This document shows positions 1 to 64,000 of a DNA stretch of 64,000 bases, one piece after another. Below the pieces are notes generated by a model. The model was not told where the DNA came from and did no database searches. It was given only the letters and a program-made list of their open reading frames with translations. Position 1 is the first letter of the stretch. Each line of letters begins with the position of its first letter. The position numbers and the translations under genes are program-made. Source of the DNA: Ilyobacter polytropus DSM 2926 (lineage in GTDB: Bacteria > Fusobacteriota > Fusobacteriia > Fusobacteriales > Fusobacteriaceae); assembly GCF_000165505.1 (NCBI RefSeq), contig NC_014633.1:558001-622000 (forward strand). The letters run 5' to 3'.

Positions 1-1
1 T

Positions 2-643
2 AAAAAATATAAAATTAATAAATTTATTCAAGCATCTTCTTCGTCAGTTTACGGAAATAACAGTAAGGTTCCTTTTAGTGAAAATGACGTAGTTGATTAC
101 GCTATATCTCCTTACGCAGCAACTAAAAAATCAGGAGAAATTCTAGGACATGTATTTCATCACCTTTATAATATAGATATGATTCAACTCAGATTTTTTA
201 CTGTTTATGGTCCAAGACAAAGACCTGATTTGGCAATACATAAATTTACAAAATTTATTACAGAAGGAAAAGCAGTACCTGTTTACGGGGATGGGTCTTC
301 AGAAAGAGATTATACATATATAGATGATATCCTAGACGGGATAATAAAAAGTATCGATTATTTAAGAGAAAACCAAGGTATTTATCATATATTGAACTTA
401 GGAGAGTCCGAAACAATTTCTCTAAATAAAATGATTCAAGTTATACAAGATGAGCTTGGAATTAAAGCGATCATAAATCACCTTCCACTACAACCTGGAG
501 ATGTAAACAAAACTTATGCTGACATTTCTAAAGCAAAAAAACTCTTAGGATACTCTCCTAAAACTAATTTTAAAATTGGTATAAAAAACTTTATTTCTTG
601 GTATCAAGAATTTAATGAATTAAAAAAGACCTCTCTTCGATAG
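2..643 (+). CDS. NAD-dependent sugar-nucleotide epimerase/dehydratase, C-terminal part
   Basis: The reading frame is open from base 2, so the start lies outside the window; 213 codons remain before the stop. The visible part holds the extended short-chain dehydrogenase (SDR) signature: a Ser-rich strand ending SVYG near residues 12-18 and the catalytic SPYAATK (Tyr and Lys four apart) near residue 45. It continues with the substrate-binding RFFTVYGPRQRPD segment. This pattern fits UDP-glucuronate 4-epimerase and related UDP-sugar epimerases, which act in the cytosol to supply surface-polysaccharide sugars. The N-terminal Rossmann glycine motif is missing only because of the window edge. The exact sugar substrate cannot be told. 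Confidence 0.85.
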   Translation, partial: KKYKINKFIQASSSSVYGNNSKVPFSENDVVDYAISPYAATKKSGEILGHVFHHLYNIDMIQLRFFTVYGPRQRPDLAIHKFTKFITEGKAVPVYGDGSSERDYTYIDDILDGIIKSIDYLRENQGIYHILNLGESETISLNKMIQVIQDELGIKAIINHLPLQPGDVNKTYADISKAKKLLGYSPKTNFKIGIKNFISWYQEFNELKKTSLR

Positions 644-705
644 ATGAGTTCAAGTTAGTTGGTTTGATGAGAGTGTCCAAAATATTCTGTAAATAGTATT
701 TAAAT

Positions 706-736
706 AAAAAGCTTCCTGTATTATACAAGGAAGCTT
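706..736 (-). terminator. Rho-independent terminator of the TetR gene
   Basis: A stem built on gcttcct / aggaagc (711-734) lies just past the stop of the minus-strand TetR gene. Read on the minus strand it is followed by a T-rich run. Confidence 0.7.
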
Positions 737-737
737 A

Positions 738-1364
738 TTATCTTTTACCTAGCTTCATTCTAGAACCTATATCAGTTATAAAGAAATCAGCAAATCTAAA
801 CATGAGATTTCTTTTCAGTTCTTCGTTATCAGAATAATTTACCATTATGGTTTCTAGGCCTTTCAAAAAAACCTTTGCAGAAACTTTTACAATCTCAGTA
901 TCTTCCTGGCTCAATTTTGAATTTCTTAAACCTAGCTCCGCCGTATATATAGAGTTTTCTATAAACTTCAGCTCTAGGTTTTTTTCAAATTTATCAAATT
1001 TAGACCCGTGACTTTTTTCAAAAAGTATCTCGATTGTTCTTTTGTTTTTTAAGGATAATTCTAAAAGCTTTTCCAAAAATTCCAACACTTCTTTCCTTAA
1101 ACTATCACTGTAAGACTTATCAGTAGATAAATATTTTATTTTTAAGCAATTTGAAAATAGATTGGACAACTCTACTGCAACATCTTCCACGATATCTTTA
1201 AATATAGCTTCTTTATTTTTATAATATCGGTAAATATTTCCAACTGGAACTCCTGAATTATCAGAAATAGTACTCATAGTGGCTTTTTTAAAACCCTTTT
1301 CGTAAAACTCTTCAAAAGCTGCTCTATAGATTTTTTCCTTTATTTCCTGCTTTTTGACCTGCAT
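738..1364 (-). CDS. TetR/AcrR family transcriptional regulator
   Basis: 208 residues, the usual TetR length. Residues 6-55 form the DNA-binding domain: helices IYRAAFEEFYEKGF and MSTISDNSGV, then the recognition stretch VGNIYRYYKNKEAIF, typical of the family. The C-terminal 150 residues are the ligand-binding/dimer domain and show no recognisable ligand signature. The gene stands alone between a plus-strand epimerase and a minus-strand unknown gene, so its target is not evident; it could regulate itself or the gene upstream at 1573-2094. Confidence 0.85.
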   Translation of the reverse strand: MQVKKQEIKEKIYRAAFEEFYEKGFKKATMSTISDNSGVPVGNIYRYYKNKEAIFKDIVEDVAVELSNLFSNCLKIKYLSTDKSYSDSLRKEVLEFLEKLLELSLKNKRTIEILFEKSHGSKFDKFEKNLELKFIENSIYTAELGLRNSKLSQEDTEIVKVSAKVFLKGLETIMVNYSDNEELKRNLMFRFADFFITDIGSRMKLGKR

Positions 1365-1572
1365 CTATACCCCCTGATGTCCTATTTCATAGAATAAATC
1401 AGTTCTAACAAATAATTTTATTATACCTCTCTCTCTTTGTCAAATAATTTTATTCCTTTATAAAATTTACATGAAAATATTTTAATAAAAGTTTATAGTG
1501 CAGAAAAAAGAAATTAAAAAGAGTTAAAAATTATATTTTCATATGGAAATAACCCCTATACCAATACAGTTA

Positions 1573-2094
1573 TCAAATTTGGTCCTTATATCCCTCTCTT
1601 AGTACGTAAAATTCCCCAGTGACAAGATCTAGATCGTAGATATTAAAGTTAGTCTTTATATCAAATCCTTTTTTTCTCATGGCGAAATTAAGTGATGCAG
1701 AGCCTTTTTCCCCGCTGGTTATCCTGTGAAAAACCTGAGTTGGCCATGAGAGCATAACTCCCCCCTCATAAAGAAGTTCACCGTTTTTATATATTCTGTC
1801 AGGATGAATTTCAAAGGTTACAATCTTCCCATGGTCTTTTGTGTAAAGTTCCACTGTCCTGTACCCGTTGAGAACCAGTAGATTGTCTCTTTGAAAGGGA
1901 TGAAAATACCATGGTCGTTTCACATTCCCTATCTCCCCGGGAGATATTGCATCATTCTCATGAATAACCCTGTCTACTGACACTGTTTCTTTCACTATTT
2001 CATTGGGTACCAGATCAAAAACTACTCCTTTAGTTTTTCTAAATGGCTTCATAGCCGTTACTTGATATAATCCATCTATTTTTTCTATAATCAA
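1573..2094 (-). CDS. Conserved-looking protein of unknown function, beta-rich
   Basis: 173 residues with no signal peptide or membrane segment. I do not recognise the family. The sequence is rich in beta-forming stretches, with conserved-looking aromatic and His residues (PWYFHPFQRDN, WPTQVFHRITSGE). It ends in a charged REGYKD tail. The pattern of two separated His-containing strands resembles a cupin/double-stranded beta-helix, but this is only an impression. The start has a good upstream AGGAGGG-like site (minus strand, about 2100-2106). The gene is apparently monocistronic. Confidence 0.55.
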   Translation of the reverse strand: MIIEKIDGLYQVTAMKPFRKTKGVVFDLVPNEIVKETVSVDRVIHENDAISPGEIGNVKRPWYFHPFQRDNLLVLNGYRTVELYTKDHGKIVTFEIHPDRIYKNGELLYEGGVMLSWPTQVFHRITSGEKGSASLNFAMRKKGFDIKTNFNIYDLDLVTGEFYVLREGYKDQI

Positions 2095-2325
2095 TTTGAA
2101 CCCTCCTTTATACTTTTATTTATATTTTATTAGTCTATCCTTGTTTCCTTTTATTTTATATCTCCAAGAGATAAAAATATTTTATGTATTCAAATTTTCT
2201 TTGAATAAACTATTTAGTGAGATATAATAAACAGATATAAGAAAATTGTAAAAAATATAAAGGAATATTAGTTTTTATATAGAATTCACAGTATATGAAT
2301 ATTCTTTTTAAGACAACAAAACTTC

Positions 2326-2354
2326 TAGACTACCCTGTACAAAATTGGTATAAT
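2326..2354 (+). promoter_or_regulatory. Promoter of the BI-1 family gene
   Basis: TAGACT (2326-2331) and TATAAT (2349-2354) are separated by 17 bp and lie about 30 bp upstream of the start codon. An AAAGGAGG ribosome site follows. Confidence 0.6.
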
Positions 2355-2383
2355 ATAGGTTATATATCAAAGGAGGAAATTTT

Positions 2384-3088
2384 ATGGACGAAAGAATGCA
2401 AAATAGAAGTTATATCTCTACTGAAGAGATAGATCAGCTGGTTACAAAAAAGATAGCAGGTGTTTTTGGATGGATGGTCTTAGGACTATTTGTCACTCTA
2501 GCGACTTCTATTTTTACACTTACCAATCCAGTTTTATTAAACCTGGCATACAAATATATGTTTGCCTTTATTATCGGCGAACTTGCCCTTGTATTTATCC
2601 TATCTATGAGAGTATATCATATGAGTACTGCTAAAAGCAGGGCTTTGTTTCTGTTTTACTCTGCACTGAACGGAATAACTCTGTCTCTAATCGCAATTGT
2701 TTATACAGGAGTTTCCATACTGTATACTTTTGCCGGTGCAATGGCAATATTTCTAATAATGGCTATCTATGGATATACAACCAAAGAAGATCTGAGCAAA
2801 TTCGGTAATTTACTGAAAGTCGGACTGATATCACTTATCATCGTCTCAGTAGTAAATATTTTCCTGAAGTCTCCAACTTTATACTGGATAATATCCTATA
2901 TGGGAGTACTTATATTTATAGGACTAATCGGTTATGATGTAAACCGTATAAAAAACAACATTACTGTGGCTGTTTCTCAGGATATTTCTGTGGTGGACAA
3001 GGTTTCAATAATAGGAGCTTTGGCACTTTACCTAGATTTCATCAACTTATTCCTTTATCTGCTCAGAATATTTGGAAAAAAGAGATAA
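2384..3088 (+). CDS. Bax inhibitor-1/YccA family membrane protein
   Basis: 234 residues with seven predicted hydrophobic segments, the normal size and topology for the BI-1/YccA (TMBIM) family. Family features seen are the N-terminal IDQLVTKKIAGVFGWMVLGL segment, the FYSALNGITLS turn, and the late IGLIGYDVNRIKN segment. The last carries the conserved Asp that takes part in the pH-sensing pair in the Bacillus homologue. Members act in the inner membrane as cation leak channels or in quality control; the physiological role here is unknown. It has its own promoter and terminator, so it is a single-gene unit. Confidence 0.9.
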   Translation: MDERMQNRSYISTEEIDQLVTKKIAGVFGWMVLGLFVTLATSIFTLTNPVLLNLAYKYMFAFIIGELALVFILSMRVYHMSTAKSRALFLFYSALNGITLSLIAIVYTGVSILYTFAGAMAIFLIMAIYGYTTKEDLSKFGNLLKVGLISLIIVSVVNIFLKSPTLYWIISYMGVLIFIGLIGYDVNRIKNNITVAVSQDISVVDKVSIIGALALYLDFINLFLYLLRIFGKKR

Positions 3089-3094
3089 TAATAA

Positions 3095-3126
3095 AAAAAA
3101 TCCTTCTATATGGAAGGATTTTTTTT
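3095..3126. terminator. Bidirectional terminator
   Basis: Stem atccttc/gaaggat with A-run before and T-run after, between the convergent BI-1 gene (plus) and UbiA gene (minus). It can serve both. Confidence 0.85.
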
Positions 3127-3150
3127 ATCTGCAATACCATATACTTATCC

Positions 3151-4050
3151 TTATAAAAAAAGTAGTAAAGAACTTCCAGCGGTTAAACTTATAATTATTA
3201 AAATATTCACCGCGACAAATTTATCCAAATATGAAGAGGATATTTTTGCCTTGTTTTTTATATATAACAGGTATAAATTACATATCAAAGGGATTGCAAG
3301 TATAGTATAGGATTTTAAAGAATTTAACTGAAGCCATGCAACACGATAAAATATAAATAAACTGATAAAATTTATTCTTATAATATAACCTTTGGTTTTT
3401 TCAAATCCAAATATCACCGTAGTGGTCTTTTTATTTCCCTTTTTGTCAGAGGGATAATCTGGAAGACTAGTGGACATGGCACAGCCTAACTGTAAGGGAA
3501 AGAAAAATAAAAGAAAAATCCACGGAAATCCCTGAACAGTTCCTCCTTGAACATAATAACCAAATAAGGGAAGGATTACAGCCACTCCCATTGTCTGAAG
3601 TACCTCTCCGCCACCTCTATATGATAAGCGTATAGGGGGATAACTATATGCCCATAACAAAAGAAAGGAAAGTATTATAATAGGAAGACTCAAAATTCTT
3701 CTAAAACCAAGTGTTAAAACTATTCCTAAGAAACCATTTAATCCTACTACCAGTATTATTGCCTTTTTCATCTCTTTTTTAGATATTAGATTCTCCACTA
3801 GTACCCTAGAACCTCCTGAAAAGATATTGAATGTGTCATTGGTTTTATCTATCTCATAATCTGCGTAATCATTGGCATAAACTATATAGAGCTGAATCAA
3901 AAGGCCAAATAGCTGTACCAGTATAAAAAAAACAATGCTAAAGTTCCTGGTTATGTTATAGTAAAAACCCTGACCCAAAAGTAGGGGGAAAAATATATAA
4001 CTCTGGGAAGGTAATCTTGAAGCCTTTATCCAAGAAGTTATTTTATTCAT
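3151..4050 (-). CDS. UbiA-family prenyltransferase (MenA-like)
   Basis: 299 residues, almost wholly membrane-embedded (about nine helices), typical for UbiA enzymes. The first Asp-rich prenyl-diphosphate motif is NDYADYEID at residues 60-68. The second is DYPSDKKGNKKT near 197-208. Enzymes of this fold join a prenyl chain to an aromatic or polar acceptor in the membrane (menaquinone, haem O, lipids). No menaquinone genes are nearby. Instead the gene follows a lycopene-cyclase-fold gene by only six bases, so the two are almost certainly cotranscribed and may modify the same isoprenoid. Acceptor unknown. Confidence 0.85.
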   Translation of the reverse strand: MNKITSWIKASRLPSQSYIFFPLLLGQGFYYNITRNFSIVFFILVQLFGLLIQLYIVYANDYADYEIDKTNDTFNIFSGGSRVLVENLISKKEMKKAIILVVGLNGFLGIVLTLGFRRILSLPIIILSFLLLWAYSYPPIRLSYRGGGEVLQTMGVAVILPLFGYYVQGGTVQGFPWIFLLFFFPLQLGCAMSTSLPDYPSDKKGNKKTTTVIFGFEKTKGYIIRINFISLFIFYRVAWLQLNSLKSYTILAIPLICNLYLLYIKNKAKISSSYLDKFVAVNILIIISLTAGSSLLLFL

Positions 4051-4056
4051 AAATTA

Positions 4057-4749
4057 TCAACTCCCAAATTTATAATTAAAAATATAGGGATAAATTATTG
4101 TTGCACAGAAGCCTGCACCAAATCCGTAGATCAATTCCTCTAAGGGAACTCTCATAAAATATTTATCCAATAACAAGTCAGTATTCCATATTTTTACAAA
4201 TACACCAGGATATATCTGGCCAAAAATGAGGCATAAAATAAAATACACAAAAGCCGAAAGAATTCCTCCCCAAAAACCTGGGCCTAAAAAATCAGGTCTT
4301 TTAAAAACTATTATTAACGGAACAAATATCATTATAAAAACTGCACTGTATATAATAGGGATAGTCATCCATAAAGATAATATAATGAGAGCTATTACAA
4401 ATAGTGAAATAAAAAATATTCTTCTTAAAAATAAGCCAGAGTCTTCAGCATTATTTTTTATATATTTTTTCCTAAAAGTAAAAGCATATACTGTAGATGT
4501 AAAAGATGCCAATGAAACTACAAAAATAAAATCCTCTAAGCCAAATCCGATCCTATTTCCAAGGTCTAGAAGAAAATTTGGATCCCAGTAGCTAGGATAA
4601 AACAATTTTTCTGCTAGAGCAAAGGGAAGGGAAATCAGAGACATTTTTTTTATCGTTGTTCTCAAGTCTTTTCTAAGAGTAAATATAATCGCACCAGGAA
4701 TTAGAAATATTAAAGATAAAACTAAAAAATCATATTTTAAAATTCCCAC
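4057..4749 (-). CDS. Lycopene cyclase domain (CrtYc/CrtYd-like) membrane protein
   Basis: 230 residues and about seven membrane helices. Two internally similar halves carry the short acidic motifs of heterodimeric carotenoid cyclases: GLEDFIF near residue 70 and PLEELIYGFGAG near the C-terminus. Each follows a Pro/Arg-containing loop. A full-length pair of such domains in one chain matches CrtYcd-type cyclases. I chose the GTG at 4749 because GGGAGG precedes it by six bases; the longer frame from 4785 has no ribosome site. No phytoene synthase or desaturase is in the window, so the substrate may not be lycopene. It lies first in a two-gene unit with the UbiA prenyltransferase. Confidence 0.7.
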   Translation of the reverse strand: MGILKYDFLVLSLIFLIPGAIIFTLRKDLRTTIKKMSLISLPFALAEKLFYPSYWDPNFLLDLGNRIGFGLEDFIFVVSLASFTSTVYAFTFRKKYIKNNAEDSGLFLRRIFFISLFVIALIILSLWMTIPIIYSAVFIMIFVPLIIVFKRPDFLGPGFWGGILSAFVYFILCLIFGQIYPGVFVKIWNTDLLLDKYFMRVPLEELIYGFGAGFCATIIYPYIFNYKFGS

Positions 4750-4791
4750 AACTACCTCCCTGTATAGAAATACTACAAAATTCATAAAATG

Positions 4792-4820
4792 TTGACTAAA
4801 GACTATAATTTTGTTATCAT
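4792..4820 (+). promoter_or_regulatory. Promoter for the betaine carrier leader
   Basis: TTGACT (4792-4797), 17 bp spacer, TATCAT (4815-4820). It drives transcription away from the minus-strand cyclase gene and gives a leader of about 290 nt. Confidence 0.7.
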
Positions 4821-4826
4821 ACTACT

Positions 4827-5104
4827 TGAGTTTAATATGAAGTAGGTAAAATTAGTACCTGGTTTGTGAGGTCAATAATGTATTATACAGTGTTGATTCA
4901 AGCTAACCTTTAATAGGAAAAATTTTATTGAAAAATATCTGTAGAACTGGGGTTTGTTCAGGGTCTTTATATTTTTTTATAAAGGCAACGAACTATGCTA
5001 TTTTTAATGGTATATAGTGAATCAAGTATAAATTGGTGAAGCTAAGGCACTCTAACTCTATTATTCAATGAATAATAGAGTTAGAGTGCCTTTTTTATAA
5101 AAAA
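4827..5104 (+). promoter_or_regulatory. Long structured 5' leader of the BCCT gene (candidate riboswitch or attenuator)
   Basis: About 280 nt of untranslated leader. Hairpins visible are aggta/tacct (about 4844-4860), a perfect ctttata/tataaag stem nested in an outer gttc/gaac stem (about 4960-5000), and the terminator at 5044-5097. I could not match it to glycine, T-box, lysine, SAM, cobalamin or c-di-GMP consensus sequences. One short stretch (agctaacct) recalls the conserved 3' part of c-di-AMP (ydaO) riboswitches, but the rest does not fit well. Confidence 0.5.
5044..5097 (+). terminator. Terminator inside the BCCT leader (attenuator)
   Basis: Two perfectly complementary 22-base arms (ggcactctaactctattatt... 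and its complement) with a one-base loop, then six T. The nearest upstream gene runs the other way, so this terminator can only act on the transcript that enters the betaine carrier gene. Confidence 0.85.
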
Positions 5105-5116
5105 AGGAGGAGTATA

Positions 5117-6799
5117 TTGTATTCAAAAGGACCTACGTATGAGACACAAAAATTAAAGGGGAAATCAAAACTGCTGCATTCTAGAAACTTTAATAAGTTT
5201 GGTTTTGATTTCCATCCTCAAGTTTCTATAATTTCTGGAATATTGGTAATATTATTTTTAATATTTACTTTAAAAAACCCTGATGCTGCAAACACTGTTT
5301 TCAGCAGTCTGAAAAATAGTATCACAACAAAGTGGAACTGGTTTTTCATATTAAGTGCAAACTTTTTCCTGTTATTTCCTATCTACCTTTTATTTAGTAA
5401 ACTAGGAGAGGTAAGACTAGGTGGCCCAGAAGCAAAGCCTGAATTTACAAATTTTGCCTGGTATTCTATGCTTATCAGTGCCGGAATGGGTATCGGTCTT
5501 ATGTTCTGGAGTATAGGGGAACCCCTATACCACTATAACAGTGTTTTACCTATGTTTGGAGAAAAAGCTACCTTAGCTTCTGCACTTGGAATAACATTTT
5601 ATCACTGGGGTTTCCATCCTTGGGGAATATATGCCCTTATATCACTGGCACTTGCATTCTTTGCCTATAACAGAGGACTTCCATTGTCACTGAGATCGGT
5701 ATTTTACCCTATTTTCAAAGACAAGGTTTTCGGTATCTTAGGAGACATAATTGATATATTAGCTGTAATATCGTGTTTATTTGGTCTGGCTACATCCCTA
5801 GGATTTGGTGCACAGCAGATAAATGCAGGACTTAATTACTTATTTGGTATCCCTCAAAATACAACAGTACAGGTATTATTAATCTGTATTATCACTGGAA
5901 TAGCTACTATATCAGTAATATCTGGAATCGGAAAAGGTGTAAGAATTTTATCTGAACTCAATATGAGAGTAGCGACAATATTTTTATTACTCGTACTTTT
6001 CATAGGCCCGACTCTATTTATAGTAAGACTTTTTAATAACAGTGTAGGATTTTATTTAAATAATATTATAAGTATCAGTTTCTGGTCAGAGCAGGGAAAA
6101 GAGAACTGGCAAGGAAGCTGGACAATATTCTACTGGGCGTGGTGGATCTCATGGTCGCCTTTTGTGGGAATGTTCATAGCTAGGATTTCAAAAGGAAGAA
6201 CCGTAAGAGAGTTTCTTTCTGCTATACTTATAATCCCTGCACTTCTTAGTTTCGTTTGGATGTCAGTTTTTGGAGGTGCGGCATTATTTCAGGATATATC
6301 AGGCAACGGTATTTTGTTCAATGCTGTAAAATCAAATGTGGCAACATCGCTATTTGAAATGATTCAAAATATGGATGTATCTAATACATTAAAAATAATA
6401 ATGTCTTCAACTGGAATATTTTTAGTAATTTCTTTCTTTGTCACATCTTCTGACTCAGGTTCATTGGTTGTAGACAATCTTACCTCAGGTGGTAAACTCG
6501 ATTCCCCTGTGCCACAAAGAGTCTTTTGGGCTGTCATGGAAGGAGTTTTAGCCATAGCTCTTCTTATAGCAGGCGGAACAGACGCCTTAAATGCACTTCA
6601 GACTGCAGTTGTAATTTCAGGTCTGCCTTTTGCAGCACTATTGCTAGTAATGACTTACAGTCTACATGTGGGTCTTAATACTGACCTGAAGAAACTAAAA
6701 AAGTACAGAGAAGATAAACTGCTAAATAAAATTTTCAACGAAAAAATCCGTGGGAATTTTGAAAAGAACGAACAAATAAAAAGTAGATTAAATAAATAA
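5117..6799 (+). CDS. BCCT family betaine/carnitine/choline transporter
   Basis: 560 residues, twelve membrane helices, normal BCCT length. Family marks are MGIGLMFWSIGEP after helix 3 and the aromatic betaine-box segment WAWWISWSPFVGMFIARISKGR near residues 345-365. Its closely spaced Trp residues form the substrate cage in BetP-type carriers. Secondary, ion-coupled uptake of glycine betaine or related trimethylammonium compounds across the cytoplasmic membrane is expected. The start is TTG at 5117 with AAGGAGG six bases upstream. Expression is probably set by the leader terminator. Confidence 0.9.
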   Translation: MYSKGPTYETQKLKGKSKLLHSRNFNKFGFDFHPQVSIISGILVILFLIFTLKNPDAANTVFSSLKNSITTKWNWFFILSANFFLLFPIYLLFSKLGEVRLGGPEAKPEFTNFAWYSMLISAGMGIGLMFWSIGEPLYHYNSVLPMFGEKATLASALGITFYHWGFHPWGIYALISLALAFFAYNRGLPLSLRSVFYPIFKDKVFGILGDIIDILAVISCLFGLATSLGFGAQQINAGLNYLFGIPQNTTVQVLLICIITGIATISVISGIGKGVRILSELNMRVATIFLLLVLFIGPTLFIVRLFNNSVGFYLNNIISISFWSEQGKENWQGSWTIFYWAWWISWSPFVGMFIARISKGRTVREFLSAILIIPALLSFVWMSVFGGAALFQDISGNGILFNAVKSNVATSLFEMIQNMDVSNTLKIIMSSTGIFLVISFFVTSSDSGSLVVDNLTSGGKLDSPVPQRVFWAVMEGVLAIALLIAGGTDALNALQTAVVISGLPFAALLLVMTYSLHVGLNTDLKKLKKYREDKLLNKIFNEKIRGNFEKNEQIKSRLNK

Positions 6800-6812
6800 T
6801 AAAATTGTTAAA

Positions 6813-6847
6813 AGAGCCTTTAGATTAAATTCTAAGGGCTTTTTTAA
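6813..6847 (+). terminator. Terminator of the BCCT gene
   Basis: Stem gcctttaga/tctaagggc followed by TTTTTT, 14 bases after the stop codon. Confidence 0.85.
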
Positions 6848-6868
6848 TTATTTATTAAAGTATATAAT

Positions 6869-7120
6869 TTAGAAATAAGACTTACAGATATATTTACCAA
6901 AATTTATAGATTTAAATTTTGATTTATTTTTTTTCTTTAGTTTATCTCCTATCTGCTTGGCGATACTATCAAAAGATTCTGTTTCTTCAGCTGTTATATT
7001 ATATAGAAACTTATCCTCTACAGGATCTAACTCCCTAAGGTCCCTCCTGTTTCTAGACGCTTCTCTTTCTAAAAGGGCCTTTAAAAATCCAGCTTCCTTT
7101 AATTTAAGATCAAGTTTCAT
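6869..7120 (-). CDS. Small charged protein of unknown function
   Basis: 83 residues, rich in Lys, Glu and Asp, predicted mostly helical (KEAGFLKALLEREASRNRRDLRELD, broken for display: KEAGFLKALL then EREASRNRRD). No membrane segment. An AGGGGTGA ribosome site places the start at the ATG at 7120 rather than the GTG three codons upstream. I do not recognise the family. It lies alone between two terminators. Confidence 0.45.
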   Translation of the reverse strand: MKLDLKLKEAGFLKALLEREASRNRRDLRELDPVEDKFLYNITAEETESFDSIAKQIGDKLKKKNKSKFKSINFGKYICKSYF

Positions 7121-7219
7121 TAAGATCACCCCTATACGAGTATTTTTTTTAAATTGCTGTCTTTATCCCTATAAAATAATACATTAAGTCCAATTATATT
7201 CTCCATTTAAAAATGTCTA

Positions 7220-7248
7220 TTGTATTTTTGTTTATTTTGAAGTATAAT
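7220..7248 (+). promoter_or_regulatory. Promoter of a short transcription unit
   Basis: TTGTAT (7220-7225), 17 bp, TATAAT (7243-7248). The unit from here to the hairpin at 7499-7520 is about 270 nt. Confidence 0.6.
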
Positions 7249-7280
7249 CTACTCTAGAATGTAATTAGGTAGGAGGAAAA

Positions 7281-7472
7281 ATGAATAATTTTCATTTTTG
7301 GGTATTATTAACTTTTTTGCTTTTCACCAGATGTAATACCACGAAGACACAGTTTTTCGTTAAAAATACATTAAAAAGTTTTGTTTTCCCATCAAAACAT
7401 ATTGCTCTTGAAAAGACGAAAAAAAACTATGAATACTTCATCAATGGAGATACTGACCTTTGCAACTCGTAA
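7281..7472 (+). CDS. Small aromatic-rich peptide or sRNA-encoded ORF
   Basis: 63 codons preceded by AGGAGG at a suitable distance and a near-consensus promoter. The N-terminal 17 residues (MNNFHFWVLLTFLLFTR) are hydrophobic and Phe-rich, followed by a Cys and a Lys-rich tail. It could be a small membrane or exported peptide, or a remnant of a leader peptide, since Phe/Trp-rich starts are typical of attenuator peptides. No biosynthetic gene follows, however; the next gene runs the other way. Function not assignable. Confidence 0.4.
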   Translation: MNNFHFWVLLTFLLFTRCNTTKTQFFVKNTLKSFVFPSKHIALEKTKKNYEYFINGDTDLCNS

Positions 7473-7498
7473 TATTAATATTTACCTATATTATAAAA

Positions 7499-7520
7499 GA
7501 CACCCTCTGGGTGTTTTTTT
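7499..7520. terminator. Terminator between the small ORF and a convergent gene
   Basis: Stem acaccc/gggtgt with a T-run on the plus strand. It overlaps the stop codon of the minus-strand gene and may serve both. Confidence 0.7.
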
Positions 7521-7845
7521 ATTTATTTTCATAAAAAATAGGGAGATCTGGATATATTTGATAGTATTGTTTTTCCGACTCATCTGCACTGTCAATCTCT
7601 GCTACTGTATGAGTTTTAGTTGTGTCTGACTTTCTGGCAAGATAAATAAGTTCTTTAGCTATCTCAAATTCTTTTTCAGGGATATATTTTTTTATCATAT
7701 CTAAAAACCAATCTTCTATCTCTGTGTCGTCACTTAACATAAGATTTATGATTCCATAAGACTCACCTATTTTTTCAGACAATTTTTCTCTAGTGGAAAA
7801 TTCTTTCTCTAAATATGATTTTAAAAGTTTTACACCTCTTTTCAT
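7519..7845 (-). CDS. Hypothetical protein with helix-turn-helix-like N-terminus
   Basis: 108 residues from the ATG at 7845, chosen because AAAGGAGA sits eight bases upstream; a longer frame to 7890 lacks a site. Residues 8-45 (LLKSYLEKEFSTREKLSEKIG and following ESYGIINLML) look like a small all-helical domain resembling lambda-repressor HTH folds. A charged helix and an acidic C-terminal tail follow. No family recognised. Single gene. Confidence 0.5.
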   Translation of the reverse strand: MKRGVKLLKSYLEKEFSTREKLSEKIGESYGIINLMLSDDTEIEDWFLDMIKKYIPEKEFEIAKELIYLARKSDTTKTHTVAEIDSADESEKQYYQIYPDLPIFYENK

Positions 7846-8372
7846 AGTATGTTCTCCTTTCATAAAAGGCTTTTCATTACTTATATACAAATTAATAATC
7901 TAACTTTAGCTAGATATATTCAAAAGAATTATTAAATTATATATTTGTCTTATTTAAGTTTCCCCACACATAAATTATGTAACATTTCCTTAGAATAATA
8001 TTGGAAAAATCTGAATTTCTCCTCTTTTAAATTCTCAAAGTTTATTTTTACGGAGAATTAACTAATCAACTGAAAACAAAGCACTATCTTTAATAAAAAA
8101 AGAAAGTTTTATTAAAGATATTAGCATATTTTTGTACTCCAATGGTCTAGTGCTATCAAAGAGGTAGTTTCTCAACTCATGAAAATTTTTATTGGAAATT
8201 AAAACTAGTACTTTTCAATATATTTACAAAATATTATACCCACAAAATAAAACCAGCCGGTATTTTCGCCGGCTGGTTTTAAAATTTTATAAGAATATCT
8301 GCCTTTAATTGTCACTTTATTTTCTTTCAGGAAGTAGTACCACTGGAATTTCTTCGACATTATTTTCATGGT
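7846..8372. other. Long intergenic stretch with two hairpins
   Basis: No credible ORF with a ribosome site. It holds an inverted repeat atctttaataaaa / ttttattaaagat (8086-8119) without a T-tail, and a strong terminator at 8250-8282. The 3' part (8317-8372) contains the out-of-frame continuation of the cobalamin adenosyltransferase homologue. Confidence 0.5.
8250..8282. terminator. GC-rich bidirectional terminator
   Basis: Perfect ten-base arms aaccagccgg / ccggctggtt with an eight-base loop, A-run on one side and T-run on the other. Probably ends the minus-strand gene at 8373-8816. Confidence 0.85.
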
Positions 8373-8816
8373 TTATACAAAGAACCATATTATAAAAATA
8401 TCACTCAGCATATTGATAGACTCTTCTATCTCAATGGCCTCGAATGTAATTTCATTTTTTGCCTTGGAAAACATTCTAGATATTTTTTTAGACATAGACC
8501 TGCAAATATGGAGATTCCCTGCCAAAAGATCCCCCTGTGGCAGTATAAATATATATTTTCTAATTTTCTCACCTTTTTTATCATATCTATTCTTTATTTC
8601 TTTAAGAATTAACTTATCCTCTTTTAAAAAATCACAGTTATCTCTCAAATTTCCCATAAGTTTGTAGGTAAGATTTAATATTTTTAGAAGGTCTTCTTTT
8701 ATTTTTTTGTCTTCACATTGGCCAAAGGCCTGTCCTGCAAAGGAGGAAAGTATATCTATCTCATCTGTCAAATCACAAACTTTACTCTTGTAGCATATAT
8801 CTGGAAAACAATGCAT
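8373..8816 (-). CDS. Cobalamin adenosyltransferase-like protein, likely frameshifted at its C-terminus
   Basis: 147 residues from the ATG at 8816 (AAAGGAG just upstream). The middle and end match the helical core of PduO/MMAB-type cob(I)alamin adenosyltransferases: VCDLTDEIDILSSFAGQA like the family's DELNS helix, YIFILPQGDLLAGNLHICRS like FVLPGG...LHxAR, and ESINMLSDIFIIW like the LNRLSD helix. The N-terminal ATP-binding TKTGDxG loop is absent, so catalysis is doubtful. The frame stops after IIWFFV. One frame over, the sequence goes on for 22 codons (ending VEEIPVVLLPERK at 8317) in a way that suits the family's C-terminus. This points to a frameshift at about 8378-8382 or an assembly error. 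Confidence 0.6.
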   Translation of the reverse strand: MHCFPDICYKSKVCDLTDEIDILSSFAGQAFGQCEDKKIKEDLLKILNLTYKLMGNLRDNCDFLKEDKLILKEIKNRYDKKGEKIRKYIFILPQGDLLAGNLHICRSMSKKISRMFSKAKNEITFEAIEIEESINMLSDIFIIWFFV

Positions 8817-9074
8817 AATTACTCCTTTCACATTTTGAAACTGAAAATAAACTAAGTTATCTTATTCTTAAATGTTAACAGAAAAAACAATTCAACACAA
8901 ATTAATATATTTTAACTGATAAATTTAAAATGTTTTTACAAAGCAATGCTTATTTAAAAATGTCATTGAAAACCTTCTAAAATAGTTACTTTTAAGTTTT
9001 GAAGATTCAAATTGAAAGTTTATATTGTAATATTTCAAATGAGTGATTTATAGATATACCACTAAATTTCAAAC
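8817..9074. other. AT-rich intergenic stretch
   Basis: No ORF with a ribosome site. I see only weak promoter-like AT tracts upstream of the minus-strand gene at 8816. Confidence 0.4.
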
Positions 9075-9100
9075 AAAAAAGGAGCTATCAATAGCTCCTT
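9075..9100 (-). terminator. Terminator of the ferritin-like gene
   Basis: aaggagctat / atagctcctt stem followed on the minus strand by six T. Confidence 0.85.
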
Positions 9101-9128
9101 AAAAATTTAATTTTTTCCTTCTGAAAAA

Positions 9129-9632
9129 TTATCCTCGAAATCTTTCTCTCATAATTTCAATATCTTCAAAAATAGCCTGGAGATCTTCTTCGTGTTCTTC
9201 TTCTTGTTCAAGTATTTTAAGTGCCATGTTGTAAGTTACCATATCTTTATCCTTGGTAATGTCCATTATATTCTTATAAACACTGATGGCACACTGTTCA
9301 CCTTTTATATTTTGTTTTAATATTTCTTCTACATAGGGATCAGCTGGGGCGTCATAGCCACAGTGAGTTTTTTCTAGTATTTCTTCAAATGAAATTGGTG
9401 GAGTTCCTCCCAATTGGATTATCCTGTCACTGACCCACTGTGCATGAGTAAATTCTTCAGTTGCATGCTGCAATAATTCTGCAACTGTAGCTTCTCTCAT
9501 AGGTCCTTTTACAACTTGAGCTCCTATCCAATACTGATAATATGCAAGCCATTCATCTGCATAAGCGCTGTTCAATAATTTTAGAAGCTCATTTACGTCT
9601 AGATCTACAATCTCTCTTCCTCTTGTTCCCAT
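9129..9632 (-). CDS. Ferritin-like diiron protein (bacterioferritin/Dps-like)
   Basis: 167 residues forming a four-helix bundle. Diiron ligands of the ferritin superfamily are visible: Glu in YADEWLAYYQYW (helix A), EEFTHAQW (helix B, Glu-x2-His), KGEQCAIS (helix C) and EQEEEHEED (helix D, Glu-x2-His). The chain resembles the thioferritin/DPSL and bacterioferritin-type proteins of anaerobes, which oxidise ferrous iron with peroxide and store it. It sits in a block of oxygen-defence genes. Its promoter carries a palindrome over the transcription start (9703-9714), which suggests control by a redox or metal repressor. Confidence 0.85.
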   Translation of the reverse strand: MGTRGREIVDLDVNELLKLLNSAYADEWLAYYQYWIGAQVVKGPMREATVAELLQHATEEFTHAQWVSDRIIQLGGTPPISFEEILEKTHCGYDAPADPYVEEILKQNIKGEQCAISVYKNIMDITKDKDMVTYNMALKILEQEEEHEEDLQAIFEDIEIMRERFRG

Positions 9633-9702
9633 TTAACTCCCCCTTTTATTTATGATAGTGTTTTTAGCACAAGTGAAATTAAAACTAAAATTCCATTTGT
9701 AA

Positions 9703-9749
9703 GTGCATATGCACATTTAAAATATACATCATTTTTTAATTGATGTCAA
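9703..9749 (-). promoter_or_regulatory. Promoter and operator palindrome of the ferritin-like gene
   Basis: On the minus strand TTGACA (9744-9749), 17 bp, TATATT (9721-9726). The perfect palindrome gtgcatatgcac (9703-9714) covers the expected start of transcription, a typical repressor position. Confidence 0.7.
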
Positions 9750-10209
9750 TAAAATAGATCCATTTTCAACTAAAATGATAAATTCAGACTGTTTATTTCA
9801 TAAAATTCATCTAAACCAATGTCTGAGACAACAGTTTAATACAAATCAAAACTCAATATTAAAAATTTAAAAGGATAATAAAGATATTCTTCCAATTAAA
9901 AATTAAAATCCTTTGAGGATTATTAGATTTAATATATTGCTGTCATGGTTATAACTTGATTTTTAACACTTTAGTTGCTAAAAAAGCTAATTTTCATCTT
10001 AGAATCTCAAGATTATATGTCATATTTATGTCAACTTAAAATTTAAAACTGAGTAATTTACAATAAGTTTTTAATAAGTCCAGTAAAACAATTGAAAAAC
10101 CATATAAAATAACGGCTCTATGGTAACCCTATGCCAAAGGATAAATTACTCAACAAAATAATCAAGTTATAAAAATATAAACAACAAATATAAAAAAAGG
10201 AGAATAATA
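9750..10209. other. AT-rich intergenic stretch between divergent genes
   Basis: No ORF with a ribosome site. One small inverted repeat (aatcctttgaggatt, about 9908-9922). It presumably contains the promoter of the ZIP gene, which I cannot place with confidence. Confidence 0.4.
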
Positions 10210-10944
10210 ATGGAACATACTTTTTGGATAGCATTTTTTTGGAGTTCTATTGCTGCTGCCGTCACATCTACAGGTATTTATTCTATACGTCATTTTGCAG
10301 AATGGGGAAAAAAGAATACCACATATTTCATATGTTTTGCAGTCGGAGTACTTATTTCTGCCACATTCCTTCACATTATTCCAAAATCTTTTTCTATGAA
10401 TATCCAAGCTCCTAGATATCTTCTGGGAGGTTTTTTTGGACTGCATATTTTCAATCGTTTCTTAACTGCCTTTGTTTGTGAAAAAGACCCAGAAAAAACA
10501 GGATATAACTTGGGTCTTATAACTATGCTAGGCATTGGTTTACACTCTTTTATCGATGGTTTTATTTATTCAATCTCTTTTAGAGTAGGTATTTTTACTG
10601 GATTTTTAGCCACTACAGGTATGGTTTTGCACGAGTTTCCTGAAGGTATAATTACTTATCTGATATTAATTCGAAGTGGATTTAGTGAACGTGCTTCTTT
10701 GTCTATGTCATTTTTATCAGCCGCTTTGACTACTCCCCTAGGAATGCTTTTTTCCTATCCCCTCATCTCCAGAATAGATGATTCAAAACTTGGAGCTCTA
10801 CTGGCACTTTCAGGAGGTGCCTTGATCTATGTGGGAGCAACTCACCTTTTACCCAAAGCAGAAGAAGAAAATAAAAAATTCAGTATAATCGTATTAGGCA
10901 CAGGTATTTTGGTTGCTATAATTATTATTTTATCAAAAGCTTGA
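10210..10944 (+). CDS. ZIP family divalent metal transporter
   Basis: 244 residues, about eight membrane helices. The two metal-site helices of the ZIP family are clear: HSFIDGFIYS (helix 4) and HEFPEGIITYL (helix 5). The family moves zinc, iron or related cations into the cytoplasm. An AAAAGGAG site precedes the ATG. It is divergent from the ferritin-like gene, consistent with metal homeostasis as a theme of this block; the metal itself cannot be named. Confidence 0.9.
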   Translation: MEHTFWIAFFWSSIAAAVTSTGIYSIRHFAEWGKKNTTYFICFAVGVLISATFLHIIPKSFSMNIQAPRYLLGGFFGLHIFNRFLTAFVCEKDPEKTGYNLGLITMLGIGLHSFIDGFIYSISFRVGIFTGFLATTGMVLHEFPEGIITYLILIRSGFSERASLSMSFLSAALTTPLGMLFSYPLISRIDDSKLGALLALSGGALIYVGATHLLPKAEEENKKFSIIVLGTGILVAIIIILSKA

Positions 10945-11293
10945 TCTTCTTTTATGAACCTACTGCATTATAGATTCAGTAAATTCAAATATTTTATTTT
11001 ATAAATCTGATATTAAACTTAGTATATTTAAGATAGTCAGGTTGTATTTGAAAGCCATATTTATATCATCTATATTTGGGTCAATCTGCCTTCTTGAGGT
11101 GTGTATACAAATAGAATCAATTATAAAACATATTCACTGGGATTAAGAAGAAAAAAGGATTTTTTATTCATTTAATGGTTTCAATCTATCTGTTAGGATC
11201 CTTTTTAATAGAAAAAATTCTTACAAGTTAAGACAAGGGGGTTATACTTGAAAATATTGGCTTAATAAAGAATTAATTTTATAGATCACTATT
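10945..11293. other. Intergenic stretch without recognised genes
   Basis: AT-rich, no ORF with a ribosome site. A weak long-loop pair aaaaggat / atcctttt (about 11155-11208) is the only structure seen. Confidence 0.35.
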
Positions 11294-11320
11294 AAAAAAA
11301 GACAGCCCTTAGAACTGTCT
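11294..11320 (-). terminator. Terminator of the cupin gene
   Basis: agacag/ctgtct stem; on the minus strand a run of seven T follows. Confidence 0.75.
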
Positions 11321-11327
11321 CCTAAAA

Positions 11328-11645
11328 TTATGACTTGATCATTGTAAGAAGCATCTTAAATCTTTCCTCTGCTCTTAGAGCGTGTGGCTCATCTGCAGGC
11401 ATTATAAGCATATCGCCTTTCTCTAGTATGTACTCTATCCCTGAAACTGTTATAAGAGCCTTACCGTCTAATATCTCCACCATTGCATCAAAGGGTGCTG
11501 TATGCTCACTGAGAACCTGTCCTTCATCGAATGAAAAAAGTGTTACCGTTCCATTTTTTTTACCTATGAGAATTTTACTTACAACTGAACCATCTTGATA
11601 ATTTATCATTTGACCTAGATTTTCTACTTTTAAATTTTTATTCAT
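11328..11645 (-). CDS. Small single-domain cupin protein
   Basis: 105 residues, one cupin_2 barrel. Motif 1 is reduced (SEHTAPFDAMVEILDG, one His) and motif 2 is PADEPHALRAEE, so a mononuclear metal site with His/Glu/His-type ligands is possible. Function of such stand-alone cupins is varied. Here it lies in a run of minus-strand genes for oxygen and metal stress, separated from the desulfoferrodoxin gene by a terminator, so it has its own unit. Confidence 0.85.
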   Translation of the reverse strand: MNKNLKVENLGQMINYQDGSVVSKILIGKKNGTVTLFSFDEGQVLSEHTAPFDAMVEILDGKALITVSGIEYILEKGDMLIMPADEPHALRAEERFKMLLTMIKS

Positions 11646-11773
11646 AATATCCTCCCTTTAAAGTGAAAATAACCTGACAAATTATTCTCTGTTACTTCAC
11701 TGCATTTAATAAAAATATAATAACATCTTTATCACAGACTTTCGGTAACATCTGTTACTGATTTTTTTCATAG

Positions 11774-11803
11774 AAAAAAGCTCCCTAAATTTGGGAGCTT
11801 TTT
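11774..11803 (-). terminator. Terminator downstream of the desulfoferrodoxin gene
   Basis: Perfect aagctccc / gggagctt stem flanked by A-run and T-run, directly after the stop codon on the minus strand. Confidence 0.85.
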
Positions 11804-11817
11804 AAATTATTTTGATA

Positions 11818-12195
11818 TTAGTTTTTCCAGTGACCGTGAATATTGCAGTACTCTCTTGCAACAACTTTCTCTGCATCTATCATAAATACAGCTTCTGGTT
11901 TTTCTCCAGGTTTTAAATTTTGTCTGTAAACTTTATTGTCAGCAATAATCTCTATCCATTCAATATAGTGTTCTGCAGTCATCGGATGCTCTGCTCCTTC
12001 CCCTATACGAACTTTAAATCCGCCGTCAATTTTTTCAACAAAAGGAACGTGCTTTTCCTGACTTCCGTCTGCAGTTTTTTCCTCCTGATATTTCATCGCC
12101 TCACCACAGCAAACTAATTCTCCGGCTCCCCCGTGAAAAACCTCTACAATATTTCCACACAGATCACATTTGTAAACTTCCAATAATTTTGCCAT
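11818..12195 (-). CDS. dfx: Desulfoferrodoxin (superoxide reductase)
   Basis: 125 residues from the ATG at 12195 (AAAGGAGG upstream). The N-terminal desulforedoxin domain has the Fe(Cys)4 set YKCDLCG...VCCGEAM. The catalytic Fe(His)4Cys domain has EKHVPF, the [13 protein letters not shown] pair of His, and the C-terminal CNIHGHW supplying Cys and His. The enzyme reduces superoxide to peroxide in the cytosol of anaerobes without making oxygen. It is followed on the same strand by the cupin gene and preceded by a ferredoxin and a flavodiiron protein, its likely functional partners. Confidence 0.97.
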
Positions 12196-12233
12196 TACTT
12201 TATGCCTCCTTTTTATGTTTAATAAAATTTTTC

Positions 12234-12413
12234 TTATTCTGCTGGTGCAATACACTCTACCGGACAAACTCCTGCACACGCTCCACAATCAATGCACGCC
12301 GATTCGTCTATCTCTCTCTTACCGTCTACCACTTCTGAGATGCAGCTAACTGGACAAACCGGTTCACATGCACCACAGGCTATACATTCACTCTGATTGA
12401 TTCTATAAGCCAT
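12234..12413 (-). CDS. 2[4Fe-4S] clostridial-type ferredoxin
   Basis: 59 residues. Two Cys-x2-Cys-x2-Cys-x3-Cys-Pro type motifs: [12 protein letters not shown] at residues 10-21 and [12 protein letters not shown] at 40-51. Each motif also has a fourth-cluster-ligand Cys nearby (24, 54). GGAGG lies eight bases upstream of the ATG. A low-potential electron carrier in the cytosol, placed between superoxide reductase and flavodiiron protein and probably feeding one of them. Confidence 0.95.
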
Positions 12414-12458
12414 TGTTATACCTCCTAGTTTATAGGATAAAATTTATTTTAAAAATTT

Positions 12459-13667
12459 TTAAAGCAATTCCACAAAGAGATTTTTTGCAAACTCTCTACC
12501 AAATTCTACACATTTCTCACGATCTTCATCATCTAAATTCCACATGGTTTTTACACCATCTGACACCCTCTCGAGTCCCATTTCGTCTAATCCCTCATTT
12601 AAAATATCAAGTGACTTACCATTCCAGCCATAACTTCCGAATGCGCCTACTTTTTTATCTCTAAATTTCAGACCTTTGACAGATTCCATCAGTGAAGCCA
12701 TAGAAGGAAGAATTCCGTTATTTATAGTAGAAGATCCCAAAAGAAAACCTTCTGATCTAAACATTTCAGTGGCTATATCATTTTCTGAATTTTTACCTGA
12801 ATTATATAGTTTAACCCTTATATCTTGTCTCACATCACTGATTCCCTCAGCAATAGATTCAGCCATTTTTCTGGTACTTTCCCACATAGTATCATATACA
12901 ATCGTAATTTGGGATTCACTATAGTTGTTACACCATTTTAAGTATTTCTGAACTATTTGTAAGGGATTATCTCTCCAGATAACTCCGTGCGAAGGACAGA
13001 TCATGTCAATCTTCAGGTCCAGTGCCAACACTTCTTCAAGCTTATTCTTTAGTATACCACTAAAAGGAGTGAGAATACAGGCATAATACTTCATACATTC
13101 GTAATTTAGCTGGTCCTGGTCTGACATATCATTGAAAAGACCGTAATTTGCATAGTGTTGACCAAAAGCATCATTACTAAAAAGTATATTTTCCTCTGTA
13201 AGATAAGTTAGCATACTATCAGGCCAGTGCAGCATTTTCATCTCCACAAAAATAAGTTCCTTAGAGCCTATATTAAGCCTGTCTCCGGTTTTTACAGTCT
13301 GGAAATTCCAATTTTTACCATAATATTTTTTTAGAATTTCCATACCTTTTTCTGTACAGACTATGGGAGTTTCAGGAATCTCCCTCATGAGTTCTAAAAG
13401 ACCTCCGCTGTGATCAGGTTCACTGTGATTCATAATTATATAGTCGATCTCATTAAGATTTATCTCTTTTTTTAATTGAGAAACCCACTCATACCCCTCT
13501 TTATAAATAACGGTGTCTATTAGTACTGTTTTTTCATCTCTTACAAGATAAGAGTTATAACTCGTTCCATTAGGAATAGACAGCTCTTCTCCATGAAACT
13601 TCTTCATATCTTGATCTATTACCCCAGTCCAAGTCACGCTGTTACTTACCTGAACAAAATCCTTCAT
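12459..13667 (-). CDS. A-type flavodiiron protein (FprA-like oxygen/NO reductase)
   Basis: 402 residues. A metallo-beta-lactamase-like domain (about 1-250) carries the diiron ligands HSEPDHSG near residue 82, HWPDS near 148, SNDAFGQH near 165 and SHG near 228. A flavodoxin domain (about 257-400) starts IVYDTMWESTRKMA and has the FMN loops SSTINN and GSYGWNG. The enzyme reduces oxygen (or NO) with electrons from ferredoxin or rubredoxin. Forty-five bases separate it from the ferredoxin gene downstream, so the two are probably in one operon. Confidence 0.95.
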   Translation of the reverse strand: MKDFVQVSNSVTWTGVIDQDMKKFHGEELSIPNGTSYNSYLVRDEKTVLIDTVIYKEGYEWVSQLKKEINLNEIDYIIMNHSEPDHSGGLLELMREIPETPIVCTEKGMEILKKYYGKNWNFQTVKTGDRLNIGSKELIFVEMKMLHWPDSMLTYLTEENILFSNDAFGQHYANYGLFNDMSDQDQLNYECMKYYACILTPFSGILKNKLEEVLALDLKIDMICPSHGVIWRDNPLQIVQKYLKWCNNYSESQITIVYDTMWESTRKMAESIAEGISDVRQDIRVKLYNSGKNSENDIATEMFRSEGFLLGSSTINNGILPSMASLMESVKGLKFRDKKVGAFGSYGWNGKSLDILNEGLDEMGLERVSDGVKTMWNLDDEDREKCVEFGREFAKNLFVELL

Positions 13668-13832
13668 AATCAGTTCCCCCTAATTACTGTACTATATCTA
13701 ATGATTTTTTACTTATAAAAAAATCACTTAATTAATATATTACTGCAATAATGCTAAAAACCTTTTACTTTATATAATTTTTTTCAATTAAATTTTCAAT
13801 CCATTTTAAGAACGGTATGTTCTATTTTTTTC

Positions 13833-13861
13833 TTGACATATATTTCTTTTTAGGGTTTAAT
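13833..13861 (+). promoter_or_regulatory. Promoter of the NRAMP-like gene
   Basis: TTGACA (13833-13838), 17 bp, TTTAAT (13856-13861), giving a leader of about 145 nt. Confidence 0.65.
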
Positions 13862-13867
13862 ATAGAA

Positions 13868-14014
13868 AAGATATAATGTTCGGTAAATGATGAATTCATT
13901 GTCAGAAACAGATTAAACCCCTGTTTCTTTATCAGTTAATTTTAGTCGTTTTACTTTCTCAGTCTCTGGGAGTAAAACGACTTTTTTTGTTTTCCAATTT
14001 TGGAGGTTATTTTT
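13868..14014 (+). promoter_or_regulatory. 5' leader with terminator before the NRAMP-like gene (candidate riboswitch)
   Basis: The leader holds aatgatgaattcatt, a gaaacag/ctgtttc hairpin (about 13902-13926) and a terminator (13944-13988) that ends 13 bases before the ribosome site. The gene upstream is on the other strand, so the terminator must act within this transcript. I could not match manganese (yybP), M-box, NiCo, preQ1, fluoride or ZTP consensus sequences. Confidence 0.5.
13944..13988 (+). terminator. Attenuator terminator in the NRAMP-like leader
   Basis: Perfect twelve-base arms agtcgttttact / agtaaaacgact followed by seven T. Confidence 0.85.
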
Positions 14015-15283
14015 ATGATAAGCACAGTCAGGAAAAAAATATCCCTTGCGACACAGGGAAAAATACAAAATTCAATTTCAGAGCTAAAAAAATTAAAAAA
14101 AAGCCAGGGAACTCCAGTAGGAGCAGCATTTCTAATGGCAGCATCTGCAGTTGGACCTGGATTTCTAATACAGACATCTTTTTTTACCAGCCGGTATAAA
14201 GCTGATTTTATCTTTGCAATAATTCTGTCAACAGTTGTAGCACTTATTGTCCAGATGAATTTATGGAGAATTATCGGTGTTTCAGGAATGAGAGGACAGG
14301 ATATAGCCAACCGAGTGGCACCGGGACTGGGTTATCTGGTGGCTCTTCTGATATCTCTAGGAGGACTTGCTTTTAACATCGGTAATATTGCGGGAGCAGC
14401 TCTTGGATTCAACATTCTTACTGGAATAGATCCATCTATCGGAGCAGTTATATCCGGTGGAATGTGCAGTATCATTTTCATTTCAAAGGATGCTGGAGCA
14501 GCTATGGAAAAGTTTACAAAAATTTTGGCAATAATACTGGTAACTCTTGTAGGATACGTACTCTTTACTGTTAATCCCCCTGCTAGCGTTATTTTACACA
14601 AAAATTTAAATCCTGAAAATTTCAGAAATCTTATATTTCCAATGATGACTATAATCGGAGGTACCATAGGCGGATATATCTCATTTTCTGGTGGACATCG
14701 TTTAATAGAAACAGGCTTAAGTGGAGAAAATAATCTGAAAAAAATAGATGGCAGTGCTTGTATAGGGGTTCTACTTTCAACTTTTATAAAACTTATGCTC
14801 TTCTTTGCCGTTTTAGGACTTATAACTAAAGGTGTAAATTTTCACAGTATCAACCCCGAAGCTTCATCTTTAAGACATGCATCAGGAATTTTTGGTTATA
14901 AAATTTTTGGGATAATAATCCTTTTGGCGTCAATCACATCAATAGTTGGTTCTGCTTATACATCTGTTTCATTTATAAAAACACTTTTTCCAGTGGTTGA
15001 AAAAAATGAAAAATTCTCCATGATATTTTTTACTGCTTTTTCAGCTCTTGTGATGGCTCTTATGGGAAACCCGGTAGTACTTTTATTGATAGCAGGAACA
15101 TTTAATGGAATAATTCTTCCGGTGGTATTGGCAATAATTCTATTGGCTTCTAAAAATAAAACTGTGATAGGTAAAAATTATAAACATTCTGAGATACTTA
15201 CCTTACTTGGATTTATAGTCGTTATGATTCTTTGGTTAGGTGGCATGGAATCACTAGATAAAATTATAGCCTATCTTTTATAA
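14015..15283 (+). CDS. NRAMP-related transporter of the YcsG type
   Basis: 422 residues, about eleven membrane helices, starting at the ATG at 14015 (GGAGG eight bases upstream). The fold and helix-1 loop match NRAMP carriers, but the metal-binding DPGN of helix 1 is replaced by AVGPGFLIQTS and helix 6 lacks the Met-Pro-His motif. The chain follows the pattern of Bacillus YcsG (NLWRIIGVSGMRGQDIAN and GGLAFNIGNIAGAALG). YcsG-type genes usually sit beside 5-oxoprolinase genes, so an organic substrate rather than a metal is likely. No oxoprolinase genes are here. Confidence 0.75.
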   Translation: MISTVRKKISLATQGKIQNSISELKKLKKSQGTPVGAAFLMAASAVGPGFLIQTSFFTSRYKADFIFAIILSTVVALIVQMNLWRIIGVSGMRGQDIANRVAPGLGYLVALLISLGGLAFNIGNIAGAALGFNILTGIDPSIGAVISGGMCSIIFISKDAGAAMEKFTKILAIILVTLVGYVLFTVNPPASVILHKNLNPENFRNLIFPMMTIIGGTIGGYISFSGGHRLIETGLSGENNLKKIDGSACIGVLLSTFIKLMLFFAVLGLITKGVNFHSINPEASSLRHASGIFGYKIFGIIILLASITSIVGSAYTSVSFIKTLFPVVEKNEKFSMIFFTAFSALVMALMGNPVVLLLIAGTFNGIILPVVLAIILLASKNKTVIGKNYKHSEILTLLGFIVVMILWLGGMESLDKIIAYLL

Positions 15284-15318
15284 ATAATTTACGTAACTAT
15301 TTGAAAGAAATTCTGATA

Positions 15319-15805
15319 AATTACTGAATTTATCTGAAAACCTGTGTTACTTTCTTTTCTTGATAAAAGAAAGTAACCAAAGAAAATCAAGAATTTTCAA
15401 ATGTCTAGGAAGTATATATTTCTTTTATCGCCTTTGTAAGCTACAGTCCTCGGTTCCCTGCGGAACTTATTCTGTAGGACGGCTGAGTGCAGGTTCTTTC
15501 CTGTATAAGCCCTGCGACTTGAAATTCAAAAAAATATAAAACCATATGGTCTTACTTAAGAAACAAGCGCAAAGGTACACCAAAGTTTACGCACTAAAAA
15601 GATTTTTTTTAGTTTTTGGCCATTGATAAAATAAGCGTTAAGAATGACTGAGAGAAATCTTTAGAAAAAATCAACTGTCTGAGCGAAGCGAGTTTTGATT
15701 TTTACTTAGATTTCCGAAGGCATTTAGCTTATTTTTCACAGGCCTTGATTTTTGGTTACTTTTCATCAAGGAAAAGTAACGGAACTTTGGATAAATTCAA
15801 TAATT
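15319..15805. repeat. MITE-like dispersed repeat, copy A
   Basis: 487 bp with imperfect inverted ends of about 36 bp: left aattactgaatttatc..., right ...ggataaattcaataatt. Hairpins built on gttacttt/aaagtaac sit at both ends. It is almost identical to copy B (51343-51797, inverted) except for a central segment at about 15541-15617. No ORF. The right end reaches the stop codon of the minus-strand gene that follows. Confidence 0.85.
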
Positions 15806-16305
15806 TACTCTACCACTTCTTCTGTAATTATACCCTTTTTTGAAAACAGTTTCTTTTCTGAGTTCTCATATTTTTCAACTGCTCTTTCCATTTTATCTAA
15901 GGATCTTTCAGAAAAAGAATCTAATAAATTTGGATCAATGGTATGCTCATAAAAATATTCTTTAACTGCATTTTCTATTTCCTCATCGGAAATCCCAGAT
16001 ATCCTCACTTCTCTTCTTATTCTCTTCTCTGCTTTTATTTGTTCCTTATAAAGTTTCTCATCAAATTTATCAAAATCTCCGTCACTATCAAGGTCTGTCT
16101 GAGATTCCTTGAAATCATTCTTAAGCTGGCCCCAATTTTTCTTTGCATCGCTAGATTTCACACTAGAATTGATACTTCCCTTTGATTCTCTAGAGGCTCT
16201 GAATTTGCTGCTTTTATCTTTATTCGCCTTATCGTTTTTTGCATATAAATCTTGTGTCGATATGAGTGTTAATATTGTTAAGAAAAAAATACATTTACTT
16301 TTCAT
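15805..16305 (-). CDS. Secreted protein with an EF-hand-type calcium loop
   Basis: 166 residues from the ATG at 16305 (AGGGGTGG upstream). The N-terminus is a signal peptide (MKSKCIFFLTILTLISTQ, cut after DLYA). The mature part is highly charged. Residues near 80 contain DLDSDGDFDKFDE, a textbook calcium loop with Asp at positions 1, 3, 5, 9 and 12 and Gly at 6, as in EF-hands and dockerins. The rest is predicted helical (EEIENAVKEYFYEH, LDKMERAVEKYENSEK). Family unknown; export to periplasm or surface expected. The stop codon lies at the edge of repeat A, so the native 3' end may have been altered by the insertion. Confidence 0.6.
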   Translation of the reverse strand: MKSKCIFFLTILTLISTQDLYAKNDKANKDKSSKFRASRESKGSINSSVKSSDAKKNWGQLKNDFKESQTDLDSDGDFDKFDEKLYKEQIKAEKRIRREVRISGISDEEIENAVKEYFYEHTIDPNLLDSFSERSLDKMERAVEKYENSEKKLFSKKGIITEEVVE

Positions 16306-16478
16306 GAAAACCACCCCTTGATATTTTAAAAGTACTGCTCTTATACAATTATAATTACATATATAGACCGATTTATAATATTATACAAAACTTAACATAA
16401 GTTACTCTTTTTAAGACTATATATTTTAGTATTTTGAATATCAGCCAGCATTATGCTTGAAATATTTTTAAAAAAATA

Positions 16479-16507
16479 TTGACTTTTAAGACGACTGGTC
16501 ATATACT
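16479..16507 (+). promoter_or_regulatory. tetR promoter with operator between -35 and -10
   Basis: TTGACT (16479-16484), 17 bp, TATACT (16502-16507). The spacer contains aagacgactggtcatat (16488-16504), repeated with one change before trxB (17160-17176). Transcription would start at or next to the ATG at 16514. Confidence 0.75.
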
Positions 16508-16513
16508 AATGAT

Positions 16514-17098
16514 ATGAAGAATAAAAAAACGAGAAAAGACGAAATTATAAAGGATTCAATAGATTTAATGTATCTAAAAGGTTACAACGGTACAAGTGTA
16601 AAAGATATTACAGATGCTGCCGGTATTCCGAAGGGATCTTTTTATAACTATTTTGAAGATAAAGAACAGTATGCAATAGATGCCCTGAACTATTATTATG
16701 ACAATAATCCTGTTCATAAAATTCTTTTATCAACAAATAAAGAGCTTGAACCTCTAGAAAGAATAATAAAATTCTTTGAAAAGGGAATACAAAATGCAGT
16801 GAAAAAAGAATTAAAATACGGTTGTTTCATAGGAAATCTAAGCCAGGAAATGGGTGATGTCACTGAAACAATATCAAAGACTGCTGCTGACATAACCAAA
16901 GAAATCGTATTGCAAGTTTATAAAAACTTGGTGGAAGCACATGAGAAAGGAGATCTAAAAAGTAATGTTGATCTAAAAATCTTGGCCAGTTTTATAATCA
17001 GCAGTTGGCAGGGATCACTAGTAAGAATGAAAATGGCAGCCAATAAAACTGCCTTAGATGACTTTTACACTATTTTAACCGAGGTCTTACTGAAGTAA
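16514..17098 (+). CDS. TetR family regulator of the redox island
   Basis: 194 residues. DNA-binding domain at 8-56: IIKDSIDLMYLKGYNGTSVK, then DITDAAGIPKGSFYNYFEDK with the recognition helix PKGSFYNYF. The C-terminal domain resembles the TetR_C group found in AcuR/NemR-like regulators, and it contains Cys (YGCFIGNLSQE), a possible electrophile sensor. No ribosome site precedes the ATG, and the promoter places the RNA start at the ATG, so the message is probably leaderless. The shared operator suggests autoregulation and control of trxB. Confidence 0.85.
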   Translation: MKNKKTRKDEIIKDSIDLMYLKGYNGTSVKDITDAAGIPKGSFYNYFEDKEQYAIDALNYYYDNNPVHKILLSTNKELEPLERIIKFFEKGIQNAVKKELKYGCFIGNLSQEMGDVTETISKTAADITKEIVLQVYKNLVEAHEKGDLKSNVDLKILASFIISSWQGSLVRMKMAANKTALDDFYTILTEVLLK

Positions 17099-17159
17099 GA
17101 ATTAAAACATTGCTATATTTAAGTTTTTGACTTAAAAGTAGTCTTGTTCTAAACCATCT

Positions 17160-17176
17160 AAGACGACCGGTCATAT
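17160..17176 (+). promoter_or_regulatory. Operator copy upstream of trxB
   Basis: aagacgaccggtcatat matches the site in the tetR promoter at 16 of 17 positions and contains the palindrome gaccggtc. It lies 26 bp before the trxB start. Confidence 0.7.
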
Positions 17177-17201
17177 AAAGAGTGCGAATTAGGAGGAAGT
17201 T

Positions 17202-18164
17202 ATGGATAAAATTTACGATGTTATTATAATCGGTGGTGGCCCGGCGGGCCTTTCAGCCGCCTTATATACTTCGAGGTCAAAGCTTTCCACACTGATCCTT
17301 GAAAAAGATAAAATGGGTGGTCAGATAGTAACTACAGAAGAGGTAGCAAACTATCCAGGATCACTATTTAAAACAGATGAGATGGAGACTTCAGGACCCA
17401 AATTAGTGGCTAGAATGGTAAAACAGGCAGAGCATTTTGGTGCTGAAAAAATTATGAAGGGAGTAGAGAGCCTGGATTTTTCCGGACAGATAAAAAAAGT
17501 TATAACAGAAGATAATACTGAGTTTCTGGGTAAAACAGTAATCATAGCCACAGGAGCATACTCAAGAAAACTTGGTGCTCCAGGGGAAAAAGCCCTTACT
17601 GGTAAGGGCGTATCTTACTGTGCTACCTGTGACGCTGATTTCTTTGAAGACCTGGAAGTATTTTGTATCGGAGCCGGATATGCTGCTGCCGAAGAAGCAA
17701 TATACCTCACAAAATTTGCAAAAAAGGTAACTATTATCGCCAGAGAACCTGAGTTTACCTGCGCTAAATCAATCGCTGATCAGGTCATGGCAAACCCAAA
17801 GATAGAGGTTAAATTTAGCAGTGAAGTATTGGAGATGAGAGGTGACGGGATCTTAGAAGAGGTGACTTTCCGAGACAATCTAACTGGTGAAACTTGGGAT
17901 TATGTTGCCGAAGAAGATATAGGGACATTTGGAATATTTGTATTCATAGGTTACAAGCCTGCCACAGATTTGTTTAAAGGGCATATTAACATGGACCAGT
18001 GGGGCTATATTCCTACAGACGAATTTATGGCTACGAATATACCTGGTGTATATGCCGCAGGAGACTTGAGACCCAAAGAACTGAGACAGGTAATAACTGC
18101 CGCTTCAGATGGTGCAATAGCCGCTACTGCCATAGAAAAATACCTGACAAATTTTGAGATATAA
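17202..18164 (+). CDS. trxB: Thioredoxin reductase-like flavoprotein
   Basis: 320 residues, the normal low-molecular-weight TrxB length. FAD motif IIIGGGPAGLSAALYTSR at 8-26, redox pair CATCDADFF near 143-146, an NAD(P)H-binding loop modified to IGAGYAAAEEA, and the FAD-binding AAGDLRPKELRQV near 290. The changed dinucleotide loop (GAGYAAAE instead of GGGDSAxE) is like reductases linked with glycine-reductase thioredoxins, some of which use ferredoxin or NADH. No glycine reductase genes are in view. GGAGG precedes the ATG; trxA follows after 41 bp. Confidence 0.9.
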   Translation: MDKIYDVIIIGGGPAGLSAALYTSRSKLSTLILEKDKMGGQIVTTEEVANYPGSLFKTDEMETSGPKLVARMVKQAEHFGAEKIMKGVESLDFSGQIKKVITEDNTEFLGKTVIIATGAYSRKLGAPGEKALTGKGVSYCATCDADFFEDLEVFCIGAGYAAAEEAIYLTKFAKKVTIIAREPEFTCAKSIADQVMANPKIEVKFSSEVLEMRGDGILEEVTFRDNLTGETWDYVAEEDIGTFGIFVFIGYKPATDLFKGHINMDQWGYIPTDEFMATNIPGVYAAGDLRPKELRQVITAASDGAIAATAIEKYLTNFEI

Positions 18165-18205
18165 GACCGATAAAAATTTTATAATTAAAAATAGGAGGAG
18201 TTGTC

Positions 18206-18523
18206 ATGATTCAATTGGAAAAGGACACATTTGAAGAAAAAGTTCTTGAAAACAAAGGACTTGTATTAGTTGACTTCTGGAGTGACAAGTGTGAAGATTG
18301 TAAGGCTCTCTTGCCCCATGTAGAAGAATTATCTGAGGAATTTGGAGATAAGATAAAATTTACAAAGTTTAACACCATTGGAGCCATGAAAGTTGCTATA
18401 AAACAAAAGGTATTGGGGCTTCCTACAGTGGCAATTTATAAAGACGGAGAAAAAATATATGAACTCGTTAAAGAAAATGCCACTAAAGAAAATATCAAAA
18501 AAATGATCAATGAAGTTTTGTAA
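18206..18523 (+). CDS. trxA: Thioredoxin with CEDC active site
   Basis: 105 residues, thioredoxin fold. The active site is WSDKCEDCKALLP, so the CGPC of standard thioredoxins is replaced by CEDC at about residues 31-34; the cis-Pro loop is GLPTVAIYK. The acidic pair between the cysteines should shift redox potential and partner choice. It is probably the specific substrate of the preceding reductase, with which it shares a transcript, and donor to the following peroxiredoxin-like protein. Confidence 0.92.
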   Translation: MIQLEKDTFEEKVLENKGLVLVDFWSDKCEDCKALLPHVEELSEEFGDKIKFTKFNTIGAMKVAIKQKVLGLPTVAIYKDGEKIYELVKENATKENIKKMINEVL

Positions 18524-18596
18524 AAATAGAAAATAAATCTATTTAATTTTTAAGTTTAAATATTTATAAAAATATGATTTAAAAGGAGAATATACT

Positions 18597-19247
18597 ATGA
18601 AAACACTAAAAGAAGCTTTAGAAAAAAGGAATAGCGACAAGAAAAAAGCACTTCCAAGTGAAACATTAGAGTACATGGATAAAGTAACTAATGATCTAAA
18701 AGAAGCTGGCTATGAAAATAATCCTCTTAATGTTGGTGATAAGATACCAGACGGACAACTTTTAAATCACCGTGGTGAGACTGTTTCCATATCAGAACTG
18801 TTAGGCAACAAACCTGCTATAATAAGTTTCTACCGTGGAACATGGTGTCCTTACTGCAATATGGAGCTTGCTTTCTATGACGAACTTCTAGGAGAAATTA
18901 GTGAAGAAAAAATAGCAATGTTTGCTGTATCTCCAGAGAAGCCAGATGTTACAATGGAATCTATAGAAATTGAAAAACTTAATTTTAAGGTTTTAAGTGA
19001 TATTGATAATAAATTTGCCAGAAAATTAAACTTACTTTTCAAAGTTCCTGAAAAGCTCCAGACTATATATGATGGTTTTGGTATAGATCTCAAGAGATCA
19101 CAGGGAAATGAAGAAGCTGAGTTACCTATAGCTGCTACTTATATCATCGATAAAAACGGAGTTATTACCAATGCCTGGGTAGACGCTGACTATACAAAAC
19201 GTGCTGAACCAAGTGAGGTTATCGAAGCTTATAAAAAAATGCTATAA
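18597..19247 (+). CDS. Peroxiredoxin-like (AhpC/TSA) family protein
   Basis: 216 residues. A 45-residue charged N-terminal extension precedes an AhpC/TSA domain with RGTWCPYCNMEL near residue 82, where the two Cys form a CPYC pair rather than a lone peroxidatic Cys in a Pro-x3-Thr-x2-Cys motif. This is the pattern of the thioredoxin-like 'peroxiredoxin-like' subgroup, probably a thiol peroxidase or disulfide reductase in the cytosol. AAAGGAG precedes the ATG. It follows trxA by 73 bp and may share its transcript. Confidence 0.82.
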   Translation: MKTLKEALEKRNSDKKKALPSETLEYMDKVTNDLKEAGYENNPLNVGDKIPDGQLLNHRGETVSISELLGNKPAIISFYRGTWCPYCNMELAFYDELLGEISEEKIAMFAVSPEKPDVTMESIEIEKLNFKVLSDIDNKFARKLNLLFKVPEKLQTIYDGFGIDLKRSQGNEEAELPIAATYIIDKNGVITNAWVDADYTKRAEPSEVIEAYKKML

Positions 19248-19317
19248 CTTCTAAGCATATTAATTATCTATGATATATTTTAAACTTTAACAGACAAAGA
19301 AGTTTCACACACAAATC

Positions 19318-19366
19318 ACCCATGCCATTCTGTTTTAATATCTATTTAAATTCAGTTGGCATGGGT
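19318..19366 (+). terminator. Hairpin ending the trxB-trxA-peroxiredoxin unit
   Basis: acccatgcca / tggcatgggt arms with a 29-base loop, about 70 bp after the stop. The T-tail is poor, so termination strength is uncertain. Confidence 0.5.
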
Positions 19367-19484
19367 AATAATTTAAACCTCTAAAAATTGGGATGTTACA
19401 TAAAAAACAGATTACGTTTTAATCAGGATTCGGAGTGAGAATCGGACTATATAAAAGCTCGATTAAAAAGCATAGGGGGAGAAA

Positions 19485-20153
19485 ATGATAAAAACTGTAT
19501 TATTTGATATGAATGAGACAATGTTAGATTTAAGTTTACTCAAAGAAAATTTTGATAAATATTTTGATGATAGTTATGTGCTGAAATATTGGTTTACTAA
19601 ATTATTACATACATCTACTGTAATAGGTGCCATGGATGAATACAAAAACTTCGGAGAATTAGCAGAAGTTGTTTTAGAAAGTTTGTTTTACGAAAATAAT
19701 AAAATATTTACAAATGAAATTAAGGTCGAGATATTAGGCAGCTTCAGAAATTTGCCTGCATATGATGACGTTCCTAAAGCACTTAAGCTTCTCAAAGAAA
19801 ATAAAATCAGAGTAGTGGCTGTATCTAATTCATCATTGGAAATGATTAAAGAACAACTTACAAATGCAGGAATAATAAATTTGTTTGACACTTATTACTC
19901 TGTGGATTCTGTAAAAAAATACAAGCCCTTTAAAGATATATACCAGTACGCAGCCCTTAAGGAAGAAACCTCTGTTAAAAATATCGTCATGGTTGCATCT
20001 CATGACTGGGATCTATTCGGAGCAAAAAAAGCAGGATTTACAACAGCTTATATAAAACGTAAGGAAGAAATATTTAACCCCTACTATCTTGAGGCAAATA
20101 TAAAAGAAAAAAACCTAGTTGATTTGGCTAAGAAAATTATCGATATCAAATAA
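19485..20153 (+). CDS. HAD-superfamily hydrolase (haloacid dehalogenase type)
   Basis: 222 residues. Motif I FDMNETMLDL (nucleophile Asp near residue 8), motif II VVAVSNSS near 106, motif III Lys in KKYKPF near 145, motif IV ASHDWDLFGAKKAGF near 166-180. This order and the FDMNET start are typical of the 2-haloacid dehalogenase branch of HAD enzymes. The substrate is unknown. AGGGGGAG precedes the ATG. The gene lies within the redox island but apart from the trx unit. Confidence 0.85.
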   Translation: MIKTVLFDMNETMLDLSLLKENFDKYFDDSYVLKYWFTKLLHTSTVIGAMDEYKNFGELAEVVLESLFYENNKIFTNEIKVEILGSFRNLPAYDDVPKALKLLKENKIRVVAVSNSSLEMIKEQLTNAGIINLFDTYYSVDSVKKYKPFKDIYQYAALKEETSVKNIVMVASHDWDLFGAKKAGFTTAYIKRKEEIFNPYYLEANIKEKNLVDLAKKIIDIK

Positions 20154-20204
20154 CCTAAATAGATATTTTAAATAAAATTTTTTAAGTAACAGTAATTCCA
20201 AGAA

Positions 20205-20257
20205 TATTAGAATCAAAAGATTTAGTTACAAATAAAAATCAATAAAAGAGAAAAAAA
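20205..20257 (+). repeat. Duplicated upstream sequence, first copy
   Basis: The stretch beginning agaatcaaaagatttagt, before the MFS gene, is repeated with roughly 80% identity at 21503-21555 before the DsbA-like gene. Confidence 0.6.
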
Positions 20258-20279
20258 TCAGAGAGGGGAGTTTTTTAAA

Positions 20280-21455
20280 ATGAAAGATAAAAATAAAATG
20301 CTTTTAATCTTAGGATCAATGGCTTTTTTGGCCAACGGAGACAATTATGCTGCCGCTCCTCTGCTCATTAATATATCAAAAGATTTAAACCTTACTTTGA
20401 GCACAGCTGCCATGTCAGTTACTGCATATATGCTAGCATTTGGTATTTTTACATTATTATTTGGGCCTTTATCTGACAGATTTGGTAAAGTAAGGGTCAT
20501 AAATACAGCAGCAATAGGGACAGCTATATTTAGTATTTTAGGAGCTACAACATTCAATTTATCCTCACTAATATTTTTCAGGGCAATGAATGGTGCTTTT
20601 GGAGCAGGTATCTTTCCTGTCACAATAGCCCTGATCGGAGAAAGTTTTGATCCTGAAGACAGACAAAAAGCTCTGGGAAAACTAATGGGATTTATGTTCC
20701 TCGGAGCAGCCACTGCAAGTGCCATAGGAGGAGCAATAGCCTATTTCGGATCTTGGAGAATAGTTTATCTCATATACGGTGTAGGTGAGCTAATACTGGC
20801 TATAATGATGCTTAAAGTATTAGAAAGAGATAAGCCGGTGGTAGACAGGCTTAACTTTTTCTCAGCATACAAAAATGCACTTACCAACTATAGATTTATG
20901 AGAACAGTTATTATGGTATTCTTAGTTGGATTCAGTGTATTCGGAAGTTTTACATACTCGGGAAAATTAATCCAGGAGCTAACTGGTTATAATATTCTAA
21001 GTGTCGGGCTAATTCTCTCTGTATTTGGCATAGGAACTGTTATAGGAGGGAGAATTGCACCTGAAATGAGAAAAATGCTTAGGAATGGTTTTCTAGTTAT
21101 TAGCGGACTGATAGGTGGTCTGTCAATGTTTGTATTATCTGTATTTAAAAATATATGGATATTATCACTTGGTCTTTTTGGCTTCGGTCTTGCATTTGTC
21201 TGCATACAATCGACTTTAATTTTGATGGCACAGGAAAAACTTCCGAAAATGAAAGGAACAGCAATGTCAGTAGTGTCATTCAACCTTTTTGTGGGAGGAG
21301 CAATCGGAACATCGGCCAATGGAGTCATTATGGAATCACATGGAATCACAAAAATATTCAACAATAATTCCTACATAATTTTAACAGTTGGAATATTGAC
21401 ATTTATATTTGTAGCACGTTTCGAAATGAGAAAAAATAATTCTACTGTTACATAG
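20280..21455 (+). CDS. MFS transporter (drug/metabolite efflux type)
   Basis: 391 residues and twelve membrane helices. The MFS loop 2-3 signature is GPLSDRFGKVRV near residue 62-73. The helix-5 antiporter-like motif FMFLGAATASAIGGAIAY fits DHA1-type drug:proton antiporters. AGAGGGGAG lies ahead of the ATG. Placement inside the redox island suggests export of a toxic electrophile or thiol-reactive compound, but the substrate cannot be read from sequence. Confidence 0.88.
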   Translation: MKDKNKMLLILGSMAFLANGDNYAAAPLLINISKDLNLTLSTAAMSVTAYMLAFGIFTLLFGPLSDRFGKVRVINTAAIGTAIFSILGATTFNLSSLIFFRAMNGAFGAGIFPVTIALIGESFDPEDRQKALGKLMGFMFLGAATASAIGGAIAYFGSWRIVYLIYGVGELILAIMMLKVLERDKPVVDRLNFFSAYKNALTNYRFMRTVIMVFLVGFSVFGSFTYSGKLIQELTGYNILSVGLILSVFGIGTVIGGRIAPEMRKMLRNGFLVISGLIGGLSMFVLSVFKNIWILSLGLFGFGLAFVCIQSTLILMAQEKLPKMKGTAMSVVSFNLFVGGAIGTSANGVIMESHGITKIFNNNSYIILTVGILTFIFVARFEMRKNNSTVT

Positions 21456-21502
21456 TCATGTGTATTAAATAACTCATCCTATATTGTACCTGAGCTAAAA
21501 TT

Positions 21503-21555
21503 CTTTTAGAATCAAAAGAATTAGTCAAAAATGAAAATCAACAATAAAGAGAAAA
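21503..21555 (+). repeat. Duplicated upstream sequence, second copy
   Basis: Diverged copy of 20205-20257, here before the DsbA-like gene. A tandem duplication of a regulatory segment or common operator is possible. Confidence 0.6.
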
Positions 21556-21683
21556 ATAAACACTAATAATAAGAAGAACTTTCATTCACTAAGAAAACTG
21601 AGAAAAGTAACAAAACTTTTAAATTCAATGAAATAAAAGATCAATTTAGATTATATAATATTCGTATAAAAGGAGTGATAATT

Positions 21684-22316
21684 GTGAAAATAGAAATCTG
21701 GTCTGATTTTGTATGCCCATACTGTTATTTGGGTGAAAAAAAACTGGAAAAGGCTCTTGAAACCTTTGAAGACAAAGAAAATATCGAAATAACCTTTAAA
21801 AGTTTTCAGTTAAATCAAAATGAAGTGAAACATAAACAGGGAAACTATTATAATTTCATATCCAATAAATACGGGATACCATATGAACTTGCAAAAGAAC
21901 GTATGGATGCAATTAAAAATGAGGCTTCTAAAGTGGGGTTGAATTATCGATATGATATCATGATAAGGAATAATACCTCACTAGCTCATCAAGCTGCAAA
22001 ATTTGCCAAGGATGAAGGAAAAGAAAAGATTTTTGTTGACCGTATATTTAAAGGATACTTCGAAGAGGGAGCAGACTTAGGTGATTTAAAAAATATATTA
22101 TTTCTAGCTGGAGAAGTTGGTCTAAATATTAATAAGTTAGAAAATGTTCTAAAAGAGAAATCCTTTTTATCGGAGGTTACCGAGGACCAAGAGGATGCGT
22201 CAAAATTGGGAATTAACGGTGTCCCATTTTTTATAATTAATGACAAGATAGCTGTTTCAGGTGCACAGAGTATAGAACATTTCAAAGGAGCTTTAAAGAA
22301 AGCCGCTGAAATGTAG
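21684..22316 (+). CDS. DsbA-family oxidoreductase (FrnE-like)
   Basis: 210 residues from the GTG at 21684 (AAGGAG eight bases upstream; the GTG at 21675 overlaps that site). Thioredoxin fold with DFVCPYCYLG at 8-17 (CPYC), a helical insert, and GVPFFIINDKIAVSGAQS near 170-187 supplying the cis-Pro. No signal peptide, so it works in the cytosol like FrnE, a disulfide isomerase linked with stress resistance, or 2-hydroxychromene carboxylate isomerase relatives. It is the third CPYC-type protein of this island. Confidence 0.9.
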   Translation: MKIEIWSDFVCPYCYLGEKKLEKALETFEDKENIEITFKSFQLNQNEVKHKQGNYYNFISNKYGIPYELAKERMDAIKNEASKVGLNYRYDIMIRNNTSLAHQAAKFAKDEGKEKIFVDRIFKGYFEEGADLGDLKNILFLAGEVGLNINKLENVLKEKSFLSEVTEDQEDASKLGINGVPFFIINDKIAVSGAQSIEHFKGALKKAAEM

Positions 22317-22367
22317 CTGTTGGTGGGTCTATATCAAAATACCTGTAAACCATATAGTTAATAACTT

Positions 22368-22395
22368 ATAGGGGGCTTCCAGTCAGAGCCCCTAT
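22368..22395 (+). terminator. Hairpin after the DsbA-like gene
   Basis: atagggg / cccctat arms, 51 bp after the stop. T-tail weak. Confidence 0.5.
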
Positions 22396-22403
22396 TAAAT
22401 TAA

Positions 22404-22610
22404 AGTAAATTCAAAATATATCCTAAGATAGCATTAATTTTTTTAATTAGTATTTATGTTGTAGAAAGACAAACTGAAGGAGAATTATTTGATGCTGTAT
22501 CGGCTGAGCTGAAAAAGATTGGTATGGCTATGACAGGACTATGGATATTTAAACCAACAGCTATATTTGATCAAAGTGCTGGACCAAATGCAGGAACTCA
22601 GATTCTATAA
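22404..22610 (+). pseudogene. Gene remnant, 3' fragment
   Basis: An open frame of about 68 codons without usable start or ribosome site ends at 22610. The last 50 codons read like real protein (QTEGELFDAVSAELKKIGMA, then MTGLWIFKPTAIFDQ) and have coding-like base use, unlike the flanks. I do not recognise the family. It is probably the tail of a deleted gene. Confidence 0.4.
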
Positions 22611-22713
22611 TTAAAGATAGATATCTACAAAAGAAAAAGTAACATCTATAAGATATACTTTGAAATAACCAAAATTTCAAAATAAAATATATCAAATTTA
22701 AAAAAAAATTTTT

Positions 22714-22734
22714 TAAGGTGACTGATCATATAAT
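22714..22734 (+). promoter_or_regulatory. Third TetR-operator-like site
   Basis: aaggtgactgatcatataat resembles the operators at 16488 and 17160 (shared pattern aagRYGACYGRTCATAT) and overlaps a TATAAT (22729-22734). It lies 75 bp before the small Cys-rich gene. Confidence 0.45.
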
Positions 22735-22808
22735 ACGTTTATTGGTTTAATAAAATTTGTAACTACATAAGATAATATATTAGAAACATTTATAAGGGAG
22801 GATTTTAT

Positions 22809-22934
22809 ATGGAAAAAAAATTAAATGAGAGATGTACTTGCACTGCCGACTGTCCGTTACACGGTAAATGTATGGAATGTATCACAAAGCACATGGACAA
22901 AGATATCGCCGTTCATTGCATGAGAAACAAATAG
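22809..22934 (+). CDS. Small Cys-rich putative metal-binding protein (DUF6485-like)
   Basis: 41 residues with six Cys and three His: CTCTADCPLHGKCMECITKH followed by HC near the end. The pattern Cys-x-Cys-x3-Cys-x2-His-Gly-Lys-Cys-x2-Cys recalls the short Cys-rich DUF6485-type proteins of anaerobes; metal (Zn or Fe) binding is likely, function unknown. GGGAGG lies seven bases before the ATG. It has its own promoter with an operator-like site and its own terminator. Confidence 0.7.
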   Translation: MEKKLNERCTCTADCPLHGKCMECITKHMDKDIAVHCMRNK

Positions 22935-22968
22935 TTTTTTCGAGTTTTTATGGCTAAAAATATTTACG

Positions 22969-22992
22969 AGGCCTCCTTAGAGAGGCTTTTTT
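22969..22992 (+). terminator. Terminator of the small Cys-rich gene
   Basis: gcctc/gaggc stem followed by TTTTTT. Confidence 0.75.
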
Positions 22993-23072
22993 AATAATTT
23001 TTTGCTTTGAACAGCAAATGATGATATAACGAGTTATTGGATATAAAAGATTCTATTGAAAGGAGATCAAAT

Positions 23073-23717
23073 ATGATTTTAGGAATATCTGGAAGTCCCA
23101 GACAAAACAGAATAACAGATCATGCAGTAAAAGAAGTACTCGCAAACTATCATGGAGAAACAAAATTTATATCTCTTTCTGGAAAACAGATATCAGGGTG
23201 TATTAGCTGTCTTGGATGTATCGAAGATAACAAGTGTGTAGTTAAAGATGATTTCCCAGAAATAGCAGAAGCTATGGTCAAGGCTGAGGCTATTGTTCTG
23301 GGAGTCCCAAATTACTATGACCTTCCTAATGCTCTTTCACACAGTTTATTAGAAAGATGTTTTTGTTTCCGTCATAAAAGTGCGTTTTTATTGAAGAATA
23401 AACCCCTTGTAATTATTTCCACTGGTTATTCTAAGGATGAAGAAAATAGTCAGGTACTTAAAATTGTTGAATACTTTGGAAAAAGCAATAAAATGAATGT
23501 GATTTCAAAGTTTTTAGTAGGGGCATATTCTCAATGTTATACTTGTGGAGCCGGAATGACCTGTGTTGATGGTAATGTGGTAAAAAATCATGGATTTGTG
23601 GACAAAATAACCTGTGAAATGCTGCCCCATGAATTTGATAAACAACCGGAATCAATAAAAAAATGTAAAAATGCAGGAAAAATCCTACAAGACTGCTTAG
23701 ATAAAAAACAGTTTTAG
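23073..23717 (+). CDS. Iron-sulfur flavoprotein (NADPH-dependent FMN reductase family)
   Basis: 214 residues from the ATG at 23073 (AAAGGAG upstream). Flavodoxin-like fold with the FMN loop GISGSPRQNRITD at 4-16. The compact cluster motif CISCLGCIEDNKC (Cys-x2-Cys-x2-Cys-x5-Cys) near 44-56 is the mark of ISF proteins, which bind a 4Fe-4S cluster and FMN and take electrons from ferredoxin to detoxify oxygen or peroxide. A second Cys group (QCYTCGAGMTC) in the C-terminal half is an addition I cannot assign. Confidence 0.88.
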   Translation: MILGISGSPRQNRITDHAVKEVLANYHGETKFISLSGKQISGCISCLGCIEDNKCVVKDDFPEIAEAMVKAEAIVLGVPNYYDLPNALSHSLLERCFCFRHKSAFLLKNKPLVIISTGYSKDEENSQVLKIVEYFGKSNKMNVISKFLVGAYSQCYTCGAGMTCVDGNVVKNHGFVDKITCEMLPHEFDKQPESIKKCKNAGKILQDCLDKKQF

Positions 23718-23794
23718 TTGAAAATACTTTTTGATAGGTGGGAAAGTTTATCTGATATCTAAGAGATAATTTATGTATAGAGGAGATGAAAAAA

Positions 23795-24136
23795 ATGAAA
23801 AAAAATCATTTATATATTCTATGGACAAATGACAACCCTTTAACGGCAGAGCATATGGTTATGATGTACTCTAAAAATGCGTTACTTAGAAATTGGTGGG
23901 ATGAGGTTACAGTTATTATTTGGGGAGCGACCTCTAAACTCGTTGCTGAGAATGATAATATTCAGCAGCTTATAAAAGAGGGGGAAGAGTCAGGAGTAAA
24001 GTTTAGCGGATGTCTTGCTTGTGCCAATAATCTTGGAACAACAGAAAAACTTATGGAATTGGGAATTGAACTGAAACTCTGGGGCGAGCCTTTAACTGAA
24101 CTCATAAAAAATAAAGAAAATATTTTAACAGTATAA
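23795..24136 (+). CDS. DsrE/DsrF-like sulfur-transfer family protein
   Basis: 113 residues from the second ATG (23795), nine bases after AGGAG. The chain has the DsrE fold pattern and one conserved Cys segment VKFSGCLACANNLG, where the Cys is the expected persulfide carrier. Related proteins move sulfane sulfur in the cytosol. It stands 77 bp after the iron-sulfur flavoprotein gene and 70 bp before the glutaredoxin-reductase fusion, which suggests a persulfide or low-molecular-weight thiol pathway. Confidence 0.78.
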   Translation: MKKNHLYILWTNDNPLTAEHMVMMYSKNALLRNWWDEVTVIIWGATSKLVAENDNIQQLIKEGEESGVKFSGCLACANNLGTTEKLMELGIELKLWGEPLTELIKNKENILTV

Positions 24137-24206
24137 AAACATTTCTAAAAACATTTAATTTTTGGTAGAATAAAGAAAATTAAATCAATCGAATTTAGGA
24201 GAAGAA

Positions 24207-25412
24207 ATGAATAAAGAGATAACTATTTACAGTAAAAACAACTGCCCTTATTGTGTTAGGGCTAAAATGCTTTTGGATTCCAAAAAAGTAAACTATACGG
24301 AAATAAATGTAGAAGATCATCCAGAACAGCGTGAAATTATGATCAAAAGATCAAATGGCAGAAAGACTTTCCCACAGGTTTTAATTGGTGAATTTCATGT
24401 GGGCGGCTGTGATGACCTATATGCCCTTAATGATTCAAAAAGGTTGGACCCTCTTTTGAATCTAAGTGAAACGAATTCAGAAGCAGAACATCATAACCTC
24501 GCAATTGTAGGATCTGGGCCTGCTGGTTATACAGCTGCTATATACAGCGCCCGGGCAAACTTAAGTCCTGTTCTTTTTACTGGAAGAGAGAAAGGTGGGC
24601 AACTAACTACTACCACAGATATTGAAAATTTCCCAGGATTCCCCAATGGTATAAACGGGGTCGAGCTCATGAATTCAATGGAAAAACAGGCAGAAAATTT
24701 TGGAACTAAAATAATCTTTGGAGAACTTACCAAGGTTAATTTAAGCCAGAGACCTTTTACGATTTATAGCGGTGAAAAAATATCCACATGTGATTCGCTA
24801 ATTATAGCAAGTGGAGCGACAGCTAAATATCTGAATGTACCTGGTGAGAGTGATTATAAAGGCAAGGGAGTCTCTGCCTGTGCAACTTGTGACGGTTTTT
24901 TCTATAAAGATGAAGAAGTGGCCGTAGTAGGTGGGGGAGATACTGCTATGGAAGAAGCCAGTTATCTGACTAAACTTTGCAAAAAAGTATATTTAATCCA
25001 CCGTCGTGATAAATTTAGAGCCAGTCAGGCTATGCAAGACAGGGTAAAGAATAATCCTAAAATTGAAATCATATACAACAGTTCTGTCCAAGAGATAAGC
25101 GGTGACGGAAAAGAGATGAATACATTAAAGGTGAAAAATAATCTAGACAGTTCAGTTAGAAGTCTTGATGTAAAGGGTCTTTTTATATCCATCGGTCACA
25201 CACCTAATACAAATTTTTTAGAAGGGCAGCTTCCCCTTGATGAAAAAGGTTATCTTAAAGTCAATCACAATGGTGCGTCAACAGAAATCCCAGGTGTTTT
25301 TGCCTGTGGAGATGTCATAGATTCCAATTACAGACAGGCTATAACTGCTTCTGGAAGTGGTTGTAAAGCCGCCATCGATGCAGAGCGTTGGCTTGAAGAA
25401 AATAAGCTATAA
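24207..25412 (+). CDS. Glutaredoxin-thioredoxin reductase fusion
   Basis: 401 residues. The N-terminal glutaredoxin domain (1-85) has active site CPYC at 13-16 and TFPQVLIGEFHVGGCDD. A linker leads to a complete TrxR (about 95-401): FAD motif IVGSGPAGYTAAIYSAR, redox CATCDGFF near 225, NADPH loop VGGGDTAMEEA and HRRDKFRAS (Arg for NADPH), and the C-terminal ACGDVIDSNYRQA. The reductase presumably reduces its own glutaredoxin, making an NADPH-dependent disulfide or persulfide reductase that needs no separate thiol carrier. GAGGAGA precedes the ATG. Confidence 0.95.
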   Translation: MNKEITIYSKNNCPYCVRAKMLLDSKKVNYTEINVEDHPEQREIMIKRSNGRKTFPQVLIGEFHVGGCDDLYALNDSKRLDPLLNLSETNSEAEHHNLAIVGSGPAGYTAAIYSARANLSPVLFTGREKGGQLTTTTDIENFPGFPNGINGVELMNSMEKQAENFGTKIIFGELTKVNLSQRPFTIYSGEKISTCDSLIIASGATAKYLNVPGESDYKGKGVSACATCDGFFYKDEEVAVVGGGDTAMEEASYLTKLCKKVYLIHRRDKFRASQAMQDRVKNNPKIEIIYNSSVQEISGDGKEMNTLKVKNNLDSSVRSLDVKGLFISIGHTPNTNFLEGQLPLDEKGYLKVNHNGASTEIPGVFACGDVIDSNYRQAITASGSGCKAAIDAERWLEENKL

Positions 25413-25442
25413 AGTAGAAATAATAAAATCGGAGGTATTTAA

Positions 25443-25739
25443 TTGGATAAGAAAAAAGCTTCTAACTATAAATTTGTACAAAACAGTAAGTGCGAGTATT
25501 TCCCATGTCACAAAATCGAGGAAACAGAAAAATTCAACTGTTTGTTCTGTTATTGCCCTCTATACATGATGGGTGAAGAATGCGGGGGTAATTTCAAGTA
25601 CACAGAACACGGAATAAAGGATTGTTCTCAGTGTAGCCTCCCTCACATAAAGGAAGTAGGATTTGACCACATTCGCGGTAAAATGAAAACTGTTATCAAT
25701 ATAGTCAAAGACAAACACCTAAAAAATATAAAAAAATAA
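25443..25739 (+). CDS. Cysteine-rich small-domain protein
   Basis: 98 residues starting with TTG (GGAGG seven bases upstream). The Cys pattern CEYFPC...NCLFCYCPLY...ECGG...CSQCSLPH matches the 'cysteine-rich small domain' family (Pfam zf-like), probably Zn- or Fe-S-binding, function unknown. It begins 30 bp after the glutaredoxin-reductase fusion, so it should be cotranscribed and could be a partner or substrate. Confidence 0.82.
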   Translation: MDKKKASNYKFVQNSKCEYFPCHKIEETEKFNCLFCYCPLYMMGEECGGNFKYTEHGIKDCSQCSLPHIKEVGFDHIRGKMKTVINIVKDKHLKNIKK

Positions 25740-25757
25740 TATTTTAAGTTTAGATTT

Positions 25758-25789
25758 ACCTCTCTAAGTTATATTAGAGAGGTTTTTTT
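25758..25789 (+). terminator. Terminator of the fusion/Cys-rich unit
   Basis: cctctcta / agagagg arms followed by seven T. Confidence 0.85.
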
Positions 25790-25857
25790 ATGTTTTTTTC
25801 AATTTATAACTTGATAAGTCTGAAAAATAAAGTAAAATAAAGTCAGGAGGTATTTAC

Positions 25858-26034
25858 ATGAATAAAAACTCGAACAACTATAAGCTTTTTGACGAAAATT
25901 TAGAGATAAGAGATGAATATTTAGCCCGTATATGTTCCAAGTGCAAAAAATACGATAGGTTCTGTAAAGGAAGAAAGACTTTTAAGGGAAATGAAATTGA
26001 ATTCTGCCCTAACAGGGAAAAAATAAAGAAATAA
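25858..26034 (+). CDS. Small protein with Cys-x2-Cys pair
   Basis: 58 residues, strongly basic, AGGAGG seven bases before the ATG. Four Cys: CSKC, FCKG and FCPN, arranged as a likely zinc knuckle. Not recognised. The stop codon is two bases from that of the convergent cyclase gene. Confidence 0.65.
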   Translation: MNKNSNNYKLFDENLEIRDEYLARICSKCKKYDRFCKGRKTFKGNEIEFCPNREKIKK

Positions 26035-26036
26035 TC

Positions 26037-26672
26037 TTATATATCCAATATGGCAACTGCCCGTATAGGGGAACCGTCTGAGTTTTCTGTTTTTAAGGGC
26101 AGAGCTGAAAATAAGAATTTTTTCCCATGAAGTTTTTCAGGTATTTTTAAATTTTCTATTATCACAATCTCTTTTTTTAGGAAAATGTTGTGATTAACGA
26201 GCTCATAACTATTTACAGGGTCTACAGATATAGCATCAATCCCTAGACCTTTTATTTTTTTACTAGAAAGCCACTGGGCCGCCTTTTTTGTCATACACGG
26301 AAAGCCGTTATAATAATTTTCTTTTCCCCAGTTTCTGTCCCATCCTGTATTTATAAGGATAAAGTCACTTTTTTCTATCTTTTCTTCATATTCGATTAAA
26401 AGATCAAGACTTATACTACTTTCACCTCTAGCATCAACGACTACACCTTTTCCTAAAAATTTATCTGCAGAAAATTCATCAAGACCCTTACCGTAAGGAA
26501 TTATGTGTTTAGGAGCATCCATGTGAGTTCCAGTATGGGAATAAATTGTTATTTTCTTTTCCTCAAAACCGTCTTTTTCCAAAATTCCTATACTTTCAAA
26601 TTTCGGACATTCAGACCCTGGAAATACAGGCATATTTTCTCTGATTTCATGTGTAAGATCCACTATTTTCAT
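26037..26672 (-). CDS. Cyclase-family protein (kynurenine formamidase-like hydrolase)
   Basis: 211 residues. The family signature HTGTHMDAPKH near residues 47-57 gives the metal-binding His/Asp. Other family features are DLTHEI at the start, GKGVVVDARG near 75 and the catalytic-site GIDAISVDPV near 150. Such metal-dependent hydrolases act on amides or lactones such as N-formylkynurenine or isatin. The substrate is not evident, and no tryptophan-degradation genes are close. Confidence 0.87.
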   Translation of the reverse strand: MKIVDLTHEIRENMPVFPGSECPKFESIGILEKDGFEEKKITIYSHTGTHMDAPKHIIPYGKGLDEFSADKFLGKGVVVDARGESSISLDLLIEYEEKIEKSDFILINTGWDRNWGKENYYNGFPCMTKKAAQWLSSKKIKGLGIDAISVDPVNSYELVNHNIFLKKEIVIIENLKIPEKLHGKKFLFSALPLKTENSDGSPIRAVAILDI

Positions 26673-26713
26673 ATTTTCCTCCTTTATTTAAACTTTATTT
26701 TTCTAAATAATGA

Positions 26714-26740
26714 TAAAAGGGCACAGAAAATTCTGCACCC
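26714..26740 (-). terminator. Terminator of the ABC-F gene
   Basis: gggcacagaa / ttctgcaccc arms (with one G-T pair) and T-rich minus-strand tail. Confidence 0.7.
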
Positions 26741-26749
26741 TCAATATTT

Positions 26750-28369
26750 CTATCCGTAAAGCTGTTCTAATCTTTCTTGTATAGCCTCATCTTGAATATA
26801 GTCATCATATTCCATTAGTTTATCAAGTATTCCGTTAGGAGTGACCTCAATTATTCTGTTTGCTACAGTTTGTATAAACTCATGGTCATGAGCGGCAAAC
26901 AAGATTGTTTCGTCAAATTTAACAAGTGACTTGTTCAAAGATGTAATGGACTCTAGATCCAAGTGATCTGTAGGGTTATCAAATAATAGTACATTGGATC
27001 CTGTAAGCATCATTCTAGAAAGCATACATCTTACTTTCTCTCCTCCAGAGAGAACATTTACTTTCTTAAAAGATTCTTCTCCTGAGAAAAGCATTCTTCC
27101 TAGAAATCCTCTTACAAAGGAATCATGCTGGTCTGGAGAGTACTGTCTCAACCAGTCAATTAATGCGAGGTCGGAACCTTCAAAGAATTTTGAGTTGTCT
27201 CTAGGCATATAAGCCTGAGTTGTTGTAACTCCCCAAGTATAACTTCCGCTATCTGGCTCTATCTCCCCTGCCAGTATAGATAGAAGTGTAGTTTTTACTA
27301 TATCATTTTTAGAAAGGAGAATAACTTTGTCCTTAGGATTTATTGTAAAGCTTATGTTGTCTAGTACTTTTACTCCATCAATGGTTTTAGTAAGGTTTTC
27401 TACTTTTAGAATGTTGTTTCCAGATTCTCTCTCTGCTTTAAACTCTATAAACGGATACTTTCTGTTGGAAACCTGCATATCTTCTAACTGAAGATTTTCT
27501 AGCTGCTTCTTTCTGGAAGTTGCCTGTTTTGACTTTGAAGCATTGGCACTAAACCTGGCGATAAAGTCTTTTAATTCGGCTCTCTTTTGCTCAAGTTTTT
27601 TGTTTTTGTTATTTATAAGTGTTACCATAAGCTGATTTGACTCATACCAGAAGTCATAGTTACCTACATACATTTTTACCTTACCATAATCAACGTCTGC
27701 GATATGAGTACACACCTTGTTTAAAAAGTGTCTGTCATGGGATATAACTATAACAGTAGTATTCTCAAGGGTCATAAGAAAATTTTCAAGCCAAGAGATC
27801 GCCATGATATCAAGTCCGTTGGTAGGCTCGTCAAGTAGTAGTACATCTGGATCACCAAATATAGCCTGAGCTAGGAGAACTTTTACTTTTTCTCCCTCTG
27901 TGAGTTCTTTCATCATTTTAGTATGAAGATCAGCCCCTATACCTAATCCCATTAGTATTTTTTCTGCATTTGTTTCTGCTGACCAACCATCTAGCTCTTC
28001 TATTCTATCAGTTAGCTCTCCTGCCCTAGCATAATCTTCTTCAGTTGCATCAGGCTTGGAGTATAATTCTTCCTGTTCTTTTTTTATTGAGTATAACTCT
28101 TCGTGACCCATTAGTACAACATCTAAAACAGCGTTTTCTTCATAAGCAAAGTGATCCTGCTTTAATACTGCCATACTTTTTTTCTTGTCAAAAATAACTT
28201 CTCCCTCAGTAGGGTCTAGTTCTCCAGAAAGTATTTTTACAAAAGTTGATTTACCGGCACCATTTGCACCTATTAATCCATAGCAATTCCCAGGAGTAAA
28301 TTTTACATTTACATCTTCGAAAAGCTTCCTTCCTCCAAAACTCATTGAAAGGTTACTTGTTGCGATCAT
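26750..28369 (-). CDS. ABC-F family ATPase (YbiT-like)
   Basis: 539 residues, two ABC domains with no membrane part and the linker typical of ABC-F ribosome-associated factors. Domain 1 has Walker A GANGAGKST near 36-44, signature LTEGEK and Walker B LLLDEPTNGLD. Domain 2 is degenerate: Walker A reads SKNDIVKTT, signature LSGGEK is intact, and Walker B reads LLFDNPTDHLD, lacking the catalytic Glu. The altered second site recurs in YbiT-like ABC-F proteins of Firmicutes and Fusobacteria as I recall them, so it is not decay. Probably acts on translation. Confidence 0.9.
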   Translation of the reverse strand: MIATSNLSMSFGGRKLFEDVNVKFTPGNCYGLIGANGAGKSTFVKILSGELDPTEGEVIFDKKKSMAVLKQDHFAYEENAVLDVVLMGHEELYSIKKEQEELYSKPDATEEDYARAGELTDRIEELDGWSAETNAEKILMGLGIGADLHTKMMKELTEGEKVKVLLAQAIFGDPDVLLLDEPTNGLDIMAISWLENFLMTLENTTVIVISHDRHFLNKVCTHIADVDYGKVKMYVGNYDFWYESNQLMVTLINNKNKKLEQKRAELKDFIARFSANASKSKQATSRKKQLENLQLEDMQVSNRKYPFIEFKAERESGNNILKVENLTKTIDGVKVLDNISFTINPKDKVILLSKNDIVKTTLLSILAGEIEPDSGSYTWGVTTTQAYMPRDNSKFFEGSDLALIDWLRQYSPDQHDSFVRGFLGRMLFSGEESFKKVNVLSGGEKVRCMLSRMMLTGSNVLLFDNPTDHLDLESITSLNKSLVKFDETILFAAHDHEFIQTVANRIIEVTPNGILDKLMEYDDYIQDEAIQERLEQLYG

Positions 28370-28648
28370 TATTTTCCTCCTTTTATGTATCTTAAATAAA
28401 AATTCATCATATTATATCATAAATTTTAATTTATCTGAATCTTCTTAGTATTTATTATTTTTATTTTTTAAAATAAATTAAATATTAATAAATTATAGGA
28501 CCTTTTAAAAGATTGTGTTTTTATGTTAAAATAATATATCAAATACAAATAAGAAAATTTAACTAAAATATAGTTTTGTATTGCTCAATTTCTATATAAA
28601 ATGTATATTTTATTAAGTATAGCTAAATTATTAAAACTGGAGGTCTTT

Positions 28649-29770
28649 ATGAAAAACCCATACTCAGTTCCGAAAGGAGAAGCTGTTTCTTACGCTTCTG
28701 CTATAGAATACGAGAAATATATACCGGAAATGACTGAATCTGTAAACTTTATAATGAGAAATATCAATTCGAGTGAAAATTTAATCGGAGATAACCCATT
28801 GTCAGTCATGTATGAGAATCATATTCATCATTCTAAGTTTATGGCAAATATTTTCAAATTAAACGATTATGAACTTCTGAATAATACACTGAAGTGGGTA
28901 TTAAACAGCTATATCAGCAGAGGATTTAAAAGTGAATATTTTCAAAAAGAGTTAGATGCTTGGATAAAGGTTATAAACGATACAATAGATCCGAATTATT
29001 CTTCAGATATAATTAAAATATACCAATGGATGAAATCTGTTGTAAAATTTATAGAAGAAGATAATAAAAATATAGTAGATGAAATCCCCTTTCCTTTTGA
29101 TTCTCAATGGGAAAATATTAAAAATAAATTTTTTAACCTTCTAATCAAAGGAGACTCCACTGAGGCATTGCAGTTTTCAAAATCTATCGTACATGACAGA
29201 AAATCTCTTGAAAATTTTTATACAAAAGTTATAACATATTCTATGTATGAAATCGGTTTATTATGGGAAAAGGGTCAGATATCTGTCGCTCAGGAGCATC
29301 TTGCCACGTCTATAGTAATGAGAATAATGTCATATTTATATATGAATTTTATTTTGATCCAAGCCAACAAGGGAAAGGCTATAATCACATCATCTGCAAA
29401 TGAACTTCACGAAGTTGGAGCAAGGATAATAGCCGACATACTTGAATTAGACGGGTGGAACATTTTATATCTTGGAGCCAATACCCCAAATGAAGAACTA
29501 ATAAAACTAATAAGAGAAGAAAAACCTGATTTTCTTGGCATATCCGTTACTATGGCATTTAATCTAGATAATGTTAAAAATTTAATCTCAAATATAAGAT
29601 CCCAGTCAGATTTTAATGACTTGAAAATTTTAGTAGGTGGATATGCATTTACATTTGGCGGAGATAGTCATAAAAAAATCGGTGCAGACAAAATTTCAAC
29701 TAGCATAAGTGAAACTCTAGAAACCTCAAGATTGTGGTGGAGGGATAAAAATGAATCTAAATATAAATAA
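28649..29770 (+). CDS. Cobalamin-binding sensor protein with photoreceptor-type motif
   Basis: 373 residues from the ATG at 28649 (GGAGG seven bases upstream). Residues 1-150 are helical, unrecognised. Residues 155-235 are a B12-binding helical cap with W206-x9-E216-H217, the Trp-x9-Glu-His motif of CarH-type adenosylcobalamin photoreceptors. Residues 243-370 are the Rossmann B12 domain with ExHxxG at 252-257 (lower-ligand His254) and LGAN. There is no DNA-binding domain. The 3' end overlaps the next gene, a diguanylate cyclase, by 20 bases, so the sensor probably controls that enzyme. Confidence 0.82.
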   Translation: MKNPYSVPKGEAVSYASAIEYEKYIPEMTESVNFIMRNINSSENLIGDNPLSVMYENHIHHSKFMANIFKLNDYELLNNTLKWVLNSYISRGFKSEYFQKELDAWIKVINDTIDPNYSSDIIKIYQWMKSVVKFIEEDNKNIVDEIPFPFDSQWENIKNKFFNLLIKGDSTEALQFSKSIVHDRKSLENFYTKVITYSMYEIGLLWEKGQISVAQEHLATSIVMRIMSYLYMNFILIQANKGKAIITSSANELHEVGARIIADILELDGWNILYLGANTPNEELIKLIREEKPDFLGISVTMAFNLDNVKNLISNIRSQSDFNDLKILVGGYAFTFGGDSHKKIGADKISTSISETLETSRLWWRDKNESKYK

Positions 29771-30692
29771 CAGCAAAATTTTATTGGATTATCTAACTGA
29801 AAAGACCAATAATCCTATAATTACACTGACAAAAGATCTTCGAATAGATCAGTATAACAAGGCTTTTGAAAAATTAATTGACGAATCTGAACATATATAT
29901 AATAGTTTTTTTGAAAAGACCGTCGGAAAATTGGAAGTTTATTCTGAAAAATCGATTGACGAAAACCATGTCATAAAGGAGATCAGCGCAAGTTATAGAT
30001 CTAAATCAGGGTCAGTAACACATCTTCAGGGAACACTAATAAAAAAAATTGATGAGACAGTTATAATTTTTAAAAATTTTATGATAAATGAGTCACAAAT
30101 AATAGATGAAATTTCCAAAATGAATATAGAAATGTCTAATCTCACAAGGGAATTGTCAAAAAAAAATTTTCAGTTGAAGTTGGCCAACGAGAAAATAACA
30201 AAATTATTAAATACTGATTTTCTAACTGATCTTTATAACAGAAAACATTTTTTTGAACGTTTAGAAGAACTTGTATCATTGAAAAAAAGAAAAGATTGTC
30301 TCAATATCGGTATTATTTTTGCTGATATAGATTTTTTTAAGACTATTAATGACACTTACGGCCACGATACAGGGGATTTGGTCTTAATTAAATTCTCACA
30401 AATGCTAAAAGAAAGCCTCAGAAAGGAGGATATAATTGCAAGAATTGGAGGAGAGGAGTTCTGCATTATTGTTCAGTGCGGCACGGATAATTGCCTGACT
30501 AATATTTCTGAGAAACTACGAAAAAATTGTGAATCTATGATATTTGATAATATAGATATTAAACTTACAGCAAGTTTTGGAGCAACTTTTTACAGGGTTG
30601 GGGAAGAGATAGACAGCACAATAAAACGAGCAGATGAAAATATGTATAAGGCAAAAGATACTGGTAGAAATAAAGTTATATTTTCTTTATAA
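29751..30692 (+). CDS. Diguanylate cyclase (GGDEF)
   Basis: 313 residues. The N-terminal 130 residues look PAS-like, with the typical ITLTKDLRIDQYNKAFEKL start; a helical linker (about 115-145) follows, then the GGDEF domain at 150-313. Active site ARIGGEEF is intact, and the product-inhibition site RKED lies five residues before it, so synthesis of cyclic di-GMP with feedback control is expected. The start codon lies inside the upstream B12-sensor gene with GGAGG ten bases before it, so the two are translationally coupled. Confidence 0.93.
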   Translation: MNLNINNSKILLDYLTEKTNNPIITLTKDLRIDQYNKAFEKLIDESEHIYNSFFEKTVGKLEVYSEKSIDENHVIKEISASYRSKSGSVTHLQGTLIKKIDETVIIFKNFMINESQIIDEISKMNIEMSNLTRELSKKNFQLKLANEKITKLLNTDFLTDLYNRKHFFERLEELVSLKKRKDCLNIGIIFADIDFFKTINDTYGHDTGDLVLIKFSQMLKESLRKEDIIARIGGEEFCIIVQCGTDNCLTNISEKLRKNCESMIFDNIDIKLTASFGATFYRVGEEIDSTIKRADENMYKAKDTGRNKVIFSL

Positions 30693-30834
30693 ACAATCTA
30701 TAAAATGAAAAAATTTTAAATAATTGACTGATTTTTTTCTTAATAGCTATTGTTTTTCTAGTTTTTTTATCGGTCTTTTGATAAAATCTTAGAATATATT
30801 TAAAATTAAGTTTTCAATTAATATCGGAGGGCAC

Positions 30835-31797
30835 ATGAATACAATTTTTTCACCTTATAAAATAAAAAATATAGATATAAAAAACAGAATTGTACTTCCC
30901 CCTATGGTACGGTTTTCTCTGGTTAAAAAAGACGGACTTGTTACCAAAGAGCTCGTAAACTGGTATGAAGACGTAGCTAGAAATGGTGTAGGACTTGTAA
31001 TCGTTGAAGCCTCCTGTGTGGCTTCTGATGGAAAGCTCCGTCCAAATCAGATTGGGATATGGGACGACAGTTTTATTCTAGGACTTTCTGAAATCTCCAA
31101 AGTCTGCCACAAATGGAATGTTCCTGCTATAATACAGATCCACCATGCAGGTTTTAAGGAAGAGATAGCAACTGTCGATGAGAAAGTCCTCGATAAAATA
31201 CTAGACCAGTTTGTAGAAGCCTTTCATAGGGCAAAAAAATGCGGTTTTGACGGAGTTGAGATTCACGGGGCACACACCTACCTTCTCTCACAGTTAAATT
31301 CACGTCTTTGGAATACTCGGGAAGATAAATACGGGGGAAATTTCGAAAAAAGAATGTATTTTAACAAAGAGCTCATAGAGCGTACCAAATACCTTTTTGA
31401 CGACAACTTTATTCTAGGTTACCGAATGGGTGGCAATGAGCCTCACCTTGAGGACGGTGTCGAGATAGCGCGTTATCTAGAGAGTATAGGGGTGGGTCTC
31501 CTTCATGTTTCCAGTGGAGTACCTGATCCTGACTATAATTCTGAAATCAAAATTGATATTCCAGAAGAATTTCCTCTTGACTGGGTTATTTATCTGGGAA
31601 CTGAGATAAAAAAACATGTAAATATACCTGTTATAGGGGTTCGGAAAGTAAAGACAGAAAAAGATGCCAGTTGGCTTATCGAAAATAACTATTTGGATTT
31701 TGTGGCTATAGGACGAGGTCTCATTGCGAGGCCCCACTGGATGAAATGGGCAGAAAAGCAATTTAAAAAAAGAAAAAATCTGAATATAGAGAAATAA
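30835..31797 (+). CDS. NADH:flavin oxidoreductase, old yellow enzyme family
   Basis: 320 residues, a single TIM barrel without the extra Fe-S/FAD domains of the 2,4-dienoyl-CoA reductase branch. Family motifs are NRIVLPPM near 17, QIHHAG near 102, GVEIHGAHTYLLSQ near 140 (substrate-binding His-x2-His variant), and the flavin-phosphate loop FVAIGRGLIARPHW near 295. FMN-dependent reduction of an enone is likely; the physiological substrate is unknown. GGAGGG precedes the ATG. Stand-alone gene. Confidence 0.9.
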   Translation: MNTIFSPYKIKNIDIKNRIVLPPMVRFSLVKKDGLVTKELVNWYEDVARNGVGLVIVEASCVASDGKLRPNQIGIWDDSFILGLSEISKVCHKWNVPAIIQIHHAGFKEEIATVDEKVLDKILDQFVEAFHRAKKCGFDGVEIHGAHTYLLSQLNSRLWNTREDKYGGNFEKRMYFNKELIERTKYLFDDNFILGYRMGGNEPHLEDGVEIARYLESIGVGLLHVSSGVPDPDYNSEIKIDIPEEFPLDWVIYLGTEIKKHVNIPVIGVRKVKTEKDASWLIENNYLDFVAIGRGLIARPHWMKWAEKQFKKRKNLNIEK

Positions 31798-31899
31798 TTT
31801 TTTTATTGATCATTATATATAAAAGGAATTTTAACAATTGTTAGTAAATAACTTTAATATATTTTCAAAAAAAACTATACCGATAAGAGGTGTGGACAT

Positions 31900-32223
31900 A
31901 TGAATTTAAAGAGAATACTTATAATAATAACTGATTCCACATTAATTTTGTCTATTGCCATTGTTCTAGTTGGGGGTATAGGGGCTCTTAGTCAGAATAT
32001 ATGGCTTGGAAAGATGGGAACAAAAAAATTCAAGGCACAGAAGCTTAGAAAAAAATCTATTGTCCCCTATATTATGGTTTTTTTTCCCCTTCCTTTTACT
32101 ACATATACCTATATTTTTTTTAGATCGATAACAAGTAAACACCCACGGATAAACTTCAAAAAAATACCCATCGTGAGAAAGCGAGTTTTCAATTTTTATT
32201 TCAAAAAAAAACACTACAAATAA
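31900..32223 (+). CDS. Small putative membrane protein
   Basis: 107 residues with two hydrophobic segments: residues 5-32 (ending LVGGIGALSQN) and 56-75 (IVPYIMVFFPLPFTTYTYIF). The C-terminal tail is very basic. AGAGGTG lies about ten bases ahead of the ATG. I do not recognise the family. Coding potential is modest, since an overlapping antisense frame also stays open. Confidence 0.45.
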   Translation: MNLKRILIIITDSTLILSIAIVLVGGIGALSQNIWLGKMGTKKFKAQKLRKKSIVPYIMVFFPLPFTTYTYIFFRSITSKHPRINFKKIPIVRKRVFNFYFKKKHYK

Positions 32224-32263
32224 AAAAATCACGTAGTCTATGTTAAGACTGCCGTGATTTTTT
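32223..32263. terminator. Bidirectional terminator between the small ORF and ilvN
   Basis: aaaaatcacg / cgtgattttt arms enclosing a second short stem tagtct/agactg. Confidence 0.8.
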
Positions 32264-32271
32264 ATATAAAA

Positions 32272-32766
32272 TTACATTTCACTTCCTCTTGTCATGCTAG
32301 TTACACCTGTTCTTGCAACTTCTAAAATTCCAAAAGTTTCTACATAGTCAAGAAAACCTGCGATTTTATCTTTCCCACCTGTAATCTCTATTATAAGGCT
32401 CTCTCTTCCAACATCTACAATATTTCCCCTATATATTGTAGTTACCTGCATTATTTCAGCTCTTCTAGAATCGTCAGCCTTCAGTTTAATAAGAGCCAGT
32501 TCCCTGTCAACACTCTTTTTATCGTCAAACTCTTTTACAAATCTCACATCAAAAAGTTTTTCTGCCTGAGCCATTATTTGATGGACTGTATACTCATCCC
32601 AGTTTCCACACACTGTCATTCTTACAAGATCCGCAGGATAACTTTCCCCTGCTGTGATTGTCTCTATATTGATTCCCCTCTTTTGAAACAATCCCGATAT
32701 TTTACTTAAAACCCCTGGTTTATTGTTCATTATTATAAGTATTTCCCTGTATTTCATCCCATTCAC
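32272..32766 (-). CDS. ilvN: Acetolactate synthase small (regulatory) subunit
   Basis: 164 residues. Residues 4-75 are an ACT domain (REILIIMNNKPGVLSKISGLF, broken: NNKPGVLSKI) that binds valine for feedback. The C-terminal 90 residues follow the IlvN/IlvH pattern (ALIKLKADDSRRAEIMQV). It activates the large subunit. The start codon overlaps the ilvB stop (ATGA type, four bases), so synthesis is coupled. Confidence 0.95.
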   Translation of the reverse strand: MNGMKYREILIIMNNKPGVLSKISGLFQKRGINIETITAGESYPADLVRMTVCGNWDEYTVHQIMAQAEKLFDVRFVKEFDDKKSVDRELALIKLKADDSRRAEIMQVTTIYRGNIVDVGRESLIIEITGGKDKIAGFLDYVETFGILEVARTGVTSMTRGSEM

Positions 32767-34448
32767 TCCCCTATTATCGTTTCTGAAAAAGACTTACCTG
32801 CTGGTATTATCGGATATACATTGCAATCTCTAGGAACTACCACGTCCACAAGAAGAGGCTGGTCATCATTTATCATCCCTTCAATCTGCTTTAGTTCCTC
32901 TACACTATTTACCCTTACTCCTCTTAAGCCATTTGCCTCTGCAAGTTTTACAAAATCAGGATTTACATCCAGAATTACTTCTGAATATCTCTTTTGATTA
33001 AAAAGTTCCTGCCATTGTCTAACCATTCCCAATGTTCCGTTGTTAAGTATAAAAATCTTTACAGGAAGATTATACTGCCTCAACATAATAAGTTCTTGCT
33101 GATTCATCTGAAATCCACCGTCTCCTATTATAGAGATTACCCTTTTGTCAGGATTCCCCACCTGTGCTCCTATAGCTGCAGGAAGTCCGTATCCCATAGT
33201 CCCAGCACCCCCAGATGTACAAAATGAAAGAGGTTGTTTAAATTTAAAATGCTGAGCTGTAAACATCTGGTGCTGTCCAACATCAGTAACCACTATACTT
33301 GTATCTGGTAAAATATCTCCTAGATACTTGATGGTACTGACCTGATTTAGACAGTCTCCTAGTGAATCCTCATCTAGTATATAAGACTCACACTTTTCCA
33401 TCCAATCGGAAAAGTCAGCCTCTATACCTGCATTAAGAAGGTCCTCTAATACATCCTTGGCATCTCCTATTAGTGGAAGGTCTATCTTAACATTTTTATT
33501 TATTTCTGCAGCATCTATATCCACATGTATTTTTTTTGCGTGAGGTGCAAATTTTTCTGGATCCCCAACTATTCTGTCATCAAATCTCATACCAAGGGAA
33601 ATTACTAAATCCGCCTCATTTACACACCTATTAGCCCATACCTTCCCGTGCATACCTATCATCCCCATATGTCCAGGAAAATTATGTGGAACTCCCCCAA
33701 GACCCATTAGAGTAGCTACACTAGGTGCATTTATTTTTGACAGCAGCTTTTGAGTTTCTTCTGCCGCTCCTGCATTCATGACACCGCCGCCTATTATAAA
33801 TACAGGATGATTTGCATTTTTTATAAGATTCACAGCAGAATTTATCTCTTTTGATGTATATTTTTTGGGATATTTATTTCCAACGTATTCACAGTGAATT
33901 GAAAATAATTCTTCAAACCTTTCCATTGAGATCTCCTGCATCTGTATATCTTTTGGAATGTCAACAAGTACAGGTCCCGGTCTTCCCTTTTTTGTCAGTG
34001 CATAGGCCTCTTTCAGAATCCCAGGAAGCTCTTCTATATCTTTTACAAGATAATTATGTTTTGTAATAGGTGAAGTTATTCCCAGTATATCAGATTCCTG
34101 AAAAGAATCTCTTCCGAGAAAACTTGTAGGAACTTGTCCTGTTATTACCAAAAGAGGAACTGAATCCATATATGCAGTCATTATTCCTGTGACTGTGTTT
34201 GTAGCTCCAGGCCCAGAAGTTGCAATACACACTCCTGTTTTGCCAGTAGTTCTTGCATAACCATCTGCAGCATGAGTCGCACCCTGCTCATGCCTTGCCA
34301 GATAATGTTTTATACCTTCAAAATCATAAAAAGCATCATAAATTGGAATAACTGCTCCTCCAGGATAACCAAATATATCCTTTACACCCATTCTTTTCAA
34401 AACCTCTAGCACAATTCTCGACCCTTTTAAAAAGCTTTTATAACTCAT
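32763..34448 (-). CDS. ilvB: Acetolactate synthase large (catalytic) subunit
   Basis: 561 residues, full length. Thiamine-diphosphate enzyme with the catalytic Glu in YLARHEQGATHAADGYAR near residue 48, FAD-region GLGGVPHNFPGHMGMIGMHG, and the ThDP motif GDGGFQMNQQEL...NNGTLGMVRQWQE near 440-475. It joins two pyruvates to acetolactate, the first step to valine and leucine, or acetohydroxybutyrate for isoleucine. No other branched-chain genes follow. A leader peptide rich in Leu and Ile plus a terminator precede it (34561-34756). Confidence 0.96.
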   Translation of the reverse strand: MSYKSFLKGSRIVLEVLKRMGVKDIFGYPGGAVIPIYDAFYDFEGIKHYLARHEQGATHAADGYARTTGKTGVCIATSGPGATNTVTGIMTAYMDSVPLLVITGQVPTSFLGRDSFQESDILGITSPITKHNYLVKDIEELPGILKEAYALTKKGRPGPVLVDIPKDIQMQEISMERFEELFSIHCEYVGNKYPKKYTSKEINSAVNLIKNANHPVFIIGGGVMNAGAAEETQKLLSKINAPSVATLMGLGGVPHNFPGHMGMIGMHGKVWANRCVNEADLVISLGMRFDDRIVGDPEKFAPHAKKIHVDIDAAEINKNVKIDLPLIGDAKDVLEDLLNAGIEADFSDWMEKCESYILDEDSLGDCLNQVSTIKYLGDILPDTSIVVTDVGQHQMFTAQHFKFKQPLSFCTSGGAGTMGYGLPAAIGAQVGNPDKRVISIIGDGGFQMNQQELIMLRQYNLPVKIFILNNGTLGMVRQWQELFNQKRYSEVILDVNPDFVKLAEANGLRGVRVNSVEELKQIEGMINDDQPLLVDVVVPRDCNVYPIIPAGKSFSETIIGE

Positions 34449-34560
34449 CTGTATCTCCCACCCCCGTATTTAACTAAATCTTTGATGCTAAACTTTTCTG
34501 TAATATCAAATGCTATTTAATTTACCAGAACGAATGACAAACGCCCTCTGTTATCTCCCT

Positions 34561-34594
34561 AAAAAAAAAAGCTTAAACCAGATGGCTCAAGCTT
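34561..34594 (-). terminator. Attenuator terminator upstream of ilvB
   Basis: aagcttgagcc / ggtttaagctt arms (with G-T pairs) followed on the minus strand by ten T. Upstream segments (ggcttgagctgag; ttttgat / atcaaaac) can pair in alternative ways. Confidence 0.85.
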
Positions 34595-34690
34595 GTTTTG
34601 ATTCATTGTTAACTCTCAGCTCAAGCCTTTTTTATGAGGATCAAAACAGGGCTCAAACTTCTATGTAAAAAACTTTCGTTTTTACAAAGT

Positions 34691-34756
34691 TTAAACCTGA
34701 GAGCAAATCAGTATGATAATGAGAAAAAATTTATATTCAAATCTATTAAAAGTCAT
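34691..34756 (-). CDS. ilvBN leader peptide
   Basis: 21 residues, MTFNRFEYKFFLIIILICSQV reading from the ATG at 34756 in parts: MTFNRFEYKFF then LIIILI then CSQV. Six consecutive Leu/Ile codons, plus a final Val, sit between promoter and terminator. CAGGAGA lies six bases before the ATG. This is the classic layout of ribosome-mediated attenuation: shortage of charged Leu or Ile tRNA stalls the ribosome on the control codons and lets transcription go on into ilvBN. Confidence 0.85.
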   Translation of the reverse strand: MTFNRFEYKFFLIIILICSQV

Positions 34757-34791
34757 ATTATTTCTCCTGTAAATAGCTTTTATTAGTACTA

Positions 34792-34820
34792 ATCATATAG
34801 TAATTTTGTCCATTTGTCAA
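34792..34820 (-). promoter_or_regulatory. Promoter of the ilvBN operon
   Basis: Minus strand TTGACA (34815-34820), 17 bp, TATGAT (34792-34797). Confidence 0.85.
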
Positions 34821-34854
34821 CGATTTTTAAACAATCAATCTCTATTCCCTTCAA

Positions 34855-35478
34855 TTATCTACCCCATTCATTGGGATTTTTATTCCATTTCATAGCTATT
34901 TCAGCTTCTTCTGAGTTTAGGTAGTTATCATTTTCTGCAAGATTTATGAGAGTTGAAAAGCTTGATATTGTTTGACATTCACATTTTGCATCTTCAAAAC
35001 TCTTAGCAGCTTTTTCAAACTCATAAGAAAATATTGCAAGCACTTCCACATGAGCTGCCCCAGCTTCTCTAGCTGCCTCCACAGCTTTTATAGAACTTCC
35101 ACCGGTAGAGATTAGATCTTCTATAACTATTACTCTTTTCCCTTTTAAGTCAGCTCCTTCTATCTGTTTCCCTGCTCCATGCTCTTTTTTCTTTGATCTT
35201 ATGTATGACATAGGTATATCTAGCTTTTCAGCAATAAATGCTGCCCAAGGTATTCCCGCTGTAGCAGTACCTGCAACTACATCATATTTTTTATTTTGGA
35301 GAAGTTCTACAAAACCTTCTACAACTATTTTTCTCCCTTCTGGATAGCCTATCACTTTTCTGTTGTCACAATAAATAGGACTCTTGATTCCAGATACATA
35401 AGTGAAAGGCTCCTTTACATTTAACCTCACTGCCTCTGTATCTAAAAGTACTTTCGCTACTTGTTTTGCTCTATCCAT
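34855..35478 (-). CDS. pyrE: Orotate phosphoribosyltransferase
   Basis: 207 residues from the ATG at 35478, which overlaps the pyrC stop by eight bases and has GGAG just ahead; a longer in-frame start at 35520 would lie deep in pyrC. PRPP loop VIVIEDLISTGGSS near 118-131 and the flexible KKKEHGAGKQIEG loop near 98. It makes orotidine monophosphate from orotate and PRPP. Last gene of the pyrBIKDFCE operon. Confidence 0.96.
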   Translation of the reverse strand: MDRAKQVAKVLLDTEAVRLNVKEPFTYVSGIKSPIYCDNRKVIGYPEGRKIVVEGFVELLQNKKYDVVAGTATAGIPWAAFIAEKLDIPMSYIRSKKKEHGAGKQIEGADLKGKRVIVIEDLISTGGSSIKAVEAAREAGAAHVEVLAIFSYEFEKAAKSFEDAKCECQTISSFSTLINLAENDNYLNSEEAEIAMKWNKNPNEWGR

Positions 35479-36727
35479 TAAACTCCACTTCCCTTCCGAT
35501 TTTATTTTTAAAATTTCCATTTTTATATACTATCTCGCCTCTGACAATAGTTGTCAGCACAGTCCCTCCTGTTTTAATTCCTTCATACGGACTCCACCCA
35601 CACTTAGAGATGACTTCTTCTCTTTTTATAACTCTCTCTTGATTCATGTCTATCTCTACAAAGTCTGCATCATAGCCGACTTTTATTTTACCTTTGTTTT
35701 TTATATTAAAGATTTCAGCAGGATTTTTGCTCATAACCTCTATAAGCCTTTTCATGCTTATCTTACCTTCCTTTATGCCTTTCAACATTATCTCCAAAGA
35801 ATGTTCTACTCCTGGAATTCCAAAGGTCGTCTTTTCCATTTTTTCAGACAGAAGGTGAGGAGCATGATCGGTTCCCACTGTATCAATTATTCCGTTATTA
35901 AGGGCATCCCACAGCTTTTCGTTGTCTTTATCCCTTTTAAGCTCAGGTTTCATTATAAGCAACTTACTGTTTTGTTCGTTTTCATCCCTGTTGTTGGTAT
36001 TCAGAAAAAGATGATGAGGAGTTACTTCTCCGTATACTTTCATTCCTTCCTCTTTTGCTTTCTTCAACTCCTCTACCTCTTCTACTAAAGACAGATGGCA
36101 GAGATAAAGTCTATTTTTATTTTTCTTAGAAAGAGAAATGGCTTTTTTTACCATCTCTTCCTCTGCATGGACACTTACTATTTCAGACGATGAAAAAATT
36201 TCATTTAAGATTTCATCATTTTCAACCATCATCTTACCAGTAGAAATATTCAAAAATACCTTTGTTGAAGCTGTATTTTTTACATTTTTTATTTCTTGAC
36301 TGTTGTTGTCTCCTGCTGCACCAAAATGAAAACCATAATCTACATAAGTTTTATTTTTAAATATATCTCTTTTGTCATCAAGGATTTCTTCAGTTATTGT
36401 AGCAGGAATAGTGTTAGGCATATCTAAAAAGGTAGTAACCCCGCCCTTAGCACAAGCCATAGATCCAGTAGTCGCACTTTCTTTATGAGTCAGACCTGGA
36501 TCCCTCATATGAACATGAGGATCCACTACTCCAGGGATGAGGTATCTTCCCTCAAGGTCTAGGTAGTCCATTCTTACAAGGTGAGTATCAGTCTTAAATA
36601 CTTTTTTTATAGCATCCTCTATACTTATCTCCTTGGATATCTCTGCTATTTTACCCTTTGATACCAGTATATCTCTCAGAGTCTCTTCTCCGTTTTCCAG
36701 TACCAGCCTGGCGTTTTTTATCAGCAT
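35471..36727 (-). CDS. pyrC: Dihydroorotase
   Basis: 418 residues, class I dihydroorotase length. Metal-binding DPHVHMRDPG near residue 70, the carboxylated-Lys region, HLSL near 184 and GTDHAPHLLSEK near 300. It interconverts carbamoyl-aspartate and dihydroorotate. Its start overlaps pyrF by seven bases and its end overlaps pyrE by eight, showing tight translational coupling. Confidence 0.96.
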   Translation of the reverse strand: MLIKNARLVLENGEETLRDILVSKGKIAEISKEISIEDAIKKVFKTDTHLVRMDYLDLEGRYLIPGVVDPHVHMRDPGLTHKESATTGSMACAKGGVTTFLDMPNTIPATITEEILDDKRDIFKNKTYVDYGFHFGAAGDNNSQEIKNVKNTASTKVFLNISTGKMMVENDEILNEIFSSSEIVSVHAEEEMVKKAISLSKKNKNRLYLCHLSLVEEVEELKKAKEEGMKVYGEVTPHHLFLNTNNRDENEQNSKLLIMKPELKRDKDNEKLWDALNNGIIDTVGTDHAPHLLSEKMEKTTFGIPGVEHSLEIMLKGIKEGKISMKRLIEVMSKNPAEIFNIKNKGKIKVGYDADFVEIDMNQERVIKREEVISKCGWSPYEGIKTGGTVLTTIVRGEIVYKNGNFKNKIGREVEFNG

Positions 36728-37446
36728 ACCTTCGCCTCTGCCAGACCTTCTTTTATCTCACCTAAGACAAGTTCAGCAGCATTTACAGGATCATCAGCCT
36801 TGGTTATAGGTCTTCCTACCACCAGATAGTCACACCCCTTTAATATGGCATCTTTAGGAGTCATGATCCTCTGCTGATCATTTGCCGCAGCCCATTTGGG
36901 TCTTACACCTGGGCAGATAGTCTTAAAGTCTTTTCCGCATTTTTCTTTTATAGCCGATGCTTCCCAAGGAGAGCAGACAACTCCGTCCATTCCGCTTTCT
37001 TTGGTTACCTTTGCCCAGTGCATCGCAAGTTCTTTAATAGAATGCTCTGTCTGATAAAGTTCTTTTATCTCGTCATCAGAGAAACTTGTGAGGACAGTTA
37101 CAGCAATGGCTAAAGCATCTGGATTTATCTTCTTGACCTCTTCAGAAACACTCTTCATCATCTTTCGACCACCTGCAGCATGAACATTAAACATAAAGAC
37201 ATTCTGTTTTGCTGCAAAGACAGACGCCATCATAGTTGTATTCGGTATATCGTGAAATTTAAGATCTAAAAAAACCTTTTTTCCAAGAGAACTGAGATAA
37301 TCTACGGCTTCTCCTTTGGAATTTAGAAACATTTCAAGTCCTACCTTATATACAGAGACCGATTCTCCCAATACTTCTACTAAACCCTTTGCTTCCTCTA
37401 TTGTCGGAAAGTCTAGTGCCACTATAAGTCTGTCTTTAGCATTCAT
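36721..37446 (-). CDS. pyrF: Orotidine-5'-phosphate decarboxylase
   Basis: 241 residues. Catalytic FLDLKFHDIPNTT near 58-70 gives the Asp-Lys-Asp tetrad; the phosphate-binding end is VVGRPITKADDPV near 212. It makes UMP, the last step of the pathway. Overlaps pyrC at its 3' end; pyrD lies 41 bp upstream. Confidence 0.97.
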   Translation of the reverse strand: MNAKDRLIVALDFPTIEEAKGLVEVLGESVSVYKVGLEMFLNSKGEAVDYLSSLGKKVFLDLKFHDIPNTTMMASVFAAKQNVFMFNVHAAGGRKMMKSVSEEVKKINPDALAIAVTVLTSFSDDEIKELYQTEHSIKELAMHWAKVTKESGMDGVVCSPWEASAIKEKCGKDFKTICPGVRPKWAAANDQQRIMTPKDAILKGCDYLVVGRPITKADDPVNAAELVLGEIKEGLAEAKVC

Positions 37447-37487
37447 TTTATTCCCCCTAAATGATTCATTGTTTTCGATAACTCAAA

Positions 37488-38408
37488 CTATTTATTTGGA
37501 TGTGCTGCTCCTACAATCTCTGATATGTTATCTATATTATTTTCAATGCAGTATTTTTCAAGGCCCTCTTTAATCTCTAGAGGAAGTATTGGATTCATAA
37601 ATATTCCTGTCCCTAGGGATATTGCAGATGCACCTGCCATTAAAAATTCTATTGCGTCATTTACACTGCTTATGCCGCCCATACCAAGTACCGGTATTTT
37701 TACAGCCTGTGAAACCTGATATATCATTCTAAGGGCTACAGGCTTTACTGCAGGACCTGAAAGGCCTCCGAATATATTCCCTAAAACAGGCTTCTTTTTC
37801 TTTATATCGATAGACATCCCTAAAAGGGTGTTGATGAGAGCCACTGCATCTGCCCCGTTTTCTTCTACAATCTTTGCTATCGCTACTATATCTGTAACAT
37901 TAGGAGAAAGTTTAACTATTACTGGCTTAGTCGTTACCTCTTTTACCGCCTTAGTCACTGCCCCTGCCACTTCAGGTCTAGCACCAAAGGCCATCCCACC
38001 GTCTTTTACATTGGGGCAAGAGATATTTAGCTCTATTGCCTTTACGGCCTCTATACTTTCCACTCTCTTTGCTATCTCCACATATTCCTCGATGGTTCTA
38101 CCGTTTATGTTAGTTATAATAGGACTAGTTATCTTCCCATCTATCTCTTTTGTTATCACATTCTCAAAATGATCTATCCCAGGGTTTTCAAGCCCTACAG
38201 AGTTCAGCATTCCTCCTGGAGTTTCAGCTATTCTTGTACCAGAGTTTCCGTCTCTAGGTTCTAATGTAAGGCCTTTTACAACTACTGCTCCCAGTTCGTT
38301 AGGATCAAAATAATCTTTATACTCAAGGCCAAATCCAAAGCATCCTGATGCTGTCATTATGGGATTTTTCAAATCCAAACCTACAAAATTAGTTTTCAAT
38401 CTATTCAA
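37488..38408 (-). CDS. pyrD: Dihydroorotate dehydrogenase B, catalytic subunit
   Basis: 306 residues, class 1B barrel with FMN. NPIMTASGCFGFG at the N-terminus, ELNISCPNVKDGG near 127 with the class-1 active-site Cys, and LGMGGISSVNDAIEFLMAGAS near 245. With PyrK it passes electrons from dihydroorotate to NAD. It starts 20 bp after pyrK. Confidence 0.97.
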   Translation of the reverse strand: MNRLKTNFVGLDLKNPIMTASGCFGFGLEYKDYFDPNELGAVVVKGLTLEPRDGNSGTRIAETPGGMLNSVGLENPGIDHFENVITKEIDGKITSPIITNINGRTIEEYVEIAKRVESIEAVKAIELNISCPNVKDGGMAFGARPEVAGAVTKAVKEVTTKPVIVKLSPNVTDIVAIAKIVEENGADAVALINTLLGMSIDIKKKKPVLGNIFGGLSGPAVKPVALRMIYQVSQAVKIPVLGMGGISSVNDAIEFLMAGASAISLGTGIFMNPILPLEIKEGLEKYCIENNIDNISEIVGAAHPNK

Positions 38409-38427
38409 AATTATTCACCCCTCAAAA

Positions 38428-39231
38428 TTATTTTCCGCAGCTGCATCCTGTATTTTCTTTAGGATTTACGTCCACAATTACCTCAGCCTCAAATACAGGC
38501 CCGTCTGCACAAACTCTTTTCATTCCCTCTTTAGTTTTTATAGAGCATCCTACGCAGGCCTTCACTCCACAGGCCATTTTTTCCTCTAGGGATATCTGAC
38601 ATCTCATATTGTGTTCTGACGCTACCCTGGCAACTGCCTCCATCATTTTATGAGGTCCACATGTATACACAATATCATATTTTTCTTTAGAAAGAAGTTC
38701 TTTCATCGCATCTACTGCATTTCCCTTCAATCCCACAGTACCGTCATCAGTGGCAAAGACTATATCCTCTTTTGGGAAGTGGTAGTTGTCTGCTATTCTC
38801 ACTGCACCGACGTCTCTTCCCGCTGCGATTATTGTAACGGTATTCTTATTTTTTACTGATTCCACCAAGTATTTCAGAGGAGCCATACCCATTCCTCCAC
38901 CTACTACGAGAATCTTCTTTCCCTTTAGCTCTGTATCAAAGCCTGTACCTAAAGGCCCCTGTAATCTAATCTCTTCACCGATCTTATAATTGGTAAATTC
39001 CTTAGTTCCTTCACCTATTACTTCATAATAAAATTCAAGCATATGATTTTCCTGATCTGCATAATGTATACTTATTGGCCTTCCTAATATTCTTATCCCG
39101 TTATGGCACTTTATCATGTAAAACTGTCCTGCTTTGGCTGCGACAGCTGATTTTACCGCCTTTACTTTCATAAGATAGTAGTTATCTCCCATATTTTTGT
39201 TTTCTATGATTACCCCGTCTTCTAAAAACAT
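38428..39231 (-). CDS. pyrK: Dihydroorotate dehydrogenase B, electron-transfer subunit
   Basis: 267 residues. FAD domain with RPISIHYAD near 52, NAD-binding VVGGGMGMAPLKYL near 108, and the C-terminal 2Fe-2S loop CGVKACVGCSIKTKEGMKRVC near 222-242. It accepts electrons from PyrD and reduces NAD. Gene order pyrI-pyrK-pyrD. Confidence 0.96.
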   Translation of the reverse strand: MFLEDGVIIENKNMGDNYYLMKVKAVKSAVAAKAGQFYMIKCHNGIRILGRPISIHYADQENHMLEFYYEVIGEGTKEFTNYKIGEEIRLQGPLGTGFDTELKGKKILVVGGGMGMAPLKYLVESVKNKNTVTIIAAGRDVGAVRIADNYHFPKEDIVFATDDGTVGLKGNAVDAMKELLSKEKYDIVYTCGPHKMMEAVARVASEHNMRCQISLEEKMACGVKACVGCSIKTKEGMKRVCADGPVFEAEVIVDVNPKENTGCSCGK

Positions 39232-39244
39232 GCTGCCTCCTCTA

Positions 39245-39682
39245 TTATTTCAAAATTATATTATTTTTCTTAATACTTGTCTCACAATAAGCACATCTGT
39301 ATTTTTTACCTTCTTTGTAGAATTTAGTAGGTACTTTTTCAAAATTTGTAACACATTTTTGATTATGGCATTTTATAACATCGTTGATGATATCTGGAAT
39401 TTCAACCATTTTCTTTTCCACTACCTTATAATTCTTTATTATATTTATAGATGCCATTGGAGCTAAAATGGATATTTTTTCTATCTCCTCGTCTTTCAAT
39501 ATTCTTCCATCTATTTTTATTATCCCTTTTTTTCCCTGTTTTTTACTCTCTAGATTAAAAGCTACCATTATTGTCCCTTGTTCTTTATTTAGTTCCAAAA
39601 GATTCATTATTTCCAGAGTTTTCTCTGAGTCTATATGATCTATTACCGTTCCGTTTTCAATTGCATTTATCTGAAGTTCCAT
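39245..39682 (-). CDS. pyrI: Aspartate carbamoyltransferase regulatory subunit
   Basis: 145 residues from the ATG at 39682. The allosteric domain starts MELQINAIENGTVIDHI, and the C-terminal zinc domain has Cys pairs CHNQKC and CAYC. It binds CTP and ATP and forms the dodecamer with PyrB. Its presence means the transcarbamylase here is of the E. coli type, regulated by nucleotides. Confidence 0.96.
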   Translation of the reverse strand: MELQINAIENGTVIDHIDSEKTLEIMNLLELNKEQGTIMVAFNLESKKQGKKGIIKIDGRILKDEEIEKISILAPMASINIIKNYKVVEKKMVEIPDIINDVIKCHNQKCVTNFEKVPTKFYKEGKKYRCAYCETSIKKNNIILK

Positions 39683-39697
39683 CCTCAAAATACCCCC

Positions 39698-40830
<1,133 letters not shown>

Positions 40831-40863
40831 TTTCTACCTCCTTTTAAAATTTTTACTGGAATT

Positions 40864-40892
40864 ATTCTATCAAAAAAAACAGATTAATGCAA
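40864..40892 (-). promoter_or_regulatory. Promoter of the pyr operon
   Basis: Minus strand TTGCAT (40887-40892), 17 bp, TAGAAT (40864-40869), about 30 bp before the leader peptide start. Confidence 0.75.
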
Positions 40893-40937
40893 CTTTTTTT
40901 ATAAAAACCTTATTTTAAAGCTTAAAAGACCAGAATA

Positions 40938-42401
40938 TCAAAACATCTTAAGTTGCTCTCCAGGTTTTATTGGATCCACTTTCAATTCTTTTTCCAGATT
41001 TTCTGCATATATTTTTATATCTTTTAGAATCTTAATTTTTTCTTTTTCTCCTCTATACTTTTTTTCTAATTCCAAAATTTCATTTTTTAAAGAATCAATA
41101 TTTTGAAAACCTTCACGTTCGTTACTTATACATTTATAACAGTGTCTTTTCCATTCTGACATTTCATCCTCTGTCAAAATCTCAGGCATATTCCTTCCTA
41201 TAAATCTAAAATAAAGTTCCTTATATTTTTTATCTTTAAATTTAGGTATGTACTGATAATTCTCTCTGTGCATGGCTGCCATCTCTTTCTTGTCCCATTG
41301 ACTGGCAAATGAGCCGTATATATCTAAATCTGCATCTATTTTCACTTTATCTTTTTCTCTCGTAAATACATTCAGAAACTCTTCTTTTCTTTTAGCTGAT
41401 AGTTTTTTTATTTTTTCCATCTTATATTTCAGATTTACAGATATTTCTTCCAGAAATTTTGGTTTCTCCCTGAGGTTATTATAAGGAATAACAAGTGGAC
41501 TTTGATTAATTCTTATCTGTTTTAAACCTGGTCTAGTTATCCCTATCTCTTCAAGCTTTTCATTGGAATAATATAAATATTCCTTTATCTCATCAAAATC
41601 CATCTTTTCAAGATTTTCCACATCACTTAAAATATCAATAAATAAAAATGCATTTTTATCTCCCTGATTTATAAAATCTCCAATTTTATAAATAATTGAA
41701 GCGTAGCCTCTGTCATAACCATATCCAAAATCTATATGTAAAAACAATTCGTCCTTAGAGAGTTCTGATTTTACAAAATCCTTGTCCCTAAGGTTGAAAA
41801 AATAATCAAAAACATTTGGAGATTTTTTACTGATAAGTTCTGCCAATCCAATTGTAGCATAGACATCTGATTTCGCATCATGGGCATTTTCATGAATGAT
41901 CCCATTTGCTATGCTCAGCTCTTCTAGCCTAAACGATGGCCTGCCGTCATCTTTTAGCGGCCACTTAAGAAGTTCTGGCTTCATAACGTAGACACCTAAA
42001 ATAGCTCTCATAAAGTCCCATCTCGAACAGTTGTTTTTCCACTCCCTTTCATAGGGATCTCGAAAAGTTCTGTAAAATAAATTTCTAGTTACTTCATCAT
42101 CAAACTTGATACTGTTATACCCTATTGTCACTGTTCCCTCTTTTGTAAACTCTTTAAAGAGTATTTCTGCCAGTTCATTTTCTGTTATTCCTTTTTCATT
42201 TGATTCCTTTGGTGTTATTCCTGTTATAATGCTTGCCTCAGGATTTGGAAGATAATCCTCAGCAACTTTACAGTAATAGACCATCTCATCTACCACTTTA
42301 AAATCCATATCCGTTCTGACCCCTGCAAACTGAGAAATCCTATCTCTTTTAGGGTCTGCTCCAAAAGTTTCATAGTCGTACCAGAGATAAGTTTTTTTCA
42401 T
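40938..42401 (-). CDS. sbcB: Exodeoxyribonuclease I (SbcB)
   Basis: 487 residues from the ATG at 42401 (AAGGAG upstream). DnaQ-type exonuclease: ExoI WYDYETFGADPKRDRISQFAG near 6-26, GYNSIKFDDEVTRNLFYRTF near 100, and HDAKSDVYATIGLA near 175 giving the DEDDh residues. The C-terminal SH3-like and helical extensions of ExoI are present, so the length is right. It degrades single-stranded DNA 3' to 5' in recombination and repair. Single-gene unit. Confidence 0.93.
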   Translation of the reverse strand: MKKTYLWYDYETFGADPKRDRISQFAGVRTDMDFKVVDEMVYYCKVAEDYLPNPEASIITGITPKESNEKGITENELAEILFKEFTKEGTVTIGYNSIKFDDEVTRNLFYRTFRDPYEREWKNNCSRWDFMRAILGVYVMKPELLKWPLKDDGRPSFRLEELSIANGIIHENAHDAKSDVYATIGLAELISKKSPNVFDYFFNLRDKDFVKSELSKDELFLHIDFGYGYDRGYASIIYKIGDFINQGDKNAFLFIDILSDVENLEKMDFDEIKEYLYYSNEKLEEIGITRPGLKQIRINQSPLVIPYNNLREKPKFLEEISVNLKYKMEKIKKLSAKRKEEFLNVFTREKDKVKIDADLDIYGSFASQWDKKEMAAMHRENYQYIPKFKDKKYKELYFRFIGRNMPEILTEDEMSEWKRHCYKCISNEREGFQNIDSLKNEILELEKKYRGEKEKIKILKDIKIYAENLEKELKVDPIKPGEQLKMF

Positions 42402-42505
42402 AATAAGCAACTCCTTAATAAAATTATTTTACTGTATCAGTATACTAGACTGAGTATTAAAATCAAATAATATAAATTATATATTAATCTAAAATAGATC
42501 TTCTA

Positions 42506-42538
42506 TAAAAAAAGATCCAGGCACATTCCCGGATCTTT
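42506..42538 (-). terminator. Terminator downstream of murI
   Basis: aaagatcc / ggatcttt arms with T-run on the minus strand, about 150 bp past the murI stop. Confidence 0.8.
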
Positions 42539-42691
42539 CCATGATATTTCACTTCATTTTTTAAAAATATGAGATCTTTAAAATCCGTAAAAAAACTAGT
42601 ATATCATCAATTAGTCATAAGATACCCTAAAAACGCAACCTTCTCTAGAATTATTTTTTTGATATCTACGATTGAAGTTTTACGACAAAAT

Positions 42692-43477
42692 TTATAACTC
42701 TATCTTATATACTTTATTGATATCTTCACCTAGAAAATCAGCTGCGACTTCTTTAAACTTTTTTATGTCACCGCTTATATAATACTCCGGATCTCCGTTT
42801 TTATTTTTTTTCGACTTCCCTGCTTTCAAAAACAGCTCTTTTTTTACTGTATCAGCAGTTTCTTTTGCAGAATCTACTATAGTTCCTTTAAAGTATCTGG
42901 CTATAACATGTCTTATAAGCGGATAATGAGTACACCCCAACAATAACGTATCTGTTTGTTCTGGTATATAGCTTAGATACTCTTTTACAACTTCGTCATT
43001 CTCTAGAGTATCCTCCCAACCATCTTCTATCATATAACACAACTTCGGACACCCTTTTTGAAATACCGAAATCTTCCTGTTTATGTTTCTCAAAGCCTTT
43101 GGATAAGCATCCATAGCAACGGTTGCAGGTGTTGCAAATATGCCAATAGAATTATTTGAAGTCATCTCTACCCCAACTTTAGCACCAGTATCTATCACTC
43201 CAACTATAGGAATATGCGCAAATCTCGACTTTAATGTATCAAGAGCTGCGGCAGTAGCTACGCTGCACGCTACAACAACTGCATCAACACCGTTAAGCAC
43301 TAAAAATTCCACAATTTTCATACAGTGCTCTCTTATCTGGTCTACACTCAAATTTTCATAATGAAAATTTTTGTTGTCTCCATAATATATTATTGTATCT
43401 TCAGGCAAAATTTTATTAATCTCTTTTACTACGGTAATTCCTCCGACACCAGAATCAAAAACCCCGATTTTCGCCAT
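42692..43477 (-). CDS. murI: Glutamate racemase (divergent)
   Basis: 261 residues. N-terminal FDSGVGGITVVKEI is the family start; catalytic Cys residues are in VVACSVATAAAL (usually ACNTA) near 70 and LLGCTHYPLI near 180. The GDNKNFHYENLS segment replaces the usual GDTARxPYGxRS. So both Cys are kept but two signature loops differ. It probably makes D-glutamate for peptidoglycan, although an aspartate/glutamate racemase relative is possible. Monocistronic. Confidence 0.85.
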   Translation of the reverse strand: MAKIGVFDSGVGGITVVKEINKILPEDTIIYYGDNKNFHYENLSVDQIREHCMKIVEFLVLNGVDAVVVACSVATAAALDTLKSRFAHIPIVGVIDTGAKVGVEMTSNNSIGIFATPATVAMDAYPKALRNINRKISVFQKGCPKLCYMIEDGWEDTLENDEVVKEYLSYIPEQTDTLLLGCTHYPLIRHVIARYFKGTIVDSAKETADTVKKELFLKAGKSKKNKNGDPEYYISGDIKKFKEVAADFLGEDINKVYKIEL

Positions 43478-43518
43478 TCAAATTTCACTCCTTCAATAGT
43501 TTCATTCCAAAACAACAA

Positions 43519-43575
43519 TAAAAAACTAAAGGTCAAACATCTTCTTAAACAAGAAGCCTATTTGACCCTAGTTTT
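43519..43575 (-). terminator. Terminator of gltS region
   Basis: Long stem aaactaaaggtcaaa / tttgaccctagttt with an inner cttctt/aagaag hairpin and T-run on the minus strand. It lies between gltS (upstream in transcription is 43638-44831) and the murI start. Confidence 0.65.
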
Positions 43576-43637
43576 CTAACACAATCTAATTTAATATTCA
43601 ATAGGCAATATATATTTTATATCTTCAATAATTCAAT

Positions 43638-44831
43638 TTATGAAAAGATGTTTATAAAGAACGTAATTATAGATGCATTTGTAAAATCAATAAACAATGC
43701 TCCTACCAGTGGCAGTACAAAGAAAGCTCTTGGTGATGGGAAATTAGAAGCAGTAAATGATTCCATATTTGCCATTGCATTTGGTGTTGCTCCCATTCCA
43801 AACCCACAGTGTCCACAAGATATAACTGCAGCATCATAATCTTTCCCCATGATCTTGTAAGTTACAAAGTATGCAAAAGCCGCCATAAGTGCTGTCTGAG
43901 CCAGTAACATTACAATCAACGGTACTGCAAGTGCAGCTAGATCCCATAGTCTCATTGTCATAAGGGCCATCGCTAGAAAAAGAGATAAAGAAATATTACC
44001 AATAGTATCTATAGTTTTGTGATGCAGGTTTATAGATTTCCCGTCTGCTAAGTTTCTTACTATAGCAGCTACTATCATTGGACCGATGTAGATTGGCAGA
44101 ACTATTCCAGCTTTTTTAATAAGCATTGAAATAACTGTTCCAAGACCCATACATAGCGTTATTAGGTAAACTGTGTTCATTAGCGTATTCTCTGTAATTT
44201 TTTCCTCTTCAGGTTTTTCTACCCCTTCATATTTCTGTGAATCTCCTTCAGAAATTGATGTGATTCCGTGTCTTGCCATGAGTCTCTTTCCTATAGGTCC
44301 CCCTATAACACATCCGGCAATAAGTCCGAAAGTGGCAGACGCTATTGACACAGCCATGGCTCCTTGTGCTCCTGCTGCTTCAAGTACAGGTCCGAATGCT
44401 CCTGCAGTTCCGTGTCCTCCAGTTAACGGAACAGATCCTACAGCAAGTCCTAATAATGGATTAAGATGAAATGCCTTGGCAAGACTTACTCCTACAACAT
44501 TTTGTAAGATTACAAGTGAAGTAGCTACTCCCAAGAAAATCCCTACTTGAATTCCACCCTTTTTTAAAAGTTTGAAACTGGCTGCAAATCCAATAGTAGT
44601 AAAGAAAGCAACCATGAATAATGTTTTAAGCTGCCCGTCATAGGTAAATTCAAAAGACCCACTGCTATGCCCTATCAAAGTAATGATCGAATAGAGAACA
44701 CCTCCAATAACAGGTGACGGTATAAAGAACTTTTCAAAGAATGGAACTCGGTGTTTAATGGCTCTCCCTACCAATAAAACAATTGCTGCTAAAGTAAGTG
44801 TCTGCATCATGTTAAACTCATAAACTAACAT
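43638..44831 (-). CDS. gltS: Sodium/glutamate symporter GltS
   Basis: 397 residues, about ten to twelve membrane segments, normal GltS length. Repeated reentrant-loop motifs are visible: VPLTGGHGTAGAFG near 135-148 and GHCGFGMGATPNAMANM near 345-361, typical of the ESS family. It takes up glutamate with sodium. AGGAGG precedes the ATG. In an amino-acid-fermenting anaerobe this may feed glutamate fermentation. Confidence 0.95.
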   Translation of the reverse strand: MLVYEFNMMQTLTLAAIVLLVGRAIKHRVPFFEKFFIPSPVIGGVLYSIITLIGHSSGSFEFTYDGQLKTLFMVAFFTTIGFAASFKLLKKGGIQVGIFLGVATSLVILQNVVGVSLAKAFHLNPLLGLAVGSVPLTGGHGTAGAFGPVLEAAGAQGAMAVSIASATFGLIAGCVIGGPIGKRLMARHGITSISEGDSQKYEGVEKPEEEKITENTLMNTVYLITLCMGLGTVISMLIKKAGIVLPIYIGPMIVAAIVRNLADGKSINLHHKTIDTIGNISLSLFLAMALMTMRLWDLAALAVPLIVMLLAQTALMAAFAYFVTYKIMGKDYDAAVISCGHCGFGMGATPNAMANMESFTASNFPSPRAFFVLPLVGALFIDFTNASIITFFINIFS

Positions 44832-45399
44832 TAAATCTCCTCCTTGCTAATTTTGTAATATAGTTGTTGATGGTTATTATAAGATAAAGTTAAAACTTTT
44901 TTTCATCATTCTATCACATCTTTTATTAAAATTAAATTAATAATATATATACCAGTATGTTTTTCCAATGAATTATAGTTTAATGTTCTATTTAAAACCA
45001 AAATAGGCGTTAAGTGTTTAATTCATCTACAAAGAGAGTATACTATGACAAGTATTCAATTTGCAAACATATTATGCTATAATCTTGCTATATATTATCA
45101 ATATTCTCTTTATTAAAAATTAATAAAACAAATACTTTGAATCTAAGTCAATGTTTACACGGTTTTATTTTTAATAAAAACCCTCTGAAATCTAAATTTT
45201 CAGAGTAAAATATAAAAAAAATTACGTTTTCTACCCTTCTTTTTGCAGTCATTTATCATGATTTTGATACACTAAAAATCTTATAAATAATTTAAAAGTA
45301 ATTTTCATCCAAAAAAATTCTCCAGTAATATATTCTATTTATATTTATACTATGATTTTTATAAATTTTATTTACAGACATTTCTATATTTTTATCAAT
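44832..45399. other. AT-rich intergenic stretch with one orphan hairpin
   Basis: No ORF with a ribosome site. A hairpin ctctgaaa / ttttcagag (45183-45206) followed on the minus strand by TTTTTA could end an unannotated short RNA, but I see no clear promoter for one. Confidence 0.4.
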
Positions 45400-45426
45400 A
45401 AAAAAAGAGGAGATTCATCCCCTCTC
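45400..45426 (-). terminator. Terminator of the DUF2238 gene
   Basis: agagg/cctct stem overlapping the stop codon, with seven T on the minus strand. Confidence 0.7.
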
Positions 45427-46041
45427 AGATTTACTATTTATGATTTTCAATTCCTTATCGTGAAGTCTTCTGAAAAAAACCAGTGATAAAAAAGCACCTA
45501 TAAGGCAATAAAACATATCCGACTGCGTATCCCAGATATACCCCTGTGTCCCCAAGAACTCATTAGATCCAGTCCCTGTAGCAAGGGCAACCCACCACTC
45601 CAAGAGTTCATAAAAAGAACTTATTGCCATGCAGATAGATATAACAATGAAGAAAAGCCACCTTCCTTTAGAAACCACCGACTTTCGCAGTAAAATTTCT
45701 CTTGCTATCATTGCAGGAGTGAATCCCTGAACAAAGTGACCTAGCTTATCATAATTATTTCTCTCCAATTCAAACACATCTCTAAACCAGTTAAATAAAG
45801 GTACTCTTGCATAGGTATAGTGTCCCCCTATTATTAAAATAACCGCGTGAATAAGTACTAACCAGTAAACAAGTGGTGTCAGAGGAAATTTTTTATAAGT
45901 CGTCACTATTACAATAAGACCTATGACTGCCGGAGCTACCTCTAACATCCACGTAAAAGTATCATAAGGCTTTATTCCACTCCATGCTAAAACCACTAAA
46001 AATATCCACAACTGGAAGAGATTAATCTTTTCTCTGCTCAT
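45415..46041 (-). CDS. DUF2238 (YjdF-like) membrane protein
   Basis: 208 residues, six membrane helices. The family signatures YDKLGHFVQGFTPAM near 98-112 and FYELLEWW...GTQGYIWDTQSDMFYCLIG near 142-180 are clear. Function of DUF2238 proteins is unknown. Start has AGAGGTGGG upstream. It is 30 bp after the LytR-type regulator on the same strand, so it is likely transcribed with the two-component pair. Confidence 0.9.
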   Translation of the reverse strand: MSREKINLFQLWIFLVVLAWSGIKPYDTFTWMLEVAPAVIGLIVIVTTYKKFPLTPLVYWLVLIHAVILIIGGHYTYARVPLFNWFRDVFELERNNYDKLGHFVQGFTPAMIAREILLRKSVVSKGRWLFFIVISICMAISSFYELLEWWVALATGTGSNEFLGTQGYIWDTQSDMFYCLIGAFLSLVFFRRLHDKELKIINSKSERG

Positions 46042-46071
46042 TTATCCCACCTCTTTACATTTATGGAATAG

Positions 46072-46797
46072 TTATTTTATATTCATTATATCTTTAAACT
46101 CTTTGACTTTACCACGGCTTACAGGAACTTCATTTTTGAGACCCTTGAATTTAAGGTTATAAGTGCTGTTAAACCATGGGATTATCTCTGATATTTTATC
46201 TATATTCACTATATATGACCTGTGACACCTAAAAAACATTTCTTTAGGGAGCTTGGTTTCCAAATCAGAAATTTTAAGTTTGGATATATAAACATCTTTT
46301 TCAGTGAATACTTTTGTTTCTCTTTCACAGGCTTCACAATAATATACTTCATCTAGTGATAAAACCTGCATTTTATCTCCCTTACATATTGTCAGCTTTG
46401 AATGAGGGTGAGATTCTTTAACTTCATCTGATTTTATTACAGGTCTGCTTTCAAGTCTCTTTAGGGTATTAACGATTCTTTCTTCTGAATATGGTTTCAT
46501 AATATAATCGAAAGCCTGTATATCAAATGCATCTACTGCATAATGGTCATATGCAGTTATAAAAACCATTTCCGGTCTTTTGTTAAATTTTGAAATAAGT
46601 TTGCCAAGACTCATCCCATCTAAATTTGGCATGTTTATATCCAAAAATATAATATCCACACTGTTTTCCTGAAGATACTTTAGAACCTCTAAAGGATCTT
46701 CAAACTCTTGAACAATCTCTAAGCTGCTAAAATTTTCTATAAAATATTTTAATTCCTCTCTTGAAGGATATTCATCATCTACTATTATACATTTCAT
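46072..46797 (-). CDS. LytTR-family response regulator
   Basis: 241 residues. Receiver domain 1-120 with DDE near 7-9, phospho-acceptor FLDINMPNLDG near 52, and Thr/Lys at FITAYDHY and MKPYS. LytTR DNA-binding domain from about 140 to 241 (LDEVYYCEACERETKVF, FFRCHRSYIVNIDKI). It pairs with the histidine kinase upstream, overlapping by four bases. Targets are probably membrane-related genes such as the DUF2238 gene or the divergent exporter. Confidence 0.95.
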   Translation of the reverse strand: MKCIIVDDEYPSREELKYFIENFSSLEIVQEFEDPLEVLKYLQENSVDIIFLDINMPNLDGMSLGKLISKFNKRPEMVFITAYDHYAVDAFDIQAFDYIMKPYSEERIVNTLKRLESRPVIKSDEVKESHPHSKLTICKGDKMQVLSLDEVYYCEACERETKVFTEKDVYISKLKISDLETKLPKEMFFRCHRSYIVNIDKISEIIPWFNSTYNLKFKGLKNEVPVSRGKVKEFKDIMNIK

Positions 46798-48473
46798 ATT
46801 TCCTCCCCAGATTTCACAAGAAAACTTATTCTTGTACCTTTTTCGAGTTTTTCTATCAAGAGCCCCTTACCATACAAGAGCTTTATTCTGCTGTGAACAT
46901 TATATAATCCAATCCGTTCGGGTTTTTTGTCTTCAGAATTTATTCTTTCTATTATCCTCTCATCTATACCGACTCCATCATCTTGTATCTCAACCCTGAG
47001 GTCTTTCCCGTCTCTATAAGCACTGATCCAGACATTCCCTGAATGTGTGCTTTTCAAAATCCCGTGTTTTATGGAATTTTCAACTAGAGGCTGTATTATG
47101 AGACTTGGAATCTTACGTCTTTTTACCTCTTCCTCTATAAAATAATGAACATTTATTTTCCCGTTAAATCTGGCTCGTTCTATGTTCACATAGGCCTTAA
47201 CCTGCTCAAGTTCTCTTTCAAGAGTCACTAGTTTATCGCCACTTTCAATGTTAAATCTCAGATATGTTGAAAGGTCAATTATTATTTCTCTCGCTTTAGA
47301 TGGGTCCATTCTTACAAAAGAAGATACTGTATGCAGTGCATTAAAGAGAAAATGAGGGTTTATCTGAGCTTGTAGTGCCCGAAGTTCTGATTTAGCTGCC
47401 ATCTCCTTTAATCTTTCAAGACGGCTTATTTCCAGCTGAGTCGAGATTAATTGAGAAAGTCCCTCAGCTAGATACCTGTTTCTAGACGAAAGAGAACTAT
47501 TTTCCGTATAATATATTTTAAGTGCCCCTACAACTTTATCATCCTCTTTTAGAGGTGTTATGATAGCGGAATGAATATCTTTTAGACCACAGTGAAATTT
47601 GGTCTCATCATCGGTACTTTCAATAACCAATAATTTCCCCGAATCTAGAACCCTTTTTGTAGACTCACTTATTATCTTTTTATGGGTTAAAAGGTACTCA
47701 GGGTCATCACTGTAATTGGCCAGTATATCTTTCTTATCTGTTATTATTACTACTTTAGCTCCTAAAGATTCCTGTATAACACGACAAACATTTTTTAGCG
47801 AATCGTTGTCAAGTTCTCTGAAAAAAGGAAGGGTTTTATTGGCTATTTCCATGGCAAGTTTAGACTGTTCTCCTGCCATTTTTTCCTTATCCTCCTGTAT
47901 ACTTTCTGTAATAGCTATGACAATAGATACCCCTAATGCATTTGCAAGAACCATAGGAACATATATATTCATTACAATATCCTGAGCTATATGAAAAGGT
48001 TTTGACATAATAAGTATAAAGGCCATGCTTATATTTTCCACAATAACCCCTGCAACAAAACCATAAATTTTTCTGTTATTCACCCCTATATTCTTATATA
48101 GCATTCCAGATAAAATTCCACCTAAAATAGTTGCGAGTCCGCAAGGTAAAGCGGTTATACCATTTATATCAATTAAAACTCTGTGTATTCCTGCAATTAT
48201 CCCTGCAGTTATACCAACTACCGGACCTCCTAACACACCACCTACAACCACACCTATATTTCTTGTATTTGCTATGGCACCATTGTAATCTACTCCTACA
48301 TAGGTTCCTAATATGGCCATTGTAGAAAAAACCAGTGAAAGTATCAGCTTATCCCTGGTTTCAAATGCTTCTTTTTCAATAATTTTCCTGAAAGCCTTTA
48401 GCCTTGAAAGAAAAAACGCTATTGTAATTGTATATCCTATATTATTTAAAAGATGATTAAATAGTTGAAGCAT
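46794..48473 (-). CDS. LytS-type sensor histidine kinase
   Basis: 559 residues. Residues 1-190 hold six membrane helices of the 5TM-LytS sensor type (GVVVGGVLGGPVVGITAGIIAG). A GAF domain (about 215-345) follows, then the His_kinase block LQAQINPHFLFNALHT near 370 with phospho-His and an HATPase with VENSIKHGI and DDGVGID. Homologues sense membrane potential, pyruvate or metabolites. Coupled with the response regulator. Confidence 0.95.
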   Translation of the reverse strand: MLQLFNHLLNNIGYTITIAFFLSRLKAFRKIIEKEAFETRDKLILSLVFSTMAILGTYVGVDYNGAIANTRNIGVVVGGVLGGPVVGITAGIIAGIHRVLIDINGITALPCGLATILGGILSGMLYKNIGVNNRKIYGFVAGVIVENISMAFILIMSKPFHIAQDIVMNIYVPMVLANALGVSIVIAITESIQEDKEKMAGEQSKLAMEIANKTLPFFRELDNDSLKNVCRVIQESLGAKVVIITDKKDILANYSDDPEYLLTHKKIISESTKRVLDSGKLLVIESTDDETKFHCGLKDIHSAIITPLKEDDKVVGALKIYYTENSSLSSRNRYLAEGLSQLISTQLEISRLERLKEMAAKSELRALQAQINPHFLFNALHTVSSFVRMDPSKAREIIIDLSTYLRFNIESGDKLVTLERELEQVKAYVNIERARFNGKINVHYFIEEEVKRRKIPSLIIQPLVENSIKHGILKSTHSGNVWISAYRDGKDLRVEIQDDGVGIDERIIERINSEDKKPERIGLYNVHSRIKLLYGKGLLIEKLEKGTRISFLVKSGEEI

Positions 48474-48656
48474 AAATCACCAACTCCATAATTTTATTAT
48501 AGGACATTATATCTTATTTACATATTATTGTCCAATTTATAGGTCACAATATATATTATTTTTTATTTATACAAGGATATTATAAAAATTGTTGAAATAT
48601 TTAGATTAATTACTTATACTTTATTTGCTAAAATTTTTTTAATTAGGAGATGGCAG

Positions 48657-49397
48657 ATGATAACAGATAAAATATTAAAACTCTCCACCTACGCAGGAAA
48701 AATTATCCTCGAAAACGGTGGAGAAACTCACAGGGTGGAGAATACCGTATGTAAAATATGTGAAATGTACGGATATTCTTCCGACTGCTTTGCCACTCTT
48801 ACGGGAATAATGGCATCACTTGAAGACCAAGAGGGAAACATATCCTCTTTAATAGTTAGGATTTCAAAACGTGGCACCAATCTCGATAAAATACACCGAG
48901 TAAACTTACTCGCCGATGAGGCCTATAAACATACTCCTGAAGAATTTATGAGGTCGTTAAAATCCATTGAAATAAAAAAACCTTACCCTATGCATTTAAA
49001 TTTCTTGGCCTATGCCTTTTGTGCTGCATCTTTTTCTGTTATATTCGGGGGAACCTACCGGGATTTCATTGTTGCAATGATTGTAGGTGGAGCATTAAAT
49101 ATTTTCATCCGTATTTCCACCAAACTTGAAATAAATAATTTTATCATCAACAGTGTAGGTGGTTCAATATGTGCAGTAATTGGAGTTTTCTTTTTAAAAA
49201 TCGGAGTTGCCGATAATTTGGACAAGATAATTATCGGATCACTTATGCTTTTAGTTCCAGGACTGGCCCTTACAAATGCAGTCAGGGATATTATTGCAGG
49301 AGATTTTATAGCTGGAATTGCCCGTGGTGTAGAGGCTCTGCTTATAGCAACATCTTTGGCTATAGGAACAGGTGCCGTTCTCACATTAATGTTATAA
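48657..49397 (+). CDS. ThrE-type threonine/serine exporter, large component
   Basis: 246 residues. The cytosolic N-terminal domain (1-100) has ILENGGETHRVENTV near 18-32, the family's conserved hydrolase-like segment; five membrane helices follow. The family exports Thr/Ser in split form with a smaller membrane partner, found here 19 bp downstream. AGGAGATG precedes the start. Divergent from lytS. Confidence 0.92.
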   Translation: MITDKILKLSTYAGKIILENGGETHRVENTVCKICEMYGYSSDCFATLTGIMASLEDQEGNISSLIVRISKRGTNLDKIHRVNLLADEAYKHTPEEFMRSLKSIEIKKPYPMHLNFLAYAFCAASFSVIFGGTYRDFIVAMIVGGALNIFIRISTKLEINNFIINSVGGSICAVIGVFFLKIGVADNLDKIIIGSLMLLVPGLALTNAVRDIIAGDFIAGIARGVEALLIATSLAIGTGAVLTLML

Positions 49398-49415
49398 ATT
49401 TCGGAGGTTTATTTT

Positions 49416-49871
49416 ATGTTAAAACAGGTTTTATTTTCTTTAATTGCCACATTTTGTTTTGCAATAATTTTTAATATCAGAGGAAAAAAACTTTTCTTCA
49501 CCTCTATAGGAGGTGGAATAAGCTGGCTCACCTATCTTTTATGCATAAATGCAGGATACTCAGTATCTTTTTCATATTTTTTGTCCTCCATAGCTTTGAC
49601 CCTTTTCTCTGAAATATTTGCAAAGTATTTAGAGACTCCAGTCACTACAATCCTCATATGTGGGCTGATTCCTTTAGTTCCAGGAGGAGGTATATACTAC
49701 ACGATGTATAATATCATAAAAGAAAAACCTCTGGCGGCATTTTCAAAGGGAATAGAGACCTTCCTTATATCATGTTCCTTAGCCATGGGTATAGTCTTTG
49801 TAACATCTTTTATAAAAATTTTAAAAGATATCCACAGAAAAAAAATTGCCTCAAGAATAATTTCTAAATAA
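49416..49871 (+). CDS. ThrE-type threonine/serine exporter, small component
   Basis: 151 residues, about five helices, DUF3815/ThrE_2 type. Motifs: FNIRGKKLFFTSIGGGISWL near 20-39 and CGLIPLVPGGGIYYTMYNII near 83-102. Completes the ten-helix carrier with the upstream gene. GGAGG precedes the ATG. Confidence 0.92.
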   Translation: MLKQVLFSLIATFCFAIIFNIRGKKLFFTSIGGGISWLTYLLCINAGYSVSFSYFLSSIALTLFSEIFAKYLETPVTTILICGLIPLVPGGGIYYTMYNIIKEKPLAAFSKGIETFLISCSLAMGIVFVTSFIKILKDIHRKKIASRIISK

Positions 49872-49876
49872 ATCCA

Positions 49877-49907
49877 TAAAAAAAGCTCTTTTAAAGGAGC
49901 TTTTTTT
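49877..49907. terminator. Bidirectional terminator
   Basis: aaagctctt / aggagcttt arms with A-run before and T-run after, between convergent thrE and OLD genes. Confidence 0.85.
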
Positions 49908-49930
49908 ATTTTCATTCTATTATAATGGTT

Positions 49931-51280
49931 TCACTTGAATATTTTTTCTATTTTAATTATCAGTTTGTCCGGTATGACATAATCTTTTGCCATGACTTTT
50001 TTCAATGCCATAAAAGGCTTGTGCCTATAGTTTTTTCTATCTCTGTCGCTGCCCTCTATTTCTTCCTCTATATCATTTTCAAACTCCACATAACTTCCTA
50101 TGGAATAATTTATACTTCTTTGAATTCCCTTATTTTTAAATTCTGCGTTTTCTTTGTCGTATTTAGTTCTCCAATCATGCTTATCCTTATCATATACAGC
50201 TGTGTATGGTATCTTAAACCCATTCAGCAAACGTATAAACTGGGGTATAGTACTTTTACTGCCACATTCTATTATAGAATATTCATATTTATATACCCCT
50301 ATACATTCTGCCAGATAAGGAAGAAGTATCTTATCTGTCTGTCCTTCTACTAGGATCACCTTTTTAGCAAAAAAAAGTTCACTTCTGTCTGGATTTATCC
50401 AATAGTTCATGTTAAATCTTTTGACCTCATCTCTAGAAAAAAGTCTTTTTCTGTTTTGAAAAACCTTTGTTCCCCTTTCATCACGCCTTACTATACATAT
50501 CGACCTATATTGCTTCAATCCTACAAAGTTGCTAGAGTGTGTGCACACATATATCTGAGTCCCAAACTTAGAAAGATGTATCAATGTGTTGTATAGCTCT
50601 CTTTCTGCCTGAGGATGCAGATAAAGTTCCGGTTCCTCATATAAAATCAAGGTATTTCCCAATATACTTCTTTTTTTATTTTTAGATTCCCTAGAAAGAA
50701 TCCTGGCAATATTAAATATTACATTTCTCTGAAGGCCCCTGCTTGCATAATCCTGCTGCAATACAGAATAAACTGTCTTTATTTCTTCGATTATCCCTTT
50801 GTCACATGCACCTTCATTACTGAGCACCGTGAGAAGTTTTTTATAGAAAAAATCAGTTAGCTCTTTTGAAGTTGCCGCCACTGAAGGAATAAAAACAACC
50901 TCTATATTTTTTATAATATCCTGATAATCATTCCATTCTATTTCTTTAATCTTGTACTCTTTGACCACCTTGTATGTAAATCCGTCGTCTCCACCTGTTA
51001 TTCTAAGTACAAGCTCGTCATTTTTATCTAAATAAGGTTTTAGTTTCTTTAGTTTTTCCAGGGACACTATCTGAAATTTCCCCTGTATCTCTACACTACC
51101 TCCACCTTTTCTCTTATCTTTTTTTCTATAGTTTCGCTCTCCCAGAAAAAATAATATTGCTGAAAAAATACTTGATTTCCCGTGGTTGGCCCCCCCTATC
51201 AACAGCATTAGATTCTCTAGGTCAATACTCTCATTTTCTATTGATTTCCAGTTTTTTATGTCTATTTTTTTTAGGTACAT
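49931..51280 (-). CDS. OLD-family ATPase/TOPRIM nuclease
   Basis: 449 residues. The N-terminal ABC-type ATPase has Walker A GGANHGKSS near 29-37 and Walker B LILYEEPELYLHPQ near 212. The C-terminal TOPRIM domain starts VILVEGQTDKILLPYL near 310 and continues with YDKDKHDW. This is the architecture of OLD (overcoming lysogenization defect) nucleases, including class 1 stand-alone enzymes and GajA. No UvrD-like GajB gene lies beside it, so it would be a stand-alone enzyme. It may act in phage defence or DNA repair. It lies 60 bp from repeat B. Confidence 0.87.
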   Translation of the reverse strand: MYLKKIDIKNWKSIENESIDLENLMLLIGGANHGKSSIFSAILFFLGERNYRKKDKRKGGGSVEIQGKFQIVSLEKLKKLKPYLDKNDELVLRITGGDDGFTYKVVKEYKIKEIEWNDYQDIIKNIEVVFIPSVAATSKELTDFFYKKLLTVLSNEGACDKGIIEEIKTVYSVLQQDYASRGLQRNVIFNIARILSRESKNKKRSILGNTLILYEEPELYLHPQAERELYNTLIHLSKFGTQIYVCTHSSNFVGLKQYRSICIVRRDERGTKVFQNRKRLFSRDEVKRFNMNYWINPDRSELFFAKKVILVEGQTDKILLPYLAECIGVYKYEYSIIECGSKSTIPQFIRLLNGFKIPYTAVYDKDKHDWRTKYDKENAEFKNKGIQRSINYSIGSYVEFENDIEEEIEGSDRDRKNYRHKPFMALKKVMAKDYVIPDKLIIKIEKIFK

Positions 51281-51342
51281 AAAATTAACCCCTTTCCATA
51301 TATTTTGTATTTAAACCAAGTTGTCACCTTTATTTAAAATTA

Positions 51343-51797
51343 AATTATTGAATTTATCCAACGTTCCGTTACTTTTCCTTGATGAAAAGTAACCAAAAAT
51401 CAAGGCCTGTGAAAAATAAGCTAAATGCCTTCGGAAATCTAAGTAAAAATCAAAACTCGCTACGCTCAGACAGTTGATTTTTTCTAGAGATTTCTCTCAG
51501 TTATTCTTAACGCTTATTTTATCAATGGCCAAGTAGATCAAAAGATTTGGAATATTGTAAATCTAAACATAGCTATAGGAGTATTTTTTATTTTTTTTGA
51601 ATTTCAAGTCCAGGGCTTATACAGGAAAGAACCTGCACTCAGCCGTCCTACAGAATAAGTTCCGCAGGGAACCGAGGACTGTAGCTTACAAAGGCGATAA
51701 AAGAAATATCTACTTCCTAGACATTTGAAAATTCTTGAACTTTTGGTTACTTTTCTTTCAAGAGAAAAGTAAGAGGTTCAAATAAAGTCAGTAACTT
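51343..51797. repeat. MITE-like dispersed repeat, copy B (inverted)
   Basis: 455 bp, inverted copy of 15319-15805. Ends aattattgaatttatcc and its imperfect complement. Both outer parts are nearly identical to copy A; the central segment (about 51535-51595) is unrelated and shorter. No ORF. Confidence 0.85.
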
Positions 51798-51876
51798 ATA
51801 TCGAATCATTTCAAATGGCTATTTATAATTTAATTTTAAGAAAATAATTCGCAATCAATTTTGATTTCCTTTAAAT

Positions 51877-51900
51877 AACAAAAGAGGTCCTAAGACCTCT
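51877..51900 (-). terminator. Terminator of the YhdH-like gene
   Basis: agaggtc/gacctct stem, T-rich on the minus strand. Confidence 0.75.
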
Positions 51901-51935
51901 CAAGTTTTTACAATTATTAATTTACACTAAGTTTT

Positions 51936-52925
51936 CTATCCTTTGTGTCTGATTATTACTCTACCTATAAGCCGGCCATTCAGCATATTTTCCACTTCAT
52001 CGAAAATACCAGCCATGTCTACTTCTTTTATCCCTGACTCAAGATTTGCTCCCTTCCATTCTTTAGATATAAGTTCCCATATTTTTTCCCTTTTTTCTTT
52101 AGGACACTGTACAGAATCAATCCCTACAAGTTTTACTCCTCTCAGTATAAACGGATATACTGTTGAGAAAGGTAATTCTCCTCCCGCTACATTCCCGCAG
52201 GTTGTGACTACTCCTCCATAGCTTGCCGATCTTATAGCAGTTGAAAGAGGATTTCCACCTACAGTGTCAACAACCCCTGCCCAGCTTTGCTTCAATAGTG
52301 CCTTTCCACTTTTATCATCTAATACTTCTCTATTAACAGTATCTTTGGCTCCAAGCTCTTTTGCCAGCTTCTCCTCTTGATCGCCATTAATAACAGCCGT
52401 TACATTATATCCCATTTTTGAGAGGAATCTCACTGCATGACTTCCTACTCCCCCAGTTCCTCCGCTTACAAGGATTTTTCCGTTTTCAGGTTTGACATCT
52501 TTCATCAGCTCATAAACTGAAAGTCCAGCTGTAAATCCTGCCGTTCCATAGACCATAGCTTCTTTCAAAGAAAGGTTTTCAGGTCTTTTTATAACCCATT
52601 CCTTGGGAACTCTTATATATTCTCCGAAACCTCCGTCGGTATTCATACCCAAATCAAATCCAGTAAGTATTACCTCATCACCAGGTTTGAAGTCAGAAGT
52701 TTTAGATTCTGTTACCACTCCTGCAGCATCTATCCCAGGAGTATGAGGATAATTTCTAGTCACTCCTCTGTTACCTATACAAGATAAGGCATCTTTATAA
52801 TTTAATGATGTGTATTTTACATTGATTACAACATCACCCTCTGGAAGATCATCTATACTTCTTTCTACTATTTTCTTTAGAAATTTCCCATCTTCTTCAA
52901 ATATTCTAACTGCTCTAAATTTCAT
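51936..52925 (-). CDS. YhdH/YhfP family quinone oxidoreductase (acrylyl-CoA reductase-like)
   Basis: 329 residues, zinc-free MDR family. NADPH-binding VSGGTGGVGSHAVRFLSKMGY near 150-170; family motifs SLNYKDALSC near 52, TPGIDAAGVV near 76 and GTAGFTAGLSVYEL near 124. E. coli AcuI/YhdH reduces acryloyl-CoA to propionyl-CoA. Here a role in detoxifying acrylate or in propionate metabolism is possible. Single gene. Confidence 0.92.
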   Translation of the reverse strand: MKFRAVRIFEEDGKFLKKIVERSIDDLPEGDVVINVKYTSLNYKDALSCIGNRGVTRNYPHTPGIDAAGVVTESKTSDFKPGDEVILTGFDLGMNTDGGFGEYIRVPKEWVIKRPENLSLKEAMVYGTAGFTAGLSVYELMKDVKPENGKILVSGGTGGVGSHAVRFLSKMGYNVTAVINGDQEEKLAKELGAKDTVNREVLDDKSGKALLKQSWAGVVDTVGGNPLSTAIRSASYGGVVTTCGNVAGGELPFSTVYPFILRGVKLVGIDSVQCPKEKREKIWELISKEWKGANLESGIKEVDMAGIFDEVENMLNGRLIGRVIIRHKG

Positions 52926-53123
52926 AATTTACCTCCTGCGTTTTTAGTTCGGTTTCGTACTTTTATCTTACATCATTTTTTTTTCTGTGTCAATGCAAAT
53001 ATTCAGATTCTATTTTTCTATGACTTTACAATTCCTCACTATAGTAGTTATACCCTAAATTTTTTCGAGACACAAACCAAACTCATAGAGAAATTAGTTT
53101 CCTCAAAAATAAAGAGTTTTTTC

Positions 53124-53162
53124 AAAAAAAAAGCAAAGAGCCAAACCTCACGGTTTGACTCT
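53124..53162 (-). terminator. Terminator of the pyruvate carboxylase gene
   Basis: agagccaaacc / cggtttgactct arms with nine T on the minus strand. Confidence 0.85.
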
Positions 53163-53168
53163 GATCTT

Positions 53169-56100
53169 TTATTCAGCCATAGTGATAAGCAACTGTCCTG
53201 CCTTTACCCCTTGACCCTCTTTAGCATATATTTCCTCTATTATTCCTGCATTTTTTGCAGTTATATTTGTTTCCATCTTCATGGCCTCTATTATGACAAC
53301 CACCTGATTTTCTGTTACTTCCTCTCCCTCTTTCACAAGGACTTTTGTGACAGTTCCAGGGATACTCGACCCTATATGCTTCTCATTTCCAGGATCAGCC
53401 ATTTTAGCTGATGTATCTTCTCCAAAAGCTACCTTTTGTGATTTATCCTTTACCCTTACCTCAGTTCTGTTTCCATTCAATTCAAAGGTTACAGTCCTGT
53501 ACCCTTCTGAATCAATCTTAGAAATTTGAAGAAGAGTTATCACAAGAGCTTCTCCTTCTCCTATTTTAACTTCACATGTTTCGCCCTCTGCAAGTCCGTG
53601 GAAATAGATGTCACTGCCTATAGAACTGAAGTCTCCGTACTCCTTCAAATATTCTAAATAGGCTTCAAAAACATCAGGATAAAGTGCATAACTAATTGCA
53701 TCTTCCATAGTTGCCTCTATTCCATGTTTAGCACTTAGGTCCTTCATAATTGCATCAAAATCTTCAGGTGGTAACAGCTCCCCAGGTCTGCAAGTTATTG
53801 CTTTTTCTCCCTTTAAGACAATCTTTTGAATATCTTCAGGGAATCCGCCGTCAGGCTGTCCCATCATCCCTTTAAAATATGCCACAACTGAGTCTGGGAA
53901 TGCCATATCCTTACCTTTTTCCATGAAATTCTCAGGAGTCATATCATTTTTAACCATGAAAATACCAAGGTCTCCGACCATCTTTGAAGAAGGCGTTACC
54001 TTTACTATATCTCCAAGCATAGTATTCACCTTACAGTACATCTCTTTAATCTCATTAAATCTGTGTCCTAGCCCAAAACTTTCTATCTGAGGCTTTAGGT
54101 TTGAATACTGTCCCCCTGGTATCTCATACTTGTATATTTCAGTTGAACCAGACTTAAGACCAGATTCAAACTGAGCATATACAGGTCTTACTGCATTCCA
54201 ATAGTCAGATATTTTTTGGACATCGTCAAGATTAATTCCTGAATCCCTTTCAGTATTTTCAAGTGCTGCAACTATAGAGTTTAGAGACGGTTGACTTGTT
54301 AGTCCTGACATGGCATCAAAAGCCGTATCTACTATATCCACACCTGCTTCTGCTGCCATGAGGCATGTAGCTACCCCATTCCCTGTAGTATCATGAGTGT
54401 GCAGATGTATTGGTATAGATATATTTTCCTTTAGAGCCTTTACAAGTTTAAAGGCTGCATATGGTTTCAATAGAGCCGACATATCTTTTATTCCTAAAAT
54501 ATGTGCCCCTGTTTTTTCTATTTCCTTTGCCTTAGCTATATAGTACTGAAGTGTATATTTGCTTCTTTTACTATCAAGTATATCTCCTGTATAACATATA
54601 CAAGCTTCAGCAATTTTTCCGTTTTTTATTACTTCCTGAATAGAAAGCTCCATTCCTTTTACCCAGTTCAGCGAGTCAAAGATTCTAAAAACATCCACTC
54701 CGTTATCAGAGGCTTGCTTTATAAATTCTTTGATTACATTATCAGGATAATTCTTATAACCTACTGCATTAGAACCTCTTATAAGCATCTGAAGAAGCAC
54801 ATTAGGAACTCTCTTTCTTATCTCTCTTAGTCTGTCCCAAGGGGATTCCTTTAGGAATCTGTAGGATACGTCAAATGTAGCTCCTCCCCAGCATCCTATT
54901 GAGAATAAATCTTTAGCCAGAATAGAAGTGTCCTTTGCTATTTTTATCATATCTGTTGTTCTCACACGTGTAGCCATTAGAGATTGATGTGCATCTCTCA
55001 TAGTAGTATCTGTCAGAAGAAGTTTATTTTGAGCCTTGATCCACTCAACAACTCCCTCAGCTCCTTTTTCTTCAAGAATCTGCTTAGTTCCATATAAATT
55101 ATCAGGTTTTTTAGCTCCTGGAACTATAGGAACATCAAAATCTTTTTCTGCACCGTGAGTTTCATTAACTACCTTTTCAGCTATAAACTTTACAACATTT
55201 CCTTCAAAGTCATGTTTTACAGAATTTTCAAATAATTCACTGTGGTTTCCGATAAAACTGGTATTGCATTCTCCCTTTGCAAATACAGGATGATTTAGAA
55301 CATTTATTAGGAAAGCGACATTTGTTTTTACTCCAGTAACCTTAGTTTCTTTTATAGAACGTAGTGCTTTTCTTCGAGCGTCCTCAAAACTTCTTCCGTG
55401 AGAAACTATTTTTACCAAAAGGCTGTCATAATATGGACTGATTACAGCTCCTGAATACCCATTTCCTCCGTCAAGACGTATTCCGAATCCAGAACCTGTT
55501 CTGTACACATCTATCTTTCCTGTATCTGGTGCGAAGTTATTTACCGGGTCTTCTGTTGTAATTCTGCACTGAATGGAATATCCTCTTGCCACTATACTGT
55601 CTTGTGACGGTATTCCTATCTCTTCAGAATCTAGACTATAACCTTCAGCCACTAGTATCTGACTCTGTACAATATCTACACCTGTTACCATCTCACTGAT
55701 AGTATGCTCTACCTGTACTCTAGGATTCATCTCGATAAAATAGTGGTTTTCATCTTTATCTACCAAAAACTCAAGTGTACCTGCATTTCTATAATTAACT
55801 GATTTTGCTATTTTAATTGCATCTGCACATATAACTTTTCTTTTTTCCTCAGAAAGAGTAATTGCAGGCGTAATCTCAACAACCTTTTGGTGCCTTCTTT
55901 GTACAGAGCAGTCTCTTTCATAAAGGTGTACTATGTTTCCAGATTTATCTCCCAATATCTGAACTTCTATATGTTTTGGATTCTCAACATATTTTTCCAC
56001 AAATATATCATCTATTCCGAAGGCCTTCATGGCTTCATTTTTAGCACTTCTGTATGAGTCAATGAGTTCTGAATGAGTTCTCACTATACGCATCCCACGT

Positions 56101-56606
56101 CCTCCACCACCGGCAGCGGCTTTAAGCATTATAGGATACCCACATGTTTCGGAAAAAGAAAGTAGATCTTCTTCAGATTTTATGGGCTTGTCCACTCCTG
56201 GTATAGTGGGAACTCCTACTTTTGCAGATACTATTTTAGACTTTATTTTATCCCCTAGACTCTCCATCATCTCAGCTGTAGGCCCGATAAATTCGATTCC
56301 AGCCTCATCACATTTTCTTGCAAATTCAGGATTTTCAGAAAGAAATCCGTAGCCAGGATGTATCGCATCTACTCCCTTTTTTTTAGCTAACTGAATTATC
56401 TCATCTATTGAAAGATAGGCGTCGATGGGCCCCTTATTCTTACCGATCATATAGGCTTCATCAGCCTTCATTCTGAAGAGAGCAGTTTTATCTTCTTCCG
56501 AATATATAGCCACCGCCCTTATTCCAAGCTCTTTACATGCTCTTATTATTCTTATTGCAATTTCACCCCTGTTTGCAATAAGTACTCTTTTAAACTTTCT
56601 AGACAT
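53169..56606 (-). CDS. pyc: Pyruvate carboxylase
   Basis: 1145 residues from the ATG at 56606 (AGGGGGG upstream), the usual length of single-chain enzymes. Biotin carboxylase 1-455 (RVLIANRGEIAIRI; ATP-grasp AAAGGGGRGMRIV; MNPRVQVEHTISE); carboxyltransferase about 530-800 (TTMRDAHQSLMATRVRT; metal His in HLHTHDTTGN); conserved carboxylase domain to about 1000; biotinyl domain with EAMKMET near 1112. It makes oxaloacetate from pyruvate. The frame stays open for 60 codons upstream, but without a ribosome site; I reject that extension. Confidence 0.97.
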   Translation of the reverse strand: MSRKFKRVLIANRGEIAIRIIRACKELGIRAVAIYSEEDKTALFRMKADEAYMIGKNKGPIDAYLSIDEIIQLAKKKGVDAIHPGYGFLSENPEFARKCDEAGIEFIGPTAEMMESLGDKIKSKIVSAKVGVPTIPGVDKPIKSEEDLLSFSETCGYPIMLKAAAGGGGRGMRIVRTHSELIDSYRSAKNEAMKAFGIDDIFVEKYVENPKHIEVQILGDKSGNIVHLYERDCSVQRRHQKVVEITPAITLSEEKRKVICADAIKIAKSVNYRNAGTLEFLVDKDENHYFIEMNPRVQVEHTISEMVTGVDIVQSQILVAEGYSLDSEEIGIPSQDSIVARGYSIQCRITTEDPVNNFAPDTGKIDVYRTGSGFGIRLDGGNGYSGAVISPYYDSLLVKIVSHGRSFEDARRKALRSIKETKVTGVKTNVAFLINVLNHPVFAKGECNTSFIGNHSELFENSVKHDFEGNVVKFIAEKVVNETHGAEKDFDVPIVPGAKKPDNLYGTKQILEEKGAEGVVEWIKAQNKLLLTDTTMRDAHQSLMATRVRTTDMIKIAKDTSILAKDLFSIGCWGGATFDVSYRFLKESPWDRLREIRKRVPNVLLQMLIRGSNAVGYKNYPDNVIKEFIKQASDNGVDVFRIFDSLNWVKGMELSIQEVIKNGKIAEACICYTGDILDSKRSKYTLQYYIAKAKEIEKTGAHILGIKDMSALLKPYAAFKLVKALKENISIPIHLHTHDTTGNGVATCLMAAEAGVDIVDTAFDAMSGLTSQPSLNSIVAALENTERDSGINLDDVQKISDYWNAVRPVYAQFESGLKSGSTEIYKYEIPGGQYSNLKPQIESFGLGHRFNEIKEMYCKVNTMLGDIVKVTPSSKMVGDLGIFMVKNDMTPENFMEKGKDMAFPDSVVAYFKGMMGQPDGGFPEDIQKIVLKGEKAITCRPGELLPPEDFDAIMKDLSAKHGIEATMEDAISYALYPDVFEAYLEYLKEYGDFSSIGSDIYFHGLAEGETCEVKIGEGEALVITLLQISKIDSEGYRTVTFELNGNRTEVRVKDKSQKVAFGEDTSAKMADPGNEKHIGSSIPGTVTKVLVKEGEEVTENQVVVIIEAMKMETNITAKNAGIIEEIYAKEGQGVKAGQLLITMAE

Positions 56607-56893
56607 ATTATCCCCCCTATATATCAAATATTTAAATTTGTGATTCCCCATAACTACTAATATTTTACCGATGAAAATCTCATTAACCTTCATAAACCCT
56701 ATAAATCCGTAAAAAAAATACAGGCACTTAAAATCACAGCTTAAAAATAAAATAAGCTCAAATGATTTTAAATCCCTGTAAAACATATATACTACTACTA
56801 ATCATGCTGGGCACGAAAAGATTCATATAAATATATTTAAAGTTCTCTAAAAATTAGTTATTCTCTTTATGTTATTAAAGTTTTGAAAAAAAT

Positions 56894-56915
56894 GCCGGCT
56901 TTCACCAATTCCAGC
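56894..56915 (-). terminator. Terminator-like hairpin just after the pyc promoter
   Basis: gccgg / ccagc stem (one G-T pair) followed on the minus strand by seven T, about ten bases past the expected RNA start. It could be a promoter-proximal attenuator. Confidence 0.4.
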
Positions 56916-56930
56916 TCGCTTATTAAAATC

Positions 56931-56959
56931 AATTTACAGTAAATCGACTCATTTGTCAA
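56931..56959 (-). promoter_or_regulatory. Promoter of pyc
   Basis: Minus strand TTGACA (56954-56959), 17 bp, TAAATT (56931-56936). Implies a leader of about 315 nt before the pyc start at 56606, otherwise without recognised features. Confidence 0.65.
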
Positions 56960-57028
56960 GAATTTTTTTATTTTTATAAAGCTAAACACCTCATATTTAT
57001 TGAATGTTCAAAAATATTTCATGTTATA

Positions 57029-57057
57029 GAAAAAGCTCTGAGAACATTTCCCAGAGC
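57029..57057 (-). terminator. Terminator of the aminotransferase gene
   Basis: gctctg/cagagc stem with T-rich tail on the minus strand. Confidence 0.8.
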
Positions 57058-57079
57058 CTCTATACTTCCACACATATTA

Positions 57080-58330
57080 CTACTTTTTCAGTTCATCCAA
57101 TGTTTCCTTGATAGTGAAGGCCAACCCCTTTACCTTTTTTTGAGTTAAACCGCAGAGAGCTATTCTTATTCCACCGCCTACAGCTACTGTGAAAATATTT
57201 TTCTTTTTAAGAGCTTCTTGAAGGTCTAAAGTCTTTTCTTTGTCCAGTCTTACAGTTACAAAAAATCCCTCTTTATACGGATATATAGGCAGACCACACT
57301 CTTTAGCTTCAGATCTAAATATATTTCCTCTTGTAGCTAGCATATCCACAAATTCAGCTCTCTCTTCATTTGACTTCTTCAGAAGGTCAGCGTCATTCAT
57401 TATATCAGAAAATATTTCCATTCCCCCATTTGGGATATTAGACCATCTAGATCTGCATGAAAACTCAGTTATTTTCTTAAACTCTTCAACAGTCTCCTCT
57501 TTTTTAGCAAGGGCTATCTGAGCTCCCACTCTAAATCCATAACTTGTAAAACTTTTAGACATTGAGAAGGCTATTATTACCATTACATTGTCAGATATAT
57601 TGTTAAAGGCTTTCATATACTGTCTAGATTCTTTTAGTCCCTTGAAAGAAAAGTCCATATAGGCTATATCATTTATAAGAATAACAGCACCCTTTTCACC
57701 TATTTTGTTGAGTCCCTCTATAACTTCCTTCCACTCTACATCATTCATTGTATATCCAGTAGGGTTATGGCATGGATCATTTATTATTGCCACCACTTTC
57801 CCATGTTTGTCCACAGCTTCCCTGCAGTTATCTAAGAAGGATTTTACATTAAAAGTGTCATTTTCATCAAAAAGCTCATACTCCATTGTCTCTAAAGAAT
57901 ACTCTCTAGCCATTACTTTATAAGATCCCCAGGCTATATCTGGAAAAACAATTGCTTGCCCAGCATCTAGATGGTTCCACATTGTATTGCTAAGGGCTCC
58001 TGTTCCTCCTGCAGTAGCAACACTTCTCACATAAAAGTCCCTTTTTACATCATCTAAAACCCAGTTTTCAACGGCATCTAGATATTTCTTGTTTCCTATG
58101 ATAGCCTCTGCATATTTAGCTTTTTTTAGAGAATCAAGTTCATTGTATTTCTCAAAGAAAGTTGCCAGAGTACCCAACTCCTCATTTTCCGTGAAAAATA
58201 CCCCAAGAGTTGAATCGATGACCTTATCGTTTCCTAGCTCAGCCTTTCTTTCTCTAGCTTCTTTTGCAACCCCGAAAACCCCATCTGACAGATATTTCCC
58301 CTGGGAATGTTTTGATGTAAATTGACTCAT
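57080..58330 (-). CDS. PLP-dependent aminotransferase, aspartate/aromatic class I
   Basis: 416 residues from the ATG at 58330 (GGGGGAG upstream). Class I fold. PLP lysine in SMSKSFTSYGFRVGAQ near 260; phosphate and cofactor contacts in VATAGGTGALSNT near 103 and NDPCHNPTGYTM near 190; C-terminal Arg in GGGIRIALCGLT. Pattern of bacterial aromatic/aspartate aminotransferases. Exact substrates not determined. Stand-alone gene. Confidence 0.92.
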   Translation of the reverse strand: MSQFTSKHSQGKYLSDGVFGVAKEARERKAELGNDKVIDSTLGVFFTENEELGTLATFFEKYNELDSLKKAKYAEAIIGNKKYLDAVENWVLDDVKRDFYVRSVATAGGTGALSNTMWNHLDAGQAIVFPDIAWGSYKVMAREYSLETMEYELFDENDTFNVKSFLDNCREAVDKHGKVVAIINDPCHNPTGYTMNDVEWKEVIEGLNKIGEKGAVILINDIAYMDFSFKGLKESRQYMKAFNNISDNVMVIIAFSMSKSFTSYGFRVGAQIALAKKEETVEEFKKITEFSCRSRWSNIPNGGMEIFSDIMNDADLLKKSNEERAEFVDMLATRGNIFRSEAKECGLPIYPYKEGFFVTVRLDKEKTLDLQEALKKKNIFTVAVGGGIRIALCGLTQKKVKGLAFTIKETLDELKK

Positions 58331-59013
58331 ATTTTCTCCCCCTTCTTCAAAATATATCAATTATATAATATTAAAATAACTTAAAAACTAAATTTAAATT
58401 TGTATATAAACTACTTCATTAGCTCCAATTTGTCAAGCATTATAAAAAAAACATACCTAATTTTATCAATTATTTCACTTTTTATTCACAAGAAAAACAT
58501 CAACTAATTTTTACACTATTTTGAATAAAAAAACTTGGACTTCCTTCAAATTCCAAAAAAATTATAATTATTTTAATATATTCAAAAATCTTATTGATCT
58601 CTAAAGTGTCTCCTTTAAATAATTATAAATAAATTACTGACTTTAAACATATTTATTACTTATCTCGTGAAAGAAATTCACTCAAGGATATTAATATATA
58701 TCTTTCTCATTTTTTGCGACACTTTCTATTTTTATCTGGGACCTATGTTTCCATAAGGTTTTATTCTTATTTGTGAACTTTTGATCTTTAATAATTTCTC
58801 ATTCCAAACAAAATCTTTTACTTTATTATTCAAAAAAATTCAATATTTAACTTTAAATTTCACAATAATAATAAAAAATTTGTCTACTAAAAACTCATCT
58901 TCTTTAAATCGCAGTAATTTTCATTTTACAAAATTCATACTATAAAGAGTGTTTGAAAAGAAATCCGTATTTTTTATATTTGAAAAAAGTAATTCTTAAT
59001 TCCTTTTTTAGAT
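58331..59013. other. Very AT-rich intergenic stretch
   Basis: About 680 bp, no ORF with a ribosome site and no clear hairpin with a T-tail. It separates the minus-strand aminotransferase gene from the plus-strand aminomutase gene. Confidence 0.5.
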
Positions 59014-59042
59014 TTGTTATGAATTGAATTATGTGTTATAAT
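59014..59042 (+). promoter_or_regulatory. Promoter of the aminomutase fusion gene
   Basis: TTGTTA (59014-59019), 17 bp, TATAAT (59037-59042), 24 bp before the ATG with GGGGGTG between. Confidence 0.75.
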
Positions 59043-59065
59043 ATCTCCGGGGGTGTTAGATTTTT

Positions 59066-61216
59066 ATGTATAAAAAAATTAACAAAGAAGAAATAGTAAA
59101 AAAATTAGATGGAAAATCAAGTATTTCAAAGTGGTATGATTGGAAATGGCAGTTAAAGCATTCCATTAAGGATATCGAAACTTTAGAGTCTGTTTTTGAT
59201 GTTGAGCTAGACGCTAAAGATAAAAAATCAATGCAAAAGACAATTGAACAATTCCCATTTGCGGCAACACCATATTACCTTTCACTTATAGATATTGGCG
59301 ACTATAAAAATGATCCAGTCTATAAACAAGCTGTGCCTGATATTGAAGAATTAAATCTTACAAATTGCGATATGAGTGATCCACTTCATGAGGATCATGA
59401 CAGTCCGGTGCCCGGGATAACCCATAGATATCCAGATAGAGTTTTATTACTTGTAAGTAATGTCTGTTCCATGTATTGCAGACACTGCACCAGAAAAAGA
59501 AAAGTTGGAGATATGGACAATATCCCTGATAAAGAAACTATTATGAATGGTATTGAATATATCAAAAGTCACACTGAGATACGTGACGTACTTTTATCAG
59601 GAGGAGATCCTTTTTTATTAAGTGACGACTATCTAGACTGGATCTTATCAGAGGTAAAAAAGATACCTCATGTGGAGGTTATCAGAATAGGTACAAGAAC
59701 CCCGGTTGTTCTGCCTCAGAGAATCACTGATAATTTAATAAACGTATTAAAAAAGCACCATCCTATATGGATCAATACTCACTTTAACCATCCAAAAGAA
59801 TTTACAGAAGAGTCTAAAAAGTCAATCAGCAGACTAGCTGATGCAGGTATTCCTTTAGGTAACCAGTCTGTCTTATTATCAAGAGTCAATGACTGCCCTA
59901 AAATCATGAAAAAACTTGTTCATAATCTTGTTGCAAATAGGATTCGTCCATATTACCTCTATCAGTGTGATCTTTCAGAGGGTCTAAGTCACTTTAGAAC
60001 TCCTGTTGGAAAGGGAATAGAAATAATAGAAAGTCTTATAGGACATACAAGTGGTTTCGCCATTCCTAGGTATGTTATAGATGCACCTGGCGGTGGTGGT
60101 AAAATTCCAGTAATGCCAAGTTACCTTATATCTTGGTCACAAAACAAAGTAATACTCCGTAATTATGAGGGAGTAATTACAACTTATAGAGAACCTGATA
60201 ATTACAAAACTCAGTTATGTGATGATGACTGTGATAACTGTAATTTACATTTAAATCTTGATGGTGTCGTAGATTATAACAGTGTGGGAATAACCAAACT
60301 CTTGTCAGACACAAATGATGATATCTCTCTCACACCAGACAACAATCAGAGAATAGAAAGAAGAGAAGGAGAAGAAACAGAGAACGAGGATAAAATAGAA
60401 AAAATTTCAAACTCAATTGTTCATCACGGAAAAAATAACAACAGAGTTTATCTTATGAAGTTAGATCACACAGATGTTCCTCATATATTCACAAGTCTTT
60501 ATGACTTGGCCTACAAAAATAGATACGGAAAAATTATTGCCAAGGTTCCTACAACTTCTTATGGTTATTTTCTAGAAAATGACTATATCAGAGAGGCTCA
60601 TGTTCCCGGTTTCTTTAAAAATGGTGAAAATTTATATTTTATGTCAAAATACCTAAATGAAAACAGAAAAAATGAACCCTACGAGGAGATAATCGAAAGC
60701 GTCCTCTATAATTCTAAAAATGTGGATACATACAACCTCAGAAAATTAGCTGATCAATTTAAAATCCGTGTGTGTGGTGAAAGTGACATTGAAGAGATGG
60801 CATCTTTATATGAAAAAGTATTTGAAACTTATCCTTTCCCGATACACGACGAAAATTACATACTAGAAACAATGAGAGAAAACGTTATCTATTTTGGTGT
60901 TTGGCACGATGATCAGCTTGTAGCCCTATCATCTTCAGAAACTGACAGGGAAAATATGACTTCGGAAATGACTGACTTCGCAACTGATTCAGAATACAGA
61001 AAGACTGGACTTGCAAGTTTATTATTAAAAGCAATGGAAGTAGAATTAAAGAAAAGAAATTTCAGAATACTTTACACCATCGCCCGTGCAAGATCTCAAG
61101 GAATGAATAAAGCATTTGCTAGAAATAAATATGAGTATACAGGAACACTGACCAACAATACCAATATATTTGGAAATGTAGAAAGTATGAATGTCTGGTA
61201 TAAAAACATACTCTAA
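59066..61216 (+). CDS. Lysine 2,3-aminomutase fused to beta-lysine N6-acetyltransferase
   Basis: 716 residues. Residues 1-415 are a radical-SAM lysine 2,3-aminomutase: cluster cysteines C134, C138 and C141 in [23 protein letters not shown] near 178, PLP-binding [14 protein letters not shown] near 340, and a zinc-type CDDDCDNC near 385. After an acidic linker (420-450), residues 450-716 match AblB-type GNAT acetyltransferases ([37 protein letters not shown] with the acetyl-CoA loop). Together they make N6-acetyl-beta-lysine from lysine, a salt-stress osmolyte known from methanogens and other microbes, usually made by two separate proteins (AblA, AblB). Confidence 0.93.
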
Positions 61217-61274
61217 AATAAATATAAAACCCAAAAAAAAATTACTCTTGTAATTTAATTAAAATTTAATAAGA

Positions 61275-61315
61275 GTCTGTTAAATAATCATTAGATGATT
61301 TTTAACAGGCTTTTA
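61275..61315 (+). terminator. Terminator of the aminomutase fusion gene
   Basis: gtctgttaaa / tttaacaggc arms with an inner aatcat/atgatt stem and a T-run. Confidence 0.85.
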
Positions 61316-61688
61316 TTGTGTTAGAATTTTGATTCACAAGTAAAAATTTAAATATTTTTTTGATAAAAAACTGTAAAATTCCATTTATTTCACAATCAAA
61401 AACACTAATTATTTTATTTACAAGCCTTATTTTTAATGGATTCCAATATAGTATCTATATCTTTATTTTTCTCATTGTTTAAGTCTAAAAAAATATTTTA
61501 AAAATACCATTTGACTATTGCAAAGAAAAGGAATAGAATGTCTCGTCCAGCTAAAAGAAGGCTGTAATAATTCTTTTTAAAAGATAACTTCAGTATCGGC
61601 TGTAAATAAGTATTAGAGGTATTTTTTTAATTCATTTATAAATATTAGAAAAAATATCGTCTGGGAAGATGATAAAAAAGGAGGAGAT
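61316..61688 (+). other. Leader region before the decarboxylase-arginase gene with a nine-codon ORF
   Basis: About 370 bp. It holds a nine-codon ORF at 61538-61567 (MSRPAKRRL) preceded by AAAGGAAT at a fitting distance and by TTGACT at 61511-61516. The peptide is rich in Arg and Lys. No clear terminator hairpin with T-tail lies between it and 61689. It may be a regulatory upstream ORF or chance. Confidence 0.35.
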
Positions 61689-64000
61689 ATGACTAAGCTA
61701 AATCAAAACATGACCCCGCTATTTTCCGTATTGAAGGATGTATATGCAAAGAGGGAAATCGTCCCCTTTCATGTACCGGGGCACAAAAGAGGTGCAGGAA
61801 TGGATAAGGAGTTTTTTGACTTTATAGGCAAAAATGCTTTTTCCATAGATGTTACCATCTTTAAGATGGTAGACGGACTGCATCAGCCAAAAAGCTGCAT
61901 AAAAGAGGCTCAAGACCTTGCTGCTGATGCATATGGCGTAAAAAAAAGCTTTTTTGCAGTCAATGGTACATCTGGTGCTATCCAGGCTATGATAATGGCA
62001 GTTGTGAAGTCAGGAGAAAAAATCCTTGTTCCTAGAAATGTTCACAAATCTGTAACTGCAGCTATAATCCTAAGTGGTGCAGAACCTATATATATGAATC
62101 CTGAGATTGATGATGACTTAGGTATTGCACACGGTGTAAAACCAGAAACAGTTGAAAAAATGCTAAAACAACATTCTGATATAAAAGCGGTCCTTATAAT
62201 AAATCCTACATACTACGGTGTAGCAACTGACATCAAGAGAATTGCTGACATCGCACACAGCTATGATATACCACTAGTTGTTGATGAGGCTCATGGTCCA
62301 CATCTTCATTTTCACGAAGATCTGCCCATATCTGCGGTAGATGCAGGAGCGGATATCTGTGCACAGAGTACACATAAAATAATTGGTGCTCTCACCCAAA
62401 TGTCTCTATTGCATGTAAATTCAGACAGGGTTGATCAAAACAGAGTACAACAGATACTGAGTTTACTGCACACAACTTCTCCTTCATATATATTGATGGC
62501 ATCTCTTGACTGCGCCAGAAGACAGATTGCAACTGAGGGAAGAGAACTTCTCACCAAGAGTATTTCCCTTGCACATAAACTCAGAAGTGAAATCAACAAA
62601 ATACCAGGAGTATCATCTTTTGGAATAGAGATAGTTGGAAGAGAGGGTATCTATGCCTTTGATCCTACAAAGTTAACAATAACAGCCAGAGACCTTGGTT
62701 TAACAGGTTTTCAGCTAGAAACTCTACTTGTAAACGAATACAATATACAAGTTGAACTGTCTGATTACTATAATGTTTTAGCTATAATAACCCTAGGTGA
62801 TTCTGAAGAAAGTATCGGGAAACTTAGTGATGCATTGAGAGATATAAGTGAACGATTCTTTGGTAAAGAGGAAATTCACAGAAAATCCCTAAAAATGCCT
62901 GCTATTCCTGAACCTGTACTTATACCAAGAGAGGCTTTTAACAGTGTAAAGAACAAAATTCTTTTTGCTGAAAGTGAGGGAAAAATCTGCGGTGAGCTTA
63001 TAATGGCGTATCCTCCTGGAATACCTATTATCTGTCCCGGTGAAAGAATAACCTCAGACATTATAGAGCATATAAAAGAACTCAAAGACGCCGAACTTCA
63101 CATTCAGGGAATGGATGATCACGAACTTCAATACATTAATGTAATTGAGGAAGAAGATGCAGTATATATCTATACAGAAAAAATGAAAAACCAATTATTT
63201 GGTGTGCCTATGAACCTAGGGGCCAACAAAACAGGAATTGAATTTGGATTGGAAGCTCTCTGGGACAACTATCCAGATGTTTTTGATGAAATGGAAGTTA
63301 TCGAAATCGAGAGACAAAAGGAAGATTTTTCTGTTCAAAATCTTCGATATAAAAACACTATTCTTGATACTTGTGAAAGAGTTGCCCATACAGTAAATTT
63401 AGCAGTAAAAGATGGTTACAGGCCTATTACAATAGGAGGAGATCATTCTATAGCCATAGGAACTATAGCAGGAGTAGCCAAAGAAAAAAATATAGGGGTC
63501 ATTTGGATGGATGCCCACGGTGATATGAACACTCAAGAAAGCACACTTACTGGAAATATTCACGGTATGCCTCTTGCACTTTTACAGGGACTAGGGGACA
63601 AGGATCTATGCAACTGTTTTTATGACGGACCTAAAATAAAAAGTGAAAATATTGTACTATTTGGTGTAAGGGACCTTGATGAGCAAGAGAGAGAGATCAT
63701 AAATAAAAGTGGAGTAAAAGTTGTATTTTATGATGAGATAGCTCAAAGGGGAATAGATGTAGTTTTAGACGAAGTCAGAGAATACTTAGATGTAGACAAC
63801 CTACATATAAGTTTTGATATCGATGTTCTCAATCCTGAGTACGCCCCAGGTGTCAGCCTTCCTGTCAGAGGTGGTTTTGCCCCTGATGATATATTCCACA
63901 GTTTCAAATATTTATTTAAAAATTATACCATTACATCTGTGGATATTGTAGAATTCAATCCAATCTATGACAAAAACAGTAAAACAATGGAATTTGTAAA
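61689..64000 (+). CDS. Orn/Lys/Arg decarboxylase-arginase fusion, open at the window end
   Basis: 770 codons in one uninterrupted frame, stop beyond 64000; AAGGAGGAG precedes the ATG. Residues 1-490 are a PLP-dependent Orn/Lys/Arg decarboxylase of the short class: VPFHVPGHKRGAG near 20, DEAHGPHLHFH near 200 (Asp to the PLP ring), STHKIIGALTQ with PLP Lys230. From about 500 an arginase begins (FGVPMNLGANKTGIEFG): GGDHSIAIGT at 582, WMDAHGDMNT near 608, TGNIHGMPLA near 620 (an arginase rather than agmatinase mark), SFDIDVLNPEYAPGVS near 708, VDIVEFNP near 755. Likely arginine to ornithine to putrescine with urea and CO2 released. Confidence 0.9.
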   Translation, partial: MTKLNQNMTPLFSVLKDVYAKREIVPFHVPGHKRGAGMDKEFFDFIGKNAFSIDVTIFKMVDGLHQPKSCIKEAQDLAADAYGVKKSFFAVNGTSGAIQAMIMAVVKSGEKILVPRNVHKSVTAAIILSGAEPIYMNPEIDDDLGIAHGVKPETVEKMLKQHSDIKAVLIINPTYYGVATDIKRIADIAHSYDIPLVVDEAHGPHLHFHEDLPISAVDAGADICAQSTHKIIGALTQMSLLHVNSDRVDQNRVQQILSLLHTTSPSYILMASLDCARRQIATEGRELLTKSISLAHKLRSEINKIPGVSSFGIEIVGREGIYAFDPTKLTITARDLGLTGFQLETLLVNEYNIQVELSDYYNVLAIITLGDSEESIGKLSDALRDISERFFGKEEIHRKSLKMPAIPEPVLIPREAFNSVKNKILFAESEGKICGELIMAYPPGIPIICPGERITSDIIEHIKELKDAELHIQGMDDHELQYINVIEEEDAVYIYTEKMKNQLFGVPMNLGANKTGIEFGLEALWDNYPDVFDEMEVIEIERQKEDFSVQNLRYKNTILDTCERVAHTVNLAVKDGYRPITIGGDHSIAIGTIAGVAKEKNIGVIWMDAHGDMNTQESTLTGNIHGMPLALLQGLGDKDLCNCFYDGPKIKSENIVLFGVRDLDEQEREIINKSGVKVVFYDEIAQRGIDVVLDEVREYLDVDNLHISFDIDVLNPEYAPGVSLPVRGGFAPDDIFHSFKYLFKNYTITSVDIVEFNPIYDKNSKTMEFV

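Follow-up and report, generated by a model that had tools for sequence, protein, structure and literature searches.

Photocobilins are proteins in which an adenosylcobalamin (AdoCbl) domain is joined to a bilin-binding globin (PMC10979010). One of them, AbDPcob, is fused to a diguanylate cyclase. Light raises the turnover of this enzyme more than tenfold, binding of AdoCbl is by itself enough to make it less active than in the apo form, and activity is also altered in trans, either by the separate sensor domain or by the standalone SasPcob of another organism (PMC10979010). A route from light to cyclic di-GMP via B12 is therefore established by the AbDPcob/SasPcob work (PMC10979010). In SasPcob, biliverdin is held by Asp270. 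A signature of light-responsive cobalamin-binding domains has been published separately, and comprises the elements GxxW, EH, GxxH and GxxxP (PMC11796333).

Here we compare with these systems a pair of overlapping genes from Ilyobacter polytropus DSM 2926. This organism was described from marine anoxic mud as a strictly anaerobic, non-motile fermenter, which agrees with an earlier sequence-only reading of the locus that had presumed an anaerobic host, and its replicons are chromosomes of 2,046,464 and 961,624 bp plus a plasmid (PMC3035301). The stretch of DNA analysed, termed the window, is 64,000 nucleotides long and corresponds to positions 558001-622000 of the second contig, chromosome II, in a genome totalling 3,132,314 bp.

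A B12-binding sensor gene overlaps a diguanylate cyclase gene

The features of the two genes are listed in Table 1. The sequence-only reading had described a B12 photoreceptor-type protein whose gene overlaps by 20 bases an intact GGDEF gene with an inhibition site, and each of these points was borne out. The open reading frames share positions 29751-29770, the 3' end of the sensor gene and the 5' end of the cyclase gene; both starts are preceded by good ribosome-binding sequences, GGAGG at 28639-28643 for the sensor and GGAGGG at 29739-29744 for the cyclase. Overlap or near-contact of sensor and partner genes is common among homologous operons. The GGDEF domain of the cyclase is recognised by Pfam with an E value of 3.8e-42 and carries GGEEF at residues 233-237 together with DIDFFKTINDTYGHDTGD, and the RxxD inhibition site is RKED at residues 224-227 (R224-D227). 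The PAS-like region that precedes it gives no direct Pfam match; PAS matches were obtained for the partners at loci L070 and L065 of the wider family described below. Promoter-like sites are near chance level, and a search for terminators gave none.

Table 1. Features of the sensor-cyclase gene pair. Positions are those of the window.
Feature	Position	Strand	Evidence
B12-binding sensor gene, 373 aa, photocobilin-like, with N-terminal globin domain	28649..29770	+	ORF, Pfam, AlphaFold model
Photoglobin/phycobiliprotein-type helical domain, residues 15-141	28691..29071	+	profiles, alignment, AlphaFold model
N57, at the position of the bilin-contacting Asp of SasPcob	28817-28819	+	alignment
W83, equivalent to SasPcob Trp296	28895-28897	+	alignment
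B12-binding_2 four-helix cap, residues 159-230	29123..29338	+	Pfam
W206 within B12-binding_2	29264-29266	+	alignment
E216-H217 within B12-binding_2	29294-29299	+	alignment
B12-binding Rossmann domain, residues 242-347, with GANTP	29372..29689	+	Pfam; fold match
Lower-ligand H254 within B12-binding	29408-29410	+	alignment
Ribosome-binding GGAGGG and 20-base gene overlap (translational coupling)	29739..29770	+	sequence; homologous operons
Diguanylate cyclase gene, 313 aa	29751..30692	+	ORF, Pfam
PAS-like N-terminal region of cyclase, about residues 10-110	29778..30080	+	inferred by position
35-residue coil, residues 113-147, common to partners of these B12 sensors	30087..30191	+	coil profile
GGDEF domain, residues 154-308, with GGEEF active site and RKED inhibition site	30210..30674	+	Pfam

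The B12 part of the sensor is of CarH type

The W-x9-EH motif and lower-ligand histidine noted in the earlier reading were confirmed by alignment. W206, E216, H217 and H254 are invariant among 58 aligned relatives, W and EH remain so through all 62, including a member from the phototroph Oscillochloris, and the set formed by W, EH, the lower His and GxxxP is invariant or nearly so across these 58-62 proteins. In corrinoid-enzyme decoys from the same genome and phylum (methionine-synthase-type proteins and others) the tryptophan is replaced by Phe or Tyr and EH is not kept, so that W-x9-EH is more than a general feature of B12 domains; the identification of the sensor as a methyltransferase corrinoid protein was rejected on these residues. 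When set against the published signature, the sensor has GxxW as GLLW, with W206 and E216-H217 in the expected spacing, and GxxxP as GANTP. The GxxH element is incomplete: H254 is present, but Asn takes the place of Gly (NELH); in the clade to which the window sensor belongs (the window clade), Gly is usually replaced here, by Asn or otherwise.

An AlphaFold model of the sensor based on the 58-sequence alignment reached a pLDDT of 93.6 and a pTM of 0.90, and was used in place of a run with three sequences (pLDDT 45), which was discarded. When the whole model was searched against solved structures the best matches were to the light-responsive proteins SasPcob, AbPcob and CtMerR, all through the B12 domain, which filled the match list. 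The best fold match, to SasPcob, had a Z score of 26.2 and an rmsd of 1.9 over 208 aligned residues, with Z 26 to SasPcob and AbPcob over the B12 part. Taken together, these comparisons support a CarH-type AdoCbl domain that is predicted to bind AdoCbl.

PduO-type adenosyltransferases are present in I. polytropus, two canonical copies being encoded outside the window (172-183 bits), and the organism can accordingly make AdoCbl. The window itself encodes a diverged PduO-type cobalamin adenosyltransferase at 8373-8831 on the reverse strand (38 bits).

The N-terminal domain is a globin that has lost the bilin-contacting aspartate

The earlier statement that the sensor has no DNA-binding domain holds in that Pfam and NCBIfam scans of the protein found no MerR-type domain, but it passed over a globin domain at the N-terminus, and therefore missed the photocobilins and a wide family of homologous operons. 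On the evidence of profiles and the model, the N-terminal 140 or so residues, which have no Pfam match, are a globin domain of the phycobiliprotein/photoglobin type. A related Azospirillum protein directly matches the SasPcob globin and allophycocyanin, and a family profile built from 43 N-termini, which takes in the window protein, matches allophycocyanin (E 1.9e-8), the SasPcob globin (E 3.2e-7) and AbPcob (E 7.4e-4). Aligned with hhalign, the window clade and the rest of the family gave a score of 47.3, against a maximum of 20.7 among 60 column shuffles. A profile of the window clade by itself finds the SasPcob globin in the same register but reaches just E 0.56, so that the globin assignment depends on the wider family. 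The AlphaFold model of this region is helical throughout. The sensor thus combines a B12 domain of CarH type with a photoglobin domain and, since its N-terminus is a globin, its closest known proteins are the photocobilins.

SasPcob residues were numbered with an offset of 6, which fits W61, E71-H72, H108, D270 and W296 simultaneously. The equivalent of Asp270 is N57 in the sensor, and because of this loss we class the protein with the photocobilins by architecture only, and not as a bilin-binding photocobilin. The aspartate is missing from 13 of 13 window-clade members (clade support 100/99), among which the tryptophan is kept; the three fusobacterial proteins have Asn, Asn and Ile at this position. 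In the larger clade the aspartate is present in nearly every member.

Heme oxygenase was not found in I. polytropus, nor in the two sister-genus genomes that carry the pair, and biliverdin binding is therefore unlikely in the native host. The enzyme is present in four Zn-tail members of the window clade and in its Oscillochloris member. Absence of heme oxygenase was considered as a hallmark of the clade and rejected, as these five members possess the enzyme and PF01126 matches are also lacking from most genomes of the other clade. Since some members carry the enzyme, the loss of Asp alone is not enough to argue that the clade is bilin-free. No genome scored above the cut-off of the anaerobilin synthase model TIGR04107, below which a diverged HmuW could fall. 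Given the loss of Asp in all 13 members and the absence of heme oxygenase from I. polytropus, AdoCbl is probably the only chromophore of its sensor, which is also the simpler reading of these sequences.

Two members of the window clade have a heme oxygenase-globin fusion inside the sensor operon. In a Desulfuromonadales MAG (L063, 2294-5443) and a Nitrospiraceae MAG (L065, 3866-6999), heme oxygenase is fused to what appears by eye to be a second globin-like domain, and both operons also encode a B12-globin sensor and a PAS-coil-CxxC protein. It is possible that each constitutes a bilin photosensor that supplies itself and has an output tail of no assigned function. Despite the loss of Asp, window-clade N-terminal domains retain near-invariant aromatics (W83, W105, Y125 and W127) and an NHxxH-like stretch. 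This pattern suggests that the globin pocket may still be under selection, perhaps for another ligand.

A short coil is common to partners with different outputs

Single-sequence scanning of genome contigs found no relatives, and plasmid searches with the N-terminal domain alone or the cyclase N-terminus alone gave no matches. When genome contigs were scanned with two motifs from the B12 domains of six sequences as seeds, 80 loci from many phyla were recovered, a sample that is not unbiased owing to this seeding. The partners comprise histidine kinases, GGDEF proteins and short proteins with a CxxC-type tail, and at most loci the partner gene directly follows the sensor gene. The partner coil lies directly downstream on the same strand in 39 of the 48 loci that had enough downstream sequence and were not sources of the coil profile; it is upstream in two and on the opposite strand in none, and the median gap is 0 nt. 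In the Acidobacteriota loci L087 and L112 the partner coil is upstream of the B12-globin gene.

A profile constructed only from histidine-kinase partners, using the sequence that precedes the kinase domain, also recognises GGDEF partners. It scores 162 bits on that of L122, 88 bits on that of L080 and 30.5 bits on the window cyclase, as against at most 3.7 bits for nine other I. polytropus GGDEF proteins and at most 5.9 for shuffled sequences. The match in the window cyclase is short and covers the 35-residue coil at residues 113-147. Because the coil is co-inherited while the output domains change, we infer that the sensor docks on, or acts through, the coil and the PAS-like region before it. 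On a tree whose partner labels were assigned by simple motifs, with some kinases placed in the class 'other', the GGDEF label needs at least five changes, and cyclases would therefore have been recruited more than once. Occurrence of the same two-gene arrangement with different output enzymes in many phyla suggests a portable light or B12 switch.

In the partners of L061, L063, L064, L065 and L066 the kinase or cyclase is replaced by a conserved tail, IPICMYCKKIRDD..W..LE.YI..HSEA.FSHGICP.C. This tail is metal-binding in appearance, and no Pfam family was found for it among the three partners scanned.

The pair is conserved in sister-genus genomes

Conserved pairs of this type, for which the sequence-only reading had thought it worth searching, were found within Fusobacteriota as well as in the wider operon family. 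Both genes are present in two sister-genus genomes at 60-71% identity, with overlaps of 17-20 bases, and this recurrence indicates that the pair is not a chance arrangement. A close relative with the pair is labelled Fusobacteriaceae. Within a 98-genome set the sensor gene is missing from the two congeners and from the rest of the phylum. Among 96 genomes of the order, strong matches to the coil profile were confined to the three sensor-bearing genomes, with one weak match of 22 bits elsewhere. In genome G014 (evidently the same genome, UBA2433, as locus L058) the surroundings of the pair match those in the window, with homologues of the window genes at 23-25.7 kb adjoining it, which suggests that the pair descends from a common ancestor at this site.

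Near the pair, the window encodes a small zf-like protein rich in cysteine (PF04071), at 25443-25739 on the forward strand, and a homologue adjoins the pair in G014 too (L143, 8349-8657).

Light control of the cyclase and its alternatives

We favour light-dependent control of the cyclase through protein contact with the B12 sensor, and assign this reading a probability of about 0.58. Protein contact with a separate cyclase had been proposed from sequence, and it gains support as the likely mode from the cis and trans switching of the published B12-globin sensor (PMC10979010). The sensor would bind AdoCbl in its CarH-type pocket, packed on a photoglobin domain that is probably bilin-free. In the dark, the adenosyl-bound form would keep the GGDEF dimer of the co-translated cyclase in one state by docking on the PAS-coil region of that enzyme. 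Blue-green light would then break the Co-C bond with loss of the adenosyl group, the shape or oligomeric state of the sensor would change, and cyclic di-GMP output would change with it, most likely upwards as in AbDPcob, although this direction is borrowed from that protein and is uncertain. TtCarH needs oxygen for full monomerisation, and the photochemistry in an anaerobe may thus be reversible or different. The 29 GGDEF matches in the I. polytropus genome indicate that cyclic di-GMP signalling is well developed there. Against light control stand the Asn in place of Gly in GxxH, the anoxic-mud habitat, the oxygen requirement of TtCarH and the shortness of the coil match; no record of a light phenotype of I. 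polytropus was found.

The Asn and the habitat fit the main rival to light control, in which the sensor reports AdoCbl status and light plays no role. The difference between the adenosyl-bound form and the apo or other-cobalamin form would signal cofactor supply, and the photosensory residues would only shape the adenosyl pocket. Such a sensor would suit a host that is able to make AdoCbl, and has a precedent in the lowering of AbDPcob cyclase activity by AdoCbl alone (PMC10979010). We nevertheless think it unlikely, as the residues that touch the photolabile adenosyl group in proteins of CarH type, W and EH, do not vary among the 62 relatives, that of Oscillochloris included, and neither a cobalamin riboswitch nor any other RNA family was detected in the 64-kb window at the gathering threshold.

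A dual-chromophore photocobilin, which would respond to red light through a linear tetrapyrrole held in the globin and obtained either by import or from a biosynthetic route that escaped recognition, is improbable. The replacement of the bilin Asp throughout the window clade, the lack of heme oxygenase in I. polytropus and in both sister-genus genomes with the pair, and the lack of a HutW-type anaerobilin synthase above a cut-off that a diverged HmuW might not reach, weigh against it more than the retained globin domain with its aromatics, or the heme oxygenases and operon-borne fusions of other clade members, weigh in its favour. B12-binding and B12-binding_2 domains also occur in methyltransferase corrinoid proteins, and the two proteins might on that basis be co-expressed but independent, one a corrinoid carrier for some methyltransferase and the other a cyclase with its own PAS signal. 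This we judge highly improbable: the aligned corrinoid-enzyme sequences are without W and EH, no methyltransferase gene is adjacent, and gene order and partner coil are kept across phyla while the outputs change.

We tentatively suggest, with somewhat less than even confidence, that the Asp-less B12-globin clade (Fusobacteriota, Spirochaetota and other mostly anaerobic groups) has abandoned the customary bilin contact. Its fusobacterial members would rely on AdoCbl alone, their globin pocket possibly serving another ligand, to drive a separately encoded output via the common docking coil, so that light or AdoCbl state would control cyclic di-GMP in anoxic sediment. The pair would carry the logic of B12 photoreceptors over from fused proteins to a sensor and an enzyme encoded separately in strict anaerobes, and a single short coil probably serves kinases and cyclases alike for docking; in that case outputs would be exchangeable by design, and why non-phototrophic anaerobes retain light-type B12 sensors could be tested directly with two small proteins.

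Comparison with known systems

Sensors of this type, and their connection with cyclases, are already known. In 2022, Schneider et al. (cited in PMC10151467) reportedly associated globin and B12 domains with signal-transduction domains and proposed them as a light-sensing bundle. The fusobacterial two-gene form, the Asp-less clade and the coil common to three outputs are not described in the literature examined, although the gene-neighbourhood section of Schneider et al. may cover part of this.

The CarH/LitR repressors (PDB 5C8D) and CtMerR (8JBS) share with the window sensor W-x9-EH, the lower-ligand His and GxxxP. They carry a MerR-type DNA-binding domain, whereas the window sensor has none, and the bis-His residue H132 of TtCarH is E207 at that place in the window sensor. 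SasPcob (Saccharothrix syringae; PDB 8J2W/8J2X) is, like the window sensor, a separate B12-globin protein, and it influences a cyclase in trans. It binds biliverdin through Asp270, which the window sensor has lost, its globin is C-terminal, and it was tested with the AbDPcob cyclase; the source examined describes no partner cyclase of its own. AbDPcob (Acidimicrobiaceae; PDB 8J2Y, the sensor part) resembles the window pair in that CarH-type B12 and photoglobin domains control a GGDEF domain, and in both the bilin Asp is replaced, by His in AbDPcob and Asn in the window sensor. However, AbDPcob is one fused chain and the window pair two overlapping genes, the globin follows the B12 domain in published structures of photocobilins but is N-terminal in the window sensor, and the window cyclase, unlike AbDPcob, has a PAS-like region and coil of its own.
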